Origin: Embleya scabrispora
GTDB taxonomy: Bacteria; Actinomycetota; Actinomycetes; Streptomycetales; Streptomycetaceae
Reading direction: 5' to 3'
Assembly: GCF_002024165.1 (NCBI RefSeq)
Contig: NZ_MWQN01000001.1
Coordinates: 5,332,001-5,396,000, forward strand
Length of the DNA: 64,000 nt
In this document: positions 1-64,000 of the stretch, piece by piece
How the letters are laid out: every line of letters starts with the position of its first letter
How positions within the stretch are numbered: position 1 is the first letter of the stretch
The notes under the pieces: model-generated
The model's input: the letters and a program-made list of their open reading frames with translations, nothing else
What the model was told of the DNA's origin: nothing
The model's database searches: none
Made by a program: the position numbers and the translations under genes

Positions 1-2
1 GC

Positions 3-2189
3 GTGGTGCTCACCCCCGACGACGCGGACGCGCTCGCGCCGCTGGTCGACGTGCTGAGCCAGCCCGAGGTGTTCGACCAGGTGCTCGCCGGGGTGACCGA
101 GATGCCCCGCTCGATCGCCGCCCCCGGGATGAACGTGTTCGTGCACCGGATCCGGGACGACGCGGTACAGCGGGCCCGGATACGCGCCGTGCAGCGGCTG
201 GCCGGCGCCGAGGGCGGGGTCGACGAACCCTGGCCGGAGCCGCTGGCGGCGCTGGCCGACGAGCAGGGCGCCGGGTTGGCCACCACCACCGGCGGGGTGC
301 GCGAGTGCGTGCGTCCGGACGGTGTGCTCGGGGTGCGGTGGGCGCATGCCGAGCAGGGGTTCAAGCGGGCCCAGCAGCGGCTGACCGCGCTGGCCGCGCC
401 GGTCGCGCTCTACGGCTCGGCCGGGCGGGGCGGGCGCTCGATCGACGGCGAGATCGCCGACGCGGCGACCGTGCTGCGGGACTACCGGGACCTGGTCCGG
501 CAGACCGTGGGCCGGGGCGCGGCCGGATTCGACGCGGACGGGCGGGCCTGGCTGGACCAGGTCGGCGTGGTCATCCCGGAGCCCCCCGGGCTCGGCGCGA
601 ACTCGGTGGCCGCGGCCCTGTACACCCGTACCGCCGCCGCCTTCGACCGCCCCGAGGGGCTGCGCGGGCTGGCCGAACGACTGCGCGAACTCGCCGACCG
701 GATCACCCCCGGGGCGGGCGCCGCCCGGGCCCACGAGGTGGACCAGAGCTGCTCGGACGGCTTCCTCACCCGCTACCTGCGCCCGGCCGCGTTCCCGCTC
801 GGCCCGGCCCACGTCGGCATCGTCGCCGGCCTGCTGGTCGGCGCGTTCCTGACCGCCCTGTGGCCCGCCTTCGGCGTGGCCGGCGCCGGGTTGGCGGTGG
901 TGCTCGCGCTGTTCGGATCGATCCTGATCACCGCCCGGCGCCCGGACCGCGAGGGCCGGGCCGTGCTGCCGCCCGAGGCGCTGCCGATGATCGTGGTCAC
1001 CGGCCTGGTGACCCTGGTCGGCGCGGTCTGCGGGGTGCTCGCGGGGCGGGCGTGGGATCCGCCGACCGGCGTCGGGCCGCTCGCCCTGGTGCTCGGCCTG
1101 GCCGTACTGCTCGTGCTGCCCGGCCTGGACTGGCGGTTGCGGGTGCGGCACTGGGACCACGTGCTCGGCCTGGGCGCGGCCACCCGTGCGCTGCACGGGC
1201 TGCACGGGCTGCTCGTGCGCACCGTGTGGAACGACTGGGCGCTGGCCGGCCCGCGCCGCGAGGCGGTGGACCGGGCCACCGTGCTGGCCGCGTTGCTGGA
1301 GGAGAGCGCCACACTCCTGACCGACGACGCGGCCGCGCTGGAGCGGCAGTTCACCGGCGAGCCGGCCGGACCGGACCCGGCCGCGGACACCTTCGGCAGC
1401 GGCGGTCGCCCGACCCCGGGCTTCCCCTCCGCGCCGGCGTACCCCGGCGGAGGCAATCCCGGCACCGGCGGCTACCCGCCGCCGGGGCGCCCGGTACCGC
1501 CGTATCCCGGCGCGGAGGCCTTCGGCACCGGTGCCTACCCGCCCCCCGGCCGTCCCGCGCCGCCCTCTGGCCCGCCGCCGGGCGCGGCCGGGGCGAGCCT
1601 GTACGACACCGTGCTCGGCGACCTCGTGGACGCGCTCCACGCCGCGTTCGAGCCGCTGTGGCCGCTCCTGGAGCGCGACCCGGCGGAGGTCTCCCGGCGC
1701 GGCGCGGCGCCCGAACTGCGACCCGTGCTGCGCGCGTACGCCGACCACCTCGCGCACAACGGGGTACAGGCCGCGCCGCCGTTCGGCCGGCAGGGCCAGG
1801 ACCGTCCGCACGTCGGCGAGGCGGTCGGCGGCGACGCGGACCGGATCGCCGAACTGCTCGGGCAGCCCGCGGCGCACTCGATGTTGCAGCTGTGCGCGAG
1901 CGACCAGCTGATCCTGCTCGACCACGCGCCGACGCACACCGTCAGCGTGCGCTTCGCCCCGCGCGGGGTGCGCCCCGCCGTGCGCGAGGCGCTGCGCGAG
2001 CGCCGCACCGGGCACCCGATAGAGCACGAACTGGTGTGGACCGGCGGCGGGCGGATGGCCGGCGTGTTGCGCCTGCTGCCGCTGCTGCCCGGCTCGGTGG
2101 ACGACGCGCGGATCTGGGAGGAGAGCGCCGGCGGCGCCGACCGACCCGGTGCGGGTGACGACCGGTACGACGGCGGATGGGCGCCGTGA
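3..2189 (+). CDS. Membrane protein of the GTPase-associated island (function unknown, probably 5'-partial)
   Basis: I do not recognise the family. The frame is open from the first bases, so the first GTG may not be the true start and the gene probably begins upstream. Residues 1-250 look soluble and mostly helical. Residues about 260-375 contain four hydrophobic segments in two pairs, for example AGLAVVLALFGSILI and LVLGLAVLLVLPGL. A Gly/Pro/Tyr-rich linker (about 455-530, repeated GYPPPGRP) leads to a soluble C-terminal region. The stop lies 13 nt inside the next gene, so the two are translationally coupled. Inference: it is a membrane anchor or effector for the kinase-like and GAP1-like proteins that follow. 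Confidence 0.75.
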   Translation: MVLTPDDADALAPLVDVLSQPEVFDQVLAGVTEMPRSIAAPGMNVFVHRIRDDAVQRARIRAVQRLAGAEGGVDEPWPEPLAALADEQGAGLATTTGGVRECVRPDGVLGVRWAHAEQGFKRAQQRLTALAAPVALYGSAGRGGRSIDGEIADAATVLRDYRDLVRQTVGRGAAGFDADGRAWLDQVGVVIPEPPGLGANSVAAALYTRTAAAFDRPEGLRGLAERLRELADRITPGAGAARAHEVDQSCSDGFLTRYLRPAAFPLGPAHVGIVAGLLVGAFLTALWPAFGVAGAGLAVVLALFGSILITARRPDREGRAVLPPEALPMIVVTGLVTLVGAVCGVLAGRAWDPPTGVGPLALVLGLAVLLVLPGLDWRLRVRHWDHVLGLGAATRALHGLHGLLVRTVWNDWALAGPRREAVDRATVLAALLEESATLLTDDAAALERQFTGEPAGPDPAADTFGSGGRPTPGFPSAPAYPGGGNPGTGGYPPPGRPVPPYPGAEAFGTGAYPPPGRPAPPSGPPPGAAGASLYDTVLGDLVDALHAAFEPLWPLLERDPAEVSRRGAAPELRPVLRAYADHLAHNGVQAAPPFGRQGQDRPHVGEAVGGDADRIAELLGQPAAHSMLQLCASDQLILLDHAPTHTVSVRFAPRGVRPAVREALRERRTGHPIEHELVWTGGGRMAGVLRLLPLLPGSVDDARIWEESAGGADRPGAGDDRYDGGWAP

Positions 2190-3265
2190 GCGGGGGCGCG
2201 GGGCAGGCGGGCGAGCCGTCGGCCGAGGGCAAGCTCGGCTACACCGACCCCGAGGGCTACTCGGTGGAGCGCCGGGTCGAGTTCGGCCCGGACCGGCCGG
2301 CCCCGCCCGGGCAGCCGTTCCGGATCCGCGACGTGCGCGACGTGGAGGACGGCAGCGTCTTCGTGCAGAAGCGGCTCGGGCGGCTGGACCCGCGACGCCG
2401 GGTGGGCGCCGAGGCGAGCCTGGAGACGGAGATCCGGGTGCTGCTGCGCCTGGTGCGCACCTTCGGCGGCGCCGGATATCCGCGCGAGCTGGCCCGGGTG
2501 GCCGGACACGACTTCGACGGGGTCGAGCCGTTCCTGCTCCTGGAGGCGAGCCCCTGTCCGCCCGCCGAGGACGTGGTGGGCAAACTCCTCACCGAAGAGC
2601 AGGACGCGTTCCGCCGGGCCATCTTTCGTACCGTGCGCTACCTCGAGTCGGCCGGCGTCGTCCACGGCGACCTGACGCCGAGCAGCGTGCGCTGGCAGCG
2701 CGAGCAACGCCGGCTCCAGGTGGTCGACTTCGGCCACGCGGCGCTGGCCGGCGAGCCGCGCAGCAGCCTGGGCACCGCGCTGTGGGCCGCGCCGGGGCCG
2801 CTGCGCGGGCCCGGACCGGCCGATCCGCACGACGACGTCTGGTCGGCCGCGCAGGTCGCCTACCACGTCACCACCGGACGCCCGATCCGCCAGGGCCGCG
2901 TCCCGGTCGGCGTGGAGACCCAGGGCCTGCTGCTCGACCTGTTCCAGGGCGTGTTCGAGGCGGACGCGGTACGCCGCCCGGGCGCCGCCGAACTGCTGCG
3001 CCGGCTCGGCGAACCGGACCCGTACCTGGCGGGCCACGCCCAATACGACCCGCTCGCCGAGGGGCGGCGCGGCTACGAGGCGGCGATGGAACGCAAACGG
3101 CAGCGCATGCCGCTGCCCGGACAACCGCCGCCGGCGTACCGGGCGGGCGCCGAGGACCGACCGCCGCCGGTGCTGCCGCCCAGGCCCCCGGAGCCGCCGG
3201 GCAGGCCCGGCGAGCCGCCGAGGACCGGACGGTTTCGGCTCTTCGGGAAGGACCGGATGGGGTGA
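2177..3265 (+). CDS. Atypical protein-kinase-like protein
   Basis: This 362-residue protein has a kinase-like fold in outline. There is a candidate nucleotide-binding Lys in VFVQKRL (about residue 60), a catalytic-loop motif VVHGDLTPSSV where usual kinases have HRDxKxxN, and an intact DFG in VVDFGHAAL. The glycine-rich loop is not evident. The HRD Arg is replaced by Gly and the catalytic-loop Lys and Asn are missing, so activity is uncertain. The C-terminal about 80 residues are Pro/Arg-rich (PPVLPPRPPEPPGRP) and probably disordered. The ATG overlaps the end of the preceding membrane protein by 13 nt, and the next gene starts 67 nt downstream. It may be a regulatory pseudokinase or phosphotransferase of the island. 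Confidence 0.75.
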   Translation: MGAVSGGAGQAGEPSAEGKLGYTDPEGYSVERRVEFGPDRPAPPGQPFRIRDVRDVEDGSVFVQKRLGRLDPRRRVGAEASLETEIRVLLRLVRTFGGAGYPRELARVAGHDFDGVEPFLLLEASPCPPAEDVVGKLLTEEQDAFRRAIFRTVRYLESAGVVHGDLTPSSVRWQREQRRLQVVDFGHAALAGEPRSSLGTALWAAPGPLRGPGPADPHDDVWSAAQVAYHVTTGRPIRQGRVPVGVETQGLLLDLFQGVFEADAVRRPGAAELLRRLGEPDPYLAGHAQYDPLAEGRRGYEAAMERKRQRMPLPGQPPPAYRAGAEDRPPPVLPPRPPEPPGRPGEPPRTGRFRLFGKDRMG

Positions 3266-3332
3266 ACACGACGGGCCGGGTCGGACCGGGCACATCGGAC
3301 GAGTCGAACGCGACGGCAGGTGAGGTCGGCTG

Positions 3333-5507
3333 ATGTTGCATCAGATCGTGTACCGCTGGGACCCGGACGGGCTGCTCGGGCGCCGCGGCATCGTTCCGGT
3401 CGCCACCTCGCTGGGGCGCGACGAGGTGTTCGGTTGGCACACCCGCACCGGGCTGGCCGAGGCGGTCACCATGGACTACGGCGACCCCGCCTGCCCGGCG
3501 TCCAGCGTGTGTCTGCTCGACACCCCGCTCGGAGTGGCGCTGATCCGCCGGGAGTTCTCCGCCGACGCGCGCCGCCAGCGGCTGAACAACTCCGCCCACG
3601 TGCTGGTCGGCCCCCGGGACGCGATCGCGCCGTTCGACGCGATCGCGTGGGGCTCGCTGGAGCGGCGCGCGCCCGGGGCGTTGGACCCGGACCGGGTCCA
3701 GCCGGGCTACGGCCTCAAACCGCTGCCCGACGAGCGCCTGGCCGCGGCCTTCGAGGTCGCCGCCGGCGACCTGCACGAGCGGTCCCAGCGACTGGCCGAC
3801 CCGCTCGAAGTGCTCGTCGCCGCCGTGCTGCGCCGCCCCCGGGCCCGGCTGGCCCTGCTGCCGGCCGGCGCGGAGGACGCCACCGTGCTGCTGTGGGGCC
3901 TGCAACACCTGCTCACCGCGCTGCTCCCGGGACCGTGGACGTTCTCCACCTTCGAGGTCGACGACGCGGTCGACGACCCCAACGGGGCGCCGCGCTTCAT
4001 CGCGCTGCCCCGGGTGCCGTCCGGTCCGCCCGGGCCGCGCGTCCGGGTCGATCTGACCGGCCACGGCGAGCCGTTCGACCCGCACCGCGAACTGGCCCGG
4101 CGGATCGTTCGGCACTACGTGGGCTCCGGCTGGTCGGGCTTCCACCGACTGCTCAACGTACCCACCGAGGTGCACACGCTGCCCGAGGCGGACCGGGTGA
4201 ACGCGATCCGGCAGCGGCTGGACGCGCTGGGCACCCGCCAGGAGGCCCGGACCACCCGACCGCGCGAGGAGCCGCCGGCGGGCCAGGCCTCCGGACCGGT
4301 CGGCGCCCCGCCCGGGACCGCCGGCCGGACCCCACCACCCCGCGAGCCCGCGCGCGGGGCCGGCGAGACGATCACCGTCGTCACCGCGTCCGCCGGCGCC
4401 CCGGCGGCCGATCCCACCGACTCGAATCGACCCGTGGTGCGCTGCCCCTTCTGCCTGGACCTGGTCCGCTGGAACGAGAACGACCTCTACGAGCGCGACG
4501 CCCGGCTACGCTACGAGCGGGTCGACCTGAGCACGGTCACCGACCCGGTCAAGCGGCACGACCGCATGATCACCACCTTCATGCGCTGCCCCAACCCCAC
4601 CGGCGACGAGGAGCGCGAGCACTTCCTGCCGACCAACTACATGATCCACGAACCGCCGCTGGTGGTCGGTCTCATCGGCGACGGCCTCTCGGGCAAGACC
4701 CACCTGCTGGCCGCGATGATCGCCGAGATCGACGCGGGCGGGTTGCGCCGATACGGGGTGACGCACGTGCCGGTGGACGCCGGCCACCACCAGGAATACC
4801 TGCGGGACCGGGTCGACCTGTTGCAGCGCGGACAGATGCTCGGGACCACGGTCAACCACCAGGGAAACCTCGTGCAGTTCGCCGACGCGCTGCTGCTGCG
4901 CGCGGGCGGGCGGACCCGGCCGATCGCCTTCTTCGACGTCAGCGGCGAGGACCTGGCGCGGGGCGGCAGGGAGATGCAATTCCTGGCCGCCGCGGACGCG
5001 TTCGTGTTCGTGGTGGACCCGGTGGTCGCGGTGGACCTGCCGGAGCTGCGCCGGCTGACCCGGGACGGCGAGGACACCGCGGGCCTGCGCCGGGGCGACC
5101 GCACCTTCGCCGCGGTGATGGACCGGCTGCCGCGTACGGCCGCGCTGCTCGACCAGCCCGTCGCCGTCGCGGTGACCAAGTCCGACCTGATCCGCTTCGA
5201 GCCGCCCGTGGACGCCTGGTTGGGCTCGCAGCCGCCCCGACCCGGGGTGGTGGACCCGGCCCGCACGGACGCCGAGAGCCGCGACGTGTACTCGTTCCTG
5301 TACGCGCACGACGCCGGCGCCTGGCTCAGCCCGTTCGAGGAATTCCGGCGCTGCACCATGCACTTCGTCTCGGCGACCGGCGCGCGAGAGCGGGACGGGC
5401 ACTTCCCCGGCGGCATCCGGCCGCGCCGGGTTCTGGAACCGGTGGTGTCCATCCTCGCGATGTGCGGCATGCTCGATCAGGCCGGCATCGAGCGGGTGGG
5501 GGTGTGA
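3333..5507 (+). CDS. GAP1-N2-like protein fused to a P-loop GTPase (double-GTPase type)
   Basis: This is a 724-residue fusion. The N-terminus (about 1-130) starts HQIVYRWDPDGLLG and shares the LLGxRGxxPxAxS pattern with the next two genes. The middle part (about 145-290) carries VAAVLRR, LLWGL and WTFSTFE (about 202), also shared. A Pro-rich linker follows, then a candidate zinc-binding knuckle (CPFC near 370, with another Cys near 417). Next comes a GTPase-like domain with G1 GDGLSGKT (about 447-454), G3 DVSG (about 533) and G4 TKSD (about 614), all intact. The architecture matches what I recall of the GAP1-N2/GAP1-M and DO-GTPase families of predicted bacterial conflict systems. The start is ATG behind AGGTGAGG. 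It is one nt from the next gene, so it is in an operon. Confidence 0.8.
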   Translation: MLHQIVYRWDPDGLLGRRGIVPVATSLGRDEVFGWHTRTGLAEAVTMDYGDPACPASSVCLLDTPLGVALIRREFSADARRQRLNNSAHVLVGPRDAIAPFDAIAWGSLERRAPGALDPDRVQPGYGLKPLPDERLAAAFEVAAGDLHERSQRLADPLEVLVAAVLRRPRARLALLPAGAEDATVLLWGLQHLLTALLPGPWTFSTFEVDDAVDDPNGAPRFIALPRVPSGPPGPRVRVDLTGHGEPFDPHRELARRIVRHYVGSGWSGFHRLLNVPTEVHTLPEADRVNAIRQRLDALGTRQEARTTRPREEPPAGQASGPVGAPPGTAGRTPPPREPARGAGETITVVTASAGAPAADPTDSNRPVVRCPFCLDLVRWNENDLYERDARLRYERVDLSTVTDPVKRHDRMITTFMRCPNPTGDEEREHFLPTNYMIHEPPLVVGLIGDGLSGKTHLLAAMIAEIDAGGLRRYGVTHVPVDAGHHQEYLRDRVDLLQRGQMLGTTVNHQGNLVQFADALLLRAGGRTRPIAFFDVSGEDLARGGREMQFLAAADAFVFVVDPVVAVDLPELRRLTRDGEDTAGLRRGDRTFAAVMDRLPRTAALLDQPVAVAVTKSDLIRFEPPVDAWLGSQPPRPGVVDPARTDAESRDVYSFLYAHDAGAWLSPFEEFRRCTMHFVSATGARERDGHFPGGIRPRRVLEPVVSILAMCGMLDQAGIERVGV

Positions 5508-5508
5508 G

Positions 5509-7626
5509 ATGGCAGCGGACGCGGTGGACGCCACAGCGGATCGACTGGACGAGATCGTCTATCGCTGGAGCTACGATCACCTCCTGGGCGGGCGCGGCAT
5601 GGGCCCGGTCGCCACGTCGCTGGGTCTGAGCGAACTCCGGGACTGGCACGGCGGCTTGGAGCAGCACGTCTCGATGGACCGCTCGTTGCCGGAGACCCCC
5701 GCCTGGAGCTTTTGCCGGGTACGCCTGGAGAACCGGCACGCGCTGGTGCTGCGCGAGGCCGCGGTCCACGCCGGCAACCGACCGGGAACCAACGCGCACG
5801 TCCTGGTGGACCCCGAACTCAGCGTCGGGGCGCACACGATGCTGGCCACCGCGTGGCTGCACGAGGAACGCGGCGGCGGACTCACCGGGTCCAGGACCCC
5901 GCTCGCCGAGGTGCCCGAGAACGCACCGCTGCGCGGCACCACGATCCGCCCGGAGGCGTTCGACCCGGCCATTCTCGGACAACTGCGCGAGCGGGCCCGG
6001 GCCCGGCCGGAGTTGCTGGAGGTGGTGCTCGCGGCCGTACTGCGCGACCATCACCGCACCTTCACCCTGCATCAGAACGACGTCGGCGCGGACATGGTGC
6101 CGCTGCTGTGGGGCGTGTTCGACCTGGCGCAACCGATCGCGCCCGGCATGTGGACCTTCTCCACCTACGAGACCAGCGACGCGGCGCTGAAGCCGCGATT
6201 CGTCCTGGTCCCGCGCTGGCCGAACGCGCCGGAGCCGGCCAACCGGTTGCGGATCGACCCGCGCGCCGAGCCGCAGCCGGGGCAGGACGTGTTCCGCGAC
6301 GCCGCCGGCCTGCTGGTGCAGTGGTACTGCACGCGCCCGTGGACCGAGGTGGATGCGCTGCTGGCCCGGATCGAGACGGCGATCGGCGCCGACGGGGCTT
6401 CGTATCGGGAGGTCGCCGATCTGGTGCTGGCGCTCGAATCGGACGCCACCCGGCCGGCACCGGCGGTCGCCGCCGCGCCGGAGCCCCGGGCGCCGGAGCC
6501 GCCGCGGGCCGCACAGGCCCCGCCGGCCTCGCGGGGACCGCAGGGACCGCCCGTGCCGCCCGAGTCGCAGGCCGGCGCCGAACGTTGGGAGAACGGCTAT
6601 ACGGAGACCTGGATCAACGGGAGCGAGGACGACGAGCAGGACTGCGCGGGCGAGACCGGTGGGTATCCCGAGCGGGATCGGTACGGCCGGGGCGCCGCGC
6701 CGGGATACGCGCGGCCGGGCCCATCGTCGCCCGGGCCCGGGCAGTCGGGTTCGGCGCTGTCGGGGCCCGGGCAGTCGGGTTCGGCGCCGCCGGGGTCCGG
6801 GCGGTCCGGGCAGGCCGACGCGTGGCGGGCGGGCGACGGGGCGAACCGGGCCGGGCCGATGCCGGCATATCGCCCGACGGTGGGCGGCGACGGGCCGGTC
6901 CCGCCCCGCCCGGACCGGCTCGCCCCCGTGCCGGGGGCGTCCCCCCGGCCCGAGTCCGGCTCGGGCAGCCGTCCGGTGTTGCCCCCGAACGGTCCGACGG
7001 GCCGACTCGCGCGCGGCACGTGGGACCCGGGGGAGTGGGAACGCCTGGGCGCGTCCCGCAACGGCTACGCCGCGCTGGAGGCGGCCGACGGGCTGCTGGC
7101 CCGGAGTAGCGGGCACGAGACGAGCGATTTCCGCGACGTTTTGACCAAGGTCGACTCCGCCTCGCTGGCGGTCGCGCTGCTGCTGGCCCGGCCGCCGCTG
7201 TTGGCCCCGGTGGTGTACCGGCTGGATCGGCTCCTGCATCCCGCCTACGGCGACGGCGGTCGGCCGGAGCGGCACACCAGGCAGACCTACGCGAGGGTGC
7301 TCGGCCGGTTGTCCGAGGACATCAACACCCTCGACACCTGCGGCGCCCCGAGGGAGACGCTGTGTCGGCTGGTGGAGATGGTGGCCCGGCACACCGTGGC
7401 CGAGGTCAAGCGGCCCAGATTCGGCGCCGACGTGCTGCCCACGCTGGCCGTCGACGTCGCGGGCACGGTCTGGGCCCTTCGGACGTCCTTGCGGGTGTGG
7501 GCGGATTATCAGAACGTGCTCGTGGACGTGCTGTGTTCCTCCCGCTATCGCGAGCCGTTTCTGCTCGAGATGGGGCGACTGACGGTGGAGAGCTTCCAGA
7601 CCATGCCACACAGGACGGGACCGTAG
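5509..7626 (+). CDS. GAP1-N2-like paralogue without GTPase (second copy)
   Basis: This 705-residue protein repeats the N-terminal and middle domains of the preceding gene: DEIVYRWSYDHLLGGRG at the start, LAAVLRDH, LLWGV and WTFSTYE near residue 215. It has no P-loop. Residues about 310-500 are a low-complexity Pro/Gly/Ser/Arg linker containing an in-frame duplication (GPGQSGSA twice, nt 6731-6785). Residues about 505-700 form a helical C-terminal domain. The start ATG is 1 nt after the upstream stop, and the next gene starts 2 nt after its own stop, so the three paralogues are surely co-translated. Inference: it is a partner or regulator of the GTPase-bearing paralogue. The molecular role is unknown. 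Confidence 0.8.
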   Translation: MAADAVDATADRLDEIVYRWSYDHLLGGRGMGPVATSLGLSELRDWHGGLEQHVSMDRSLPETPAWSFCRVRLENRHALVLREAAVHAGNRPGTNAHVLVDPELSVGAHTMLATAWLHEERGGGLTGSRTPLAEVPENAPLRGTTIRPEAFDPAILGQLRERARARPELLEVVLAAVLRDHHRTFTLHQNDVGADMVPLLWGVFDLAQPIAPGMWTFSTYETSDAALKPRFVLVPRWPNAPEPANRLRIDPRAEPQPGQDVFRDAAGLLVQWYCTRPWTEVDALLARIETAIGADGASYREVADLVLALESDATRPAPAVAAAPEPRAPEPPRAAQAPPASRGPQGPPVPPESQAGAERWENGYTETWINGSEDDEQDCAGETGGYPERDRYGRGAAPGYARPGPSSPGPGQSGSALSGPGQSGSAPPGSGRSGQADAWRAGDGANRAGPMPAYRPTVGGDGPVPPRPDRLAPVPGASPRPESGSGSRPVLPPNGPTGRLARGTWDPGEWERLGASRNGYAALEAADGLLARSSGHETSDFRDVLTKVDSASLAVALLLARPPLLAPVVYRLDRLLHPAYGDGGRPERHTRQTYARVLGRLSEDINTLDTCGAPRETLCRLVEMVARHTVAEVKRPRFGADVLPTLAVDVAGTVWALRTSLRVWADYQNVLVDVLCSSRYREPFLLEMGRLTVESFQTMPHRTGP

Positions 7627-7628
7627 CC

Positions 7629-9737
7629 ATGACGGCACGCACGGCACGCACGGCGCAGCCGGGAGGGAACCAGCCGCCGACCGGGGCCGAGGCGGACGGG
7701 TTCCGCCAGATCGTCTACCGGCGCCAGGACGACAGCCTGCTCGGCGGGCGCGGCCTGGGGCCGATCGCCTCCTCCGTGTCTCGGGACGAACTGCTTGGCT
7801 GGCACGACGAGTTGCGCGAGCACGTGGCGGTCGACGCGGAGGACCGGGGGGCGCCGGTGACCAGCGTCGCGCTGGTGCACACCGGTCGCGGCGCGGCGGT
7901 GGTCCGGCGCGAGTACGTGGTCGACGGGAACAACGCGCGCGTACTGCTCGACCCCGGCCGCGACCTGGGCCCGCATGCCGCGCTCGTGCTCACCCAGGAG
8001 GCCGTGTGGGCGGGGGAGCCGGCCCTGGAGGACATCCCGCGCGGCTACGGACTCGCGCCGCTGGCCCCGGACTTCGTGGCCGCCGCGCTGGACGGGCACG
8101 CCGAGCGGCTGCGCGGCCGGGCACGCGAGCAGGCCTATCTGCTGGAGGTCGCGGTCGCCGCCGTACTGCGGCACCCGGGCCGGTTCTTCTCGTTCCGCCA
8201 GGCGGACGTGGGCATCGATCCGGTGCCGATGTTGTGGGGGTTGTCCGACCTGCTGCTGTGGCTGGTGCCGGTGTCCTTCACGTTCTCCACCTTCGAGACG
8301 CTGGACCACTCGGGCAAGCCGAGGTTCGTGGTGCTGCCGCGCCGGCCGCGCGACGCGCAGCCGTGGGCGGGCCGCTACCGGTTGGTGGTGGGGGAGGAGC
8401 CCAAGGCCGGTTCGGACGTGCACGCGCATGCGGCGGCGCTGCTGGTGAGCCGGTACACCGACACCGACTGGCCGGGGATCCACCGGCTCCTGGAGGGCAT
8501 GCGCGACCTGCGGCCGCTGCCGCACGAGCGGGCCGAGGAGCGGTCCCGGGAGATCTGCGCCCGGTTGGGACGGCGGGGCTCGGGGTCCGGGTCGGGTGCG
8601 GCGGCGGTCGCGCCCGCGCGTGTGCCCCTGTACGAGCCCGCGCCGGTGCCGGTGCCCGCGCCGCCGCGCGCCGCCGCGGTCGCGCCGGCGCCGGTTCGGG
8701 ACCGGGGGCTGGCGAGCGAGAAGGCGCTGGTGGCCGCGGCGGAGCGGGTACGGCGCGGCGACGCGGCGGAGCGCGTCGAGCGGGAGCCCCGGGTGGTGAC
8801 GGTGACCACGGCCGAGGAGGAGCCGGCGTTCCCCTACCCGGCGGAGCCCTCGGCGCCCCGGGCCGCGTCGACCGTGTCGCCGCCCCGGCCGTCGCTGCCG
8901 TACTCGGCTCCGGCCGCCGCGAGTGCGGACGCCGCGGATGTGACCTGGTACGCCGACGACGGTGCGGTGTTCGAGGAGATCGAGGACGCCTTCACCGGGC
9001 CGTGGCCGGGCTTCGAGGAGGAGCGCGGCGAACTGCCGATACCCGCGCTGCCGCACACCGACGACGACCTCGACGCGGACCCGGACGCCGAACCGGGCGC
9101 GGTCGGCGGACGCGAGAGCCCGCCGACCCCGGGCACGCCGCCGACCAGCGCCGGGAACGCGCCGTGGAGCGTGTGGGCCGAATTCGGCATCCCGGACACC
9201 GAGGTGAACAAGATACGGCGCGCGGTCAAGCGTCTTCCGGACAAGCCGACGCTGCGCGAACGCGCGCTCGGCGGCGGCGCGGCCAAGACCGAGGTCGCCG
9301 CGATCGACAACATCGTCACCCTCGCGGTCGCGCTGCGGTTGGCCGACCTGCGGGTGTTGCCGGTGATCGCGGACCGGCTGACCACGCGCCTGGAACAGCG
9401 CCGCCGCCAGCTGGCCCCCGAGGCGTGGAACCCGGACGACATGCGGGCGATGCGCGAAACGGTGCTGGACGCCGAACAGTTCGGGGACCGCCTGGAGGCG
9501 GCCGGCGCGGGCGAGAAACGCACCCGCAAGCTGCTCGAACAGCTCCTCGTGGTGGTGCTGGCCCCCAAGACCGACACGAAGGGGGTGCTGCGCCAGATCG
9601 CGATCTGCGTACTCTCCGACCGCCGGGACCGCTCCCCGAACCCGCTGATCGAGGAAATCCTCCTCAACAGCCAATGGGGCGAGGACTTCCGCACCGAACT
9701 GGGCCGCCGCTGGTCCGAACAGAACCCACCCCGCTGA
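7629..9737 (+). CDS. GAP1-N2-like paralogue without GTPase (third copy)
   Basis: This 702-residue protein begins with a Thr/Ala/Arg-rich segment and then FRQIVYRRQDDSLLGGRG, the hallmark of the two preceding paralogues. VAAVLRHPGRFF, MLWGL and FTFSTFE (near residue 218) follow in the same order. A long disordered linker (about 310-510) rich in Pro, Ala and acidic residues precedes a helical, charged C-terminal domain (about 515-702) that differs from that of the second copy. No nucleotide-binding motif is visible. The ATG at 7629 is chosen over upstream in-frame codons because those lie deep inside the preceding gene. It is the last gene of the operon; the 206 nt downstream hold no gene. Confidence 0.8.
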   Translation: MTARTARTAQPGGNQPPTGAEADGFRQIVYRRQDDSLLGGRGLGPIASSVSRDELLGWHDELREHVAVDAEDRGAPVTSVALVHTGRGAAVVRREYVVDGNNARVLLDPGRDLGPHAALVLTQEAVWAGEPALEDIPRGYGLAPLAPDFVAAALDGHAERLRGRAREQAYLLEVAVAAVLRHPGRFFSFRQADVGIDPVPMLWGLSDLLLWLVPVSFTFSTFETLDHSGKPRFVVLPRRPRDAQPWAGRYRLVVGEEPKAGSDVHAHAAALLVSRYTDTDWPGIHRLLEGMRDLRPLPHERAEERSREICARLGRRGSGSGSGAAAVAPARVPLYEPAPVPVPAPPRAAAVAPAPVRDRGLASEKALVAAAERVRRGDAAERVEREPRVVTVTTAEEEPAFPYPAEPSAPRAASTVSPPRPSLPYSAPAAASADAADVTWYADDGAVFEEIEDAFTGPWPGFEEERGELPIPALPHTDDDLDADPDAEPGAVGGRESPPTPGTPPTSAGNAPWSVWAEFGIPDTEVNKIRRAVKRLPDKPTLRERALGGGAAKTEVAAIDNIVTLAVALRLADLRVLPVIADRLTTRLEQRRRQLAPEAWNPDDMRAMRETVLDAEQFGDRLEAAGAGEKRTRKLLEQLLVVVLAPKTDTKGVLRQIAICVLSDRRDRSPNPLIEEILLNSQWGEDFRTELGRRWSEQNPPR

Positions 9738-9865
9738 AGCCTCCCGGCGCCGGGGACGGGTGATGGCCCGCGGCGCGGCCGGGGTGGTGTGGTGGTGGGG
9801 CCGGGTGTGGCGCGAGGGGCTCGCTCGGCCTGTTCGGGGCGGGGCGGAAAAAATGTGGCCGACCG

Positions 9866-9889
9866 TGTCGAGATCGCGTGGCCGGCTTC
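9866..9889 (+). promoter_or_regulatory. Candidate ECF42 autoregulated promoter
   Basis: TGTCGA at 9866-9871 is followed 15 nt later by TTC (9887-9889), about 55 nt before the DGPF gene start. As I recall, ECF42 target promoters in Streptomyces carry TGTCGA in the -35 region and CGA or TTC in the -10 region. The ECF42 gene itself lies in the downstream operon, so self-activation is likely. This is a motif match by eye only. Confidence 0.45.
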
Positions 9890-9943
9890 GTCCCCGGGGT
9901 GAGCGCGACCACAATGGGCGCACCGCCTTCGAGGAGAACGATC

Positions 9944-10354
9944 ATGGCCAAGTACCTGCTGCTCAAGCACTACCGCGGCGCTCCGGCCTCGGTCAACGAC
10001 GTGCCGATGGACCGTTGGACGCCGGAGGAGATCACCGCGCACGTGGGATACATGAACGACTTCGCGGATCGCCTGAAGGAGACCGGCGAGTTCGTCGACA
10101 GTCAGGCGCTGACCCCGCAGGGGGCCTGGGTCCGGTACGACGGCGAGGGGCGCCCGCCGGTCACCGACGGCCCGTTCGCCGAGACCAAGGACCTGATCGC
10201 CGGTTGGATGATCATCGACGTCGACACCTACGAGCGCGCCGTCGAGTTGGCCGGGGAACTGTCGGCCGCCCCCGGCGCGGGCGGCAAGCCGATCCACGAG
10301 TGGCTGGAGGTGCGCCCGTTCATGAGCCCCTCGCAGCACACCATCGCGGAGTGA
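9944..10354 (+). CDS. DGPF/YCII-related domain protein (ECF42 partner)
   Basis: This 136-residue protein belongs to the YCII-related/DGPF family: MAKYLLLKHYRG at the start, VRYDGEGRPPVTDGPFAETK with the eponymous DGPF motif (about residues 81-84), and GGKPIHEWLEVRPF at the end. The start ATG has a strong GAGGAGAA ribosome site 6 nt upstream, which rules out the longer in-frame extension. The sigma factor gene follows after one base. Pairing of DGPF proteins with ECF42 sigma factors is an established genomic association. The biochemical role of the DGPF protein is unsettled (stress or antibiotic-related functions have been proposed), and the family has a ferredoxin-like dimeric fold. Confidence 0.9.
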   Translation: MAKYLLLKHYRGAPASVNDVPMDRWTPEEITAHVGYMNDFADRLKETGEFVDSQALTPQGAWVRYDGEGRPPVTDGPFAETKDLIAGWMIIDVDTYERAVELAGELSAAPGAGGKPIHEWLEVRPFMSPSQHTIAE

Positions 10355-10355
10355 C

Positions 10356-11507
10356 GTGACCACCGGCATGAACGAGACACTGCTCCGCGGCCTCACGCCG
10401 AGCGTGCTCGGGATCCTCGTCCGCCGCGGAGCCGACTTCGCGGCGGCCGAGGACGCCGTACAGGACGCGCTGGTCGAGGCGATCCGCGTCTGGCCGACCG
10501 ACCCGCCGCGGGACCCGAAGGGCTGGTTGGTCACCGCGGCGTGGCGCAAGTTCCTCGACGCGACCCGCGCGGACGCGGCCCGGCGCCGGCGCGAGGACCT
10601 CGTCGACGAGGAGCCGGCGCCCGGGCCCGCGCCCGCGGCGGACGACACGCTCCGGCTCTACTTCCTGTGCGCGCACCCGTCGCTGACGCCGTCCTCGGCC
10701 GTCGCGCTCACGCTGCGTGCCGTCGGCGGGCTGACCACCCGCCAGATCGCCCAGGCGTACCTGGTGCCCGAGGCGACCATGGCACAGCGCATCAGCCGGG
10801 CCAAGCGCACGGTCGCCGGCGTGCGGTTCGACCGGCCCGGCGATGTGGCCACGGTGCTGCGCGTGTTGTACCTGGTCTTCAACGAGGGCTACTCCGGTGA
10901 CGTGGACCTGGCCGCCGAGGCCATCCGGCTCACCCGGCAGCTCGCCGCCGCGATCGACCACCCGGAGGTCGCGGGCCTGCTCGCGCTGATGCTGCTCCAC
11001 CATGCCCGGCGCGCCGCCCGGACCTCGCCGGACGGCGGCCTGGTGCCGCTCGCCGAGCAGGACCGGGGCCGGTGGGACACCCGCATGATCGCCGAGGGCG
11101 TGGCGATCCTGCAGGCGGCGCTGGTCCGCGACCGGCTGGGCGAGTACCAGGCCCAGGCCGCCATCGCGGCGCTGCACGCCGACGCGCCGGCCGCCGAGGA
11201 GACCGACTGGGTGCAGATCGTCGAGTGGTACGACGAGCTGATGCGCCTGACCGACAACCCCGTGGTCCGGCTCAACCGCGCGGTGGCCGTGGGCGAGGCC
11301 GACGGACCACGCGCCGGACTGGCGGCACTCGCGGCGCTGGACGACTCGCTGCCGCGCCACACGGCGGTGGCGGCGTACCTCCACGAACGCGACGGCGACC
11401 CGGCGACGGCGGCACGGCTGTACGCCGAGGCGGCCCACAAGGCCGGCAACCTCGCCGAACGCAACCACCTGACCCGCCGAGCCGCCCACCTCAACGCCCT
11501 TCGCTGA
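10356..11507 (+). CDS. ECF42-type RNA polymerase sigma factor with C-terminal TPR-like extension
   Basis: This 383-residue protein has a sigma-2 region (about 10-75: ADFAAAEDAVQDALVEAI, PKGWLVTAAWRKFLD) and a sigma-4 region (about 105-160: SAVALTLRAVGGLTTRQIA, ATMAQRISRAKRTV). A long helical C-terminal region of about 200 residues follows (DUF6596/TPR-like, VRLNRAVAVGEADGP). Length and architecture match ECF42. The GTG start lies 1 nt after the stop of the DGPF gene. In this group the C-terminal extension, rather than an anti-sigma factor, is thought to control activity, and no anti-sigma gene is adjacent. Autoregulation through the promoter at 9866-9889 is likely. Confidence 0.93.
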   Translation: MTTGMNETLLRGLTPSVLGILVRRGADFAAAEDAVQDALVEAIRVWPTDPPRDPKGWLVTAAWRKFLDATRADAARRRREDLVDEEPAPGPAPAADDTLRLYFLCAHPSLTPSSAVALTLRAVGGLTTRQIAQAYLVPEATMAQRISRAKRTVAGVRFDRPGDVATVLRVLYLVFNEGYSGDVDLAAEAIRLTRQLAAAIDHPEVAGLLALMLLHHARRAARTSPDGGLVPLAEQDRGRWDTRMIAEGVAILQAALVRDRLGEYQAQAAIAALHADAPAAEETDWVQIVEWYDELMRLTDNPVVRLNRAVAVGEADGPRAGLAALAALDDSLPRHTAVAAYLHERDGDPATAARLYAEAAHKAGNLAERNHLTRRAAHLNALR

Positions 11508-11541
11508 CCGCGGAGCGGGAATGGGGTGTGGGGTCGCCGCC

Positions 11542-11958
11542 GGTCCTCATGCGCCGGACGGGCTGGGGGTCGGCTCGCCTGTGCCCGATGCCGGATCGGT
11601 GGCGGGTTGGCCGGCCTGCGGCCCGCTGGTCCTCAAGCGCCGGACGGGCTGGCTGTGCGCTCGCCTGTGTCCGATGGCCGTCCGGCGGCGTGTCGGCCGG
11701 CCTGCGGCCTGCTGGTCCTCATGCGCCGGACGGGCTGGGTTTTGGTTCGCCTGTGCCCGATGCCGGGCCGGTGGCGTGTCGGCCGGCCTGCGGGCCGCTG
11801 GTCCTCAAGCGCCGGACGGGCTGGGGTTTGTGGTCCGAGCGTTTTTGGTTCGGCCTGCGGGCCGCTGGTTCTCAAGCGTCGGGCGGGCTGGGGTTTGTGG
11901 TCCGAGCGTTTTTGGTTCGGCCTGCGGGCCGCTGGTTCTCAAGCGTCGGGCGGGCTGG
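11542..11958. repeat. Six-copy spaced tandem repeat (25-nt core, 86/67-nt period)
   Basis: A 25-nt core that begins GGTCCTCAAGCGCCGGAC and ends GGGCTGG recurs at 11542, 11628, 11714, 11800, 11867 and 11934. The first four starts are exactly 86 nt apart and the last two steps are exactly 67 nt. The blocks 11825-11891 and 11892-11958 are identical 67-nt units, so they are a recent duplication. Copies vary at CTCAAGCGCC / CTCATGCGCC and, in the last two, TTCTCAAGCGTCGGGC. The core resembles an intergenic repeat common in Streptomyces genomes. The array fills most of the 611-nt gap between the sigma factor and tyrA, which otherwise holds no convincing gene. Confidence 0.9.
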
Positions 11959-12118
11959 GGTTTGTGGGCGGAGCGTTTTGGCTTGGGTTGGTTCGGTTTT
12001 CGGGCGGGGTGGGTTTTGGCTCGTCTGTGTGCCGGATCGGCGGCGGGCGGATCCGTTCGATGGGTCGGGTGGCGGGGTTGGTTGGGTGACCGTTTCCGCC
12101 GGTGATGGACCTCGGGGG

Positions 12119-13204
12119 TCAGCGTTGTACCGTCCAGCCGCTGTTGCGTAGGGCGAGGGTGAGGGCGTCGGCGCGTTGGGGGGCGACCTGGAGTTCGACC
12201 AGGCCGGCCGGGCGGCCCTGGGCGTGGTCGATGCGGATGTCCTCGATGTTGACCTCGGCGCGGCCGACGTCGGCGAAAAGGCGGGCCAGTTCCCCCGGGC
12301 GGTCGGGGACGACCACCGGGATCGCCTCGTAGACGGCGGCCGGTTCGCCGTGCTTGCCAGGAATCCGCGCGTGGCCGGCGTTGCCGCGCCGCAGCAGCGC
12401 CTCGATGCCGCGCGTGCCCACCTCGCGCTTGGCCGCGTCGTCGGCCGCCAGCGACCGCAACGCGCCCACCACGGCGTCCAGATCGCCGGCGAGGCCCGCC
12501 AGCACGTCGGCCACCGCGTCGGCGTTGGCGCCCAGGATGTCGATCCACAGCCGCGGGTCGGAGCCCGCGATCCGGGTCACGTCCCGCACCCCCTGCCCCG
12601 CGAGCCGGGTGTCGGTGTCCTGCGCGTGTTCCAGCCGCGCGGCCATCAGCGCGGACACCAGGTGCGGCGCGTGCGACACCAGCGCCACCGCGTGGTCGTG
12701 GTCGCGCGGCTTCATCACCACCGGTACGGCGCGACACAGCGACACCATCTCCAGCGCCCGGTTGAGCGTCTCGGTGTCGGTCTCCCGCGAGGGCGTGAGC
12801 ACCCACGGCCGCCCCTCGAACAGGTCGCCGCGCGCCGCCAGCGGCCCGGAGCGCTCCCGCCCGGCGAGCGGATGCCCGCCGATGTAGCGCCCGAGGTCGC
12901 AGCCCAGCGCGGCGACCTCGGCCAGCGGCTGCTCCTTCACGCTCGCCACGTCGGTGTAGCTCAGCGCCAACCGCGACTCCTGTACCTGCCGCAGGGTTTC
13001 CGCGATCCGCCCCGGCGGCACCGCGAGCACCGCCAGGTCCACCGGTTCGGCCGGCGCCGCGTCGAGGCCCGCGCCCATCGCCGCCGCCGTCTGCACCGCC
13101 GTCTTGTCGTGGTCGCGCAGATACACCGTGACCCCGCGCGAGGTCAGCGCGAGCGCGACGGATGTGCCGATCAGTCCGGTGCCGACCACGGCGGCGGTAC
13201 GCAC
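12119..13204 (-). CDS. tyrA: Prephenate dehydrogenase
   Basis: This 361-residue protein catalyses NAD(P)+-dependent oxidative decarboxylation of prephenate to 4-hydroxyphenylpyruvate in tyrosine synthesis (cytosolic). The N-terminal Rossmann motif is VVGTGLIGTSVALAL (residues 6-20). The family's substrate-site region is IGGHPLAGRERSG (about 112), followed by VSHAPHLVSALMA. An ACT domain at the C-terminus (about 290-345, IPVVVPDRPGELARLFADVG) suggests allosteric feedback control. The start is GTG with GGAG 8 nt upstream. It is divergent from cmk, with a 178-nt shared promoter region. The tyrA-cmk-plsC-der neighbourhood is conserved in streptomycetes. Confidence 0.95.
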   Translation of the reverse strand: MRTAAVVGTGLIGTSVALALTSRGVTVYLRDHDKTAVQTAAAMGAGLDAAPAEPVDLAVLAVPPGRIAETLRQVQESRLALSYTDVASVKEQPLAEVAALGCDLGRYIGGHPLAGRERSGPLAARGDLFEGRPWVLTPSRETDTETLNRALEMVSLCRAVPVVMKPRDHDHAVALVSHAPHLVSALMAARLEHAQDTDTRLAGQGVRDVTRIAGSDPRLWIDILGANADAVADVLAGLAGDLDAVVGALRSLAADDAAKREVGTRGIEALLRRGNAGHARIPGKHGEPAAVYEAIPVVVPDRPGELARLFADVGRAEVNIEDIRIDHAQGRPAGLVELQVAPQRADALTLALRNSGWTVQR

Positions 13205-13382
13205 GACGGGAACTCCAAGGGGCGGGTGACGGAATAATGGGGGAACCGACCAAGGCTATCCGTGACGGTACCCTCGGGCGGTGTCCTATCGCCCCGCGGC
13301 CTCCGCAGCGCCGCCCGGTTCGGCAATACCCGCGACGGCCCCCGGGCCGGCAAGCAGCCAGACAAGTGAAAGGTCGGCGACC

Positions 13383-14069
13383 GTGGAAGCCCGTACGCCG
13401 CTCGCGACCGCCGTGGTCGCCATCGACGGCCCGTCCGGTTCCGGAAAGTCCAGCGTCTCGCGTGCGGTCGCCGCCCGCCTGGGCCTGCGCTACCTGGACA
13501 CGGGCGCGATGTACCGGGCGATGACGTGGTGGATGCTCACCAACGGCGTCGACATCCACGACCCGGCCGCGGTGGCCGCGGCCTCCGACAAGCCGCAGAT
13601 CGTCTCCGGGACCGCGCCGGACGGGCCCACCATCACCGTCGACGGCCGGGACGCGGCCGGCCCGATCCGCACCGACGAGGTGACCAAGGCGGTCAGCGCG
13701 GTCAGCGCCGTGCCCGAGGTGCGCACCCGCCTGGTCGACCTGCAGCGGGCGGTGATCGGCGCGGGCGGCATCGTGGTCGAGGGCCGCGACATCGCGAGCG
13801 TGGTGGCCCCGGACGCGCCGGTCAAGGTGTACCTGACCGCCTCCGAGGCGGCCCGCGCCGCGCGCCGCAACGCCGAGCTGACCGGTACGCAGGCCACCAG
13901 CGTCGAGGACACCCGGGCCGACCTGGCCCGCCGGGACGCGCTGGACTCGGGCCGCGCGGTCGCGCCCGCCGGGATGGCCGAGGGCGCGATCCTGGTCGAC
14001 ACCACCGAGCTGAACCGCGAACAGGTGGTCGACCACCTGCTCGCCCTGGTCGCGGAACACGTGCGGTGA
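13383..14069 (+). CDS. cmk: Cytidylate kinase
   Basis: This 228-residue CMP/dCMP kinase performs ATP-dependent phosphorylation of CMP in pyrimidine salvage. It has an N-terminal Walker [19 protein letters not shown] (about 11-28) and [16 protein letters not shown], the CMP-binding region typical of Cmk. It also has [23 protein letters not shown] and the lid region RRNAELTG. The in-frame open region extends upstream to 13281. I choose the GTG at 13383 because it gives the family's usual length and has GAAAGG about 10 nt upstream. The last bases, GTGA, overlap the start of the next gene, so the two are translationally coupled. Confidence 0.95.
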
Positions 14070-14761
14070 CCGCGACCCTCGGCGCCACCGCCAAGCCCGC
14101 GCCTACCACGCCCGCACCCCCCAGGCCCCCGCTCGCCGGCGCCGCGCACTTCATCGGCGAGCCGCTGCTGCGCAGTTTCTGGAAGGTGCGCGCGCTGGGC
14201 ACCTGGCACGTACCGACGAGCGGTCCGGTGATCCTGGCGGGCAACCACGCCAACTTCGTCGACGGGCCGATGCTCTTCGCGTTCGCCCCGCGACCCACGC
14301 AGGTGCTGGTCAAGCGCGAGATGTTCGCCGGCGCGCTGGGCCCGATCCTGCGCGGGATCGGCCACATCCCGGTCCAGCGCGGCGTCGCGGACCGCCGGAT
14401 GATCACCGATTCGCTCGACGTGCTGGCCGCCGGCGGCGCGCTCGGGGTGTTCCCCGAGGGCACGCGGGGGCAGGCCGACTTCTCGGCAGTGCACAATGGA
14501 CTTGCATATCTGGCATTGCGCTCCGGGGCACCCATCGTCCCGGTGGCCTGCCTCGGCACCGGTGCGCGGGGATCCTCGATCGGTGCATTGCCGGGTCTGC
14601 GCTCCCGGATCGACGTGGTCTACGGCAAGCCCTTCCGGGCCGTCGAGAACGCCGACCGCCGGGCCACCCGCAAGGCCGTCCAGGCCGCGTCCGACCGCAT
14701 CGTCGAACGGCTCACCGCGCACCTGCGCGAGGCCGAGCGGATGACCGGTCGCGCCAGCTGA
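14066..14761 (+). CDS. 1-acyl-sn-glycerol-3-phosphate acyltransferase (PlsC family)
   Basis: This 231-residue lysophosphatidic-acid acyltransferase-type enzyme acts in phospholipid synthesis at the membrane. The acyltransferase blocks are present: block I NHANFVDG (an NHxxxxD motif, about residues 57-63), block [10 protein letters not shown], block III FPEGTRG and block [12 protein letters not shown]. The start is the GTG of the GTGA overlap with cmk; the long upstream in-frame extension is antisense-like shadow inside cmk. It lies in the conserved cmk-plsC-der operon, 53 nt before der. No strong transmembrane segment is seen, so membrane association is presumably peripheral. Confidence 0.92.
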
Positions 14762-14814
14762 CCAGGACCCCGACCGAGCTCACCCGAACCGCTACCCGAA
14801 CGAGGAACACCCCC

Positions 14815-16281
14815 ATGGAGCAGCACGCCGACGCCACGACCGAGGGCGCCTTCGACCCGGAGGCGTGGGAGGCGGGCTACGACCCCGACGAGTGGGTCGA
14901 CGTCGAAGGGGACGCCCCCGCCCGCGGCGGGCACGACGGGGAGGCGTCCGGCCCGCTGCCGGTGCTGGCCGTCGTCGGACGACCCAACGTGGGCAAGTCC
15001 ACGCTGGTCAACCGGATCATCGGGCGCCGCGAGGCGGTCGTGGAGGACACCCCCGGGGTGACGCGCGACCGGGTCTACTACGAGGCCACCTGGAACGGCC
15101 GCCGCTTCACCGTCGTGGACACCGGCGGCTGGGAGCGCGACGTGGTCGGCATCGACCTGTCGGTGGCGGTCCAGGCCGAATACGCGATCGAGTCGGCGGA
15201 CGCGGTGATGTTCGTGGTCGACGCGATCGTCGGCCCCACCGACAGCGACGAGGCCGTGGTCCGGGTGCTGCGCAAGGCCGGCAAGCCGGTCGTGCTGGCC
15301 GCCAACAAGGTCGACAACATGGCCCAGGAGGCGGACGCCGCCGCGCTGTGGTCGCTCGGCCTGGGCCAGCCCTGGCCGGTCTCGGCCGTGCACGGACGCG
15401 GCAGCGGCGACCTGCTCGACGCGGCGCTCGCGATCCTGCCGGAGGCCCCCGCACAGCGCTTCGGCGTCACCGAGGGCGGCCCGCGCCGGGTCGCCCTGCT
15501 CGGCCGCCCGAACGTGGGCAAGTCGAGCATGCTGAACAAGGTCGCCGGCGAGAACCGGGTGGTCGTGGACAAGATCGCGGGCACCACCCGCGACCCGGTC
15601 GACGAGCTGATCCAGCTCGGCGGCAAGACCTGGAAGTTCATCGACACCGCCGGCATCCGCCGCCGGGTGCACCTGACCCAGGGCGCCGACTTCTACGCGT
15701 CGCTGCGCACCACGGCCGCGCTGGAGAAGGCCGAGGTCGGGGTGATCCTGATCGACGCCAGCGAGCGGCTGACCGAGCAGGACACCCGGATCATCTCGCT
15801 CGCCGTCGAGGCGGGGCGCGCGATCGTGATCGCGTACAACAAGTGGGACCTCATGGACGAGGAGCGCCGCTACTACCTCGAACGCGAGATCGAGCAGGAC
15901 CTGGTCCAGGTCACCTGGGCGCCCCGGGTGAACGTCTCGGCGCTGACCGGGCGGCACATGGAGAAGCTGGTCCCGGCCATCGAGACGGCGCTGGCCAGCT
16001 GGGAGAAGCGCATCCCCACCGGGCAGCTGAACGCGTTCCTGGGCACGCTGGTGGCCTCGCACCCGCACCCGATCCGCGGCGGCAAGCAGCCCCGCATCCT
16101 GTTCGGTACCCAGGCGGGCACCAAGCCGCCCCGGTTCGTGCTGTTCACCAGCGGCTTCCTGGAGGCCGGCTACCGTCGCTTCATCGAGCGCCGGTTGCGC
16201 GAGGAGTTCGGCTTCCCGGGCACGCCGATCGAGATCCGGATGAAGGTCAGGGAAAAGCGGGGTCGCAAGACCGGTCGGTGA
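14815..16281 (+). CDS. der: Ribosome-associated double GTPase Der (EngA)
   Basis: This 488-residue protein acts as a GTPase in maturation of the 50S ribosomal subunit. Two tandem Era-like G domains are visible: GRPNVGKST (about 55-63), DTGG and NKVD in the first; GRPNVGKSS (about 230), DTAG and NKWD in the second. A C-terminal KH-like domain follows, ending [11 protein letters not shown]. An acidic N-terminal extension of about 45 residues precedes G1, as in other actinobacteria. It starts at ATG and is the last gene of the cmk operon. A clear terminator stands 35 nt beyond the stop. Confidence 0.97.
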
Positions 16282-16315
16282 GTGCGGCGGGCTGTGGTGG
16301 CCCGTGGACGACCAG

Positions 16316-16350
16316 GAAGGGCCTGGACGCGCACGGCGTCCGGGCCCTTC
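16316..16350 (+). terminator. Hairpin terminator after der
   Basis: GAAGGGCCTGGACGC and GGCGTCCGGGCCCTTC form a stem of about 15 bp with one G-U pair and a very short loop, 35 nt after the der stop. There is no strong U-tract, as is usual in high-GC actinomycetes. Confidence 0.8.
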
Positions 16351-16398
16351 GTCTTCGCGTCTTCGTCGTTTCGGGATCCTTGCGCGCGCACCCTCGGG

Positions 16399-16761
16399 CT
16401 ACAGCGGCAGGTGGCCGTGCGGGCCCGATGCGCGCGACGGTTGGGCGGGGACCAGGGACGCGCCCCGGTGCCGGCCGTATGGGGAGTAGCCACCCTGGGT
16501 GGGCAGCGTGAAGTTCGGGAACGGGGGGTCCTGCGCGTAGGCGTGGCTGATCGCGGCGGGCGCGCCGTACGAGGGCCGGCTCGCGGCGTAGTCCTCGTTC
16601 GTACGCTCGTGCGGGACCGCGCGGAACATCCGCCGCCACTCGGTCTCCAGCGTGTTGTAGATCGGCGTCAGGACGTCGTGACCGGACGACGCGGCGGCCC
16701 CCACGGAGAGGGCGGGGTGGCCGAGGGCCCGGCTGCTGATGGAGTCATCGAAACTGAACAC
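16399..16761 (-). CDS. Small hypothetical protein
   Basis: This is a possible 120-residue protein. I recognise no family. Unlike the surrounding spurious reading frames, which are Arg/Pro/Gly-rich, this stretch has balanced composition: FSFDDSISSRALGHPAL, VLTPIYNTLETEWRRMFRAV and AISHAYAQDPPFPNFTL. The GTG at 16761 has a weak GGACC upstream, and a TATATA-containing segment (about 16820) could be its promoter. Further upstream the frame turns into low-complexity shadow. It is convergent with der. A genuine gene is plausible but unproven. Confidence 0.5.
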   Translation of the reverse strand: MFSFDDSISSRALGHPALSVGAAASSGHDVLTPIYNTLETEWRRMFRAVPHERTNEDYAASRPSYGAPAAISHAYAQDPPFPNFTLPTQGGYSPYGRHRGASLVPAQPSRASGPHGHLPL

Positions 16762-17246
16762 ACCGGGTCCAACGAGCGGAAGCTGCGGCGGTTGCGGGGG
16801 CGGATTCGAACGGTTACTGGATATATACGGAGTGCTACGGGTGGTGGGGGCGTTTGGGTGTTTGCGGTGGCGGCGGCGGGTGGGGCTGTGGGGCGCCGTG
16901 TGGCGAGGGCGGGGTGGGCGTTGCGGTCTCAGGGGGTGGCGGGGGGTCGGAGTCGTGTCGGCGGCGGTGCTTCTTGTTGGGCGCTTCGCGCCGGCTCGCG
17001 AGGGGCCACTTTTCTGCTCCCCCGCTTCGCTCCTCCGCAGAAAAGTGGCCCCTCGCTCGGGGCCGGCTGTCCCTCCGCTTCGCTCCGGGCCATCCGGCCC
17101 AAAACTGGCGGCTCCGCCGCTCTCCGCGCTGCGCGCGTCGATCGCGTGGGCGGCCCCCCTCGTGGGCGCTGACGCGCCATGGGGGTGGGGGCTTGCGTGG
17201 GGTGTCCCACCGCCTCTGGCGGCCGTGTTCGTGCGGAGGGTGGGGG
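16762..17246. other. Intergenic region between small ORF and bioA
   Basis: These 485 nt hold no convincing gene. They contain the perfect 20-bp inverted repeat described separately and several shorter CGCTTCGC and CCGCC-type palindromes, giving a structured, non-coding stretch. The long open frames here are GC-bias artefacts. Confidence 0.6.
16998..17056. repeat. Perfect 20-bp inverted repeat (stem-loop)
   Basis: The left arm GCGAGGGGCCACTTTTCTGC (16998-17017) is exactly complementary to the right arm at 17037-17056, separated by a 19-nt loop rich in CGCTTCGC-like sequence. It lies about 190 nt downstream of the end of bioA (17247, minus strand). It could act as a bidirectional transcription terminator or be a member of a dispersed repeat family. 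Confidence 0.85.
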
Positions 17247-18548
17247 TCAGGTGTGGGTGTGGATGACCTTGATCATCGCGGTGGTGATTTTGGTTAGGTC
17301 GTTCGGGGGTGTGATGTAGGGGGGCATCGTGTAGACGAGGCGGCCGAAGGGGCGGATCCAGACGCCCTGTTCTACGAAGGCGGGTTGGATCGTCGCCATG
17401 TTTACCGGGGTGGCGAGTTCGATGACGCCGATTGCGCCGAGGACTCGGACGTCGACTACGCCGGGCAGGGTGCGGGCCGGGGCCAGGCCCTTGCGTAGGC
17501 CGTCGGACAGGGTGGTGATTCGGTCGCGCCAGGGTTCTGAGAGGAGCAGGTCGACGCTGGCTGCGGCGATTGCGGCGGCCAAGGGGTTGGCCATGAAGGT
17601 TGGGCCGTGCATGAACGCGCCGCCCTCGCCGCGCGAGATGGTTCGGGCCACCTCGTCGGTGCAGAGCGTGGCGGCCATGGTCAGGTAGCCGCCGGTCAGG
17701 GCCTTGCCCAGGCACATGATGTCGGGCGCGATGCCCGCGTGGTCGCACGCGAACAGTTCGCCGGTTCGGCCGAATCCGGTGGCGATCTCGTCCGCGATCA
17801 GCAACACCCCGTGTCGCGAGCACAGTTCGCGGATCCGGCGCAGGTAGGCCGGGGAGTGGAAGCGCATACCGCCCGCGCCCTGCACGATCGGTTCGAGGAC
17901 GACGGCCGCCACCGTCGAGCCGTGTCGGTCCAGCAACTCCTCGATCCCGGCGGTGTCTTCGTCGCGCAGCGGAGTGTCGAAGCCCGCCGGCGGGATCGGC
18001 GCGAACAGGTGCGTGGGCAGGACCCCGGAGAAGAGGTGGTGCATCCCGCCGATCGGGTCGCACACCGACATCGCGCCGAACGTGTCGCCGTGATAACCGC
18101 CGCGCACGGTCAACAGCCGGGTGCGCTCGGGCCGGCCGCGCCCGCGCTGGTACTGGAGCGCCATCTTCAGCGCCACCTCGACCGCGACCGAGCCGGAGTC
18201 GGCGAAGAACACCTTGGTCAGCGGCTCGGGGGTGATCTCCACCAGGCGCCGGGCCAGCCGCACGGCCGGCGGATGGGTCAGCCCGCCGAACATCACGTGC
18301 GCCATCGTGTCCACCTGCGCGTGCGCGGCGGCGTTCAGGACCGGGTGGTTGTAGCCGTGGATCGCGGCCCACCAGGACGACATGCCGTCGACCAGCTCAC
18401 GCCCGTCGGCGAGCCGGAGCCGGACCCCGTCGGCGCCGACCACGGGGAACAGCGGCGCTTCGCCCTCGGTGCTCGCATACGGGTGCCAGATGTGCCGCCG
18501 GTCCTGGGAAACCAGTTCGTCGCCGTAGGCCGCGTCGTAGTGCTCCAT
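17247..18548 (-). CDS. bioA: Adenosylmethionine--8-amino-7-oxononanoate aminotransferase
   Basis: This 433-residue class III PLP aminotransferase converts KAPA to DAPA in biotin synthesis using S-adenosylmethionine. It carries the BioA hallmarks HIWHPYAS near the N-terminus, [16 protein letters not shown] (substrate site), [37 protein letters not shown] and the PLP lysine in [11 protein letters not shown] (about residue 280). The ATG at 18548 gives the usual length; the longer open frame upstream overlaps another gene. No other biotin genes (bioB, bioD, bioF) are adjacent, so this bioA is isolated within the window. Confidence 0.95.
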
Positions 18549-18572
18549 GGCTCGGCACGCTATCGGAGCGTC

Positions 18573-18601
18573 GGGAGGCGACCCGGTACAGGTCGCCTCC
18601 C
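18573..18601 (-). terminator. Hairpin terminator
   Basis: GGGAGGCGACC and GGTCGCCTCCC form a perfect 11-bp stem with the 7-nt loop CGGTACA. It sits 40 nt beyond the stop of the minus-strand gene ending at 18641 and just upstream of bioA, separating the two transcripts. Confidence 0.8.
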
Positions 18602-18640
18602 ACGCGGGCCGCGCGCGGTCGAGGCTGCCGCGCGGCCGGG

Positions 18641-19432
18641 TCAGATGCCGCTGACCGGGACCGATCCGGCCGCGAGCAGGTTTCGCCGACCCGCCTCGCC
18701 GAGCGCGGCGGCCAACTCGTCGTTGCCGGTGTGGATGCCGATGGTGCCGACCGGGGCGGCGAACAGCAGTACGACGCTGTGCGTCTTGGCGGCGTTCAAC
18801 CACGCCTCGGGCACCTCGGCCGGGGTCTGCGCCTGCCACCACGCCTCGGTGCGCCCGCCCGCGCCCGGGAACAGCACCGCGGTCAGGTAGCCGTCGGTCA
18901 TCTGTACCGACCAGCCGCCGAGCAGCGGCGGCAGCGTCTCCTCGGGGGAGGCGATCGGCGCGAACCCGCGCTCGCCCAGCAGCGACAGGAACTCGTCCTG
19001 CGCGCCGGGCGTGCCCGGACGGGCCACGGCCGCCCCGGGCTCGACCACGAGCGCCGCGTAGGTCACGCCCGCGCACACCACCATGCTCCCGGTGATCGAG
19101 ATCGGCACCGGACCGCCCGGCACCACGGTCTGCACCGCGAGCCCGGGGTTGGCCTGCGCCGCGAGCAGTGGCTCGACCGCGGCCTCGGACACCGGGATCA
19201 CCTGGGAGGGGATGCAGCGGGTGTGCGCGAACGCGAGCACCGCGGTCTCCTCGGCCAGATACAGCAGCGCACTGGTTTCCACGGAGGTGGTGTCGCCCTC
19301 ACCGCGGCACGAGGCGCACGCGTAGGTCTGGGGGCCGGTCTCCCCCGCCACCAGGCGGGCGGCCTCGTCGTCGCCGATCTCGGCGCGGACCTCGGGGCTG
19401 ACGTCGAGCAAGCGTGACACGGAAGGCTCCAT
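18641..19432 (-). CDS. Conserved hypothetical protein
   Basis: This 263-residue soluble protein has no recognised domain. A Cys pair ([10 protein letters not shown], near residue 42) looks like a metal or redox knuckle. The region [20 protein letters not shown] and the stretch [19 protein letters not shown] look conserved-type rather than random. No signal peptide or membrane segment is seen. I chose the ATG at 19432 ([10 protein letters not shown]) because the upstream extension is low-quality sequence. It has its own terminator, so it appears monocistronic. The function is unknown. Confidence 0.7.
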
Positions 19433-20039
19433 CGGTAGGGGGGTGTGCGACAGTGAGGGATCGCCGCTTGCGTTCTCGCGCCGGGACGTTACCGCCTGGT
19501 GACGTTGTGTCACCTGGAGAATGCGGGAACGTCACCCCTATGGGGCATGTGCGCCCCGCCCGCGCCACGGCCATTCGGGCGACGGCGCCGGAGTGCGCGC
19601 CCGTGCGCGGCGATTGAGGTGCGGAGTGCGCCGTCGAGTGGTCATTCGATGACCGAGGGTCATGGATGTGGCCATGTCGTCACGTCGGAATTACGTGATG
19701 ATCACCGGGAGATCACAGTGAATGGGTGAGGTCGAATGCGATAAATGGTGGTGAATTTGGACATATGGGTTTGCGTTGATGAGACGTGAATCTCTCTATG
19801 TTTCCTCTCGGAATCACTCGGGCAAGTCACGCCCGGTAACAAATGCGGGATACAACTTTCTCGGGGGACTCGGGAAAGGCGTTCGACCCCGGACGTGCGC
19901 CGCTGCCGTGACGTTTTTGCACCGGCCGTACTCCCGCATCCAGCAGCCCGCGGCGCCGGCGCCCTCTTCACGGCGGTGCTCCGGCCCGGAACCGGTATCA
20001 ACCGTTCCGTTCCTCCGCGGCCCGAACCACGAGGTATCC
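19433..20039. other. Divergent intergenic region with palindromes
   Basis: This 607-nt region lacks a gene and is less GC-rich than its surroundings. It separates the hypothetical gene on the left from the osmoprotectant-type transporter on the right. Two palindromes are visible: GGTGAC-5nt-GTCACC (19498-19514), and TCACGT-7nt-ACGTGA (19680-19698), followed by GATCACCGGGAGATCAC. They are candidate operators. I looked for a c-di-AMP or other riboswitch pattern in the leader and could not support one. Confidence 0.5.
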
Positions 20040-21482
20040 GTGTCCAGACTCCGGGCCGAAGGCCTGTACAAGATTTTCGGCCGTCGAGCCGACGACGCTC
20101 TCGACCGGCTGCGCGCCGGCGAAAGCCGGGACGACGTACGAGGGGGCAGCACCGTCCCCGCCGTCATCGACGTCTCCTTCGAGGTCGCCGAAGGCGAGAT
20201 CTTCGTCGTGATGGGCCTGTCCGGCTCCGGCAAATCGACCCTGCTGAGGATGCTCAACGGCCTCCTGGACGCCACCGCCGGCGCCGTCTACATCGACGAC
20301 CGGGACCTGACCACGTTGCCCGCCAGGGAATTGCGCGACGTGCGCGCCCGGCGCATCAGCATGGTCTTCCAGCACTTCGCGCTGTTCCCGCATCGCACGG
20401 TGCTGGAGAACGCGGGCTACGGCCTGTCGGTCCAGGGGGTGCCGGCCGCCGAGCGCGACCGGCGGGCCCGTGAGGCGCTCGCCCTGGTCGGCCTGGCCGG
20501 CTGGGAGGAGTCCGCGCCGGGCGAGTTGTCCGGCGGCATGCAGCAGCGGGTCGGCCTGGCCCGCGCGCTCGCCACCGACGCCGACATCCTGCTGATGGAC
20601 GAGTCGTTCAGCGCGCTCGACCCGCTGATCCGTCGCGAGATGCAGGACCAACTCCTGGAACTCCAGGAGAAGTTGCACAAGACCATCGTGTTCATCACGC
20701 ACGACCTCAACGAGGCGATGCGGCTCGGTGATCGCATCGCGGTGATGCGCGACGGCCGGGTGGTGCAGATCGGTACCGCCGAGGACATCCTGACCGACCC
20801 CGCCAACGACTACGTGGCGTCCTTCGTCGCGGACGTGGACCGTACCCGGGTGTTGACCGCGGGCTCCATCATGGAGGACTCGCGCGCCACGGTGACCAGC
20901 GGAGAAGGGCCCCGCGTCGCGATGCGCACGATGCGCGAGGCGCAGACCACGGCGGCCTTCGTGGTGGACACGCGCGAGAACGGCCGCCGGTTGCTCGGCG
21001 CGGTCACCGATGCCGCCGTCACCGAGGCGGCGCGGGTCGGCGAGCGCACCGTCCGGCCGGACCCGGGTCTCGACGTGGTCACGGTGACGCCGCAGACGCC
21101 GGTGGCCGAGTTGTTCGCGCCGAGCGCGGAGAGCAGGCTGCCGCTCGCGGTGGTGGACGAGGGCATGCGACTGGTGGGCGTGGTGCCCCGGGTCAGCCTG
21201 CTGGCCGCCCTCGGCAACGCCGCGGGGGGATCGGGCGAGGCCGACGGCGGCACGCTCGGGGTCACCGACACCGGGAGCGTGAAGATGCTGGTGCCCGCGG
21301 GGCCGGGGGAGAAGTTGGTACCGGTCGGGCCGGGGGAGAAGTTGCTCCCGACCGGCGCGGACGGTGTGGGCGGGTCCGGCGCGGCGGCGGTCGACGCGGC
21401 CGGGGTGCGGATACCGGCGCCGGCTGCGGAGTCGGTCGTGGAGCGGGTCGGGGCCGAGGGCGAGGTGCGCGACGATGCCTAG
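20040..21482 (+). CDS. proV: Glycine betaine/proline-type ABC transporter ATP-binding protein
   Basis: This 480-residue ATPase belongs to the ProV/OpuAA family for uptake of compatible solutes. It has Walker A GLSGSGKST (about 59-67), Q-loop VFQHFALFPHRTV, signature ELSGGMQQRVGLARAL, Walker B ILLMDESFSALD (the Ser after DE is typical of ProV) and H-loop FITHDLNEA. A CBS-like region (about 275-410) follows and could sense ionic strength, as in OpuA. A short degenerate repeat (VPxGPGEKL) precedes the C-terminus. GTG at 20040 fits the family N-terminus (VSRLRAEGLYKIFG); the longer frame upstream is unlikely to be coding. It overlaps the permease gene by 8 nt. Confidence 0.93.
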   Translation: MSRLRAEGLYKIFGRRADDALDRLRAGESRDDVRGGSTVPAVIDVSFEVAEGEIFVVMGLSGSGKSTLLRMLNGLLDATAGAVYIDDRDLTTLPARELRDVRARRISMVFQHFALFPHRTVLENAGYGLSVQGVPAAERDRRAREALALVGLAGWEESAPGELSGGMQQRVGLARALATDADILLMDESFSALDPLIRREMQDQLLELQEKLHKTIVFITHDLNEAMRLGDRIAVMRDGRVVQIGTAEDILTDPANDYVASFVADVDRTRVLTAGSIMEDSRATVTSGEGPRVAMRTMREAQTTAAFVVDTRENGRRLLGAVTDAAVTEAARVGERTVRPDPGLDVVTVTPQTPVAELFAPSAESRLPLAVVDEGMRLVGVVPRVSLLAALGNAAGGSGEADGGTLGVTDTGSVKMLVPAGPGEKLVPVGPGEKLLPTGADGVGGSGAAAVDAAGVRIPAPAAESVVERVGAEGEVRDDA

Positions 21483-23379
21483 GATCCATCTGGGCGACTG
21501 GGCCGAGAGCCTGGTCGACTTCATGCGCGACCACTTCTCCTGGTTGTTCGACTTCATCCGGAGCGTGGTCGGCGGCGCGGTCACCCACCTGGCCGATTGG
21601 CTGACGGATTCGCCGCTGCCGGTCGTGGTCGTGCTGTTCGCGGTGATCGGTTGGGCGGTGCGCGGGCCGGTGTTCGCGCTGGTCGCGGCGGCGGGGTTCC
21701 TGCTGATCGACGGCCTGGAGATGTGGAAGCCGGCCATGTCCACGCTGGCCCTGGTGCTGGTCTCGGCGGTGATCGCACTGCTGATCGCCATCCCGCTGGG
21801 CATCCTGACCGCGCGCAGTCGCGCGGTCGGCACGGTGTTGCGGCCGGTGCTCGACTTCATGCAGACGATGCCGGCGTTCGTGTACCTGATCCCGGCGATC
21901 ACGTTCTTCGGCATCGGCGAGGTGCCGGGCGTCGTGGCCACCGTGGTCTTCGCGCTGCCGCCCGGGGTGCGGATGACCGAATTGGGCATCCGCAGCGTCG
22001 ACGCCGAAATGGTCGAGGCGGCCGAGGCGTTCGGCACGAGCGAGTGGCGGATCCTCAAGGACGTGCAGTTCCCGCTCGCGTTGCCGACCATCATGGCCGG
22101 GGTCAACCAGGTCATCATGTTGTCGCTGTCGATGGTGGTCACCGCCGGCATCGTCGGCGCGGGCGGCCTGGGCAGCGAGGTGTTCGGCGCGTTGTCGAAC
22201 AACAACGTGGGCCTGGGCGTCGAGGCCGGCGTCGCGGTGGTCGTGCTCGCGATCTACCTGGACCGTACGGTCGGTGCGGCCGGACAGCGGGCCGAGGCTC
22301 GGGCCAAGCGCGCCAAGGCCGTGCGCGGTGCCGACGGCTTCACGCCGAAGTGGCTGCTCGACTGGCGTCCGCGCCCGGCCGTGGCGGTCGGCGGCGTGGT
22401 GACCGTCGCGCTGGTCGCGGGGCTGCTCGGCGGCTTCGGCCTCGGTACCTCCGACGGTGGTCGCAAGAAGATCACGGTCGGCTGGATCCCGTGGGAGGAG
22501 GACGTCGTGGTCACCAACATGTACAAGCAGCTGTTGGAGAAGCGCGGCTACGACGTCACGATGAAGCAGCTCGACGTGGGCCCGCTGTTCCAGGGTCTGG
22601 CGCGCGGCGACATCGACCTGTTCCTGGACGCGTGGCTGCCCACGCTGCACAAGAAGTACCTGGACGAGTACGGGTCCAAGCTCGAGGAGATCGGGCGCTG
22701 GTACAACAACGTGGACGTGCAGCTCGCGATCCCGAAGAATCTGCCGTACGCGTCGGTCGAGGATCTCAAGGGCCACGAGAACGAGTTCGGCGGCCGGATC
22801 GTCGGGATCGAGCCGGGCGCGAACATCATGGACCTGACCGAGAAGAAGCTGATCCCGGAGTACGGGCTCGACTTCGACCTGGTCAAGAGCAGTACGCCCG
22901 CGATGATCGCGGAGCTGGACCGGCAGATGGCGGCCGGCAAGCCGATCGTGGTGACGATGTGGCGTCCGCACTGGGCGTACACGAAGTACGACATCAAGCC
23001 GCTGGCCGACCCGAAGCAGTCGTACGGCGCGCCGGGGTGGATCAGCTCGATCGGCCGCAAGGGCTTCGCGAAGGACTTCCCCGACGTCAACACGTGGGTG
23101 AAGAACCTGAAGCTGGACGACTCGGTGCTCGGTCCGCTGGAGAAGAAGGTCTTCGTCGACTACGCGGGCAAGCCGAACGCGGCGGCCGAGGGCGTGAAGG
23201 CGTTCCTGAAGGAAAACCCGGACGTGGAGCGGAAGTTCCTCAGCGAACTGCCGCCCGCGGGCGGCACATCCGGGACGGGCGGCACCGAGCGGCCGAAGCA
23301 CGACGGCGGCAAGGACGGGCAGAGCGCCCGGCCGCAGTCGCTGCCGGCGGCCACGCGGGAGCGGGCGGAGGCGTCCTGA
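21475..23379 (+). CDS. Glycine betaine-type ABC permease fused to substrate-binding domain
   Basis: This 634-residue fusion has an N-terminal ProW-type permease (about 1-290): several hydrophobic helices and the EAA-like loop EAAEAFGTSEWRILKDVQFP. A transmembrane segment near 300-325 (VAVGGVVTVALVAGLLGGF) anchors a C-terminal ProX/OpuAC-type binding domain (about 335-600: ITVGWIPWEEDVVVTNMY, LDVGPLFQGLARGDIDLFLDAWLP). The binding domain would face outside, tethered to the channel. Such permease-receptor fusions are known in OpuA-type systems. The tail is Gly/Lys-rich. The ATG lies within the last codons of the ATPase gene, so the two are coupled. A terminator follows at 23430. Confidence 0.93.
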   Translation: MPRIHLGDWAESLVDFMRDHFSWLFDFIRSVVGGAVTHLADWLTDSPLPVVVVLFAVIGWAVRGPVFALVAAAGFLLIDGLEMWKPAMSTLALVLVSAVIALLIAIPLGILTARSRAVGTVLRPVLDFMQTMPAFVYLIPAITFFGIGEVPGVVATVVFALPPGVRMTELGIRSVDAEMVEAAEAFGTSEWRILKDVQFPLALPTIMAGVNQVIMLSLSMVVTAGIVGAGGLGSEVFGALSNNNVGLGVEAGVAVVVLAIYLDRTVGAAGQRAEARAKRAKAVRGADGFTPKWLLDWRPRPAVAVGGVVTVALVAGLLGGFGLGTSDGGRKKITVGWIPWEEDVVVTNMYKQLLEKRGYDVTMKQLDVGPLFQGLARGDIDLFLDAWLPTLHKKYLDEYGSKLEEIGRWYNNVDVQLAIPKNLPYASVEDLKGHENEFGGRIVGIEPGANIMDLTEKKLIPEYGLDFDLVKSSTPAMIAELDRQMAAGKPIVVTMWRPHWAYTKYDIKPLADPKQSYGAPGWISSIGRKGFAKDFPDVNTWVKNLKLDDSVLGPLEKKVFVDYAGKPNAAAEGVKAFLKENPDVERKFLSELPPAGGTSGTGGTERPKHDGGKDGQSARPQSLPAATRERAEAS

Positions 23380-23429
23380 CGGCCGGTTCCCCAGGTGGGT
23401 GACGCGGTCGGCTGACGCAACCGCTCGGG

Positions 23430-23462
23430 GAGGGCATCGCGCGAGGTTCGCGCGGCGCCCTC
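23430..23462. terminator. Bidirectional hairpin terminator
   Basis: GAGGGC..CGCGCGA / TCGCGCG..GCCCTC form a stem interrupted by a 2-nt bulge pair. It lies between the convergent transporter gene (stop 23379) and the lipoprotein gene (stop 23488) and probably ends both transcripts. Confidence 0.75.
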
Positions 23463-23487
23463 CTTCGCGTTGCCGGCCCGCGTCGGG

Positions 23488-24621
23488 TCAGGAGCGGAAC
23501 TTCCAGTCGTCCTCGGGGGCCTTGGGGTTGATCGGTTCGCACCGGAGGCCCCACTTCGAGGCGCCGTCGGCGAAGGCTCGGAAGAACTGTTCGGTGGGTT
23601 GGCCCAGGGTTCGGCCCGGGGGGTCCTCGCCGTTGTGGCGGGTGAGCTGGTAGGCCACGGTGTGCTTGTCGCACATGCCGATGACCTTGCCCTCGACGGT
23701 GCCCGAGAGTTGGGCGTCGTTGGCGATGCCGCCGGTGGGCAGCCGCTCGGACAGGATGGCGCGTTCGCCCGGGGCCTCGGTGCCGGGGGCAAGGTAGCCG
23801 TGCACGATCGCGAAGGAGAGCACCCGCCGGTTGTCCAGGAACAGGTCGCAGCCCTGGATCGCGCCGGCTCCCTCCGGCGTCGCGGCGGCCGTCCAGCGCG
23901 CGCGCTGATCGCCGGCGGCCTGGGGGCCGAGCGCGGCGGGGTCGAGCATGCCGCAGACGGGGGCGTCGGTGATCGGCTTGGGCTCGCTCGCGGGTTGGAT
24001 GGGGCCCGGCCGGGGGGCGGGGTCCGACTCGCAGCCGGCCGCCTTGGCCACGCCGTTGGCCAGGTCCACCGCGAGATTGGCCAACTGCTGCCGCTGGTCC
24101 GGCCGGTCCGGGGTGCCGGCCGGGGCGAGGGTGCGCGCCCGGACCAGCATCGGAACCGGGTCCTCGACGTTCTGCACCTTGCAGTTCTGCACCAGCCACG
24201 CGTCGTCCGCGCCGGCCATGCCGTACAGCTTGTTTTCGCCGTTGCCCAGCGGCGCCGACCCCGTGGTGGTCAGCCCCGGCAACTGCACCCGCTCGGCGCC
24301 GGCCATGTTGAACAGGTACGCCGAACCGACGAACGAGCGCTCGCCCGCCGTCACCTGGCAGCGCAGCACGGGGTAGTGCGGCAGCGGCGTATGGTCCTTG
24401 GCGGTGAACGCGGGCGCGGCCGGGAGCAGCGCGGTGACCGCCGAGGTGGGCAGCAGACCCGCGCAGACCGTGTCGCCGACGGGTGTGGTCTCCGACCCCG
24501 TGGGCGTGATCGCGGAGGGTTCGGCGGAGGGGGAGGCGGAGCTCGAACAGCCGGCCACGAGCACGCCGGCGGTCAGCAGGCTCGCCACGTGTACGGCCGG
24601 ACGCAGCCTGGAGCGAAGCAT
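23488..24621 (-). CDS. Putative secreted lipoprotein, Cys-rich (DUF3558-like)
   Basis: This 377-residue predicted lipoprotein has a basic N-terminus, a hydrophobic stretch and lipobox LVAGC (Cys at about residue 25), then a Ser/Thr/Pro-rich spacer. The mature part contains at least eight Cys in short motifs (VCAGLLP, LRCQV, QNCKV, AGCESD, VCGMLDP, GCDLFLD, GMCDKH, LRCEP). VCAGLLP and VCGMLDP look like the starts of two related halves, suggesting a duplicated disulphide-stabilised domain reminiscent of DUF3558. It would be exposed on the outer face of the membrane. The function is unknown. Confidence 0.8.
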   Translation of the reverse strand: MLRSRLRPAVHVASLLTAGVLVAGCSSSASPSAEPSAITPTGSETTPVGDTVCAGLLPTSAVTALLPAAPAFTAKDHTPLPHYPVLRCQVTAGERSFVGSAYLFNMAGAERVQLPGLTTTGSAPLGNGENKLYGMAGADDAWLVQNCKVQNVEDPVPMLVRARTLAPAGTPDRPDQRQQLANLAVDLANGVAKAAGCESDPAPRPGPIQPASEPKPITDAPVCGMLDPAALGPQAAGDQRARWTAAATPEGAGAIQGCDLFLDNRRVLSFAIVHGYLAPGTEAPGERAILSERLPTGGIANDAQLSGTVEGKVIGMCDKHTVAYQLTRHNGEDPPGRTLGQPTEQFFRAFADGASKWGLRCEPINPKAPEDDWKFRS

Positions 24622-24643
24622 GCGGCCCAGGATATCGGGCGGC

Positions 24644-24880
24644 TCAGCGCCGGTTGGTCCTCACCCACCACCCGGTCAACATGCCCGCGGCGAACGTCCC
24701 GACCAGGACGATCCACAGCGGCGCCGCCAGCGTCGGGATCCAGAATCGGATGCTCACCGAGCCGGTGTTGGCCAGCACGAACCAGACGCTCAGGACGACG
24801 ATCACCGCGACGCCGATCGTGCGGTACGAGATACCGCCGATATTGCCGCCCGTAGTGCCCGATTGAGGGGTCTTTGCCAT
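24644..24880 (-). CDS. LapA-domain small membrane protein
   Basis: This 78-residue protein has two hydrophobic segments, TIGVAVIVVLSVWFVLANTG and LWIVLVGTFAAGMLTGWWV, separated by SVSIRFWIP, and a basic C-terminus. This is the classic layout of the LapA/DUF1049 family of small inner-membrane proteins. It lies 22 nt upstream of the lipoprotein gene on the same strand, so the two may be co-transcribed. The precise role in actinomycetes is not established. Confidence 0.85.
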   Translation of the reverse strand: MAKTPQSGTTGGNIGGISYRTIGVAVIVVLSVWFVLANTGSVSIRFWIPTLAAPLWIVLVGTFAAGMLTGWWVRTNRR

Positions 24881-24947
24881 GCCGCAGATCCTATCTGCGT
24901 AGTCGGTTGGTCACTTTGAGGCGCGCCGACTTGACCATCTCTTGAAA

Positions 24948-24990
24948 GTTGCTTGCAGCAACAAAGCTTGCTATGGTTGTACCAAGCAAC
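24948..24990 (+). promoter_or_regulatory. Paired operator-like palindromes upstream of MFS exporter
   Basis: GTTGCTTGCAGCAAC (24948-24962) and GTTGTACCAAGCAAC (24976-24990) share the pattern GTTGY-5nt-GCAAC and are centred 28 nt apart, about 60-90 nt before the exporter start. TTGAAA (24942-24947) could be a -35 box. TTGC...GCAA palindromes in front of DHA2 exporters are typical MarR-family sites, but no MarR gene is adjacent. Confidence 0.5.
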
Positions 24991-25051
24991 GAGTGTCGGG
25001 GGTGGGGAAGCCGCGTCCGGGCGCAGAGCATCCGCAGCAGAAGGGGTAGGT

Positions 25052-26683
25052 ATGAGCAACGCACCGGCCGCAGCGCCGGCCGCGCAGACATCGGCGGAGC
25101 CGATGTCCCACCGGCAGATCATGGAGGCCCTGTCGGGGCTGCTCCTGGGCATGTTCGTGGCCATCCTGTCGTCCACGATCGTGTCCAACGCCCTGCCGCG
25201 GATCATCTCCGACCTGCACGGCAGCCAGACCTCCTACACCTGGGTGGTCACCGCCACACTGCTCGCGATGACCGCGACCACCCCGATCTGGGGCAAGCTC
25301 GCCGACCTGACCAGCAAGAAGCTGCTGGTCCAGCTCGCGCTGGTGATCTATGTGGCGGGCTCCGCGCTGGCCGGCCTGTCGCAGAACACGAGCATGCTGA
25401 TCGGCTGTCGGGTCATCCAGGGCGTCGGCGTCGGCGGTCTCACCGCCCTCGCGCAGGTGATCATGGCCGCGATGATCTCGCCGCGCGAGCGGGGTCGCTA
25501 CAGCGGCTACCTCGGCGCCACCTTCGCGCTGGCCACCGTCGGCGGGCCGCTGATCGGCGGCGTGATCGTGGACACCCCGTGGCTGGGCTGGCGCTGGTGC
25601 TTCTACGTCGGCGTACCGTTCGCGGTGGCCGCGATCGTCATCCTGCAAAAGACCCTGAAGCTGCCGGTGGTCAAGCGTGAGGTCACCATCGACTACCTGG
25701 GCGCGACGCTGATCAGCGCCGGTGTGTCGGTGCTCCTCGTGTGGGTCTCGCTGGCGGGCAAGAACTACGCCTGGGTCTCCTGGCAGACCGCGGCCATGGT
25801 GCTCGGCTCGCTGCTGCTGATCGCGCTGGCCATCCGGGTCGAGGGTCGGGCGGCGGAGCCGATCATCCCGCTGTGGTTGTTCAAGCAGCGCACCATCGTG
25901 CTGGCCGTGCTCGGCAGCCTCGCGGTGGGTCTGGCGATGATGGGCTCGTCGGTCTTCCTCAGTCAGTACTTCCAGATCGCCCGCGGCAAGTCGCCGACCG
26001 TGTCCGGCCTGATGACGCTGCCGATGATCGGCGGCCTGGTGATCGCCTCGACGGTGGTCGGCAAGCTGATCACCGCGACCGGGTTCTGGAAGCGCTACCT
26101 GGTGATGGGCGGCGTCTCGCTGACCCTCGGGCTGACCCTGATGAGCACCACTCGCGCCGACACGAACCTGTGGGTGCTCGGGGTGTACATGTTCCTGCTC
26201 GGCATGGGCATCGGCGCGCTCCAGCAGAACCTGGTGCTCGCGGTCCAGAACGCGGTGCCGGTGCACCAGTTGGGCGCGGCCAGTTCGGTCGTCGCGTTCT
26301 TCCGCAGCCTGGGCGGTGCGGTCGGCGTATCGGCGCTCGGCGCGGTGATGGCGACCAAGGTCACCGGCTACCTCTCCGACGCGGGGCTGAAGTCGGGCGC
26401 CGGCGGCGGGGGCGGGATCCCCAACGTGCACCACCTGCGGGAGCCGGCGCGCGGCATCGTGGAGAACTCCTACGGCCACGCGGTGGGCGACATCTTCCTG
26501 TTCGCGGCGCCGTTCGGGCTGCTCGCGCTGATCGTGGTGCTGTTGATCAAGGAGGTCCCGCTGCAGACGGGCCAGGCGGTCGTGGTGGCCAAGGCCGAGC
26601 AGCGGCAGCCGGGAGCGGAGGCGGACCCGGCGTCGGGCCGCGAGCCGGTACGGATCGACAAGGTCGAGGCGCGCACGCCGTAG
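25052..26683 (+). CDS. MFS drug exporter, DHA2 (14-helix) family
   Basis: This 543-residue polytopic membrane protein has about 14 hydrophobic segments. The first loop of the family is visible as SSTIVSNALPRIISDLHGSQ, followed by YTWVVTATLLAM. Motif A-like WGKLADLTSKK and antiporter motif C-like AQVIMAAMISPRERGRYSGY with GPLIGGVIVD also fit proton-driven multidrug efflux. The ATG at 25052 is preceded by AAGGGGTAGG and gives a normal N-terminus; the longer in-frame upstream region contains the operator-like palindromes and is not coding. The C-terminal tail is cytosolic and charged. The substrate cannot be inferred. Confidence 0.93.
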   Translation: MSNAPAAAPAAQTSAEPMSHRQIMEALSGLLLGMFVAILSSTIVSNALPRIISDLHGSQTSYTWVVTATLLAMTATTPIWGKLADLTSKKLLVQLALVIYVAGSALAGLSQNTSMLIGCRVIQGVGVGGLTALAQVIMAAMISPRERGRYSGYLGATFALATVGGPLIGGVIVDTPWLGWRWCFYVGVPFAVAAIVILQKTLKLPVVKREVTIDYLGATLISAGVSVLLVWVSLAGKNYAWVSWQTAAMVLGSLLLIALAIRVEGRAAEPIIPLWLFKQRTIVLAVLGSLAVGLAMMGSSVFLSQYFQIARGKSPTVSGLMTLPMIGGLVIASTVVGKLITATGFWKRYLVMGGVSLTLGLTLMSTTRADTNLWVLGVYMFLLGMGIGALQQNLVLAVQNAVPVHQLGAASSVVAFFRSLGGAVGVSALGAVMATKVTGYLSDAGLKSGAGGGGGIPNVHHLREPARGIVENSYGHAVGDIFLFAAPFGLLALIVVLLIKEVPLQTGQAVVVAKAEQRQPGAEADPASGREPVRIDKVEARTP

Positions 26684-26688
26684 CCGGC

Positions 26689-26740
26689 CACACGCACCAC
26701 GAGGGCGGCCCCGATGGGGACCGCCCTCATGGTGCGTGTG
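26689..26740. terminator. Bidirectional terminator
   Basis: Two 20-nt arms, 26689-26708 and 26721-26740, pair at 19 of 20 positions with one G-U; CACACGCACCAC begins the left arm and the loop is 12 nt. It lies between the convergent exporter and hbd-like genes. Confidence 0.85.
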
Positions 26741-26749
26741 GGGCCGGGC

Positions 26750-27607
26750 TCAGTACTGGTAGAAGCCGCGGCCGGTCTTCTTGCCGAGCAGCCCGGCGTC
26801 GACCATGCGCAGCAGCAGCGGCGGCGAGCTGTACAGCTGCTCCTTGAACTCGTCGTAGAGGCTGTCCGCGACCGCCTTGATCGTGTCCAGGCCGATCAGG
26901 TCGGTCAGCCGCAGCGGGCCCATCGGGTGCGCGCAGCCGAGCACCATGCCGTTGTCGATGTCCTCGGCCGAGGCGAAGCCGGACTCGAACATCCGGATCG
27001 CGGAGAGCAGGTACGGCACCAGCAGCGAGTTGACCACGAAGCCGGCGCGGTCCTGCGAGCGGATCACCGTCTTGCCCAGCACCTCGGACGCGAACGCCTC
27101 GGCGCGCGCCGCCGTGCTCTCGTCGGTGAGCAGCGAGGGCACCAGCTCGACCAGTTTCTGCACCGGCACGGGGTTGAAGAAGTGGATCCCGACGACCTGC
27201 TGCGGCCGGGACGTGGCCATGCCCAGCTTCATGATCGGGATCGAGGACGTGTTGGACGCCAGGATCGCGTCCTCGCGCGTGACGACCTTGTCCAGGGTGG
27301 CGAAGATCTGCGTCTTGACCTCCTCGATCTCGGCCACCGCCTCGATCACCAGGTCACGATCGGCGAACTCGCCCAGGTCGGTGGTGTACGTGACCCGCGC
27401 CAGCGCCGCGTCGCGATCGGCCTCGGCGAGCTTGCCCGCCTTCACCCCACGATCGATCGACTTGGTCACCCGGGTCCGACCGGCCTCGGCCGCCGCCGCG
27501 TTGGTCTCCGCCACCAGCACATCGAGCCCGGCCTTCGCGCAGACCTCGACGATCCCGGACCCCATTAGCCCGGCCCCTACCACCCCTACGCGCCGTACAT
27601 CGCTCAC
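26750..27607 (-). CDS. 3-hydroxybutyryl-CoA dehydrogenase
   Basis: This 285-residue NAD(P)-dependent 3-hydroxyacyl-CoA dehydrogenase interconverts acetoacetyl-CoA and 3-hydroxybutyryl-CoA. It has the Rossmann motif VGVVGAGLMGSGI (7-19), the catalytic His region GIHFFNPVPVQKLVELV and the conserved SNTSSIPI. The C-terminal domain contains DRAGFVVNSLLVPYL, GCAHPMGPLRLTDLIGLD and the final GLLGKKTGRGFYQY. The GTG start has AGGAG 9 nt upstream. It is monocistronic here. Its work may connect with the acyl-CoA genes at 29-39 kb, but it is separated from them by the toxin-antitoxin remnant. Confidence 0.95.
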   Translation of the reverse strand: MSDVRRVGVVGAGLMGSGIVEVCAKAGLDVLVAETNAAAAEAGRTRVTKSIDRGVKAGKLAEADRDAALARVTYTTDLGEFADRDLVIEAVAEIEEVKTQIFATLDKVVTREDAILASNTSSIPIMKLGMATSRPQQVVGIHFFNPVPVQKLVELVPSLLTDESTAARAEAFASEVLGKTVIRSQDRAGFVVNSLLVPYLLSAIRMFESGFASAEDIDNGMVLGCAHPMGPLRLTDLIGLDTIKAVADSLYDEFKEQLYSSPPLLLRMVDAGLLGKKTGRGFYQY

Positions 27608-27670
27608 CGCGTACTCCTCGCTCCACTACTCGCTACCGTGTTCGCCTCCTCGCATCCTCTCAGGTGCGGG

Positions 27671-27906
27671 TCAGCGGGCGTCGATGCGCTGGACGGGTTG
27701 CCCGGTGAGCTTGGCGATGACCTCGAAGTCGCGGTCGGCGTGGAGAAGGACGAGGTTGTGCCGAGTTGCCGGAGAAACTCCAGGCGAACCGGCTCGCACA
27801 GGCCGACGCGCCCGGCCTCGAACGGCTCGTCCCACGCTTCGCTGGTTTACCTGCGGTAGAACCGGACGAGTGCAGACGTGTCCACGAGGTACGAATCCTG
27901 GGTCAT
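27671..27906 (-). pseudogene. Broken vapC (PIN-domain toxin) remnant
   Basis: The first 19 codons read MTQDSYLVDTSALVRFYRR, a perfect PIN-domain start with the first catalytic Asp (LVDTSAL). The next codon is TAA. Past the stop the same frame continues with SEAWDEPFEAGRVGLCEPVR, still PIN-like. The sequence then jumps, in another frame, to RHNLVLLHADRDFEVIA, the C-terminal PIN signature, and ends at a TGA. About 60 middle residues, including acidic active-site positions, are missing. So there is at least one nonsense mutation and one internal deletion. The start overlaps the antitoxin stop by ATGA, the usual vapBC coupling. Confidence 0.85.
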
Positions 27907-28136
27907 CGAGGGTTCTCCAGCGGCTCGTACTCATCGGGAAATCCGAAGATCGAGAAGTCCAAGGCGCCTTCGTCGACCAACTTCCTCATGCCCTCGATAG
28001 CCGCCTTACGGCGCCGGACGTCTTCGGTGAGGAGTCGCAGGGCCTCGTTGACGGTGTCACTCTTTGTTGCGGTTCCCAGTATCTGTGCGGCGACTGCCAA
28101 GTTTTCACTGTCGAGGTCGGTCACGGTCTCGGACAT
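27903..28136 (-). CDS. VapB-type antitoxin
   Basis: This 77-residue ribbon-helix-helix-type antitoxin reads SETVTDLDSENLAVAAQILG, then TATKSDTVNEALRLLTEDVR, a typical VapB dimerisation/DNA-binding region. An acidic C-terminal tail (FGFPDEYEPLENP) normally wraps the cognate PIN toxin. The gene is intact and coupled by ATGA to the vapC remnant, whose product cannot fold. The antitoxin may survive as a repressor or as protection against related VapC toxins encoded elsewhere. Confidence 0.88.
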   Translation of the reverse strand: MSETVTDLDSENLAVAAQILGTATKSDTVNEALRLLTEDVRRRKAAIEGMRKLVDEGALDFSIFGFPDEYEPLENPR

Positions 28137-28297
28137 GGCAGTTCCTCACGGCGGATCCGTCACTCGAAAAGAGCATATCTCCGTCTGCCGCCATTGAGCC
28201 GAAGGGCGCAACGGCCCATGTATGGCCTCTGACCAGCGCAAGGTTGCCAAACAGAGTCGCCCGGATTCACTCGAAAAGGCGATCTTCTCGGCTGTTC

Positions 28298-29113
28298 TCA
28301 GTGGGGCGCCACGTCCATGTCCGGTAGGGGGTACGGGAACTTCGCGCTTACCGCGCCGTCGACGGTGAGGACCTGGCCGCTGAGGTAGCGGGACAGGTCG
28401 GTGGTGAGGAACAGGAGGGGGCCGGCTATGTCGGCGGGGAGGGCCACGTCGTTCAGGGGGGCGTTGGCGGAGTTGGCCTTGCGGCCCGGTTCGCCGAGGT
28501 AGGCGGAGACCCTTGGGGTCCAGACGACGCCGGGGGCGACCGCGTTGACGCGGATGCCCCGGGGGCCCAGTTCGACGGCGGCGGAGCGGACCAGGGAGAT
28601 CAGGCCGGCCTTGGCGGCGCCGTAGGCCGCGTGCATGGGGGCGCCGGTGAGGCCGGACACCGAGGCGACGAAGGTGATCGCGCCGCCGCCGTGCGCGGCC
28701 AGGTGCGCGCCGCCCAGTTGCAGGGCGAGCAGGGCGTGGCGCAGCACCACGTCCTGGTGCCAGGTCCAGTCCTCGTCGGTGATCGAGAGCAGGTCGGCGT
28801 AGCGGCTCATGCCGATGATGTCGACGATCGCGTGTGCCCGGCCCAGGCGCGCCTCGACGTCGGCCCACATGCGCGTGGCGTCGGCGCGGGAGGTCGCGTC
28901 GCCGGACCAGGCGATGCCGTCGACCTCCTCGGCGATGTCGGCGGCCAGGTCCGGATCGCGGTCCACGGCGAACACCCGGGCGCCGCACTGGGCGAGGGCG
29001 TGCGCGGTCTGCCGGCCGATGCCCTGGCCCGCCCCCAGCAGCACGACGCCGCGCCCGTCGAGGCGGAATCGGGCCGGGTAGTCGGGGACCTCGGAGTCGT
29101 CGGTTCGGGTCAT
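28298..29113 (-). CDS. SDR-family oxidoreductase
   Basis: This 271-residue short-chain dehydrogenase has the cofactor motif LLGAGQGIGRQTAHALA (about 22-38), an acidic residue after the second strand (VDRDPD) favouring NAD(H), the catalytic Ser in VASVSGLTG and the catalytic YGAAK (YxxxK). It ends with PG-motif IRVNAVAPGVVWTPR and SGQVLTVDGA. The ATG at 29113 is preferred over the in-frame extension. It is divergent from the PPOX gene, with a 143-nt shared promoter region. Its neighbours suggest oxidation or reduction of a hydroxyacyl or alicyclic intermediate, but the substrate is unknown. Confidence 0.92.
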   Translation of the reverse strand: MTRTDDSEVPDYPARFRLDGRGVVLLGAGQGIGRQTAHALAQCGARVFAVDRDPDLAADIAEEVDGIAWSGDATSRADATRMWADVEARLGRAHAIVDIIGMSRYADLLSITDEDWTWHQDVVLRHALLALQLGGAHLAAHGGGAITFVASVSGLTGAPMHAAYGAAKAGLISLVRSAAVELGPRGIRVNAVAPGVVWTPRVSAYLGEPGRKANSANAPLNDVALPADIAGPLLFLTTDLSRYLSGQVLTVDGAVSAKFPYPLPDMDVAPH

Positions 29114-29256
29114 GGCGCCGACGCTAGGCAGGACCTGACGCAGTGTCAATCATCGCTCCGGGCCTGGGTGGTGCCGGAACTGACGGTCTGTCAATCGAGC
29201 CCCGGGCGTGGCAGTGTACAAATGGTTGACCCAGGCAATCAAAAGGGGAGTGCGGT

Positions 29257-29751
29257 ATGGGCGAGCACATGGGCCACGGCGTCAAGCAGCGGGACCGGGT
29301 CCGGATGACGGACGAGGAGGTCGCCGCGTTCCTGGCCGGGCGGCACTCGATGACGATGTCCACGCTCAACGCCGACGGCAGCATCCACTCGATCGGCATG
29401 TGGTACGGCTTCCTGGAGGGCGACGTCGCCCTGGAGAGCAAGGCCCGTGCGCAGAAGGTGCTGAACGTGCGGCGCAATCCGACCATCACCTGCCTGGTCG
29501 AGGCCGGCGAGTACTACGAGGAACTGCGCGGGGTGTCCATCGTCGGCAAGGCCGAGGTGGTCGAGGAGCCGGAGCGGATCTGGGAGTTGGGGGTGAGCGT
29601 GTTCAGCCGCTACGCGGCGCCGTACACCGAGGAGTTGCGCCCGGCCGTGGAGATGATGCTGAACAAGCGCGTGGTGATCAAGGTCGTCCCGGACCGGATC
29701 GTCTCCTGGGACCACCGCAAGCTGGGTCTGCCGTCCACTCGCCCGAACTGA
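29257..29751 (+). CDS. PPOX-class (pyridoxamine-phosphate-oxidase-like) flavin or F420 protein
   Basis: This 164-residue split-barrel protein of the PNPOx-like superfamily contains MTDEEVAAFLAGRHSMTMST, IHSIGMWYGF, ARAQKVLNVRRNPTITCLV, GVSIVGKAEVV and a C-terminal RIVSWDHRKLG. Actinobacterial members with this layout bind F420 or FMN and reduce small electrophilic substrates; the cofactor cannot be assigned from sequence alone. It starts at ATG with GGGGAG about 14 nt upstream and lies 130 nt before the acyl-CoA dehydrogenase operon, on the same strand. Confidence 0.88.
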   Translation: MGEHMGHGVKQRDRVRMTDEEVAAFLAGRHSMTMSTLNADGSIHSIGMWYGFLEGDVALESKARAQKVLNVRRNPTITCLVEAGEYYEELRGVSIVGKAEVVEEPERIWELGVSVFSRYAAPYTEELRPAVEMMLNKRVVIKVVPDRIVSWDHRKLGLPSTRPN

Positions 29752-29881
29752 ACCCGGCGCGCCCGCGCCCGACCGCCACAAGCCGCCTGCCGCCCGGCCG
29801 CGCGGATCTGGCGACCCAGGATCCAGTCAGGTAGCCTGTCCGCTTACTTGATCGAGACAAGTATTGGTGAGGGAGTACACA

Positions 29882-32098
29882 GTGCCGATCGGATTCGCCA
29901 CCGAGCATCGGGCGTTCGCGGAATCGGTAGCCGGTTTCGTCGCTCGCCACGCCTCGATCGAGAGCACCCGCCGCGCCGCCGAGCAGCTGTCCGCCGGCGC
30001 GCCGCCGGACTGCTGGGCCGCGCTGGTCGCCCAGGGCCTGACCGCCGTGCACCTGCCCGAGGAGTACGGCGGCGCGGGCGCCGGGCTGCTCGAACTGGCC
30101 GTCGCCGTCGAGGAGACCGGCCGCGGCCTGCTGCCCGGCCCGTACCTGCCCAGCGTGCTGACCAGCGCCGTACTGGCCCGCCACGCCGGCCCCGAACCGG
30201 CCAAGGCGCTGCTGCCGGCATTCGCCGAGGGCGCCACCGGCGCGGTCGCCGTCGTACCGGACCTGACCGCGCGCGCCACCCCGGGCGGCTGGCAGATCCA
30301 CGGCGTCGTCGAGCCGGTCCCCGGTGCCGTGGGCGCGACCTACCTGCTGCTCGGCGCCCGGACCGACGCCGACCCGACCCGGGCCGAGGAGATCTGGTTC
30401 GTGGTCGAGCCCGGCGCGGCCGTCGAGGTCACCGCGCTCGGCCCGCTCGACCTGGCCCGGGGCGTGGCCCGGGTGCGTACGAACGGCCTGGAGATCCCCG
30501 CGTCCGGGGTCCTTCCCGGTGTCACCACCGCCCGGGTGCGCGAACTCGCCGCCGTCCTGGCCGCCGCCGAGGCCGTCGGGGTGGCCCGCTGGTGCTTCGA
30601 GACCGCGCTGGCCTATGTCAAGGTCCGCGAGCAGTTCGGCGTCGCGGTCGGCTCGTTCCAGGCCGTCAAGCACAAGGCTGCCACCCTGTTCACCCGGCTC
30701 GAACTCGCGGGCGCCGCCGCCTGGGACGCGGCCCGGGCCGCCGACGACGACGCCCCCGACGCCGGGGAACAACTGGCCCTGGCCGCCGCCGAGGCCGCCG
30801 TGCTCTGCCTGCCCCTGGCCCGTGAGGTGGCGCTCGACTGCATCACCATGCTCGGCGGCATCGGCTTCACCTGGGAGCACGACATCCATCTGTACTGGCG
30901 CCGGGCGATCTTCCTCGGCCAGTGGCTCGGCCCGGCGGGGGAGTGGACCGCACGGCTCGGTCGCGCCGCGCTCGCGGGCGGCCCCACCCGGCGCTTCGAC
31001 CTCGAACTCGACGAGGACGACACGGGCGCCTTCCGGGCCGAGGTGGCGGCGAACCTGGCGGCGGCGAACGTGCTGCCCGAACCCGCCCGCCGACAGCGCC
31101 TCGCCGAACTCGGCTATGTCTCGCCGCACTACCCCAGGCCGTACGGGATCGCCGCCGACCCGGCCCAACAGGTGGTCATCCAGCAGGAGTTCGCCCGGAT
31201 CGGGCTGACGCCGCCGAGCACGGTCATCGGCGAGTTCGCGCTGCCCACGATCATGGCGCACGGCACCGAGGCGCAGCGCGACGCGTACGTGCCGGCCACC
31301 CTGCGCGGCGACATCGTCTGGTGCCAACTGTTCAGCGAACCGGGCGCCGGCTCCGACCTCGCGGCGCTGGCCACGCGCGCCACCAAGGTCGAGGGCGGCT
31401 GGCGGCTCAACGGCCAGAAGGTGTGGAACTCCAAGGCGCACGAGGCACACTTCGGGATTTGTCTGGCCCGGACCGACCCGGACGCGGCCAAGCACAAGGG
31501 CATCACGTACTTCGTGGTGGACATGGCCACGCCCGGCATCGACGTGCGGCCGCTCAAGCAGGCCAACGGCCGGTCCGAGTTCAACGAGGTCTACCTGGAC
31601 GACGTGTTCGTCCCCGACGACGCGGTGGTCGGCGAGGTGAACGGGGGCTGGCGGATCGCCCGCACGACGCTGGCCAACGAGCGGGTGATGATCGCCGGGG
31701 GGCCGGGCATGCAGGCGTTCGGCAAGCTGGTCGCCGACCTCGCGGGAGATGCTCCCGCCGCCGTCGACGACCCCGCGCCGCTCGCCCGGCTCGGCGCCTT
31801 CGCGGCGGAGAACTTCGCGCTGCGCGCCCTCACCCTGCGCTCGACCCTGCAGCGCCTGTCCGGGCTCGACCCGGGCGCCGCCTCCAGCGTGCTCAAGCTC
31901 GCGGTCACCGAGCACCAGCGGGCCGTGGTCACCGCGCGCCTGGAGCGGTTCGGCCCCGGCGGCACACACCTCGACGGCCCCGCCGGCGAACCGCTCACCG
32001 AGTACCTCTCGCTGCCCGCGGTCCTGCTCGGCGGCGGCACCCGGGAGATCCAGCTCAACGTCGTCGCCGAACGCATCCTGGGCCTGCCCCGGGGGTGA
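29882..32098 (+). CDS. Fused double acyl-CoA dehydrogenase
   Basis: This 738-residue protein carries two acyl-CoA dehydrogenase modules in tandem, like the FadE34 type of mycobacteria. The first (about 1-365) contains HLPEEYGGAGAG, the shortened middle domain, and MLGGIGFTWEHDIHLYWRR. The second (about 375-738) is complete: FSEPGAGSDLAALATRA, GWRLNGQKVWNSKAHEA, LANERVMIAGGP and the FAD-binding LGGGTREIQLNVVAERILG. GTG at 29882 has GAGGGAG 8 nt upstream; an in-frame GTG at 29864 is less likely. FAD-dependent alpha,beta-dehydrogenation of a CoA thioester is expected; bulky or branched substrates are typical of this architecture. Confidence 0.92.
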   Translation: MPIGFATEHRAFAESVAGFVARHASIESTRRAAEQLSAGAPPDCWAALVAQGLTAVHLPEEYGGAGAGLLELAVAVEETGRGLLPGPYLPSVLTSAVLARHAGPEPAKALLPAFAEGATGAVAVVPDLTARATPGGWQIHGVVEPVPGAVGATYLLLGARTDADPTRAEEIWFVVEPGAAVEVTALGPLDLARGVARVRTNGLEIPASGVLPGVTTARVRELAAVLAAAEAVGVARWCFETALAYVKVREQFGVAVGSFQAVKHKAATLFTRLELAGAAAWDAARAADDDAPDAGEQLALAAAEAAVLCLPLAREVALDCITMLGGIGFTWEHDIHLYWRRAIFLGQWLGPAGEWTARLGRAALAGGPTRRFDLELDEDDTGAFRAEVAANLAAANVLPEPARRQRLAELGYVSPHYPRPYGIAADPAQQVVIQQEFARIGLTPPSTVIGEFALPTIMAHGTEAQRDAYVPATLRGDIVWCQLFSEPGAGSDLAALATRATKVEGGWRLNGQKVWNSKAHEAHFGICLARTDPDAAKHKGITYFVVDMATPGIDVRPLKQANGRSEFNEVYLDDVFVPDDAVVGEVNGGWRIARTTLANERVMIAGGPGMQAFGKLVADLAGDAPAAVDDPAPLARLGAFAAENFALRALTLRSTLQRLSGLDPGAASSVLKLAVTEHQRAVVTARLERFGPGGTHLDGPAGEPLTEYLSLPAVLLGGGTREIQLNVVAERILGLPRG

Positions 32099-32206
32099 AC
32101 CCGGCGACCGCCCGGGGTCCTCGACCCCGCGTCCCGCGACCGACAGACAGCGTCCACGGCCGGCAAGGTCCACGGCCACCAGGTCCACGGCTATCAGGGA
32201 GACCAC

Positions 32207-33397
32207 GTGCACATCGCCTACACACCCGAGCAGGAGGACCTGCGACGGGAACTGCGCGAATACTTCGCGCGGATCATGACGCCCGAGATCCGGGCCGAGC
32301 AGGCCGCGGGCGAGACCAGCCTGATGGGCAAGGACGGCGCGTACTGCCGCGTCGTCAAGCGCATGGGCGAGGACGGCTGGCTGGGCATCGGCTGGCCCAA
32401 GGAGTACGGCGGCCAGGACCGCACCATGCTGGAACAGCTGATCTTCACCGACGAGGCCACCCTGGCCGGCGCCGCGGTGCCGTTCCTGACCATCAACACG
32501 GTCGGCCCGACCCTGATGGAGTACGGCACGCAGGAGCAGCGCGACTTCTTCCTGCCGAAGATCCTCGCCGGCGACATGCACTTCTCGATCGGCTACTCCG
32601 AGCCGGGCGCGGGCACCGACCTCGCCGCGCTGACCACCAAGGCGGTCCGCGACGGCGACGACTGGATCATCAACGGGCAGAAGATGTGGACCTCGCTGAT
32701 CCACGTCGCCGACTACGTGTGGCTGGCCGCGCGTACCGACCCCGACGCGCCCCGGCACAAGGGGCTGACCATGTTCCTGGTGCCCACGAACGCCGAGGGC
32801 TTCTCCTGGACCCCGATCAAGACCATGGGCGGCCAGACCACCTCGCAGACCTTCTACGAGAACGTCCGGGTACCCGCGTCGGCGATGGTCGGCGAGCTCA
32901 ACGGCGGCTGGAAGCTGATCACCGGGCAGCTCAACCGCGAGCGGGTGGCGCTGTGTTCGGCCGCGGGTATCCAACTCGCGCTGCACGAGACCCGGCGCTG
33001 GGCCGAGCGGGCGGTGTTGCCGGACGGCTCGCGCGTGATCGACCGGGAGCACGTCCAGGCCAACCTCGGCCGGGTGCACGCCAAGGTGGAGTTCCTCAAG
33101 CTGGTCAACTGGAAGATCGCCTGGGCGGTCGACCACGGCGCCAAGGTCGGCCCGGCCGATGCCTCGGCGACCAAGATCTTCGGTACCGAATTCGCCACCG
33201 AGGCCTACCGGTTGCTGATGGAGTGCCTGGGCGAGGACGCCTACCTCCAGCAGGACTCGCCGGGCGCGGTGTTGCGCGGCCGGCTGGAGAAGATGCACCG
33301 CACGGCGCTCATCCTCACCTTCGGTGGCGGCACCAACGAGGTACAGCGCGACATGATCGCGATGCTGGGCCTCGGGCTGCCCCGGCCGCCGCGCTGA
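32207..33397 (+). CDS. Acyl-CoA dehydrogenase (subunit-like, FadE type 1)
   Basis: This 396-residue FAD-dependent acyl-CoA dehydrogenase has IGYSEPGAGTDLAALTTKA, DDWIINGQKMWTS and TMGGQTTSQTFYENVRVP. The C-terminal GGGTNEVQRDMIAMLGLGLP matches the GGxTxE FAD-contact motif and the GLGLPR ending common in actinobacterial FadE partners. The GTG start has GGGAGA 5 nt upstream. The next gene, another acyl-CoA dehydrogenase with a different C-terminus, starts 33 nt downstream. The pair resembles alpha2beta2 heteromeric enzymes of side-chain or branched-acid catabolism, where the active site is shared; that assembly is inferred. Confidence 0.93.
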   Translation: MHIAYTPEQEDLRRELREYFARIMTPEIRAEQAAGETSLMGKDGAYCRVVKRMGEDGWLGIGWPKEYGGQDRTMLEQLIFTDEATLAGAAVPFLTINTVGPTLMEYGTQEQRDFFLPKILAGDMHFSIGYSEPGAGTDLAALTTKAVRDGDDWIINGQKMWTSLIHVADYVWLAARTDPDAPRHKGLTMFLVPTNAEGFSWTPIKTMGGQTTSQTFYENVRVPASAMVGELNGGWKLITGQLNRERVALCSAAGIQLALHETRRWAERAVLPDGSRVIDREHVQANLGRVHAKVEFLKLVNWKIAWAVDHGAKVGPADASATKIFGTEFATEAYRLLMECLGEDAYLQQDSPGAVLRGRLEKMHRTALILTFGGGTNEVQRDMIAMLGLGLPRPPR

Positions 33398-33430
33398 CCC
33401 GCCGTCACCACGCTGACAAGGACAGGTGAA

Positions 33431-34561
33431 ATGGACTTCGGTTACACGGAAGAACAGCAGGACCTGGTGGGCCTGGCGGGGCGGATCCTCGGCGAGCGGG
33501 TCACCCACGAGGCGCTGACCGCGCTGGACCGGCGGGTCGAGCAGGACGGCGCGCCGCGCTTGGACCGCGAATTGTGGGCGGAGCTGGCCAAGGCCAACCT
33601 GCTCGGGATCGGCCTGCCGGAGGAGTTCGGCGGCTCCGGCTACGGCGTGTTCGAGCAGTGTCTGATCCTGGAACAGATCGGCCGCACGCTCGCACCGGTG
33701 CCGTTCGGGCCCTCGATCGCGGTCGCCGCGGCGCTGCTGAGCCGGCTGGGCACCGACGAGCAGAAGACGGCCTGGCTGCCGGGGGCGGTGGACGGCTCGC
33801 GGATCCTGACCTACGCGCTCGCCGAGCCGTACGGCCGGGACGGCGCCGCGCCCGCGACGAAGGCGGTGTGCACGGACGGGGTCTGGCACCTCGACGGGGT
33901 CAAGACCGGAGTGCCGGCGGCGACCGTCGCCGACCTGATCCTGGTGTCCGCGGACCTCGGCGAGGGCCACGCGGGTGTGTTCCTGGTCGACCCGAAGGCG
34001 CCCGGCGTGCGGATCGAGGCCCAGCTGACCACGGCCAAGGAGATCGCGGGCCTGGTCACCCTGGAGCGGGCCTCGGGCACCGCGCTCGGTGGTCCCGACG
34101 CGGCGGTGAACCTGCGCGAGCTGGCCACTCTGGCGCTGTGCGCGACCCAGCTCGGGGTGACCGAGAAGGCGATGCGCGAGACCGCGAAGTACGCGAGCGA
34201 GCGGGTGCAGTTCAAGCGGCCGATCGGCTCGTTCCAGGCGGTGGGGCACCGGCTGGCCGACGCGTACATCGACGTCGAGGCGATCCGGCTGACCACCTGG
34301 CAGGCGGCCTGGCGGGTGGCCGAGGGCCTGGACCCGGCCGAGGCGATCGCGACCGCGAAGTTCTGGGCGGCCGACGGCGGCCACCGCGTCGCGCACGCCG
34401 CCGTGCATGTGCACGGCGGGATGGGCGTGGCCGAGGAACACTTCGTGCACCGCTACTTCAACCACGCCAAGCAGCTCGAACTCTCCCTCGGCGGCGCCAC
34501 CGAGCAGGCGCTGCGGATCGGCGCCGGCTTCGCGGCCACGCCGGCGGGGGAGTTCGCCTGA
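33431..34561 (+). CDS. Acyl-CoA dehydrogenase (partner subunit, FadE type 2)
   Basis: This 376-residue acyl-CoA dehydrogenase is divergent in the middle domain: the usual SEPGAGSD loop is replaced by [14 protein letters not shown]. The N-terminus ([20 protein letters not shown]) and C-terminal [20 protein letters not shown] and [14 protein letters not shown] are typical of the smaller partner in heteromeric FadE enzymes. The weakened substrate loop supports a non-catalytic or half-site subunit role next to the preceding gene. It starts at ATG behind AGGACAGGTGAA. It is followed by the hydratase gene 82 nt downstream. Confidence 0.92.
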
Positions 34562-34643
34562 CCGGCTCGCCCGAGCCCACCCCAGGTGCGGCCCCGCCGG
34601 CGCCGCATCCCGTGATCCCCGGATTTTCTGGAGACGAACAGAC

Positions 34644-35444
34644 ATGAGCGAACCGCACGCCCTGGTCGAGCGGGACGGCCCCGTCCTGGTCATCACGATG
34701 AACCGCCCCGAGGCCCGCAACGCGGTCACCGGCGAGATGGTCGAGATCCTGGAGGCCGCCTGGGACGAGGTGAACGACAACCCCGAGATCCGGGTGGCCA
34801 TCCTCACCGGAGCCGGCGGCGCGTTCTGCGCCGGCGCCGACCTGAAGGCGATGAGCCGGCGCGCGCCCGGCGACGCGTTCAAGGGCGGCGAGGGCAGGCC
34901 GGCCATGGACATGTCCGTGATGAAGTGGTGTCTCAAGGGCTTCACCCTCACCAAGCCGTTGATCGCCGCCATCGAGGGCCCGGCCATCGCGGGCGGCACC
35001 GAGATCCTTCAGGCCACCGACATCCGGGTGGCCGGCGAGTCGGCCCGCTTCGGGGTTTCCGAGGTGCGCTGGGGTCTGTTCCCGCTCGGCGGGTCCGCCG
35101 TGCGCCTGCGCCGGCAGATTCCGTACACTGTCGCCGCCGACCTGCTGTTGACGGGCCGCCACATCAAGGCGCCCGAAGCCAAGGAGCTCGGTCTGATCGG
35201 GCATGTCGTACCCGACGGCGGCGCGTTGGGGAAGGCGAAGGAGATCGCCCACCAGATCGCCGCCAACGGTCCGCTCGCGGTTCAGGCGGTCCTGCGCGTT
35301 CTGCGTGAAACCGACCAGTTGACCGAGGAAGATGCGTTCAAGCTGGAATCGCAGATCGGAATGCGGGTATTCATGAGCGACGACGCCAAGATCGGTCCGC
35401 GAGCCTTCGCGGAGAAGAAGACCCCGGAGTTCAAGGGCACCTGA
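34644..35444 (+). CDS. Enoyl-CoA hydratase/isomerase family protein
   Basis: This 266-residue crotonase-fold enzyme has [15 protein letters not shown] and the oxyanion-hole region [14 protein letters not shown]. The second motif is [17 protein letters not shown], and [15 protein letters not shown] follows. In the second motif, the canonical catalytic Glu region of hydratases (GGGCELAL) is changed to GGTEILQ, which retains a Glu. It would hydrate the 2-enoyl-CoA produced by the dehydrogenases just upstream. The ATG at 34644 has TGGAGACG 10 nt upstream; the longer frame lies inside the preceding gene. It is the last gene of the operon and a hairpin terminator follows. Confidence 0.93.
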
Positions 35445-35473
35445 TGTGCCATCGGAAAACTTCGGCATGAAAC

Positions 35474-35513
35474 GGGCCCGCCGGGTCAGGGACGGCAATC
35501 CCCCGGCGGGTCC
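35474..35513 (+). terminator. Hairpin terminator after the acyl-CoA operon
   Basis: GGGCCCGCCGGG and CCCGGCGGGTCC pair (12 bp with one G-U) around a 16-nt loop, 30 nt past the hydratase stop and just beyond the end of the convergent kinase gene. Confidence 0.75.
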
Positions 35514-35536
35514 TCATCATCTCGACGCGTGTGCGC

Positions 35537-37210
35537 TCACGCGGGTTGCGTCGATCGACCGAAAAATTTCGGCGATGTCGCGGCCGGGCGCCGGGAGCGC
35601 ACCTCGCGGGCCGATTCGATCGCGGTCAGCAGAGCCAGCACGACCCAGAGCGCGATCATCAGGCCGCCGTTGCCCAGCGACGTGCACGACCAACCGGTCA
35701 GCGCCGCGAACAGCCAGAACGCGGCGACGTACACGGCAGGGGCGTCGCGTCGCCGCAGGAACGCGACCAGGAAGACCAGGGCGAGCAGCGCGAACGGCAC
35801 GATAGCGGTGAACTCCTCGCCGGTCGGGTCGGTCGCGCTCCAATGGTCGGAGTCGCCGTAGGCGGAGAACGGCTGCCGTCGGTAGCTTCGGCGGTAGGCC
35901 GGCGCGAACAGGGCGGCGGCCAACACCGCGAGCGGCCCCCACACCAGCACCACCGCCAGCCGCGCCGACCACAACAGCGCGACGGCGGCGAGCACCGCCG
36001 AGGCCAGACACAGGTAGTTGAACCCCTTGAACCCCTCGGGCCGGGTGCTCAGCCACGCGGCCGCCAGCATCGCGCCGCCCGCGACGGCGAGCAGACCGTC
36101 CGCGCCGAGCCGGAAGCGGACCGCCCAGGGGCCGCCGGAGCGCTGCGGCGCCGAGTCGACGGACGGCGGGAGATCGGGCCGCCACGGCGGCGGGCCGAGG
36201 TCGTATGGGGGCGGCGGGCCCGGGTCGGGCGGCCGGGCCCGCGTCGGCGCCGGTGTCGGCGGCGACATCGCAACGGGCGGCGGCCGGTCGGTGCCGGTGG
36301 TCGCGACCGGATCGGGGGTTCGCCCCGGCTGCCGGTCGGCGTTCGGGTTGTGGGCGGTGTCGGGGGCGGGCCTGCTCGCGGCCGACCGGCCCCGGACGTC
36401 CTCCAGCGCCGTGCGCAGCCGACTCGCGGTCGGAAACCTTTCGTCGGGGTGCTTGGCCAGCAGCCGCAACACCACCGCGTCCAACTCCTCGGGCACCTGC
36501 GGGCGCATCGCCGACGGCGGGGTGGGCGGCCTGGACAGGTGCTGGTGCATCACCGCGAACGGCGAATCGGCCAGGAACGGCGGCCGGCCGGTGAGCAATT
36601 CGTAGATCAGCGCGCCGAGCGAGTACAGGTCGGTGCGGGCGTCGACGTCGCGCCCCTCGATCTGCTCCGGGGACAGGTACGCGGGGGTGCCCACGGTCAT
36701 CCCGGTCGCGGTCAGCCGGGTGGTCGTCTCGGCGAGCACCTTGGCGATGCCGAAGTCGAGCACCTTCACCCCGCCCGTCGAGGTCAGCATGATGTTGGCG
36801 GGCTTCAGGTCGCGGTGCACCACGCCGTGGCCGTGGCTGTGCACGAGCGCGTCGGCGACGTCGTGGGCGATCGAGACGGTGCGGCCGATCGGCAGCGGGC
36901 CCTCGCGCAGGGCCTCGGCCAGCGTGCGACCGTCGACGAACTCCATCACCAGGAAGGGGATCGGCTCGGCGCCGGTGGTGTCCTCGCCGACGTCGTACAG
37001 CGTGGCGACGCCCGGGTGGGACAGGCCGGCGACGGTGCGCGCCTCGCGCCGGAACCGGTCCCGGAACTCCTGCTGCCGGGTCAGCTCGACGGGCAACACC
37101 TTGACCGCGACGGTGCGGCCCAGTTCGCGGTCGACGCCGCGCCAGACCACGCCCATCCCGCCGTGCCCGACCGACTCCAGCAATTCGTATCTGCCACCCA
37201 GAACGCGCAT
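35537..37210 (-). CDS. Transmembrane Ser/Thr protein kinase (PknB/Hanks type)
   Basis: This 557-residue eukaryotic-type kinase has all key motifs: the glycine loop VGHGGMGVVW (about 12-21), the VAIK-type Lys in VAVKVLP, HRDLKPANIML, DFGIAKV and the APE-like TPAYLSPEQ. A Pro-rich linker (about 280-345) joins the kinase to a C-terminal membrane domain with about six hydrophobic segments (for example ALLALVFLVAFL). There are no PASTA repeats, so the sensor is the membrane domain itself. The start ATG at 37210 (MRVLGGRYELLE) is the family N-terminus. It is divergent from the acyl-CoA ligase and convergent with the acyl-CoA operon; a link to their regulation is possible but speculative. Confidence 0.93.
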   Translation of the reverse strand: MRVLGGRYELLESVGHGGMGVVWRGVDRELGRTVAVKVLPVELTRQQEFRDRFRREARTVAGLSHPGVATLYDVGEDTTGAEPIPFLVMEFVDGRTLAEALREGPLPIGRTVSIAHDVADALVHSHGHGVVHRDLKPANIMLTSTGGVKVLDFGIAKVLAETTTRLTATGMTVGTPAYLSPEQIEGRDVDARTDLYSLGALIYELLTGRPPFLADSPFAVMHQHLSRPPTPPSAMRPQVPEELDAVVLRLLAKHPDERFPTASRLRTALEDVRGRSAASRPAPDTAHNPNADRQPGRTPDPVATTGTDRPPPVAMSPPTPAPTRARPPDPGPPPPYDLGPPPWRPDLPPSVDSAPQRSGGPWAVRFRLGADGLLAVAGGAMLAAAWLSTRPEGFKGFNYLCLASAVLAAVALLWSARLAVVLVWGPLAVLAAALFAPAYRRSYRRQPFSAYGDSDHWSATDPTGEEFTAIVPFALLALVFLVAFLRRRDAPAVYVAAFWLFAALTGWSCTSLGNGGLMIALWVVLALLTAIESAREVRSRRPAATSPKFFGRSTQPA

Positions 37211-37480
37211 GTCTCCCCCGGAGTTCGGTCGTGGATCGTGCCTGGCCGGGCAAGTCCGGAGCAACCGGCTGTTCGGGGACATATGCCGGGCCTTCGTGGC
37301 GAGAAAGTACCGCCGCGCGGGCAGGTTCCGACAGCGCTTTGCCGGAACGTGGCGCGGCTATTCTTTTGATCGAGTCAAGGGTAAGTTGGCCCGACCCTGC
37401 CTCCGACCGGATGGGATCCCCGCCTCGGCCCCGGATCCCCGGTGTCGGGAGCATCCGTACATCCGCCGTGGGAGCCGACC

Positions 37481-39103
37481 ATGACGTCCGTCAGCCCGTC
37501 GTTCAACCTCGCCGACCTGTTCGAGATCGTGGTGGACGCGATCCCCGACCGCACCGCGATGATCGCGGGCGAGGTACGCCTGACGTACCGGCAACTGGAC
37601 GAGCGGGCCAACCGGGTCGCGCACCACCTGCTCGGGGCCGGGATCGAGCCGGGGGACTTCGTCGGGATCCACGCGTGGAACCGCGCGGAGTGGGTCGAGG
37701 CGATGATCGGCTGCCACAAGGCGCGGGCGGTGCCGATCAACATCAACTACCGCTACGTCGAGGCCGAACTGCGCTACCTGTACGAGAACTCGGGCATGGT
37801 CGCGGTGATCGCCGAGCGCTCGTTCGCCGGCGCGACCGCGGCGATCCGGGCCGACTTCCCCACGCTGCGGCACGTGGTGATCCTCGAGGACGGCGCGACC
37901 GAACCGGCCGAGGACACCGTGGGCTACGAGGACGCGCTCGCGGCGGCCTCGCCCGCACGCGGCTTCGGCGCGCGCAGCGACGACGACCTGTACGGCCTGT
38001 ACACCGGCGGCACCACCGGGATGCCCAAGTGTGTGCTGTGGCGCGGCGAGGACATCTTCTTCGCCGCCCTCCAGGCCGGGCGCGGCGCCCGGCCGAAGCT
38101 GCGCACGCCGGACGAACTCGCGCGGACGGTGCGCGAGTCGGCCGGAATGACCACGCTCGGCCTGGCGCCGATGATGCACGGCGGCGGGCAGTGGTCGATG
38201 TGGAACACCTTCTACATGGGCAACACGTTCCTGATGTGGACCGGGCGCGCCTTCGAGGCGGACGCGGTGATGGCGCTGGCGTCCCGGGAGAAGGCGCTGT
38301 CGATGGCCGTGGTCGGCGACGGCATGGGCCGGCCCCTCGCGGACTGGTTGGCGGCCAACCCCGACACCTACGACCTGTCCGCGCTCAAGGCGATCAGCAA
38401 CGGCGGGGCGCCGATGAGCGCGGCGGTGCGGACCGCGCTCGAACAGGCCGGGATGTTCGTGATCGACAGCTTCGGCGCGTCGGAGACCGGCGCCGCCATG
38501 CGGCAGACCGGTGCGCCGGGCACGGCCACCCGGTTCGCCTCCTCGGAGACCACGACGGTCCTGGACGATCGCCTGGTGCCGGTCGAGCCGGGCTCGGGCG
38601 ACGTGGGCCGACTGGCCGTCGGCGGGCACATCCCGCTCGGGTATCACGGCGACGACGAGAAGACGCGGGCCACGTTCGTGCGGGACGCGAACGGGCGGCG
38701 CTGGGTACTGCCGGGCGACTACGCCCAGTTGGACAAGGACGGCAGCATCCTGCTGCTCGGGCGGGGCAGCGCGACCATCAACACCGGTGGCGAGAAGGTG
38801 TACCCGGACGAGGTGGAGGACGCGCTGAAGTCGCACGCGGACGTGTTCGACGCGGTCGTGGTCGGTGTCCCCGACCCGCGCTTCGGCCAGGCGGTCACCG
38901 CGCTCGTGGTGCTGCGCGAGGGCACCGACCCGGGAGCGGAGGCGATCACCGCGCACGCCCGGACCCGGATCGCCGGCTACAAGACGCCCAAGCGCATCCA
39001 CTTCGTCGAGTCGATCCCGCGCACGGCGGCGGGCAAGGTGGACCTGCGGGCGGCCAAGGCGCGGGCTGAGGAGTTGTCGCAGTCGGCGCGGCCGGGCGGC
39101 TGA
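37481..39103 (+). CDS. Acyl-CoA synthetase (AMP-forming)
   Basis: This 540-residue ANL-superfamily ligase activates a carboxylic acid to its CoA thioester via an acyl-adenylate. The P-loop-like motif is YTGGTTGMPK, then MMHGGGQW, the acyl-binding region SNGGAPMSAAVRTAL and FGASETG (A5). The C-terminal domain follows with GRGSATINTGGEKVYPDEVE (A8 hinge) and the catalytic Lys in PRTAAGKVDLR. The ATG at 37481 is right for family length. Its position next to FadE and hydratase genes suggests it supplies their substrate. It resembles actinobacterial FadD-type enzymes for branched or steroid-derived acids more than medium-chain ligases. Confidence 0.93.
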   Translation: MTSVSPSFNLADLFEIVVDAIPDRTAMIAGEVRLTYRQLDERANRVAHHLLGAGIEPGDFVGIHAWNRAEWVEAMIGCHKARAVPININYRYVEAELRYLYENSGMVAVIAERSFAGATAAIRADFPTLRHVVILEDGATEPAEDTVGYEDALAAASPARGFGARSDDDLYGLYTGGTTGMPKCVLWRGEDIFFAALQAGRGARPKLRTPDELARTVRESAGMTTLGLAPMMHGGGQWSMWNTFYMGNTFLMWTGRAFEADAVMALASREKALSMAVVGDGMGRPLADWLAANPDTYDLSALKAISNGGAPMSAAVRTALEQAGMFVIDSFGASETGAAMRQTGAPGTATRFASSETTTVLDDRLVPVEPGSGDVGRLAVGGHIPLGYHGDDEKTRATFVRDANGRRWVLPGDYAQLDKDGSILLLGRGSATINTGGEKVYPDEVEDALKSHADVFDAVVVGVPDPRFGQAVTALVVLREGTDPGAEAITAHARTRIAGYKTPKRIHFVESIPRTAAGKVDLRAAKARAEELSQSARPGG

Positions 39104-39125
39104 GTGCGGCGGCGTCGGGGCCGGC

Positions 39126-40448
39126 TCAACCGAGCACCTGGGTGAGGGTGTGGATCAGCAGGCCGACCAGCGCGCCGACGACGGTGCCGTTGATCCGGAT
39201 GAACTGGAGGTCGCGGCCGACGTTGATCTCGATCTTGCGGCTGGTCTCCTTGGGATCCCAGGCGCCGACGGTGTCGGTGATCAGCGCGGTGATCTCGTCG
39301 CGGTAGGTGGTCACCACGTAGGCGGCGGCCTGCTCGATCCAACGGTCGGCCTTGCCGCGCACGCGCGGGTCCTCGGCGAGCCGGGTCGCCAGTGCACGGA
39401 TCGCGTCCGTGGCCCGGTTGCGCAGCGCGCTGTCGGGGTCCTCGGTGGCCTCGACGAGCATCGCCCGGGCGGCGCCCCACACCGACGCGATCAGGTCCTG
39501 CACGGCCGGGTGCGCGATGGTGCGGTCGCGCAGGCGCTCTATCTGGGCGATCATCGCCGGGTCGTGCCGGAGGTCGCGGGCCACGTCGGCGAGGAAGGTG
39601 TCCACGGCGAGTCGGGCCGAGTGCTCCGGGTCGTCGCGCACCGCGCCCGCGAAGCGCACGAGTTCGCGGTGCACCTTGTTGGCGATCTGCCGGTCCAGGA
39701 AGCGCGGGGACCAGCCGGGGGACTCCTCGCTGACCACGCGCAGCACGGCCTCGCGATGCGTCTCCAGCCAGTCGTGCGCCTTGGTCGCCACCAGGTCGAC
39801 CAGGCCGTGGTGCGCGCCGTCGCGCACGAGCCGGTCGAGCAGTTCGCCGATCGGCTGGGCCACGGCCTGGGCGGAGACCCGACGGGTGATCGCCTGGCCG
39901 AACACGTTCTGCACGTCCTCGTCGCGCAGCACGGTCAGCGCGGCGCGGGCGAGCGCGCCCAATTGCTCGGTGACCCGTTCGGCGTGTCCGGGGGCGGCCA
40001 GCCAGGTGCCGGCGCGCCGGGAGACCTCCATGCGGGCCAGGCGCTGCCGCACCACCGCGTCGGAGAGGAAGTTCTCGCCGACGAACTCGCCGAGGTTGCG
40101 CCCGAGGGCGTCCTTGCGGGTCGGGATGATCGCGGTGTGCGGGATCGGCAGCCCGAGCGGGCGCCGGAACAGCGCGGTCACCGCGAACCAGTCGGCCATC
40201 GCGCCGACCATTCCGGCCTCCGCCGCCGCCTGTACATACCCGGCCCACGCCCCGGCCCCGCGAGCCTCGGCCCACCGCGCCAGCACGAACAACACGACGG
40301 CGAACACCAAAAACCCGGTGGCGATCACCTTCATCCGCCGCACCCCACGCAACTTCTCCACCTCGGCGGCGGTGCGACCGGCGCCGACGACGGGTCGAGA
40401 ACGTGGGGCCGGGGCCACGGGTTCGGCCAGATCTTCCATGAGGGTCAT
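39126..40448 (-). CDS. DUF445 family membrane-associated protein
   Basis: This protein of about 440 residues belongs to the DUF445/YheB-like family. An N-terminal hydrophobic segment (VIATGFLVFAVVLFVLARW) is followed by the family signature GMVGAMADWFAVTALFRRPLGLPIPHT and DALGRNLGEFVGENFLS. A long helical region comes next, then a C-terminal segment INGTVVGALVGLLIHTLTQV that is probably also membrane-inserted. I chose the ATG at 40448 (MTLMEDLAEP); the extension upstream lacks support. The molecular function of DUF445 is unknown. It is convergent with the acyl-CoA ligase, only 22 nt away. Confidence 0.9.
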   Translation of the reverse strand: MTLMEDLAEPVAPAPRSRPVVGAGRTAAEVEKLRGVRRMKVIATGFLVFAVVLFVLARWAEARGAGAWAGYVQAAAEAGMVGAMADWFAVTALFRRPLGLPIPHTAIIPTRKDALGRNLGEFVGENFLSDAVVRQRLARMEVSRRAGTWLAAPGHAERVTEQLGALARAALTVLRDEDVQNVFGQAITRRVSAQAVAQPIGELLDRLVRDGAHHGLVDLVATKAHDWLETHREAVLRVVSEESPGWSPRFLDRQIANKVHRELVRFAGAVRDDPEHSARLAVDTFLADVARDLRHDPAMIAQIERLRDRTIAHPAVQDLIASVWGAARAMLVEATEDPDSALRNRATDAIRALATRLAEDPRVRGKADRWIEQAAAYVVTTYRDEITALITDTVGAWDPKETSRKIEINVGRDLQFIRINGTVVGALVGLLIHTLTQVLG

Positions 40449-40553
40449 TGTGAAGATCTGCCCACCCGAAAACCCCCCACGACACCACCCCACCAGGTGG
40501 CCCTCCTCACGCCCCCCGACAAGATCGCCACGGCCAAGCGCTTCTTCTGGACG

Positions 40554-40575
40554 AATATAAGCCAGGCGTTATATT
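40554..40575 (+). promoter_or_regulatory. AT-rich operator-like palindrome
   Basis: AATATAA-8nt-TTATATT is a perfect 7-bp dyad with central GCCAGGCG, about 67 nt before the XRE-type gene. In this very GC-rich DNA such an AT palindrome is conspicuous. It may be both the core promoter and the autoregulatory operator of the antitoxin-like repressor. Confidence 0.55.
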
Positions 40576-40641
40576 TGACGCGTGATTCGCTCGCGGAAGC
40601 CCGATATCAGCGGTACCGCGAGGAGCAAAGGAGCAACGATC

Positions 40642-40971
40642 ATGAGTCCCGCACGGCGCTGGCAGGACGTCAAGGCCGATGCCCACCGAGTCAACCCGGT
40701 TTTGGCCGATCCCGGGGTCCAGTCGCGGGCCCGGGCCGAACTGGACGCCTACGTCGTCGGCTTCCGCCTCAAGGAACTGCGCAAGTCCCTGGGTCGGACA
40801 CAGGCCGAGGTGGCGGCGATTCTCGGCGTGTCCCAAGCGCGCGTGTCCCAGATCGAGACCGGCGACCTCGAGGCCATGGAGCTGGAGACATTGCGCTCGT
40901 ACGCGGCCGCGTTGGGTGGTCGGCTCGACGTCACCGTCAGCATCGGCGACACGTCCTTCCGGGTGGCCTGA
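40642..40971 (+). CDS. XRE-family HTH protein (HigA-like antitoxin or repressor)
   Basis: This 109-residue DNA-binding protein has the helix-turn-helix GRTQAEVAAILGVSQARVSQIETG (about residues 51-74; the recognition helix is within SQARVSQIE). An N-terminal helical segment (WQDVKADAHRVNPVLADPGV) and ending ALGGRLDVTVSIGDTSFRVA match HigA/RelB-type antitoxins of mycobacteria and streptomycetes. Such proteins normally follow a RelE/HigB toxin, but no toxin gene or recognisable fragment lies upstream. The ATG has AAAGGAG 9 nt upstream. A strong hairpin follows the stop. Confidence 0.88.
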   Translation: MSPARRWQDVKADAHRVNPVLADPGVQSRARAELDAYVVGFRLKELRKSLGRTQAEVAAILGVSQARVSQIETGDLEAMELETLRSYAAALGGRLDVTVSIGDTSFRVA

Positions 40972-40976
40972 CCGGT

Positions 40977-41020
40977 ATCCCGTCGACGGGCCATCAGCCG
41001 GTGCGGCCCGTCGACGGGAT
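40977..41020 (+). terminator. Perfect 16-bp hairpin terminator
   Basis: ATCCCGTCGACGGGCC (40977-40992) and its exact complement (41005-41020) enclose a 12-nt loop. It starts 6 nt after the stop of the XRE gene and separates it from the convergent TetR gene. Confidence 0.85.
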
Positions 41021-41094
41021 GCGCGTGGCTCGGTTCTCGGGGTCCGGACCGCTCTGTGTGGATCGCTCGTCGATGGGTGAGCGGTGGGGCGGGG

Positions 41095-41835
41095 TCAGGT
41101 TCGGCGGGCCGGGGTGGTGAGGATGCCGTTGAGGAGGACTTCTATTGCCCAGGCGTCGCGTTCGTCGCCGGAGCCTTCGGTGAGGGTGGGGCGCATGGCG
41201 ACCAGGTGGGGGTATGCGGTCGCGGACAGGCGGGCGAAGGTTTCGTTCATGCCGGCCACCGCGCTCTCCTCCGTCTGGCCCTGTTCGCCCTTGGCGGCGT
41301 AGGCGGACTGTTCGGTCGCGGCGGCGGTGATGTAGAGGTTGATCAAATCCAGGGCGAGCGAGCGGGTGAGGTCGTCGATGCCCGCGCCGGCGAGCAGGCC
41401 CAGGATCGTTTCGGCCAGGGCCAGCGCGTTGGGGCCGGTCGGGACGTCGCCCAGGGCCACCGACGCGATGCCGCGCCGGTTGCCGAGGACGGTGACGGCG
41501 TCGCCGATCAGGGTGGTCAGCTCCGCCCGCCAGTGCGGCACGGGCGCGCCGACCGGGCCGACGGCGGGCAGCGGGATCTCGCCCACCACCCGGTCGTAGA
41601 CCAGCGCCAGCAGTTCGTCCCGGTTCGCCACATAGACGTACAGCGACGCCGCGCCCGTGTCGAGCGCCTGGGCGACCCGCCGCATGGTCACCGCCTCCAG
41701 CCCGTCCGCGTCCAGGATCGCGAGCGCGGCGGACACGAGCGCGTCGGCGCTGAGCGCGGCCTTGGCCGGGCGGGTGCGGCGGCTGACCGGGGCGGCGGGG
41801 GCGGACCGTCGAGGTGCGCCGGGAGGGTTCGACAT
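41095..41835 (-). CDS. TetR-family transcriptional regulator
   Basis: This 246-residue repressor has an N-terminal HTH, LVSAALAILDADGLEAVTMRR, then VAQALDTGAASLYVYVANRDEL, with the characteristic LYxYxxNRDEL end. The ligand-binding helical domain covers the rest. The ATG at 41835 fits a typical disordered N-terminus rich in Pro/Ala/Arg. It is transcribed away from the NAD(P)-binding gene at 41970, with palindromic candidate operators between them. It probably represses itself and that gene. Confidence 0.93.
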   Translation of the reverse strand: MSNPPGAPRRSAPAAPVSRRTRPAKAALSADALVSAALAILDADGLEAVTMRRVAQALDTGAASLYVYVANRDELLALVYDRVVGEIPLPAVGPVGAPVPHWRAELTTLIGDAVTVLGNRRGIASVALGDVPTGPNALALAETILGLLAGAGIDDLTRSLALDLINLYITAAATEQSAYAAKGEQGQTEESAVAGMNETFARLSATAYPHLVAMRPTLTEGSGDERDAWAIEVLLNGILTTPARRT

Positions 41836-41858
41836 GGTCCGAGCATAACGCCTTGACG

Positions 41859-41894
41859 GAACGCCGTTCGGAACGTACGTTGTTCGTAACGAAC
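41859..41894. promoter_or_regulatory. Candidate TetR operator cluster
   Basis: GAACGCCGTTC (41859-41869) and the perfect palindrome GTTCGTAACGAAC (41882-41894), with GAACACCGTTC overlapping just after, lie in the 134-nt divergent promoter between the TetR gene and the NAD(P)-binding gene. They share GAAC/GTTC half-sites. TTGACG (41853-41858) may be a -35 box. Confidence 0.55.
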
Positions 41895-41969
41895 ACCGTT
41901 CGGAGCGCGCAGGCCCCGGTCGACGCGCCACGACGGCCCATGCATACGTACGCAAGGACATCGATCCCC

Positions 41970-42827
41970 ATGACCACCCTCGTCACCGGCGCCCGCGGCA
42001 GTGTCGCCCGCGGCGTCGTCACCCGCCTCCTCGCCGCCGGCCGCGACGTCCGGATCGCGAGCAGCGACCCGACCGCCCTCGACCCGGCCCCCGGCGTCGA
42101 AGCCGTCCGGTTGTCGCTGGCCGAGCCCGCCGCCGACGCCGCCGCCGCGCTGCGCGACGTGCACAGCGTCTTCCTCTATGCCGAGGCCGCCGGCATCGCC
42201 GACTTCCTGGCGGCCGCCCGTGCCGCCGGAGTCCGGCACATCGTGCTGCTGTCCTCGGCAGCGGCCGCCGCGCCCGACCCCGCCGCCAACCCGCTCGCCG
42301 CGAGCCACCACGCGGTCGAGGTCGCCGTCGCCGAATCCGGCCTCCCGTACACGGTGTTGCGCCCCGGCGCGTTCGCCGGCAACACGATCGGCTGGAAATA
42401 CCGGCTGCTCGGCGCCGACAGCATCCAACTCCCTTATCCCGACGCCCAGCTGGCCCCCATCCACGAGGACGACATCGCCGACGTCGCCGCCGCCGTGCTG
42501 TTGACCGGCGACCGCCTCGGCGAGACGCTCGACCTCAACGGCCCCGAATCGATGTCCTTCGCCGACCAGATCGCGATCCTGTCCGATGTCCTCGGCCACG
42601 AGCTGCCGTTCGTCGAGGTGAGCCGCGAGGAGGCGCTGGCGGATCTGACCCGACACATGAACGAGGGCTACGCCAACGCCCTCCTCGACCTGTGGCAGCA
42701 CTCCGTCGACCCCGAGCCCGTCTCCGGCACCACGGAGGCGATCACCGGCCGGCCCGGGCGCAGCTTCCGCGCCTGGGCCCTGGACCACCGCGAGGACTTC
42801 GCCGGACTTGCCGCCCCGCGCGGGTAA
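41970..42827 (+). CDS. NAD(P)H-binding (NmrA-like atypical SDR) protein
   Basis: This 285-residue atypical SDR has the glycine motif TGARGSVARGVVTRLLAAG (about 5-23), VRHIVLLSSAAAA (end of strand 4), LPYTVLRPGAFAGN and IHEDDIADVAAAVLL. This pattern matches NmrA/azoreductase-like nucleotide-sensing or reductase proteins. No YxxxK catalytic pair is visible, so it may be a redox sensor or a weak oxidoreductase. The ATG at 41970 has AAGGA about 12 nt upstream. It is divergent from the TetR gene and is likely its main target. Confidence 0.9.
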   Translation: MTTLVTGARGSVARGVVTRLLAAGRDVRIASSDPTALDPAPGVEAVRLSLAEPAADAAAALRDVHSVFLYAEAAGIADFLAAARAAGVRHIVLLSSAAAAAPDPAANPLAASHHAVEVAVAESGLPYTVLRPGAFAGNTIGWKYRLLGADSIQLPYPDAQLAPIHEDDIADVAAAVLLTGDRLGETLDLNGPESMSFADQIAILSDVLGHELPFVEVSREEALADLTRHMNEGYANALLDLWQHSVDPEPVSGTTEAITGRPGRSFRAWALDHREDFAGLAAPRG

Positions 42828-42991
42828 GTCCCCCGCACACAGGCCGACATGGGCCGAACCCGCCGGTCGGACGGACATTCCGCCCGACCGGTGCACGCTT
42901 TGGTGGGGTTCTCACTCCCGCGTTCCCCACGGGGCCTCCGTGCTGTCTACCCTGCTGTCCAGACCGGCCGTTTACCGAACTCTGGACGCAC

Positions 42992-43669
42992 ATGACCGTC
43001 GCGCTTCACACCGGCGCGGGTGCCGCAATCGAGGTACGCCGCGCACTCCAGGCTGATGAAGCCAGGGACGTGCCCGCCCATACGTGGGTCGGCCCGATCG
43101 TCCGGGTCCGCCCGCAGGGCGAACGGCACTACGAGGACGTCGCGTACATCGACGCGGCGCCCACCGACGGCATGGGCAGCTCCCCTTCGCGGCATCTGGT
43201 CCTGTGGGCCGACCGCGCCCGCCGACAGCGGATCGCCGCGGTGGGGACCTACTCCGCCGCACCCGACTACGCGGTCTACAGCATCACCGGACCGGCCGGG
43301 GAGCACCTGGCGACGGTGCACCGCGAGCAGGGCAGCATTCGCCGACTGCGCCGCACGTCCTGGACGATCCGCCCGGCCGAGGGCCCGACGCTGCACGCGG
43401 CCAAGGGCACCACGTTCGGCTGGATCGCGTGGTGGGCGCTGTCCCCGCTGTGGGGGCTGATGACGGCGGTGGCCGTACTGGGCGGAAAGGCGCCGAGGTT
43501 GCCGCTGCGCACCATCTGGCGCCACGACGGCAGGCGCGTCTTCGAATACCTGGGCAGCATGGGCACCACGGACTCCTACGAGTTGCCGCCGGGTCGGGCC
43601 GACTGCCGGATACTCCTGGCCCTCGCGGCCCTGCACAACAGCCACCCGGGCTGGTACGACCGCCTGTAG
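42992..43669 (+). CDS. Hypothetical protein with one hydrophobic segment
   Basis: I recognise no family in this 225-residue protein. The N-terminal half is beta-rich with RHLVLWADRARRQRIAAVGTY and VYSITGPAGEHLATVHREQG, resembling tubby-like/scramblase-type folds only loosely. A hydrophobic stretch (TFGWIAWWALSPLWGLMTAV, about 140-165) may insert in the membrane. It ends CRILLALAALHNSHPGWYDRL. The ATG at 42992 is chosen; upstream is low-complexity. It stands alone between convergent and parallel neighbours. Confidence 0.65.
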   Translation: MTVALHTGAGAAIEVRRALQADEARDVPAHTWVGPIVRVRPQGERHYEDVAYIDAAPTDGMGSSPSRHLVLWADRARRQRIAAVGTYSAAPDYAVYSITGPAGEHLATVHREQGSIRRLRRTSWTIRPAEGPTLHAAKGTTFGWIAWWALSPLWGLMTAVAVLGGKAPRLPLRTIWRHDGRRVFEYLGSMGTTDSYELPPGRADCRILLALAALHNSHPGWYDRL

Positions 43670-43712
43670 CGCGTGTGCCGGTACGGTCGCGACCGCTGCG
43701 GCCGGACCGGGC

Positions 43713-44087
43713 TCAAGCGTCGGTCGGCGCGGGGGCGGGGGTCCAGGCGGCGACCAGGTCCAGCAGGCCCGGGAAGCGGTGGTCCAGGTCGTCGACGCGG
43801 ACGTGGCTGCGGCGTTCCAGGCCGTACTGGCGCTGCCGGATCAGGCCGGCCTCGCGCAGGGCGCGGAAGTGGTGGGTGAGCGAGGACTTGGGTTGGCCGA
43901 GCCCGAACCAGCCGCACGTGTGGTCGAACTCGGTCGAGTCCAGGAGCAGCGTGCGCACGATGCCCATCCGGAGCGGGGTGCTCAGCGCGCCCATGACCGC
44001 TTCGAGGCGCAACTCCCCGGCCGCGGGCTCCGGCAGCGGCTCGGGGGCGTCGTGGGGGACCGGGCGGACGACCGCGTTGTGGGCCAC
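43713..44087 (-). CDS. ArsR-family transcriptional regulator
   Basis: This 124-residue winged-helix protein contains LRLEAVMGALSTPLRMGIVR, then the HTH region GLGQPKSSLTHHFRALREAGL and the wing IRQRQYGLERRSHVRVDDLD. Only one Cys (HTCGWFG) is present, so a classical metal site is not evident. The GTG at 44087 is chosen because GAGGAG lies 9 nt upstream; longer in-frame starts at 44144 and 44159 lack a ribosome site. It is divergent from an MFS gene with shared repeats in between, so it probably controls it. Confidence 0.9.
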   Translation of the reverse strand: MAHNAVVRPVPHDAPEPLPEPAAGELRLEAVMGALSTPLRMGIVRTLLLDSTEFDHTCGWFGLGQPKSSLTHHFRALREAGLIRQRQYGLERRSHVRVDDLDHRFPGLLDLVAAWTPAPAPTDA

Positions 44088-44129
44088 TGGGCATCTCTCC
44101 TCGCCGTGGGCGGCCGTGGCCGGCCGCTG

Positions 44130-44202
44130 CTGTACGAGTTGCATCGTACTGCACTTCATGTTCGAATCGACTCGTACAGATAGTACGACTCGACTCGTAC
44201 AG
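44130..44202. promoter_or_regulatory. Repeats in the ArsR/MFS divergent promoter
   Basis: TCGACTCGTACAG occurs at 44167-44179 and 44190-44202 (23 nt apart), and its inverse CTGTACGAGT at 44130-44139. TAGTACGACTCG between the direct copies adds a further partial site. The phased repeats are the likely ArsR operator for both genes. Confidence 0.6.
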
Positions 44203-44220
44203 CCGCGTCCTGGGGGTTCC

Positions 44221-45468
44221 ATGTCACCGACCGACGTTCGCCACGCGCCCGCGCCCGCCGTGCCCGCTTCCGTCCCGCCCGCGCCCGCCTCGCCCGCCCG
44301 GATCGGGCTCGCCGCCTGGCCGGTGACCGCCGTGTTCGTGCTCTCCAACGCGGCGACCCCGCTCTATGTCCTCTGGCGGCGCGAACTCGGCTTCTCCTCC
44401 GGTACGTCGACCGTGATCTTCGCGGCCTACATCGTCGGCCTGCTCGGCGCGCTCACCGTCGCCGGCGTGCTCTCCGACCGGATCGGCCGCAAACCGGTAC
44501 TGCTGCCCGCGCTCGGTCTGGCCGCGCTCGCCTGCCTCCTCTTCGCCACCGCCGCCTCGGTGCCCGCGCTCGTCGCCGCGCGCCTGCTCACCGGCATCGC
44601 CGTCGGCGCGACCGTATCGGCCGGGATGGCCGCGGTCGCCGACATCGCCGGATCGGCACACCGGCGGCTCGCGGCGTTGGCGGCCTCGTCCGCGATGGTG
44701 CTCGGCGCCGGGCTCGGGCCGATGCTCGCGGGCGGGTTGTCCGAGACCGTACCCGGGCCGACCAGCACCGTGTTCGTGGTCGAGGCGGTGCTGCTCGCCA
44801 CGGCGTTCGCAGTCGTGTACCGGCTGCCGCTCGCCCGACCGGCCACCGCGCCTCCCGCGGCTGCCCGGTGGTTCCGCGTGCCCTCCGTGCCCGCCGCCGG
44901 CCGAGGCCGACTGCTCCTGGGCATCGCCGTGTTCGCCCCGGGCATCACCGCCACCTCGTTCGTGCTCTCGCTCGGCCCCACCCTCCTGGCCGACCTCCTC
45001 GACACGTCGAGCCGGATCGTCGCCGGCGCCACGGCGTTCGCCATGTTCGCCGCCGCGACCGGCGCGCAGTTCGCGGTGCGCCGGTGGGCGGTGCGCACGG
45101 TGCTGCTCGCCGGGGCCGCCGCGATCGCCGCCGGCATGATCGTGCTGATCGCCGCCGTACACCTCGCGTCCGCGCCCCTGTTGATCACGGCCGCGATCCT
45201 CGCCGGCGCCGGTCAGGGCCTCGGCCAACTCGGCGGCCTCACCCTCCTCGGCGCGCATGTCCCGCGCGAGCGCGCCGCCGAGGCCAACGCGGCCCTGAGC
45301 GTGGGCGGTTACCTGCCCGCCGGCCTGCTCCCGGTCGCCGCCGGCTACCTGAGCGACGCGGTGGGCCTGCGTACCGGAACCACGACGTTCGCGGCCGTCC
45401 TGATCGGCGCGGCCACCGTCGCGGCGGCCCTGGTCCTGACCAACCGCGCGGCAGACGACCGCGGTTGA
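44221..45468 (+). CDS. MFS transporter (12-helix)
   Basis: This 415-residue major facilitator protein has about 12 hydrophobic segments. Motif A is GVLSDRIGRKPVLL (about 83-96), with the R-rich second half AARLLTGIAVGATVSAGMAAV. The N-terminal about 38 residues are Pro/Ala-rich and cytosolic. The ATG at 44221 has GGGGG upstream and lies about 20 nt after the ArsR-type repeats. The family includes efflux pumps for small drugs and metabolites; the substrate is not inferable. The region downstream up to 45749 (281 nt) holds no gene. Confidence 0.92.
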   Translation: MSPTDVRHAPAPAVPASVPPAPASPARIGLAAWPVTAVFVLSNAATPLYVLWRRELGFSSGTSTVIFAAYIVGLLGALTVAGVLSDRIGRKPVLLPALGLAALACLLFATAASVPALVAARLLTGIAVGATVSAGMAAVADIAGSAHRRLAALAASSAMVLGAGLGPMLAGGLSETVPGPTSTVFVVEAVLLATAFAVVYRLPLARPATAPPAAARWFRVPSVPAAGRGRLLLGIAVFAPGITATSFVLSLGPTLLADLLDTSSRIVAGATAFAMFAAATGAQFAVRRWAVRTVLLAGAAAIAAGMIVLIAAVHLASAPLLITAAILAGAGQGLGQLGGLTLLGAHVPRERAAEANAALSVGGYLPAGLLPVAAGYLSDAVGLRTGTTTFAAVLIGAATVAAALVLTNRAADDRG

Positions 45469-45749
45469 GGTCGCGATCCGGCTCGGTCCGGCGACACGTC
45501 CCTGCGGAAACACCCTCGACTGCCCCAGGATTTCCATTACTTGACCCGAACCCGGTTGGTTCCCGCGGGTATCGAACGTAAGTTGGTCGGCGTCGTTCGA
45601 TCACTACGGGGGCAGTGGCGCGCGGCGGCCGCAAGCGGGTCGCCCCGCATCGAACGGGCGGGCGCGCCTCGCGTCGGCCCCGGCGGCCTCGGTTCGCCCA
45701 CTCCCGGAACGTCGTACGCACACGACGTCCTACGGGGAGGCGATCGGGG

Positions 45750-47132
45750 ATGGGCAAGACGAAGACCGGTCCGAAAGGCGGCGATTCGGGCGCCTCGGGC
45801 ACCGGTCACGATACGACCAAGCCGAGCGGCGGGGCACCGACCACGACCGTGCCCAAGGCACCCAAACGTCCCGGCGGCGACACCGGTGGCACACCCGGCG
45901 GCCCGCCAGCCACCACCACCTCCAAGACCGGCGCACCCGCCGGGCCGCCGCCCAGGGGCGGCAACGGCTTCAGCCACAAACCGGAACACGTGGAGTCCGG
46001 CGCCCGGGGCATCGACGCCTCCGCCGCCCGGATCGAGGCCGCGCACACGAAGTTGACCGGCGTACTCCAGGCCAAGGGCTCGTTCTGGAACAAGGACAGC
46101 CTGGGCCAGACCTTCGGCAAGGTCTTCGAGCCGCTGTCCACCGGCCACACCCGAGCCGGCGGAGCACTCCAGCAGGCGGTTGCCAAGACCGCCGGGAATG
46201 TGCGGGTCGGCGCCAAGAAGACGGCCGCCACCGAGGAGGCCAACCTCAAGAAGTTCGGGCAGCGGATCGACGGCGACCCGAAGAAGATCGGCGACGCCGA
46301 CCGCGACGGCAAGGGCCCGTCGGGCAACGCCGCGCAAAAGCCCGGCCCGAACCGCACGCCGGTGTACTTCGTCGACGAGAACGGCCGGGTCCACCAACTG
46401 GTGAACGGCCAACTCGTGCCGGCCACCCACGGAGGCACGAACAGCGGCATCGACCGGGTGCTCAATCCGGACGGCACGATCAGGGTCAACATCAAGACCG
46501 ACGCCAAGGGCAATCCCGAGGTCACCCCCAAGGGAAAACCGAAACGGGTCCCGGTGCCGGGCGGCAAGGGGAGATACGACCGGTTCTCGAAGAAGGAGCA
46601 GGCGGACAACGACAGCGCCAGTCCGCGCACTCCCGTGCAATCGCGGCCCCTGCAGCACCCCACGGACCTGTCCCAGGCGGTGGAGGACGTGCGCCGGGCG
46701 GGCAACGACTACGGCGGGAACAACTACGCGTCGCTGCACTACCGGGACCCCTCCGGACAGGCCGGCGGCGACTTCATCCTGGTGGGCAGCAGCGGCCAGA
46801 ACGGCGGCCACTCGGAACGAGCGATCGGGTTGCCGATGGTGCACAACGGCATGCAGAACGACGTGACCCGGCTGTATACCGAACGTGCGCCCTGCCAGGT
46901 CTTCCCGCGGACCGGCGGGGCCGGCTGCGACCTGTGGGTCGACATGCATCTCAACGGCCCGGGGCGCAACTCCCCGCTGGAGGTGAGCCACGTCGCGGAC
47001 TTCGATTCGACCCGGCTCGACGGAGCGGACCGCAACGGTCCGTTCAACCGCTACATGTTCGACCTGGAGCAGCACCACCGGGCCGGCAACACGAGTCCGC
47101 TGGCCGGTGTATACACGTACCGGTATCCCTGA
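45750..47132 (+). CDS. Polymorphic toxin with C-terminal deaminase-type domain
   Basis: This 460-residue protein has residues 1-80 as a Gly/Pro/Thr-rich linker, about 85-170 as a helical segment, then a small VYFVDENGRVHQLVNGQLV motif (about 205-225). The C-terminal domain carries a zinc-deaminase signature: H354-S-E356 (GGHSERAI), then P381-C382 and C393 (ERAPCQVFPRTGGAGCDLW). This HxE...PC-x10-C layout fits the toxin deaminases of polymorphic systems (XOO_2897/DddA-like superfamily); catalysis would be C-to-U or A-to-I type deamination of a nucleic acid or nucleotide. There is no signal peptide. The ATG at 45750 follows GGGGAGG. The adjacent SUKH-like genes support the toxin reading. Confidence 0.82.
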   Translation: MGKTKTGPKGGDSGASGTGHDTTKPSGGAPTTTVPKAPKRPGGDTGGTPGGPPATTTSKTGAPAGPPPRGGNGFSHKPEHVESGARGIDASAARIEAAHTKLTGVLQAKGSFWNKDSLGQTFGKVFEPLSTGHTRAGGALQQAVAKTAGNVRVGAKKTAATEEANLKKFGQRIDGDPKKIGDADRDGKGPSGNAAQKPGPNRTPVYFVDENGRVHQLVNGQLVPATHGGTNSGIDRVLNPDGTIRVNIKTDAKGNPEVTPKGKPKRVPVPGGKGRYDRFSKKEQADNDSASPRTPVQSRPLQHPTDLSQAVEDVRRAGNDYGGNNYASLHYRDPSGQAGGDFILVGSSGQNGGHSERAIGLPMVHNGMQNDVTRLYTERAPCQVFPRTGGAGCDLWVDMHLNGPGRNSPLEVSHVADFDSTRLDGADRNGPFNRYMFDLEQHHRAGNTSPLAGVYTYRYP

Positions 47133-47152
47133 GCCCGACGCTGGAGTAATGG

Positions 47153-47737
47153 ATGATCTTCGACATCGACCGGGGCCGGCTCCTGGAGGCGTTTCCCGAG
47201 CGGCGGGTCGTGCGTGCCTCGCGCGCCGCACTCGCCGAGGTGGAGGGTCGGGCCGAGGATCTGGACTTCCTGTGCGACGTGGGCCTGCCGCAGGGGCTCT
47301 TCCAGATCGCCCCCGCGCTGGCCGGCGAGGAGGGCGCGCAGCCCTCGCGCCTGTTGGATCTCGGCGACCCGGACGAGGGTGTGGACCTGCCCGAGTTGGA
47401 CGGCGTCGGTCCGGTACTCCTGCTGGGCGGAATCCAGCACTGGTACGTCTTCCTGCACCTGGAAACCGGCCGGATCCACGCCTTTGCGGAGGACGGGGCG
47501 GACTACTGCACGATCAACGGGGACCTGTCCTCGCTGTGCACCATGTTGTGGCTGTTGGAAAAGGAGACTCCGCGCACGGCACCGGGAACCCGGGGGCCGG
47601 GCAACGACGAATACGCGCACGTGGCCGACTCCGTTCGGGCCCGGATCGAGCCGCGCGACCCGCTGCCCTATCAGGGGGACAGCCTGTGGGTCTTCTATTT
47701 CGGCTCCTACGTCGACGGCCTGTATCCACTGAGCTGA
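47153..47737 (+). CDS. SUKH-4-like immunity protein
   Basis: This 194-residue protein has AEDLDFLCDVGLPQGLFQIA, then LLGGIQHWYVFLHLETGRIHAF and SSLCTMLWLLEKE. This DLxFLxxxGLP start and the following beta-strand pattern match SUKH-4 immunity proteins. It is encoded 20 nt after the deaminase toxin with GGAG 6 nt before the ATG, the classical position for the cognate immunity gene. The role is neutralising the toxin by direct binding (inferred). Confidence 0.85.
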   Translation: MIFDIDRGRLLEAFPERRVVRASRAALAEVEGRAEDLDFLCDVGLPQGLFQIAPALAGEEGAQPSRLLDLGDPDEGVDLPELDGVGPVLLLGGIQHWYVFLHLETGRIHAFAEDGADYCTINGDLSSLCTMLWLLEKETPRTAPGTRGPGNDEYAHVADSVRARIEPRDPLPYQGDSLWVFYFGSYVDGLYPLS

Positions 47738-47782
47738 GCCGAGCGATCGAGCCGAGCGATCGGGAAGGAAACCCGCACCACC

Positions 47783-48622
47783 ATGAACGTCGACCTCTCC
47801 GCCGCCCTCCACCAGCGCTTCGGCCGGGACGGGCTGCGCACGTACGCGTCGCCGGACCTCGACGGCCTGCCGCTGCCCGTGCAGGTCGGCGCGTACTTCA
47901 TCGCCGCGGAGGACGAACACCCGCTCACCATGGGGGCGTTCGCCGACGCCGTCGGTGAGGTGCTGCCCGATGCCGGACTTCGGGACCGGGTTCGGCTCGG
48001 AACCGATCAGGGGGCGGAGCTGTACGTCGCCGGCGACGGATCGGTGCGGGCCCTGTTCCTGGGCGTCGACCTGCCCGCGATGGCCGTGGCGAGCAGCGTG
48101 GAGGCGTTCGCCGACGGGTTGTTGACGCTCGACCAGGTGTTGCCCCGGATCGCCGCCGTGGACGAGCCGATGGAGGGGTTCCCGCTGTACCGGGAACTGC
48201 GCGAGGCGCTGACGGCGGCCGATCCCGCCGCGTTCGTCGAGCGCGAGTCCTGGTGGCCGCGGGTCCTGGACGACGTGCGACTCCCGCTCAACATCGGCAG
48301 TTCGGCCGCCTTCGAGATCGTGGACGCCGGCGGCGAACCGCGCATCCTGACCGAGTCGTCGCGCCCGGGGCTGCCGCATCCGGAGGAACTGCTGTGGTAC
48401 CGGCTGGCGGCCGCGGGAGTGGACGCCGAGGACGTCCGGCGGGTCTACTGCGAACTCGAACCCTGCCTGATGCCCGGCCACTACTGCGCGCTGTGGATGG
48501 GCCGCCTGTTCCCCGACGCCGAGTTCACCCACGGCTTCGGCTACGGGGAGACCGCGCAGTCCCGGGAGGACGGCGTGCGGGCGCTGATGACGCACATCGC
48601 CGAGCAGGCGGGAAACCGCTGA
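47783..48622 (+). CDS. SUKH-like protein with deaminase-like C-terminal motif
   Basis: This 279-residue protein has an N-terminal part with a SUKH/SMI1-like pattern (VQVGAYFIAAEDEHPLTMG, LGTDQGAELYVAGDGSVRAL, AMAVASSVEAFADGL). The C-terminal region reads EELLWYRLAAAGVDAEDVRR, then E226-P227-C228 and C235 (ELEPCLMPGHYCALW) and TAQSREDGVRALMTHI. The PC-x6-C cluster looks like the second zinc half-site of a deaminase fold, but no HxE/CxE first half is visible, so it may be an inactive fold or unrelated. It may be a second immunity protein or an orphan toxin-immunity fusion. Confidence 0.72.
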   Translation: MNVDLSAALHQRFGRDGLRTYASPDLDGLPLPVQVGAYFIAAEDEHPLTMGAFADAVGEVLPDAGLRDRVRLGTDQGAELYVAGDGSVRALFLGVDLPAMAVASSVEAFADGLLTLDQVLPRIAAVDEPMEGFPLYRELREALTAADPAAFVERESWWPRVLDDVRLPLNIGSSAAFEIVDAGGEPRILTESSRPGLPHPEELLWYRLAAAGVDAEDVRRVYCELEPCLMPGHYCALWMGRLFPDAEFTHGFGYGETAQSREDGVRALMTHIAEQAGNR

Positions 48623-48717
48623 CGAAGCGCCACACGGACCGGGCACGGCACAGAGCGGTACGAGCGGTACGAGCGGCACAGAGCGGTACGAGTGGTGGAA
48701 ATCGGGGGACGGAAACC

Positions 48718-50964
48718 GTGGTCGACCAGGACGGGCATCGGCTGCCGCACATGACGGGTGGGCGGCACCTCGCCGCCCGCGCGCTGCTCGGGTGGCTCGA
48801 CGATCCGCGTTCGCCCCGGTTGTGCCTGGTCGGCGGCTCGCCGGGGGCGGGCAAGTCGCACCTGCTGGCCTGGCTGTACGCGGCCACCGCCGGGGCGGGC
48901 ACGCCGCCCGCCCGCCGACTGCACGCGTTCGTCCCGGCCGGCGGGTCGACCCTGCCCGGGGTCACCGTGGAACTGGCGCGGCACCTCGGGGTCGCGGCCC
49001 GAACACCTCGCCACCTCGTTGCCTGGGCGGCCCTGGACCCCCGGCGCACGGTGATCACGATCGCCGATCTCGACCACGCCGGCGTGCCGGGCCGCCCCGG
49101 GGAGGGCGCCCGGATCGTCACCGACCTGCTCGACCCGCTGCTCGACCTGCCGCACGTACGGCTGCTCGTGGAGTGCGCGGACGCCGCGACCCGGGCCGCG
49201 TTCACCCGGGTCGCGGGGCCGGCCGCGCTCGATCTGGACGAACCCAGGTGGACCCACCCGGGCCGATTCGCCCGCTGGTACGCCGAACTGCTCGCCGCCA
49301 CACCGGGCACGTCGCCGCCGGCCGCCGACGCCGCCTACCCGCACCCCGGCCTGGCCCGGCTCGCCGCCCGCGTGGACGGGGCCTCGGCGTCGTTCCTCGC
49401 GGCGGCCCCGGCGGCGGCCGACCTCGGCGGCCCGGCGGAGCGGTTCGCCCGGATCCACCGGGCGTGGTGGGCGGGCCTGACCGAGGACGTGCGCTCGGCC
49501 GTGGCCGCGCTGTACGGACTCGACCTGCCCGTGACCGCCCGGCAGTGGGCGATCGCCTGTTCGACCCTGTATCCGGGACCGGCGCCCGGTTCGGGCGGCG
49601 CCGCGACGGACCCGCCGATCGTGGCGGCGACGCGCGCGTTGCCCCCGCTGCTCGACGGCGGCGACACCTGGGCGCTGCCGGCCGGACCGCTCGCCGACTT
49701 CGTGGCGGGGCAGCGCCGGGAATGCCTCGATCCCGGCCGCGCGCCCCGGGTGCACGCGGCACTGCGGCGGGACGCGGACGCGGGCATCGTGGACCTGGCC
49801 GGGCTCCACGACGCGGGGGAGGAGCGGCTGTCGGCGATCCTGGAGCACAGCGTGCGGATCGGGGACGCGGCGGCGCTCGCGGTCGACCCGATCGTGCAGG
49901 CGCTGGCCCGGCCGCACGTGGTGGCCGGTGCGCTGGTGGCCACCGGACAGTGGGCGGACCCGGCGCAGACGGCGTTTCGCGGCGCGTACGGCACGCTGGT
50001 CGCGGAGCCCGCGTCGGGGATGCGGGCGGCCCTGCTCGCCATGCACCGACTCGGCCGCGACGACGACGCCGCGCGTCGACTCGCGGCCCGGGCCGCGGCG
50101 CCGGGCTGGCGGGCCGAGTGGGCCCGGTGGGGCGAGGGCGACCCGCAGCGGCCCGACCGGTGGCCGGGACCGGTGCTCGCCGCGGCGTCGGGCCGCGGCG
50201 CGCTGGCGGGGCAGGCGCTCCTGGTGGACGACACCGGCACGATCCGCACCGTGCGCGGCGCCGACGGCGGCATCGTCGGCCGAGTCGGCGCCGCCTTCGG
50301 GCCGATTCCGCTCCGCGCGCTCGCGAGCACCTACGGCGGCCGGGTCGCCACGCTGAACCGATGGGGCGGCGTGGACGTCCTGGACGCGGCCTACCACGGC
50401 CCGCGCGGTGCCCTGGAGGCCGGATTCCAGCGCCTGGTCGACACCTGCGGGGCCGAACCGACCGTGCTCTGCGCACACCCGCTGCCCGCGCTCGGCGACG
50501 CCGAGGGCGCCGTGTGGTGTTACGCGCCGGCCCCGACCTCGGCCCCGGCCGGCGACGAGCCGCCGCCGCGCGGCGTGTTCTCCGCGCCGCTGCACACCGG
50601 CCCGGTCACCGCGCTGGGCGCGGTCCGCACCGGTGCCGCCGGAGCGCCGACGCTGGTGATCAGCGGCGGGCGCGACGGCCGGGTGCGGATGTGGAGCCCG
50701 GGCGCCGAGCCGGGCCCGGACGCGCTGGACGCCCGCGCCGCCCCGGTGACCGCGCTCGCCTGCGAACAGACCACCGAGGGCCTGCTGATCGCGGTGGCCT
50801 GGGCGGACGGCCCGGTCCGACTGCGCCGACCGGGCGACGATACGACGGTGGAGCTGAACCCGGGTCTGCCGGTGACCGGGATCGCGGTGTCGGTGGAGGG
50901 CAACATCGTGCTGGGCACGGCCGCGGGGGTGATCGGCGTCCGCCTCGAACGGCCCTCCGGATGA
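48718..50964 (+). CDS. P-loop NTPase with C-terminal WD40-like propeller
   Basis: This 748-residue protein has Walker A GGSPGAGKS (about 39-47) and a Walker B-like strand RTVITIADLDHA (about 110-121), followed by LLVECADAATRAAF, as in STAND/AAA-like ATPases. The middle is an Ala-rich helical region. The C-terminal third (about 480-748) is beta-propeller-like, with a clear WD40 unit PVTALGAV...VISGGRDGRVRMWSP and further GRVATLNRWGGVDVL-type blades. The GTG at 48718 has GGGGGA upstream. It lies in the toxin locus, on the toxin strand. It may be a defence sensor or an ATPase for secretion of the toxin; neither is proven. Confidence 0.8.
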   Translation: MVDQDGHRLPHMTGGRHLAARALLGWLDDPRSPRLCLVGGSPGAGKSHLLAWLYAATAGAGTPPARRLHAFVPAGGSTLPGVTVELARHLGVAARTPRHLVAWAALDPRRTVITIADLDHAGVPGRPGEGARIVTDLLDPLLDLPHVRLLVECADAATRAAFTRVAGPAALDLDEPRWTHPGRFARWYAELLAATPGTSPPAADAAYPHPGLARLAARVDGASASFLAAAPAAADLGGPAERFARIHRAWWAGLTEDVRSAVAALYGLDLPVTARQWAIACSTLYPGPAPGSGGAATDPPIVAATRALPPLLDGGDTWALPAGPLADFVAGQRRECLDPGRAPRVHAALRRDADAGIVDLAGLHDAGEERLSAILEHSVRIGDAAALAVDPIVQALARPHVVAGALVATGQWADPAQTAFRGAYGTLVAEPASGMRAALLAMHRLGRDDDAARRLAARAAAPGWRAEWARWGEGDPQRPDRWPGPVLAAASGRGALAGQALLVDDTGTIRTVRGADGGIVGRVGAAFGPIPLRALASTYGGRVATLNRWGGVDVLDAAYHGPRGALEAGFQRLVDTCGAEPTVLCAHPLPALGDAEGAVWCYAPAPTSAPAGDEPPPRGVFSAPLHTGPVTALGAVRTGAAGAPTLVISGGRDGRVRMWSPGAEPGPDALDARAAPVTALACEQTTEGLLIAVAWADGPVRLRRPGDDTTVELNPGLPVTGIAVSVEGNIVLGTAAGVIGVRLERPSG

Positions 50965-51103
50965 CGGCTGTTCGGTGGTTCGGCGTGAGCGTGGGACGGG
51001 CCCACCCGGCCCGAAAAGGATGTACAAGGCCGGAATCGGTGCGTAGCGTCGACGGGACGCGCCCCGCCGGTTCGGGCGTGGGCGAAGACGACGGGGGTCG
51101 ACT

Positions 51104-51790
51104 GTGGGCATCACCGTACCGGGCTATCTGGACACGGCACTGGACGTCATCGGGGTCGACTGGCCCAACCTCGACGAGGACGAGTTCAAGGAACTGGCGG
51201 TCGCGTACCGCGAGTTCGCGGACGAGATCGACGAGGCGCGGGCGGACGGCAAAAATGGCGCGGCCTGGATCCTCTCCGGCACCAGCGGCATGGCCGCCGA
51301 GGCGTTCGAGGCGCACTACGGCAAGCTGAACAACGAGCATCTGCACGATCTGGCCGAGGGCGCCCGGATGTTGGCCAAGGCGCTGGACGCGGCGGCGGTG
51401 GTGATCGAGGTGGCCAAGGGCAGAGCCATCGCCCAACTGATCATCCTGGCCGAGGCGATCGCCGCCGCCGCCGCGGCGGCCACCTTCACCCTGGGCCTGT
51501 CCGCGATCGCCGGCCTGGCCGAGGTCGCCATCGTGCGCACCGCGGTCAAACGCATCTTCAAGGAACTCGAGGAAGAGTTGATGGCCAGGGTGATCGAGAT
51601 CGCCACCGCACCCGCCGTCGCCGCCCTCGAAGGCACCGCCAACGAACTGCTGTCCCAACTGGTGGAGAACGAACTCGGCGCGCGCAACGGCTACGACCTG
51701 GACACCGTGATAGACGCCGGCAAGCAGAGCGGACGGGACGCCATGCCGACCGCGTCCGGCATCGTCACCACGCTGAACCCGGTGGCCTGA
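51104..51790 (+). CDS. WXG100/CpnT-N-like helical protein
   Basis: This 228-residue protein starts GYLDTALDVIGVDWPNLDED, closely like the N-terminal helical domain of CpnT-type and other ESX-secreted polymorphic toxins. An all-helical coiled region follows (EFKELAVAYREFADEIDEAR, EAFEAHYGKLNNEHLHDLAE). A hydrophobic stretch (about 105-145) is next. There is no toxin domain at the C-terminus (ends IVTTLNPVA). It may be a secretion partner for the deaminase toxin or a stripped carrier module. It starts at GTG; GGGGG is upstream. Confidence 0.78.
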   Translation: MGITVPGYLDTALDVIGVDWPNLDEDEFKELAVAYREFADEIDEARADGKNGAAWILSGTSGMAAEAFEAHYGKLNNEHLHDLAEGARMLAKALDAAAVVIEVAKGRAIAQLIILAEAIAAAAAAATFTLGLSAIAGLAEVAIVRTAVKRIFKELEEELMARVIEIATAPAVAALEGTANELLSQLVENELGARNGYDLDTVIDAGKQSGRDAMPTASGIVTTLNPVA

Positions 51791-51955
51791 ATCCGGTGGT
51801 CCGAACCCGCCGGCCCGAACCGGGCGTCCCGGCTCGCCGGCGCGCACCCGAACGCCCGTTCGAGCGTCTTGACTTCGTGCCGCCGCGTCGGGATCCTGCC
51901 GGCGGGGCGGCATCGCCACACCGCGCCCTGCCGCAACCACCGAGAGGAACCGCGG

Positions 51956-53848
51956 ATGAGTCGCGACCAGGGTGGGGCGTACGCGTCGGCGTATCGGCGC
52001 AGCCTCGACGATCCGGACGGATTCTGGTTGGCGGCGGCCGAGGCGATCGACTGGATCACCCCGCCGACCCGGGCCCTGGACGACCGTGCCGCGCCGCTGT
52101 ACCGCTGGTTCCCCGACGGCGTGCTGAACACCTGCTTCAACGCCCTGGACCGGCACGTGGCGGCCGGCCGCGGCGATCAGGCGGCCATCGTGTACGACTC
52201 GCCCGTCACCGACACCCGGCGCCGGCTGAGCTACGCCGAACTGCTCGACCTGACCGCACGGTTCGCCGGTGTGCTGCGCGGGCTCGGGGTCGGCCGCGGC
52301 GATCGGGTCGTGCTCTACCTGCCGATGGTGCCCGAGGCGGTGGTGGCGATGCTCGCCTGTGCCCGGCTCGGCGCGGTGCACTCCGTGGTGTTCGGCGGAT
52401 TCGCCGCCCACGAGTTGGCGGTGCGGATCGACGACGCCCGGCCCACCGTGGTGGTGGCCGCGTCCTGCGGCATCGAGCCGACCCGCACCATCGCCTACAA
52501 ACCGCTCGTGGACGCCGCCCTGGCCGAGGCCACCCACCGCCCGGACCACGTGGTGATCCTGCAACGCCCGCAACTGATCCCCGAGTTGGCGGACGCCGAC
52601 GTCGACTGGGACACCGCCATGGCGAGCGCCGAGCCGGTCGGGTGTGTGCCGGTGGCGGCCACCGACCCGCTCTACATCCTCTACACCTCCGGCACCACCG
52701 GTCCGCCCAAGGGCATCGTCCGCGACAACGGCGGCCACGCGGTGGCACTGCGCTGGTCGATGGAGAACATCTACGGCGTGCGGCCGGGCGAGGTGAGCTG
52801 GACCGCCTCCGACGTCGGCTGGGTCGTCGGCCACTCGTACATCGTCTACGCGCCGCTGCTCACCGGCTGCACCTCCGTGCTGTACGAGGGAAAACCGGTC
52901 GGCACTCCCGACGCGGGCGCGTTCTGGCGGGTGGCCGCCGAGCACCGGACCACGATGCTGTTCACCGCGCCCACCGCGTTCCGCGCGATCCGCAAGGCGG
53001 ACCCGGAGGGGAAACTGCTCGCCGGACACGATCTGTCCGCCCTGCGCGCCCTGTTCCTGGCCGGCGAACGCCTCGACCCGGAGACCTACCGCTGGGCCGG
53101 CGACCTGCTCGGCGTGCCCGTGGTGGACAACTGGTGGCAGACCGAGACCGGATGGCCGATCGTGGCCGACCCGATCGGACTGGAGCCACAGCCGACCCGG
53201 CCCGGCTCGCCGACCCTGCCGGTGCCCGGCTACGACGTGCGGATCCTGGACCCGGACGGCGTCGAGGTGCCGCCCGGCACGGACGGGTGCGTGGTGCTCA
53301 AACTGCCCATGCCGCCCGGCACGTTGACCGGGCTGTGGGGCGACGACGCGCGCTATGTCGCCTCCTACCTGACCGCCTTCCCCGGCCATTACCTCACCGG
53401 CGACGGCGGGCGCAAGGACGCCGACGGCTACGTCTACGTGATGGGCCGCACCGACGACGTGATCAACGTGGCCGGACACCGGCTGTCCACCGGCTCGATG
53501 GAGGAGGTCCTGGCGGGCCATCCGGACGTGGCGGAGTGCGCGGTGATCGGGGTGGCCGACGAACTCAAGGGCCAGGTGCCGCGCGGCCTGGTCGTGCTCA
53601 AGGCCGGCGTGGACCGGGAACCGGCCGAGGTGGCGGAGGAGTTGGTCCGCCGGGTCCGGGACACGATCGGCGCGGTGGCCGCCCTGCGGCGGGTGGACGT
53701 CGTCCCCACGCTGCCCAAGACCCGGTCCGGCAAGATCCTGCGCCGCACGATGCGCGACATCGCCGACGGCAAACGACCCGAACCGCCGTCCACGATCGAG
53801 GATCCCACCGTCCTCGACGCCCTGCGACCGACGCTCGTCGACGAATAG
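51956..53848 (+). CDS. prpE: Propionyl-CoA synthetase-type acyl-CoA ligase
   Basis: This 630-residue ANL enzyme is closer to PrpE/acetyl-CoA synthetase than to fatty-acid ligases. Near the N-terminus, WFPDGVLNTCFNALDRHV is the Acs/PrpE substrate-lobe motif. The ATP loop is YTSGTTGPPKGI, then DVGWVVGHSYIVYAPLL, NWWQTETGWPI and GRTDDVINVAGHRLSTGSME. The catalytic Lys is in LPKTRSGKILRRTMR (also the usual acetylation site). The ATG at 51956 has GAGAGGAA 7 nt upstream. It forms propionyl-CoA or a similar short acyl-CoA from the free acid. Confidence 0.92.
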   Translation: MSRDQGGAYASAYRRSLDDPDGFWLAAAEAIDWITPPTRALDDRAAPLYRWFPDGVLNTCFNALDRHVAAGRGDQAAIVYDSPVTDTRRRLSYAELLDLTARFAGVLRGLGVGRGDRVVLYLPMVPEAVVAMLACARLGAVHSVVFGGFAAHELAVRIDDARPTVVVAASCGIEPTRTIAYKPLVDAALAEATHRPDHVVILQRPQLIPELADADVDWDTAMASAEPVGCVPVAATDPLYILYTSGTTGPPKGIVRDNGGHAVALRWSMENIYGVRPGEVSWTASDVGWVVGHSYIVYAPLLTGCTSVLYEGKPVGTPDAGAFWRVAAEHRTTMLFTAPTAFRAIRKADPEGKLLAGHDLSALRALFLAGERLDPETYRWAGDLLGVPVVDNWWQTETGWPIVADPIGLEPQPTRPGSPTLPVPGYDVRILDPDGVEVPPGTDGCVVLKLPMPPGTLTGLWGDDARYVASYLTAFPGHYLTGDGGRKDADGYVYVMGRTDDVINVAGHRLSTGSMEEVLAGHPDVAECAVIGVADELKGQVPRGLVVLKAGVDREPAEVAEELVRRVRDTIGAVAALRRVDVVPTLPKTRSGKILRRTMRDIADGKRPEPPSTIEDPTVLDALRPTLVDE

Positions 53849-53873
53849 GAGCGGCGGATCGGGTGCGGCGCGA

Positions 53874-54875
53874 TCAGCCCGCGTAGGACGCACGCGGCGG
53901 CGACTGCGGGCCCAGCGGCCCGGCCAGCCAGGTGTCGTACAACCGCTGCCACGACCCGTCGCGCTTCATCCGCTCCAGCAGCCCGTTGGCGAAGCGCACG
54001 AAGTCCTCGTGCGCCAACGGGAAGGCCATGCCGTGCGGTTCGTCGCTGAACGCCGGCCCGACCAACTCGGTGTCCGAATCCTGCGCGCGAAGTCCCTGCA
54101 GCAGTGCGGAGGTCGTCGAGACCGCGTCCACCTCGCCCTGCTGCAACGCGACCAGGCAGTCCGTCCAGTTCTCCACCGCGTAGGGCACCACGCCCGCCGG
54201 ATCGTCGCGCAGGAACACGATCGAGGTGGTCGCCCGCACCGTGCACACCCGCCTGCCGCGCAGATCGGCGAGCGCGTGCACATCGGAGTCGCGGCGGACC
54301 AGCACCCGCTGGCCGTCGGTGTAGTAGTCGCTGCTGAACGCCACCTCGCGCTTGCGCTCGCACGTGATGGTCATCGTGTCGATCACCACGTCCACCACCC
54401 CGGACCGGAGCACTTCGGGCCGCTGGGCCTGGGTGATCACCTTGTACCGGATGTGCGCGGAGTCGTCGGGGCCGCCGAAGATCGCCTGCGCGAGGGTCTT
54501 GGCCATCTCGATGTCGAAGCCCTGGATCCGGCCGCTGCGCCGATCCATTTCGGCGAAGTAGCGGGTGTTCTGGTCCACCCCGACGATCAGGTAGCCGCGC
54601 CGCTGGATGGTCTCCATCGTGGACCCGGCGGGCATCCGACCGCCGGCGGGCAACGAGTCGGGCGGGGTCAGGCTCCGGCGCGGGTCGCACGGCGCGGCGG
54701 TGGACGGTTTGGGGTAGTCGTCCGGGCCGGCCGGATGTGCTCCCGAGACGACCGGGTCGGCGGCGGTGCGGACCTCGGCCGGCGGCGGGCCCGACGAGCC
54801 GGTACAGGCGGACAGCGTGGCGGCCAGGGCGACGGCTGCCGCCGTGGTCGCCGTGCGGCGGGCTCCCCAATGCAT
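53874..54875 (-). CDS. Amino-acid ABC-type substrate-binding lipoprotein
   Basis: This 333-residue family-3 solute-binding protein has a signal peptide ending in lipobox LSAC (Cys at about residue 24), then a Pro/Gly/Ser spacer. The binding domain contains YLIVGVDQNTRYFAEMD, IQGFDIEMAKTLAQAIF, VVDVVIDTMTITCERKREV and SSDYYTDGQRVLV, typical of glutamate/polar amino-acid receptors. No permease or ATPase gene is adjacent, so the receptor is orphaned; solo family-3 receptors also serve kinases as sensor partners in actinomycetes. It is convergent with prpE (25 nt). Confidence 0.92.
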   Translation of the reverse strand: MHWGARRTATTAAAVALAATLSACTGSSGPPPAEVRTAADPVVSGAHPAGPDDYPKPSTAAPCDPRRSLTPPDSLPAGGRMPAGSTMETIQRRGYLIVGVDQNTRYFAEMDRRSGRIQGFDIEMAKTLAQAIFGGPDDSAHIRYKVITQAQRPEVLRSGVVDVVIDTMTITCERKREVAFSSDYYTDGQRVLVRRDSDVHALADLRGRRVCTVRATTSIVFLRDDPAGVVPYAVENWTDCLVALQQGEVDAVSTTSALLQGLRAQDSDTELVGPAFSDEPHGMAFPLAHEDFVRFANGLLERMKRDGSWQRLYDTWLAGPLGPQSPPRASYAG

Positions 54876-55007
54876 GCCATCCCCCGTGGGCCGGTGTTCC
54901 CGAGTGCCGTTGGGGTCCGATTATCGATCGGATCCGCCGGAGATCCGGCCCGGTTGCGCAAACAATGGGGGGTTCCCTCGGAGTGGTCGATCAACTTTGG
55001 AGCGCGT

Positions 55008-55490
55008 GTGACGGGCTATGGCATCACCGGGCACATCAACCTCGCGGCGGGGACGGCGCCGTTGGTCGATCGTGCGCTCCGGGATCTGCTCGCCGGTGTC
55101 GCGGCGGACGAACTGGTCGGCTACAGCTGCCTGGCGGCCGGTGCGGACGCGATCTTCGCCAGGGTCGTGCTCGACCTGGGCGGCCGGCTGGTGGTGCTGC
55201 TGCCGTCGGCCGACTACGCCGAGTCCAGGGTCGGCGCGGCCTATCGCACGACCTTCGACCACCTGCTGGCGGCGGCCGACGACGTTCGGGTGATGCCGTA
55301 CCCCCGCGCCTCCCGAGACGCCTACGCGGCGGCCAACGAGAATCTGATCGCGGCGGCCGATGTGCTCTTCGCCGTCTGGGACGGCCGGCCCGACGACAAC
55401 CGGGGCAGCACCGCCGAAGCGGTGACCCGCGCCCGCGCGGCCGGCAAGCAGGTCCACGTGGTGTGGCCCCGGGGCGCGGCCCGGGCCTGA
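55008..55490 (+). CDS. SLOG-like Rossmannoid protein
   Basis: This 160-residue protein has VTGYGITGHINLAAG near the N-terminus, LVGYSCLAAGADAIFARVVLD, RLVVLLPSADYAESRV and ENLIAAADVLFAVWDG. The run of GxTGH, GADxxFA and the later phosphate-binding-like stretch match the SLOG (LOG/DprA-like) superfamily, whose members bind nucleotides or nucleotide-derived ligands in many conflict systems. The GTG at 55008 has GGAG 5 nt upstream; further upstream frames are shadow. It is divergent from the lipoprotein. A sensor function is plausible; the ligand is unknown. Confidence 0.75.
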   Translation: MTGYGITGHINLAAGTAPLVDRALRDLLAGVAADELVGYSCLAAGADAIFARVVLDLGGRLVVLLPSADYAESRVGAAYRTTFDHLLAAADDVRVMPYPRASRDAYAAANENLIAAADVLFAVWDGRPDDNRGSTAEAVTRARAAGKQVHVVWPRGAARA

Positions 55491-55571
55491 ACGGCCGGGG
55501 GCGGCGCGGGAGTTGCCCACGATGGTCGACCGGATGTTCGGGAATGCCGGGGGGAGCGGTACACCTGACCC

Positions 55572-56239
55572 ATGAAGCCCTGCGCGTCGGTTCCCGTCTC
55601 CGTCGGCGTCCACGAACTCGCCTTCCTGGCCGGTGGCCCCGGCCGTGTGGTGGACACCACGATCGTCGGTCCGCGGGTTCGGGAAGTGCTGTGCGTAGCC
55701 CGGGACGGCCGGTTGACCGCGCCGGCGCGCACGGGGGAGGGGCCGATCGAGGACACGATCCTGGCCCTGGTGCCGGCCGGGAGCGGAGCCGATCTCACCG
55801 AGGTACGGCTTGCGGCGGCCGTGGATCCGGCGATCCTGGCGGTGCGGGATCGGCTGGTGGCGGCCGGATTGATGCGCCGGGCCCCGCGACCGTTCGGCCG
55901 GCGGGCGGCGATGGTGACGCCGGCCGGGGAGCGGTGCCTGGGGCGGCGCGCCGGGAATGGGGCCGGGTCGACTGGGCGGCGGAGGGCCCGCCCGACGTGA
56001 TCGGGGGAGCGGCGCTGTTCGGGCGACGCGGGCTGTACGACGCCGAGATGGGCGCCGCCTTCCGTGCGTCCGACGTGCGGATCCGGCGGCTGCGGGAGGG
56101 AAAACGCCGCAAGCGCCCGGCGGACGGGGGTGGTCGGGAGATGTTCGACCCGAGCAGCGGCTACAACCCCACCTTCGGCCACAACCACAACATCGGCAGT
56201 CACTCGGACGCGTCGGGCGGTTGCGCCGGTTCGTACTGA
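55572..56239 (+). pseudogene. TIGR04222-like gene with a frameshift
   Basis: Frame 1 (ATG 55572) gives VHELAFLAGGPGRVVDTTIV and RLVAAGLMRRAPRPFGRRAA, matching TIGR04222-type proteins, then runs into a stop at 56000 after non-conserved sequence. One base out of phase, at about 55950-55952, the reading continues with REWGRVDWAAEGPPDVIGG, ALFGRRGLYDAEMGAAFRAS and a Gly/His/Cys tail ending at 56239 (TGA). A single-base deletion relative to an intact ancestor explains both. It could be a real mutation or an assembly error. The usual C-terminal transmembrane part is not visible. Confidence 0.7.
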
Positions 56240-56252
56240 GCCCGAAACCGGC

Positions 56253-56283
56253 TCCGCCGGTCGTCGGGTGGACGACCGGCGGA
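56253..56283. terminator. Perfect 13-bp bidirectional hairpin
   Basis: TCCGCCGGTCGTC and its exact complement enclose the 5-nt loop GGGTG. It lies between the frameshifted gene (end 56239) and the convergent kinase gene (stop 56311) and can serve both. Confidence 0.85.
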
Positions 56284-56310
56284 CCGTAGGTGGTGTATCC
56301 GTGACCTCGC

Positions 56311-58776
56311 CTAGCGGTGTGAGTCCGCCTCGGTGGGGTGCTGCCGAGGGGTGGCGCCGTACGGGGGTGCGCCCTGGGCGGTGGGCTTGCGGGCGTCGAT
56401 GACGGCGAGGACCAGCGTGCCCAGGCCGGCGAGGCCGGCCAGTACCGAGATGCCGGGGAGCACCATGCCCAGGATCATGTTCTGGGCGTCGCGCCAGGCG
56501 GAGTCGGTGAGCCGGAACAGCCCTATTCCGACGGCGGTCACGCCGAGCAGCGCGATCACCGCGTGCCAGAGCAGCGGTTCGGCCGGGCGCTGCTCGGTGG
56601 TGGGGCGCTGCTCGGTAAGTCCGAGCGGGAAGGGCAGGCCGGCGCCCGGTTGCGGGGCAGCCGTCGCGGCGGCTGCGGGGGTCGCGGTCGGGAGCGGCGG
56701 TGCGGCGGCCGGTGGCGCGGGGGCGGGCAGCACCGAGGTCGCGCCGGCCGGGCTCGCGGCCGGGTGCTCCACCTTGACCGTCTCGGCCCCGGCCCCCGCC
56801 GGTGCGGGACCGTCGGGCTTGCGCGGGACCTTGACCGACTCGGCGTTGTCGCCGCGCCGCACGACCGGCACCTTGACCGGCTCGCCGCCGTCGTAGCCCC
56901 CCTCCGGCTTGCCCGACCCGGGCGCGGGCGGCGCGGGATCGGCGGCCGGCGCGCGGCCGGCGGGCACCGCCACGGGGGTGGTCGCGTCGTCGTCCGCGAC
57001 CCCGGCGGCCTTCGGCGCACCCTTCGCCCCGGCCTCGCCCTTCGGCTTGCCGTCGCGGGCGGCGGGCACGGTCACGGGAGCGGTCGCGTCGTCCTCGGCG
57101 CCGTCCGTGCCCGAACCTGCCTCGGTGGCGGGCTTGGCGGGCTTGCGGCTTCGCGCCGCCGGGGTGGCCGCAGGAGTTGCGTCGTCCTGGGCGTCGTCCG
57201 TGTCCGAACCTGCTTTGGTGGCGGGCCTGGTGGGCTTGGACTTGCCGCTCCGCGCCGCCGGGGTGGCAACCGGGGTTGCGTCGTCGTCGGCGTCGTTCGG
57301 GTCCGAACTCGGCTCGCTGGCGGGCCTGGTGGGTTTGCCGCTCCGCGCCGCCGGGGTGGCGTCGTCCTCGGGGGCTTCCGTGTCGGAATCCGGCTTCGGG
57401 GTGGGTTTGGCCCTGCCGGTCCTGTTGCCTCGTGCCGCCGCGCCGGCAACGGGCGTTGCGTCGTCCTCGGGAGTGTCCGCGGCGGAACTCGCGGCTGCCG
57501 TGGGCCTGCCGGGCTTGGCGCCGCGGATTGCCGGGGTGGTTACGGGAGTCGCGTCGTCCGCGTCGCCGTCGTTGTCGGCCGGCGCCGGGACGCCCGGCTT
57601 CGCCTTCGTGCCCTTGGCCGCCGGTCCAGCAGGCTTCGCCTCGGTGCCGTCGGCCGCCGCATCGGGCCGATCCGCCTCGTCGTCCGCCTTCCGGGCCGCC
57701 GCCGTGCCGGTGCCCGGCTTCGTCTTCCCGGTCGCCTTGGCCCCGGAGGCCGCAACGGCCGGCGGTGCGGCCGCGGGTGTCGCGAGCGCGGCCGACGCCG
57801 CTACCTCGGCCGTCTCCGCCGCCGGGTCCGAACCGTCCAAGCCGTTCGCGTCGCCCGGTTCCACCGTGTCCGCCTCGTCGGCGTCCGGTATCTCCACCCG
57901 CTTGGCCGAGGCCGACGCCGCCTCCGCCGCGTGGGTCGCGAGCAGGGCCGCCGTCGCCTTCGGCAGCCAGTCCGCCGCCGGGTCGGCCGCCGCGAAGCGG
58001 GCCACCAGGTCGGCCGCGGCAGGTCGCGCGGTGGGCCGCTTCTTCAGGCAGTCGGCGACGATCTCGCGCAGCCAGTCCGGGAGTTCGGTCAGGTCCGGCG
58101 TCTCCCGGACCACCCGCTGGGCCAGTTCGGCGGCCGACCCCGTGCCGAACGGCGCCACGCCCGCCGCATGGCAGAGCACACCGCCGAGGGCGAAGACGTC
58201 GATCGCCGGACCGATGGATCCGCCGGTGACCTGCTCCGGCGCCGGCAGCGCCGGTATCTCCACCACGCCGGTCCGGTTCAACCCGGCCGCACCCAGCGCC
58301 CGGGCCAGCGCGTAGTCCGCCACCCGGGGCCCGTCGGCGGCGAGCAGGACGTTCGCCGGCTTTAGGTCACGGTGCGTCAGACCCGCCTCGTGCACGGCCG
58401 CCAGGCCCTCGGCCAACCCGGCGCCCAGCGCGCGCAACGTCCGCTCCGGAAACGCCCCGTGCGCCTCGACGGCCGCCTCCAGGGACGGGCCGGCGACATG
58501 CTCGACCACCAGCCACGGCGGCGTACCGTCGGCATCGGCGTCCAGGACGTGGGCGACATGCGTGCCCTCGACCTCGCGCGCGGCCGCCATGTCCGTACGG
58601 AATCGTTCGAGGAACTTCTTGTCGGCCGCCAGGTCCGACCGCACCAGCTTGACCGCGACCTGCTCACCACCGGGTGCTCGACCGAGGAACACGGTCCCCA
58701 GGCCGGCCCGACCGAGTCGGGCCGACAGTCGGTACCGCCCGACAACCCCGGGATCGCCCGGCTTCAGCGGATCCAT
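56311..58776 (-). CDS. Ser/Thr protein kinase with DDATP repeats and C-terminal membrane segments
   Basis: This 821-residue protein has a kinase domain (about 15-275) with loop LGRAGLGTVFLG, VAVKLV (Lys), HRDLKPANVLL, then VADYALARA in place of VADFGLA: the Asp stays but Phe-Gly becomes Tyr-Ala. The APE motif appears as PAPEQV. A long disordered region follows; residues about 405-610 hold seven DDATP-type repeats (EDDATPV, DDDATTP). Two hydrophobic segments near 745-800 (VIALLGVTAVGIGLF, ISVLAGLAGLGTLVLAV) anchor it in the membrane. The ATG at 58776 has AGGGGG upstream, better than the in-frame ATG at 58794. It is divergent from the uricase gene by 284 nt with no other feature. Confidence 0.9.
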   Translation of the reverse strand: MDPLKPGDPGVVGRYRLSARLGRAGLGTVFLGRAPGGEQVAVKLVRSDLAADKKFLERFRTDMAAAREVEGTHVAHVLDADADGTPPWLVVEHVAGPSLEAAVEAHGAFPERTLRALGAGLAEGLAAVHEAGLTHRDLKPANVLLAADGPRVADYALARALGAAGLNRTGVVEIPALPAPEQVTGGSIGPAIDVFALGGVLCHAAGVAPFGTGSAAELAQRVVRETPDLTELPDWLREIVADCLKKRPTARPAAADLVARFAAADPAADWLPKATAALLATHAAEAASASAKRVEIPDADEADTVEPGDANGLDGSDPAAETAEVAASAALATPAAAPPAVAASGAKATGKTKPGTGTAAARKADDEADRPDAAADGTEAKPAGPAAKGTKAKPGVPAPADNDGDADDATPVTTPAIRGAKPGRPTAAASSAADTPEDDATPVAGAAARGNRTGRAKPTPKPDSDTEAPEDDATPAARSGKPTRPASEPSSDPNDADDDATPVATPAARSGKSKPTRPATKAGSDTDDAQDDATPAATPAARSRKPAKPATEAGSGTDGAEDDATAPVTVPAARDGKPKGEAGAKGAPKAAGVADDDATTPVAVPAGRAPAADPAPPAPGSGKPEGGYDGGEPVKVPVVRRGDNAESVKVPRKPDGPAPAGAGAETVKVEHPAASPAGATSVLPAPAPPAAAPPLPTATPAAAATAAPQPGAGLPFPLGLTEQRPTTEQRPAEPLLWHAVIALLGVTAVGIGLFRLTDSAWRDAQNMILGMVLPGISVLAGLAGLGTLVLAVIDARKPTAQGAPPYGATPRQHPTEADSHR

Positions 58777-59060
58777 GACTGCCGCCCCCTCCACGTACGT
58801 GCGTTCTGTGCCAAGGCAGGGAGTGGCCCCAGGGCATGCCGACGGCCCTGTCGGTCTCGCCTCCCCGCGGACTTCGCCGCAGCCTACCCCTCGGGCCGGG
58901 GTGTCACCGAGGACCCGGACCGCCCCGTCGATCTCCTGTTACCGACTCCGGACGGGCGCCGGAAGACCGGGACATGTCCGGATTCCGACGTTCTGCCGGA
59001 CCGTGTGGGCACACTGGCTTCGCGGCAACCACAGTCCGATACGACGAGGGAGTCGGACCG

Positions 59061-59950
59061 ATGGCGATCGTTCTGGGGCCGAATCGATACGGCAAGGCGG
59101 AGGTGCGCGTGGCCCGGGTGACCCGGACCACCGCGACCGAGCACGAACTGTGCGATCTCGACGTCTCGATCTCCCTGTCCGGCGACCTCGCCGACACCCG
59201 TCTGCGCGGCGACAACGCCCGGGTGGTGCCCACGGAGACGATGCGCGCCGTGGTGTACGCCTTCGCCCAGGACCGACCGCTGCCCTCGACCGAGGAGTTC
59301 GGCCTGCGCCTGGCCGGACACTTCGTCGACGCGCACGCCTCGATCGACACCGCGCGGGTGCGCCTGCTCGAACGCCCCTGGGTCCGGATCGCCGGCACGC
59401 ACGGTCCGCACCCGCACGCGTGGACCCGGGCGGCGGGGGCGCGCTGCGCCGGGGTCGTGCACGGGCCGGAGGGCGTCGAGGTCTGCTCCGGCCTGGCGGA
59501 CGTGGCCGTGCTCAAGTCCACCGGATCCGAGTTCCACGGCTTTGCGACGGACCGCTACACGACGCTCGCGCCGACCCGGGACCGGATCCTGGCCACCACC
59601 GTGCGGGCGCGTTGGCGCCATCGCCGCGACGGCGACGCGCCGGCCGACTGGGACGCCTCGTTCCGCGCCGCCCGGGACACCCTGCTGCGCACCTTCGCCG
59701 ACACGCACAGCCTTTCGCTCCAGCAGAGCCTGTACACGATGGGCGAGGCGGTCCCGGCGGAGCAGGAGCACCCGGCCGAGTACGCCTGACGCTGCCCAAC
59801 CACCACCACGTCGAGGTCGACCCGAGCCCGTTCGGTCAACCCAACCAGGGGGAGGTGTACGAGGTCACGGACCGGCCGTACGGCCTGATCGAGGGCACGG
59901 TCCTGCGCGACGACGCCGCCCCGGCCCTGGCCGACCTGCCCTGGGAGTAG
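59061..59950 (+). pseudogene. Urate oxidase (uricase), frameshifted near the 3' end
   Basis: The first 242 codons are unmistakable uricase: MAIVLGPNRYGKAEVRVARV, SLSGDLADTRLRGDNARVVP and KSTGSEFHGFATDRYTTL. The frame ends early at TGA 59787-59789, after EHPAEYA. In another frame starting at about 59783, RLTLPNHHHVEVDPSPFG, GEVYEVTDRPYGLIEG and the final LADLPWE follow, the missing uricase C-terminus, to TAG 59948. A one-base (or four-base) loss near 59781-59783 explains the break. It is either inactive in this strain or an assembly error. No other purine-degradation gene is adjacent. Confidence 0.9.
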
Positions 59951-59962
59951 CGTCGGGGCCCG

Positions 59963-60796
59963 CTACGCCTTGGCGGGCGGCTCGGCGATCTCCCGGCGAC
60001 CGCCCAGGGGGATCACCAGCGGGACGCCCGAGACCGGGCACGGGATGACCGACGTGCGCAGGTCGAACACCTCGTGGACCAGTTCGGGGGTGACGATGTC
60101 GGCGGGCGGACCCGCCGCCACGACCCGGCCGGCGCGCATCGCGACGAGATGGTCGGCGTAGCGGCACGCGTGGTTCAACTCGTGCAGGACCATCACGACG
60201 GTGCGCCCGTCGGTGCGGTTGAGGTCGGCGACGAGTTCGAGCACGTCCACCTGGTAGGCGAGGTCGAGGTAGGTCGTGGGCTCGTCGAGCAGGAGTACCT
60301 CGGTGTCCTGGGCGAGCGCCATCGCGATCCACACGCGTTGCCGCTGGCCGCCGGAGAGTTCGTCGATGGAACGATCGGCGAGGGCGGCGGCGCCGGTGAC
60401 CTCGAGGGCCCGGTCGACCACGGCTTCGTCGGCCGAGGACCACTGCCGCCACCAGCGCTGGTGGGGCGTACGGCCGCGGGCGACGAGGTCGCGCACGGAG
60501 ATCCCGTCGGGTGCGCTCGGCGTCTGCGGCAACAGGGCCAGCCGCAGGGCGAGTTCGCGGCCGGGCAGGTCGGCGATGTCGCTCCCGTCCAGATGGACGA
60601 CGCCGGCCGCCGGCTTGAGCAGGCGGGCCAGGGCGCGCAGCGCGGTGGACTTGCCGCACGCGTTGGGGCCGACGAGCGCGGTGACCTTGCCGGCGGGAAT
60701 GTGCAGGTCGAGGTCGTCGGCGACGACGCGGTCGCCGTAGCCCAACCGCAGGCCGCGGCCGGACAGTCCGGTGGTGTCGAGTGCGCCGGCGGTCAT
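59963..60796 (-). CDS. fecE: Siderophore/iron ABC transporter ATP-binding protein
   Basis: This 277-residue FecE/FepC-type ATPase has Walker [17 protein letters not shown] (about 42-57), the Q-loop region [16 protein letters not shown], signature [16 protein letters not shown], Walker [19 protein letters not shown] and switch His in [10 protein letters not shown]. It starts at ATG one nt past the stop of the upstream permease, so it is the third gene of a permease-permease-ATPase operon. It powers uptake of ferric-siderophore delivered by the binding lipoprotein at 63077. Confidence 0.94.
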
Positions 60797-60797
60797 G

Positions 60798-61844
60798 TCA
60801 GCCTCCCTTTCCGGCCCGGTTGGTTCGGGCGAGCAGCCACATCAGATACGGGGCGCCGACCGCGCCGGTGACGATGCCCACCGGCAACTCGGTGGGCGAG
60901 AAGGCGAGTCGGGCGGCCAGGTCGGCGGCGAGCAGGGTCGCGGCGCCGACCAGTCCGCTCGCGATCAGCGGGATGCCGGCGGTGCCGGTCAGGCGGCGGG
61001 CGATCTGGGGTGCGCCGAGCGCGACGAAGGCGACCGGTCCGGCCGAGGCCGCCGCCACCGCCGCCAGGCACGTGGCCACCACGAGCAGCGCGATCCGGGC
61101 CCGGTGCAGCGGCATGCCCAGGCTGAGCGCGGTGTCGTCGTCGAACTGGAGGAGTTGGTAGGGGCGGGCCAGCGCGAGCGTGAGCGGCACCAGGACCAGC
61201 AGCGCCAGGCCCACCCAGCGCACGTGCGCGTAGTCGCGCCCGTTGAGGCTGCCGGTGAGCCACACCATGGCCCGCGACGCCTGGTCGATGTCGGCGCGCG
61301 CGAGCATCCAGCGGGTCAGCGCCATCAGCACGCCGTGCATGGCCAGGCCGACCAGTACGAAGCGGTAGCCGGTGATGGTGCCGCCGCGAAAGGCCATCAC
61401 GTAGATCAGGGCCGCGGTGAGCAGCGCCCCGGCGAGGGCGCCGAAGGGCACGGCGCCGAAGGACGCGGCGCCCGCCGAGGTGACGCCGCCGAGCAGGATC
61501 GTGCCGACCGCGCCCGCGCTCGCGCCGGCGGAGATGCCGATCAGGTCGGGTCCGGCCAGCGGATTGCGGGTGACGGCCTGGAAGACGGCCCCGGCCAAGC
61601 CGAACGCGAGGCCGACGAGCAGTGCGGTGAGGGCGCGCGGCAGCCGTAGTTCGCGCACGATCAGGTCGGCGTCGCCGGAGCCGACGCCGAGCAGCGAGTC
61701 GACGACGTCGCGGACCGGGATGGAGTAGGTGCCGATGGACACCGACGCGACCAGGCCGCACGCGATGACCGCGAGCAGCGTGGTGGTGACGATCGCGACG
61801 CGCGGGCGTACGGACACGCCGACGGGGCCGAGTTCGACTCTCAT
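60798..61844 (-). CDS. fecD: FecCD-family siderophore permease (second subunit)
   Basis: This 348-residue polytopic permease has the BtuC/FecCD signature [20 protein letters not shown], then [18 protein letters not shown] and the cytosolic coupling region [12 protein letters not shown], with [20 protein letters not shown]. About ten hydrophobic segments are visible. The ATG is inside the last codon of the first permease (ATGA overlap at 61841-61844), so the two form a heterodimer stoichiometrically. The symbol follows the E. coli fec naming only by family. Confidence 0.93.
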
Positions 61845-62926
61845 CGGGCGTGCTCCTTGAGCTTGCCGCGCTTGACCAGCGCGATCAGGAACGGCGCGCC
61901 GAGGATCGCGGTGACCACGCCCACCTCGAGTTCGCCGGGGCGCGCCACCACTCGGCCGACGACGTCGGCGCCGATGGTCAGGGTCGCGCCCGCGAGGCCG
62001 GAACACGGTACGAGCCAGCGCGCGTCCGGGCCGGTGAAGGCCCGCACCACATGCGGAACGACCAGGCCGACGAAGGTGATCGGGCCGGCCGCGGCGACCG
62101 CGGCACCGGCGAGCAGGATGACCGCGAGGGCGCCGAGCGCGCGGGTGGCGCCGACCTTGACGCCGAGGGTCGAGGCGAGGTCGTCGCCCAGGGCGAGGGC
62201 GTTGAGCCGCCCGCACAGGCCCAGGGCCAGGAGCAGCCCGACGGCCACGAACGGCAGCAGGCGCACGCCGAGATCGGTGTCGCGCCCGGCCAGCGAGCCG
62301 ACCGCCCAGAAGCGGTACTGGTCGAGGGTGCGTACGTCCAGGAGCACGAGCGCGTTGGTGAACGCGTCGAGCAGCGCGCTCACGGCGGCACCGGCGAGGG
62401 CGAGTTTGGCCGGGGTGGCGCCGCCGTATCCGGTGCCGCCGACGAGGTAGGCGAGCAGGCCCGCGACCGCGCCGCCGAGGAAGGCGAACCACACGTACTG
62501 GTAAGGGCTGGTCAGTCCGAGCAGGCCGATGCTCGCGGCGACCGCGCAGGCCGCCCCCGCGCTGACCCCGATCAGCCCGGGGTCGCCGAGCGGGTTTCGG
62601 GTGATGTCCTGCGCGACCGCGCCCGCCACGCCGAGCGAGAGGCCCACGAGCAGGCCGAGGAACGTACGCGGCACGCGCAGGTCCCGAACGATGACCGCGT
62701 CCCCCGCACGACTGCCGCCGAGGGCGTGCAGGACGTCCGCGAGTGGAACGGTCTTGGCTCCGATGGCGAGCGACGCGAACACCACGATCGCCAGGGCCGC
62801 GAGCAGTACGGCCGCCACCGTGACCCGGCGGCCGGCGCCGTGGCGGACGGGCTCCGCCGGCCGGGCGGGAGCCGCGCGTGGAGCGGCGAGATCGATGTTC
62901 GAAGGCACGAACGTAAGGTAAGGCAC
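61841..62926 (-). CDS. fecC: FecCD-family siderophore permease (first subunit)
   Basis: This permease of about 361 residues contains VIVRDLRVPRTFLGLLVGLS, TRNPLGDPGLIGVSAGAAC, LASTLGVKVGATRALG and AGPITFVGLVVPHVVRAFTG, the FecCD pattern, with about ten hydrophobic segments. The true start is uncertain. GTG at 62926 lies inside a candidate iron box and lacks a ribosome site; GTG at 62908 (VPSNIDLA) is an alternative. A leaderless transcript is possible. It is the first gene of the iron-uptake operon, controlled by the boxes at 62914-62986. Confidence 0.9.
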   Translation of the reverse strand: MPYLTFVPSNIDLAAPRAAPARPAEPVRHGAGRRVTVAAVLLAALAIVVFASLAIGAKTVPLADVLHALGGSRAGDAVIVRDLRVPRTFLGLLVGLSLGVAGAVAQDITRNPLGDPGLIGVSAGAACAVAASIGLLGLTSPYQYVWFAFLGGAVAGLLAYLVGGTGYGGATPAKLALAGAAVSALLDAFTNALVLLDVRTLDQYRFWAVGSLAGRDTDLGVRLLPFVAVGLLLALGLCGRLNALALGDDLASTLGVKVGATRALGALAVILLAGAAVAAAGPITFVGLVVPHVVRAFTGPDARWLVPCSGLAGATLTIGADVVGRVVARPGELEVGVVTAILGAPFLIALVKRGKLKEHAR

Positions 62927-62932
62927 GCCTAA
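62914..62932 (-). promoter_or_regulatory. Weaker iron box (DtxR/IdeR-type operator)
   Basis: TAAGGTAAGGCACGCCTAA matches 14 of 19 positions of the actinobacterial iron box TTAGGTTAGGCTAACCTAA. It overlaps the 5' end of the permease operon, so binding of an iron-loaded repressor there would block it directly. Confidence 0.6.
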
Positions 62933-62967
62933 TACCCGGAAAGCACGACCCTGCCGCTTGTGTCTGG

Positions 62968-62986
62968 ATAGGTAAGGCTAACCTCA
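62968..62986 (+). promoter_or_regulatory. Strong iron box (DtxR/IdeR-type operator)
   Basis: ATAGGTAAGGCTAACCTCA matches 16 of 19 positions of TTAGGTTAGGCTAACCTAA, including the central GGCTAACCT. It lies 91 nt before the binding-protein gene in the divergent promoter, so it can repress that gene and perhaps the permease operon when iron is plentiful. Confidence 0.8.
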
Positions 62987-63076
62987 TCCCCACTTCCCGG
63001 ATGCTCCCGGATGCGGACGGCCGCGCGCCGCACCGGGTCCGGGCGTCCCGCCGTATCGCTCATCCCTGGAGGGCAC

Positions 63077-64000
63077 ATGCTCACGCTCGGACGCCGCAGA
63101 CGGCGCGCCCGTCTCGGCCTCGCCGCACTCGCCATCGCGCTGACGGCGGGCCTGACCGCATGCGGCGAGGGCTCGGACGACAAGGCCGAGGGCGCCGGCG
63201 GGTCCACGGCGGCGTCCTCCGGCGGGGCCGCCTCCACGGCCTCCTTCCCGCGCACCATCACGCACGACAAGGGCACCACCACGATCAAGGAGAAGCCCAA
63301 GCGGGTCGTGGCGCTCGACAACAGCCTCGTCGAGGCGGTCGCCGGCCTCGACGTCCCGCTGGTCGGCGGCATCGGCTCCTACCGCGACCAGAAGGGCTTC
63401 CCGGCCCGCCTCGGCGACGCGGTGAAGAACACCAAGGACGTCGGCCCGCTGGACAGCCCCAACCTCGAACAGATCGCGCTGCTCAAGCCCGACCTGATCG
63501 TCTCCGCGACCGTGCGACACGACCAGCTCTACGCCCAGTTGGCCAAGATCGCGCCGACCGTCTTCGTCAAGACCACCGGCCCGACCTGGAAGGACAACGT
63601 CAAGCTCGTCGGCCGGGCGCTCGGCGAGGACGACAAGGCCGGCGCCAAGCTCACCGCCTACGAGACGCGCGCCAAGAAGATCGGCGACGCGATCAACACG
63701 AAGGCGAACAAGCCGACGGTGTCCATCGTGCGCTTCGTGGACGGCCCGACGCGCATCTACCTGAGCAAGACGTTCAGCGGCATCATCCTGAGCGACATGG
63801 GCCTGGCCCGCCCCGAGAACCAGCGCGACCCCGAGAAGTTCAACATCGAACTCAGCGAGGAGCAGATCGGGCAGGCCGACGCCGACCACATCTTCATGAC
63901 CACCTTCTCCGGCGGCGAGGAGCGCAAGAACAAGTTCCTGGCCAACCCGCTGTGGCAGCGCCTGAAGGCGGTACAGGCCGGGCACGTGTACGAGGTCAAG
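63077..64000 (+). CDS. Iron-siderophore-binding lipoprotein (3'-partial)
   Basis: This gene is open to the end of the window, 308 codons without a stop. The N-terminus has three Arg pairs, a hydrophobic core and lipobox LTAC (Cys about residue 29), then a Gly/Ser/Ala spacer. The binding domain shows RVVALDNSLVEAVAGLDVPL, LEQIALLKPDLIVSATVRHD, APTVFVKTTGPTWKDNVKLV and TFSGGEERKNKFL, typical of family-8 (FhuD/FepB-like) receptors. It starts at ATG with TGGAGGG 5 nt upstream. It is divergent from the permease-ATPase operon and shares its iron boxes, so it is its receptor. Confidence 0.93.
   Translation, partial: MLTLGRRRRRARLGLAALAIALTAGLTACGEGSDDKAEGAGGSTAASSGGAASTASFPRTITHDKGTTTIKEKPKRVVALDNSLVEAVAGLDVPLVGGIGSYRDQKGFPARLGDAVKNTKDVGPLDSPNLEQIALLKPDLIVSATVRHDQLYAQLAKIAPTVFVKTTGPTWKDNVKLVGRALGEDDKAGAKLTAYETRAKKIGDAINTKANKPTVSIVRFVDGPTRIYLSKTFSGIILSDMGLARPENQRDPEKFNIELSEEQIGQADADHIFMTTFSGGEERKNKFLANPLWQRLKAVQAGHVYEVK

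Follow-up and report, generated by a model that had tools for sequence, protein, structure and literature searches.

A probable divergent GAP1/DO-GTPase/tubulin system of actinomycetes and its enlarged form in Embleya

The locus described here is very probably a divergent GAP1/DO-GTPase/tubulin system. It lies at the start of a 64,000-nucleotide stretch of the Embleya scabrispora genome (the window; the contig is 7.0 Mb and the genome 11 Mb). Our main reading, to which we give a probability of about 0.55, is that it represents the enlarged Embleya form of a six-gene actinomycete operon working by the mechanism proposed below. This reading builds on direct observation of gene order, composition, homologies, gene fusions, duplications within one clade and the unequal divergence of one paralogue. 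G000 denotes the window genome, G001 and G002 are other members of the genus, L numbers are loci in other genomes, and proteins C, D and E are the window's three GAP1-like copies in gene order.

All five co-directional frames that the original prediction placed at positions 3-9737 are present on the plus strand (Table 1). The described spacing (a 13-nt overlap, a 1-nt gap and a 2-nt gap) is right, and a further 67-nt gap, missing from that account, separates the kinase-like gene from the gene for protein C. The frame of protein E begins with an ATG at 7629. A membrane protein is encoded at the window start as predicted, but its frame (3-2189) is open at the window edge, which cuts the gene; the operon begins upstream, outside the window. 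There, in order, lie rluB and genes for an 864-aa vWA protein, a 1370-aa Tubulin_2 protein and the 859-aa membrane protein, which has four predicted transmembrane (TM) helices at residues 397-506. The vWA protein (Pfam VWA, 7.8e-8) has one TM helix, and no FNIII model matched it; at E<=1, none of the seven island proteins had an HRDC or FNIII hit. The tubulin-like protein matched Tubulin_2 (PF13809, 5e-64) at residues 16-415, which leaves a long C-terminal extension, and a PDB search with it gave no match. The Tubulin_2 family is named in an excerpt of an account of FtsZ/tubulin evolution (PMC9871819). A pseudogene cluster was considered and rejected because the reading frames are intact and dN/dS is below 1.

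Table 1. Positions of the island features, in window coordinates unless a contig is given.
Feature	Position	Strand	Basis or remark
Membrane protein, 3' part	1..2189	+	Its family is present in 73 of the best 80 of 126 loci
Membrane protein, whole gene, 859 aa	G000:C1:5331610-5334189		Start 390 bases before the window
Kinase-like protein, 362 aa	2177..3265	+	Pfam Pkinase 1e-11; motif table
Protein C, 724 aa: zinc site and DO-GTPase behind a fused GAP1-like N-domain	3333..5507	+
GAP1-like (GAP1-N2/M-related) domain of protein C	3333..4268	+	Profile matches residues 4-315, counted in the frame that opens at 3324
Zinc-ribbon-like site of protein C (CxxC ... C ... H)	4443..4622	+	No change across 9 aligned sequences, the window's among them
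DO-GTPase2 domain of protein C	4662..5192	+	Pfam match, residues 444-620
Protein D, 705 aa: GAP1-like N-domain and C-domain joined by a long low-complexity linker	5509..7626	+
GAP1-like domain of protein D	5539..6516	+	Profile match
C-terminal domain of protein D	6961..7596	+	Homologous to protein E tail (hhalign)
Protein E, 702 aa: GAP1-like N-domain and C-domain joined by a long linker	7629..9737	+
GAP1-like domain of protein E	7707..8660	+	Profile match
C-terminal domain of protein E	9117..9725	+	hhalign

The N-terminal motifs said to be shared by the three copies are present, and their similarity is far above chance in both phmmer and profile searches. With the N-terminus of C, D or E as query, phmmer found the other two at 111-154 bits. 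A profile of 66 genes from other genera (those that follow the GTPase gene), containing no window sequence, matched C at 3.5e-49, D at 4.1e-45 and E at 1.6e-39. Because of these mutual scores and the match to a window-free profile, the N-domains of C, D and E are, judged by sequence, one family, called GAP1-like here. The earlier reading of these genes as GAP1/double-GTPase genes held in substance (protein C carries DO-GTPase2, and the N-domain looks like a divergent GAP1-N2/M), but Pfam GAP1-N2 itself gave no match. Indeed, no Pfam GAP1 model matched 46 GAP1-like domains at E<=0.1; in the window genome GAP1-N2 had no match at E<=0.01 and, at E up to 1, a single weak match elsewhere in the genome. 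Pfam found four families in the 46 domains, each in one member (best PqqD, 0.00078), which were taken as chance, and a PDB search with the GAP1-like profile gave one weak hit (E 0.022).

The likeness emerged only in profile-profile comparison. The 46 GAP1-like rows (alignment A2: 43 of 78 relatives, picked for diversity, plus the three window copies; L072, with broken frames and only fragments matched, was excluded) aligned with 32 canonical GAP1-N2/M rows at probability 95.8, E 8.1e-9 and score 68.4, over 222 columns starting at the first residues. Forty column shuffles reached at most 15.7 and four unrelated operon families at most 21.3. The canonical rows came from relatives in 24 of 29 newer loci (five partial matches excluded) and 8 of 9 earlier ones (the weak L043 excluded); before this set was enlarged to 32, the 46 diverse rows gave probability 86.7. 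A smaller comparison, of 16 rows from the genus and Yinghuangia with 8 canonical rows, gave a much weaker match that was no more than suggestive (probability 7.4, score 28.3, P 0.0048; the best of 30 shuffles scored 18.4). These comparisons support homology of the GAP1-like domain to GAP1-N2 plus GAP1-M, with a position outside the present Pfam family.

Proteins D and E, the GTPase-less copies, have the long linkers ascribed to them; their C-terminal domains, thought to be different, are homologous (hhalign probability 97.9, E 6e-13, score 87.6; 30 shuffles <=23.0). The D/E tail profile matched none of 67 tails of GAP1-like proteins from other genera at E<=10, and Pfam GAP1-C had no hit in D or E (Pfam search alone). 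A C-terminal TM helix is predicted in 50 of the 70 complete GAP1-like genes from the best 80 of 126 loci; D and E have no TM helix at the C-terminus. One internal hydrophobic stretch in each of C, D and E, found by a crude TM scan, was taken as a buried helix.

The six-gene operon is widespread in other actinomycetes. A scan of named genomes with the GTPase alignment confirmed at least 126 loci, of which the best 80, dominated by Streptomyces, were used. Its order is vWA, tubulin-like, 4-TM, kinase-like, zinc-ribbon DO-GTPase and GAP1-like, and 66 of these 80 loci have all six genes in identical order; a gene-neighbourhood survey had been proposed with the original prediction. Profile matches among the best 80 of 126 were 68 for vWA, 68 for tubulin, 73 for TM, 77 for kinase-like, 80 for GTPase and 78 for GAP1-like, the last lying downstream of the GTPase. 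Twelve of the 14 remaining loci lack upstream genes only, the contig ending less than 4.2 kb before the GTPase match, and the other two (L114, L121) are without the GAP1-like gene. These counts are six-frame profile matches; a simple gene finder often picked wrong-strand frames. Profile scores, not gene order, are inflated because the profiles were iterated over the same loci.

Of the three GAP1-like copies, only the first carries a zinc site and a GTPase with intact G1, G3 and G4, as had been predicted. A search with DO-GTPase profiles, likewise suggested at the outset, placed protein C in DO-GTPase2 (PF19993) at 4.7e-9, above the Pfam cut-off. Its motifs are G1 GDGLSGKT (about 4677-4700), G3 DVSG (DxxG, about 4935-4946) and G4 TKSD (about 5175-5186), and their key residues are invariant in nine aligned sequences, the window's own included. 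An invariant Glu directly follows the G3 DxxG, and the motif's Asp, Gly and Glu are invariant in the same nine sequences. The CxxC...C...H site ahead of the P-loop is a pattern only, with no Pfam zinc-ribbon hit. Likeness to relatives extends past the DO-GTPase2 match to the end of protein C, and a PDB search with the GTPase alignment returned P-loop stretches only.

The kinase-like protein of the window keeps the HxD Asp and DFG (HGDLTPSS...DFG), with the catalytic-loop Asn changed to Ser. Relatives in other genera are mostly without the catalytic Asp: of 87 aligned rows, which include some duplicates and unrelated kinases, 69 have Gly, Ala or Ser in place of the HxD Asp. Eight of the 87 retain both the HxD and the DFG Asp; seven such rows were among 22 inspected, namely the window gene, its L010 duplicate, G001, G002 (DFD) and three unrelated kinases (the second of L059, L134 and L135). 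The kinase-like protein and the GTPase share one open frame in 42 of 77 loci and are separate in 35 (from the best 80 of 126); therefore the two are probably in physical contact. PADLOC had no hit for six of the seven island proteins; the kinase-like protein hit the kinase-bearing models PD-T4-6, mad6, MkoA and PglW and one borderline Cas11e model, which the kinase fold alone would largely explain.

Embleya differs from other genera in having one GAP1-like copy fused to the GTPase and two more behind it. Outside the genus, GAP1-like and GTPase domains in one frame were found in Pseudonocardia lacus (L111), where another GTPase gene and another GAP1-like gene adjoin the fusion. The island is at the same place, with the same order, in the three genus members with contigs spanning the locus (G000-G002), where all of it lies between rluB and an inverted tyrA. 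This junction looks old, because 4 of 20 loci (L187, L192, L198 and L199) have rluB within 1.5 kb of tyrA. The tubulin tree (49 rows, after 19 Streptomyces names were dropped) puts the genus on its own deep branch. The window genome holds a fourth GAP1-like domain, about 6.8 kb past the window end, at the C-terminus of a Ser/Thr kinase that has the HRD and DFG motifs (2.5e-38, or 1.8e-28 with the profile before iteration); G002 has it too. A decayed copy was considered for this match, in which a genome scan had listed stops, and rejected: it is a single intact frame, in which an active-looking kinase is fused to the domain.

A GTPase-less pair of GAP1-like genes is present in all three Yinghuangia genomes. 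A tree of 89 GAP1-like sequences puts this pair in one clade with C, D and E (100/99), within which D, E and the pair group apart from C (98/92); the tree was weak on which pair member corresponds to D or E (86/28), which was assigned by gene order alone. In Yinghuangia G020 the pair is between rluB and tyrA, 56 and 93 nt away (longest frames). Tubulin_2 and DO-GTPase occur in one of the three genomes, away from the pair, and were not found in the other two among the candidates scored (for pair and GTPase searches, the best 150 of 203-265 per genome; in these two, the best 150 of 203 and the best 150 of 208 for the GTPase). Because such pairs were found without GTPase and tubulin in two genomes, D/E-type proteins need not act through this GTPase. 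The pairs speak against a complex that always needs it, and the original picture of a set built simply around one GTPase is not supported. It is possible, if doubtful, that D and E are a separate two-gene system that lies behind the GTPase operon by chance, with C the sole true operon member. The stand-alone Yinghuangia pair, the missing GTPase and tubulin and the separate clustering from C all favor this, but D and E follow C at 1 and 2 nt, the order is the same in three genus members, the three proteins are paralogues of one clade, and elsewhere a GAP1-like gene is normally directly after the GTPase.

The distribution of the operon also bears on its function. GAP1-like genes were found in at least 30 of 296 genomes of the class (E<=1e-5, best 7 candidates per genome scored), and for most of these the gene alone, not the rest of the operon, was scored. 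Canonical GAP1-N2 is in 31 of the 296. The two are not mutually exclusive, because at least 12 genomes have both. No flanking gene family is common to more than nine loci, and the five found in five or more loci are from Streptomycetaceae only (rough gene finder, mainly downstream flanks); no rluB or tyrA label appeared in any of the best 80 of 126 loci. A cytoskeletal or morphogenetic module, in which GTPase-controlled tubulin-like assembly at the membrane would position growth or septation with no conflict role, seems unlikely. It would suit the Tubulin_2 core, the membrane proteins, the constant place of the island in three genus members and the relatives, mostly in Streptomyces and other genera that are filamentous and spore-forming, but the patchy occurrence and changing flanks count against it, as do the dN/dS values of the island genes (0.24-0.73 between G000 and G002, compared with 0.09 for rluB).

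Protein D is the most divergent of the island genes. Between G000 and G002, identity is 97.0% for rluB, 86.7% for tubulin, 84.6% for C, 81.1% for vWA, 80.5% for kinase-like, 79.9% for E, 78.5% for TM and 47.3% for D, and dN/dS (our own Nei-Gojobori script) is 0.73 for D and 0.24-0.38 for the other island genes. By domain, the N-domain and tail of D are 59% and 39% identical, and those of E 86% and 96%. The N-domain of E is barely more conserved than that of C (84%), so the near-constant part is the E tail only. Part of the divergence of D may have come from recombination or gene replacement, because its dS is raised (0.65, compared with 0.35-0.51 for other island genes). In the closer pair, G000 and G001, D does not stand out (91.1%, dN/dS 0.39; vWA 94.5%, 0.39). 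The possibility that D is a specificity subunit is tentative.

In the mechanism proposed with the main reading, the vWA and 4-TM proteins would form an envelope-anchored sensor, and the kinase-like protein would be a scaffold linking membrane and GTPase. GTP binding would be coupled directly to the GAP1-like platform, the two being fused here and, separately, in Pseudonocardia lacus; that the GTPase switch works through the GAP1-like domain is likely. The switch may trigger or release membrane assembly of the tubulin-like protein, and the output would be containment or dormancy in the face of an invader or of envelope damage. In Embleya the platform could have become hetero-oligomeric, with C as the switch-bearing subunit, E as a conserved adaptor and D as a divergent subunit, possibly for specificity.

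Whether the system has a conflict (anti-invader) role rather than one in morphogenesis or stress is, in our estimate, evenly balanced. The uneven spread, changing location and divergent D fit a conflict role on sequence grounds, as compatible features and not as proof. A sensor of envelope or cell-wall stress is improbable; here the vWA protein would read wall damage and the GTPase switch would start repair, phage being one possible trigger. The single TM helix of the vWA protein and the 4-TM protein agree with such a sensor, and DO-GTPases are linked to membrane-related stress in PSP contexts in an excerpt of a published paper (PMC11237479), but the Pfam hits of the island's seven proteins included no PSP family, and a repair system would be less expected to show so strong a divergence of D. 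The furthest-reaching version is rather unlikely in full: a GAP1 clade unseen by Pfam with its own widespread operon, plus a three-subunit recognition platform in Embleya, in which D would be a hypervariable specificity subunit driven by phage or ligand and E its conserved partner, the pair persisting without the GTPase.

Within the literature searched, the locus offers a testable case for a class of systems proposed so far from computation. The operon is compact and of fixed order, and its fusions indicate which proteins touch. Embleya and its relatives provide a natural experiment, with two GTPase-less paralogues whose rates of divergence differ widely and related species in which such a pair persists without the GTPase. 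The results indicate that the GAP1 family is wider than present profiles detect; therefore annotation of such operons is probably incomplete in Streptomyces and its relatives.

GAP1/DO-GTPase systems, and a conflict role proposed for the class, are described by Kaur et al. (2020; eLife, PMC7159879), the sole account of these systems found in the open-licence literature; we make no claim that the present subtype is absent from its tables, and no phenotype was found for any member. According to excerpts of that paper, the DO-GTPase belongs to the TRAFAC clade and has a conserved Glu in Walker B, 60% of the GTPases carry an N-terminal zinc ribbon, GAP1 proteins have GAP1-N2, GAP1-M and a GAP1-C domain, and the GAP1 gene is directly after the DO-GTPase gene or fused to it. 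The same excerpts give an actinobacterial tubulin theme (a single tubulin-family gene with a C-terminal extension, a membrane-bound vWA protein with FNIII and a beta-rich domain, and a second FNIII protein fused to HRDC) and a GAP1-N2 theme 3 (an active kinase, PP2C and a stand-alone vWA).

Compared with theme 3 as excerpted, the locus shares a kinase-family protein, DO-GTPase and GAP1, but it has no PP2C and no stand-alone vWA, a tubulin is present, and the kinase-like protein is without the catalytic-loop Asn; theme-3-like loci L132-L135 in the same family hold a separate system (genes named from sequence). The GAP1-N2 HSP70 theme of those excerpts likewise shares DO-GTPase and GAP1, but no HSP70, GrpE or DnaJ hit was obtained for the seven proteins of the island. 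We place the locus beside the tubulin theme because vWA and tubulin genes precede the window. In the excerpted description, both have a zinc site N-terminal on the DO-GTPase, a GAP1 that neighbours the GTPase or is fused with it, a single Tubulin_2 protein whose C-terminal region is long, and a membrane-bound vWA protein. They differ in that the GAP1-like domain has diverged beyond the Pfam GAP1-N2 model, kinase-like and 4-TM proteins lie between tubulin and GTPase, and no HRDC protein was found in the island. Two canonical loci, L174 and L176, each combine Tubulin_2 and GAP1-N2 with a DO-GTPase2-like gene that stays below the Pfam cut-off, and they resemble the tubulin theme described by Kaur et al. 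(2020); in these loci GAP1 comes before the GTPase, whereas in the window-type operon the GAP1-like gene is normally after it. Because the tubulins of these two loci match the operon's tubulin profile weakly (L176, 18 bits) or not at all (L174), the operon is best called, on present comparisons, a sister subtype to the GAP1/DO-GTPase/tubulin systems that Kaur et al. (2020) described.

Outside the window, the Ser/Thr kinases of two fusions with a C-terminal GAP1-like domain (the divergent GAP1-N2/M-related domain of the island) look active from their sequences. The first fusion lies shortly after the window end, next to a gene for another kinase that carries a PQQ beta-propeller. Pseudonocardia lacus has three consecutive genes, for a GTPase, for a GAP1-like/GTPase fusion and for a further GAP1-like protein; this array is the same operon, enlarged independently.

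Coordinates of features around the island and at other loci
Feature	Location	Strand
Ser/Thr kinase/GAP1-like fusion	L200:6811-8901 (G000:C1:5402811-5404901)	
Second Ser/Thr kinase/GAP1-like fusion	L201:5204-7165	minus
Kinase with PQQ beta-propeller	L200:2656-5208	
Three-gene array, P. lacus	L111:7689-13035	
Small gene, then sigma-factor-like gene	window 9878-11507	
Tandem repeats (units of 86 and 67 bases)	window 11537-11979	
tyrA	window 12119-13204	minus

Between the island and tyrA lie a small gene and a sigma-factor-like gene (both named from their sequences), in place of which G002, from the same genus, has only about 300 bases. The tandem repeats are placed between the sigma-factor-like gene and tyrA. 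In the window's genome tyrA runs opposite to rluB and cmk, both plus-strand genes; in Yinghuangia G020 it shares the strand of rluB, so tyrA has probably been inverted in the window's genus.

Four canonical GAP1-N2 loci from the window's own family (L132-L135) resemble the kinase/PP2C/vWA theme, and locus L136 has an HSP70-like gene; the genes at these loci were named from sequence. L135 belongs to G003, which is in the window's genus.
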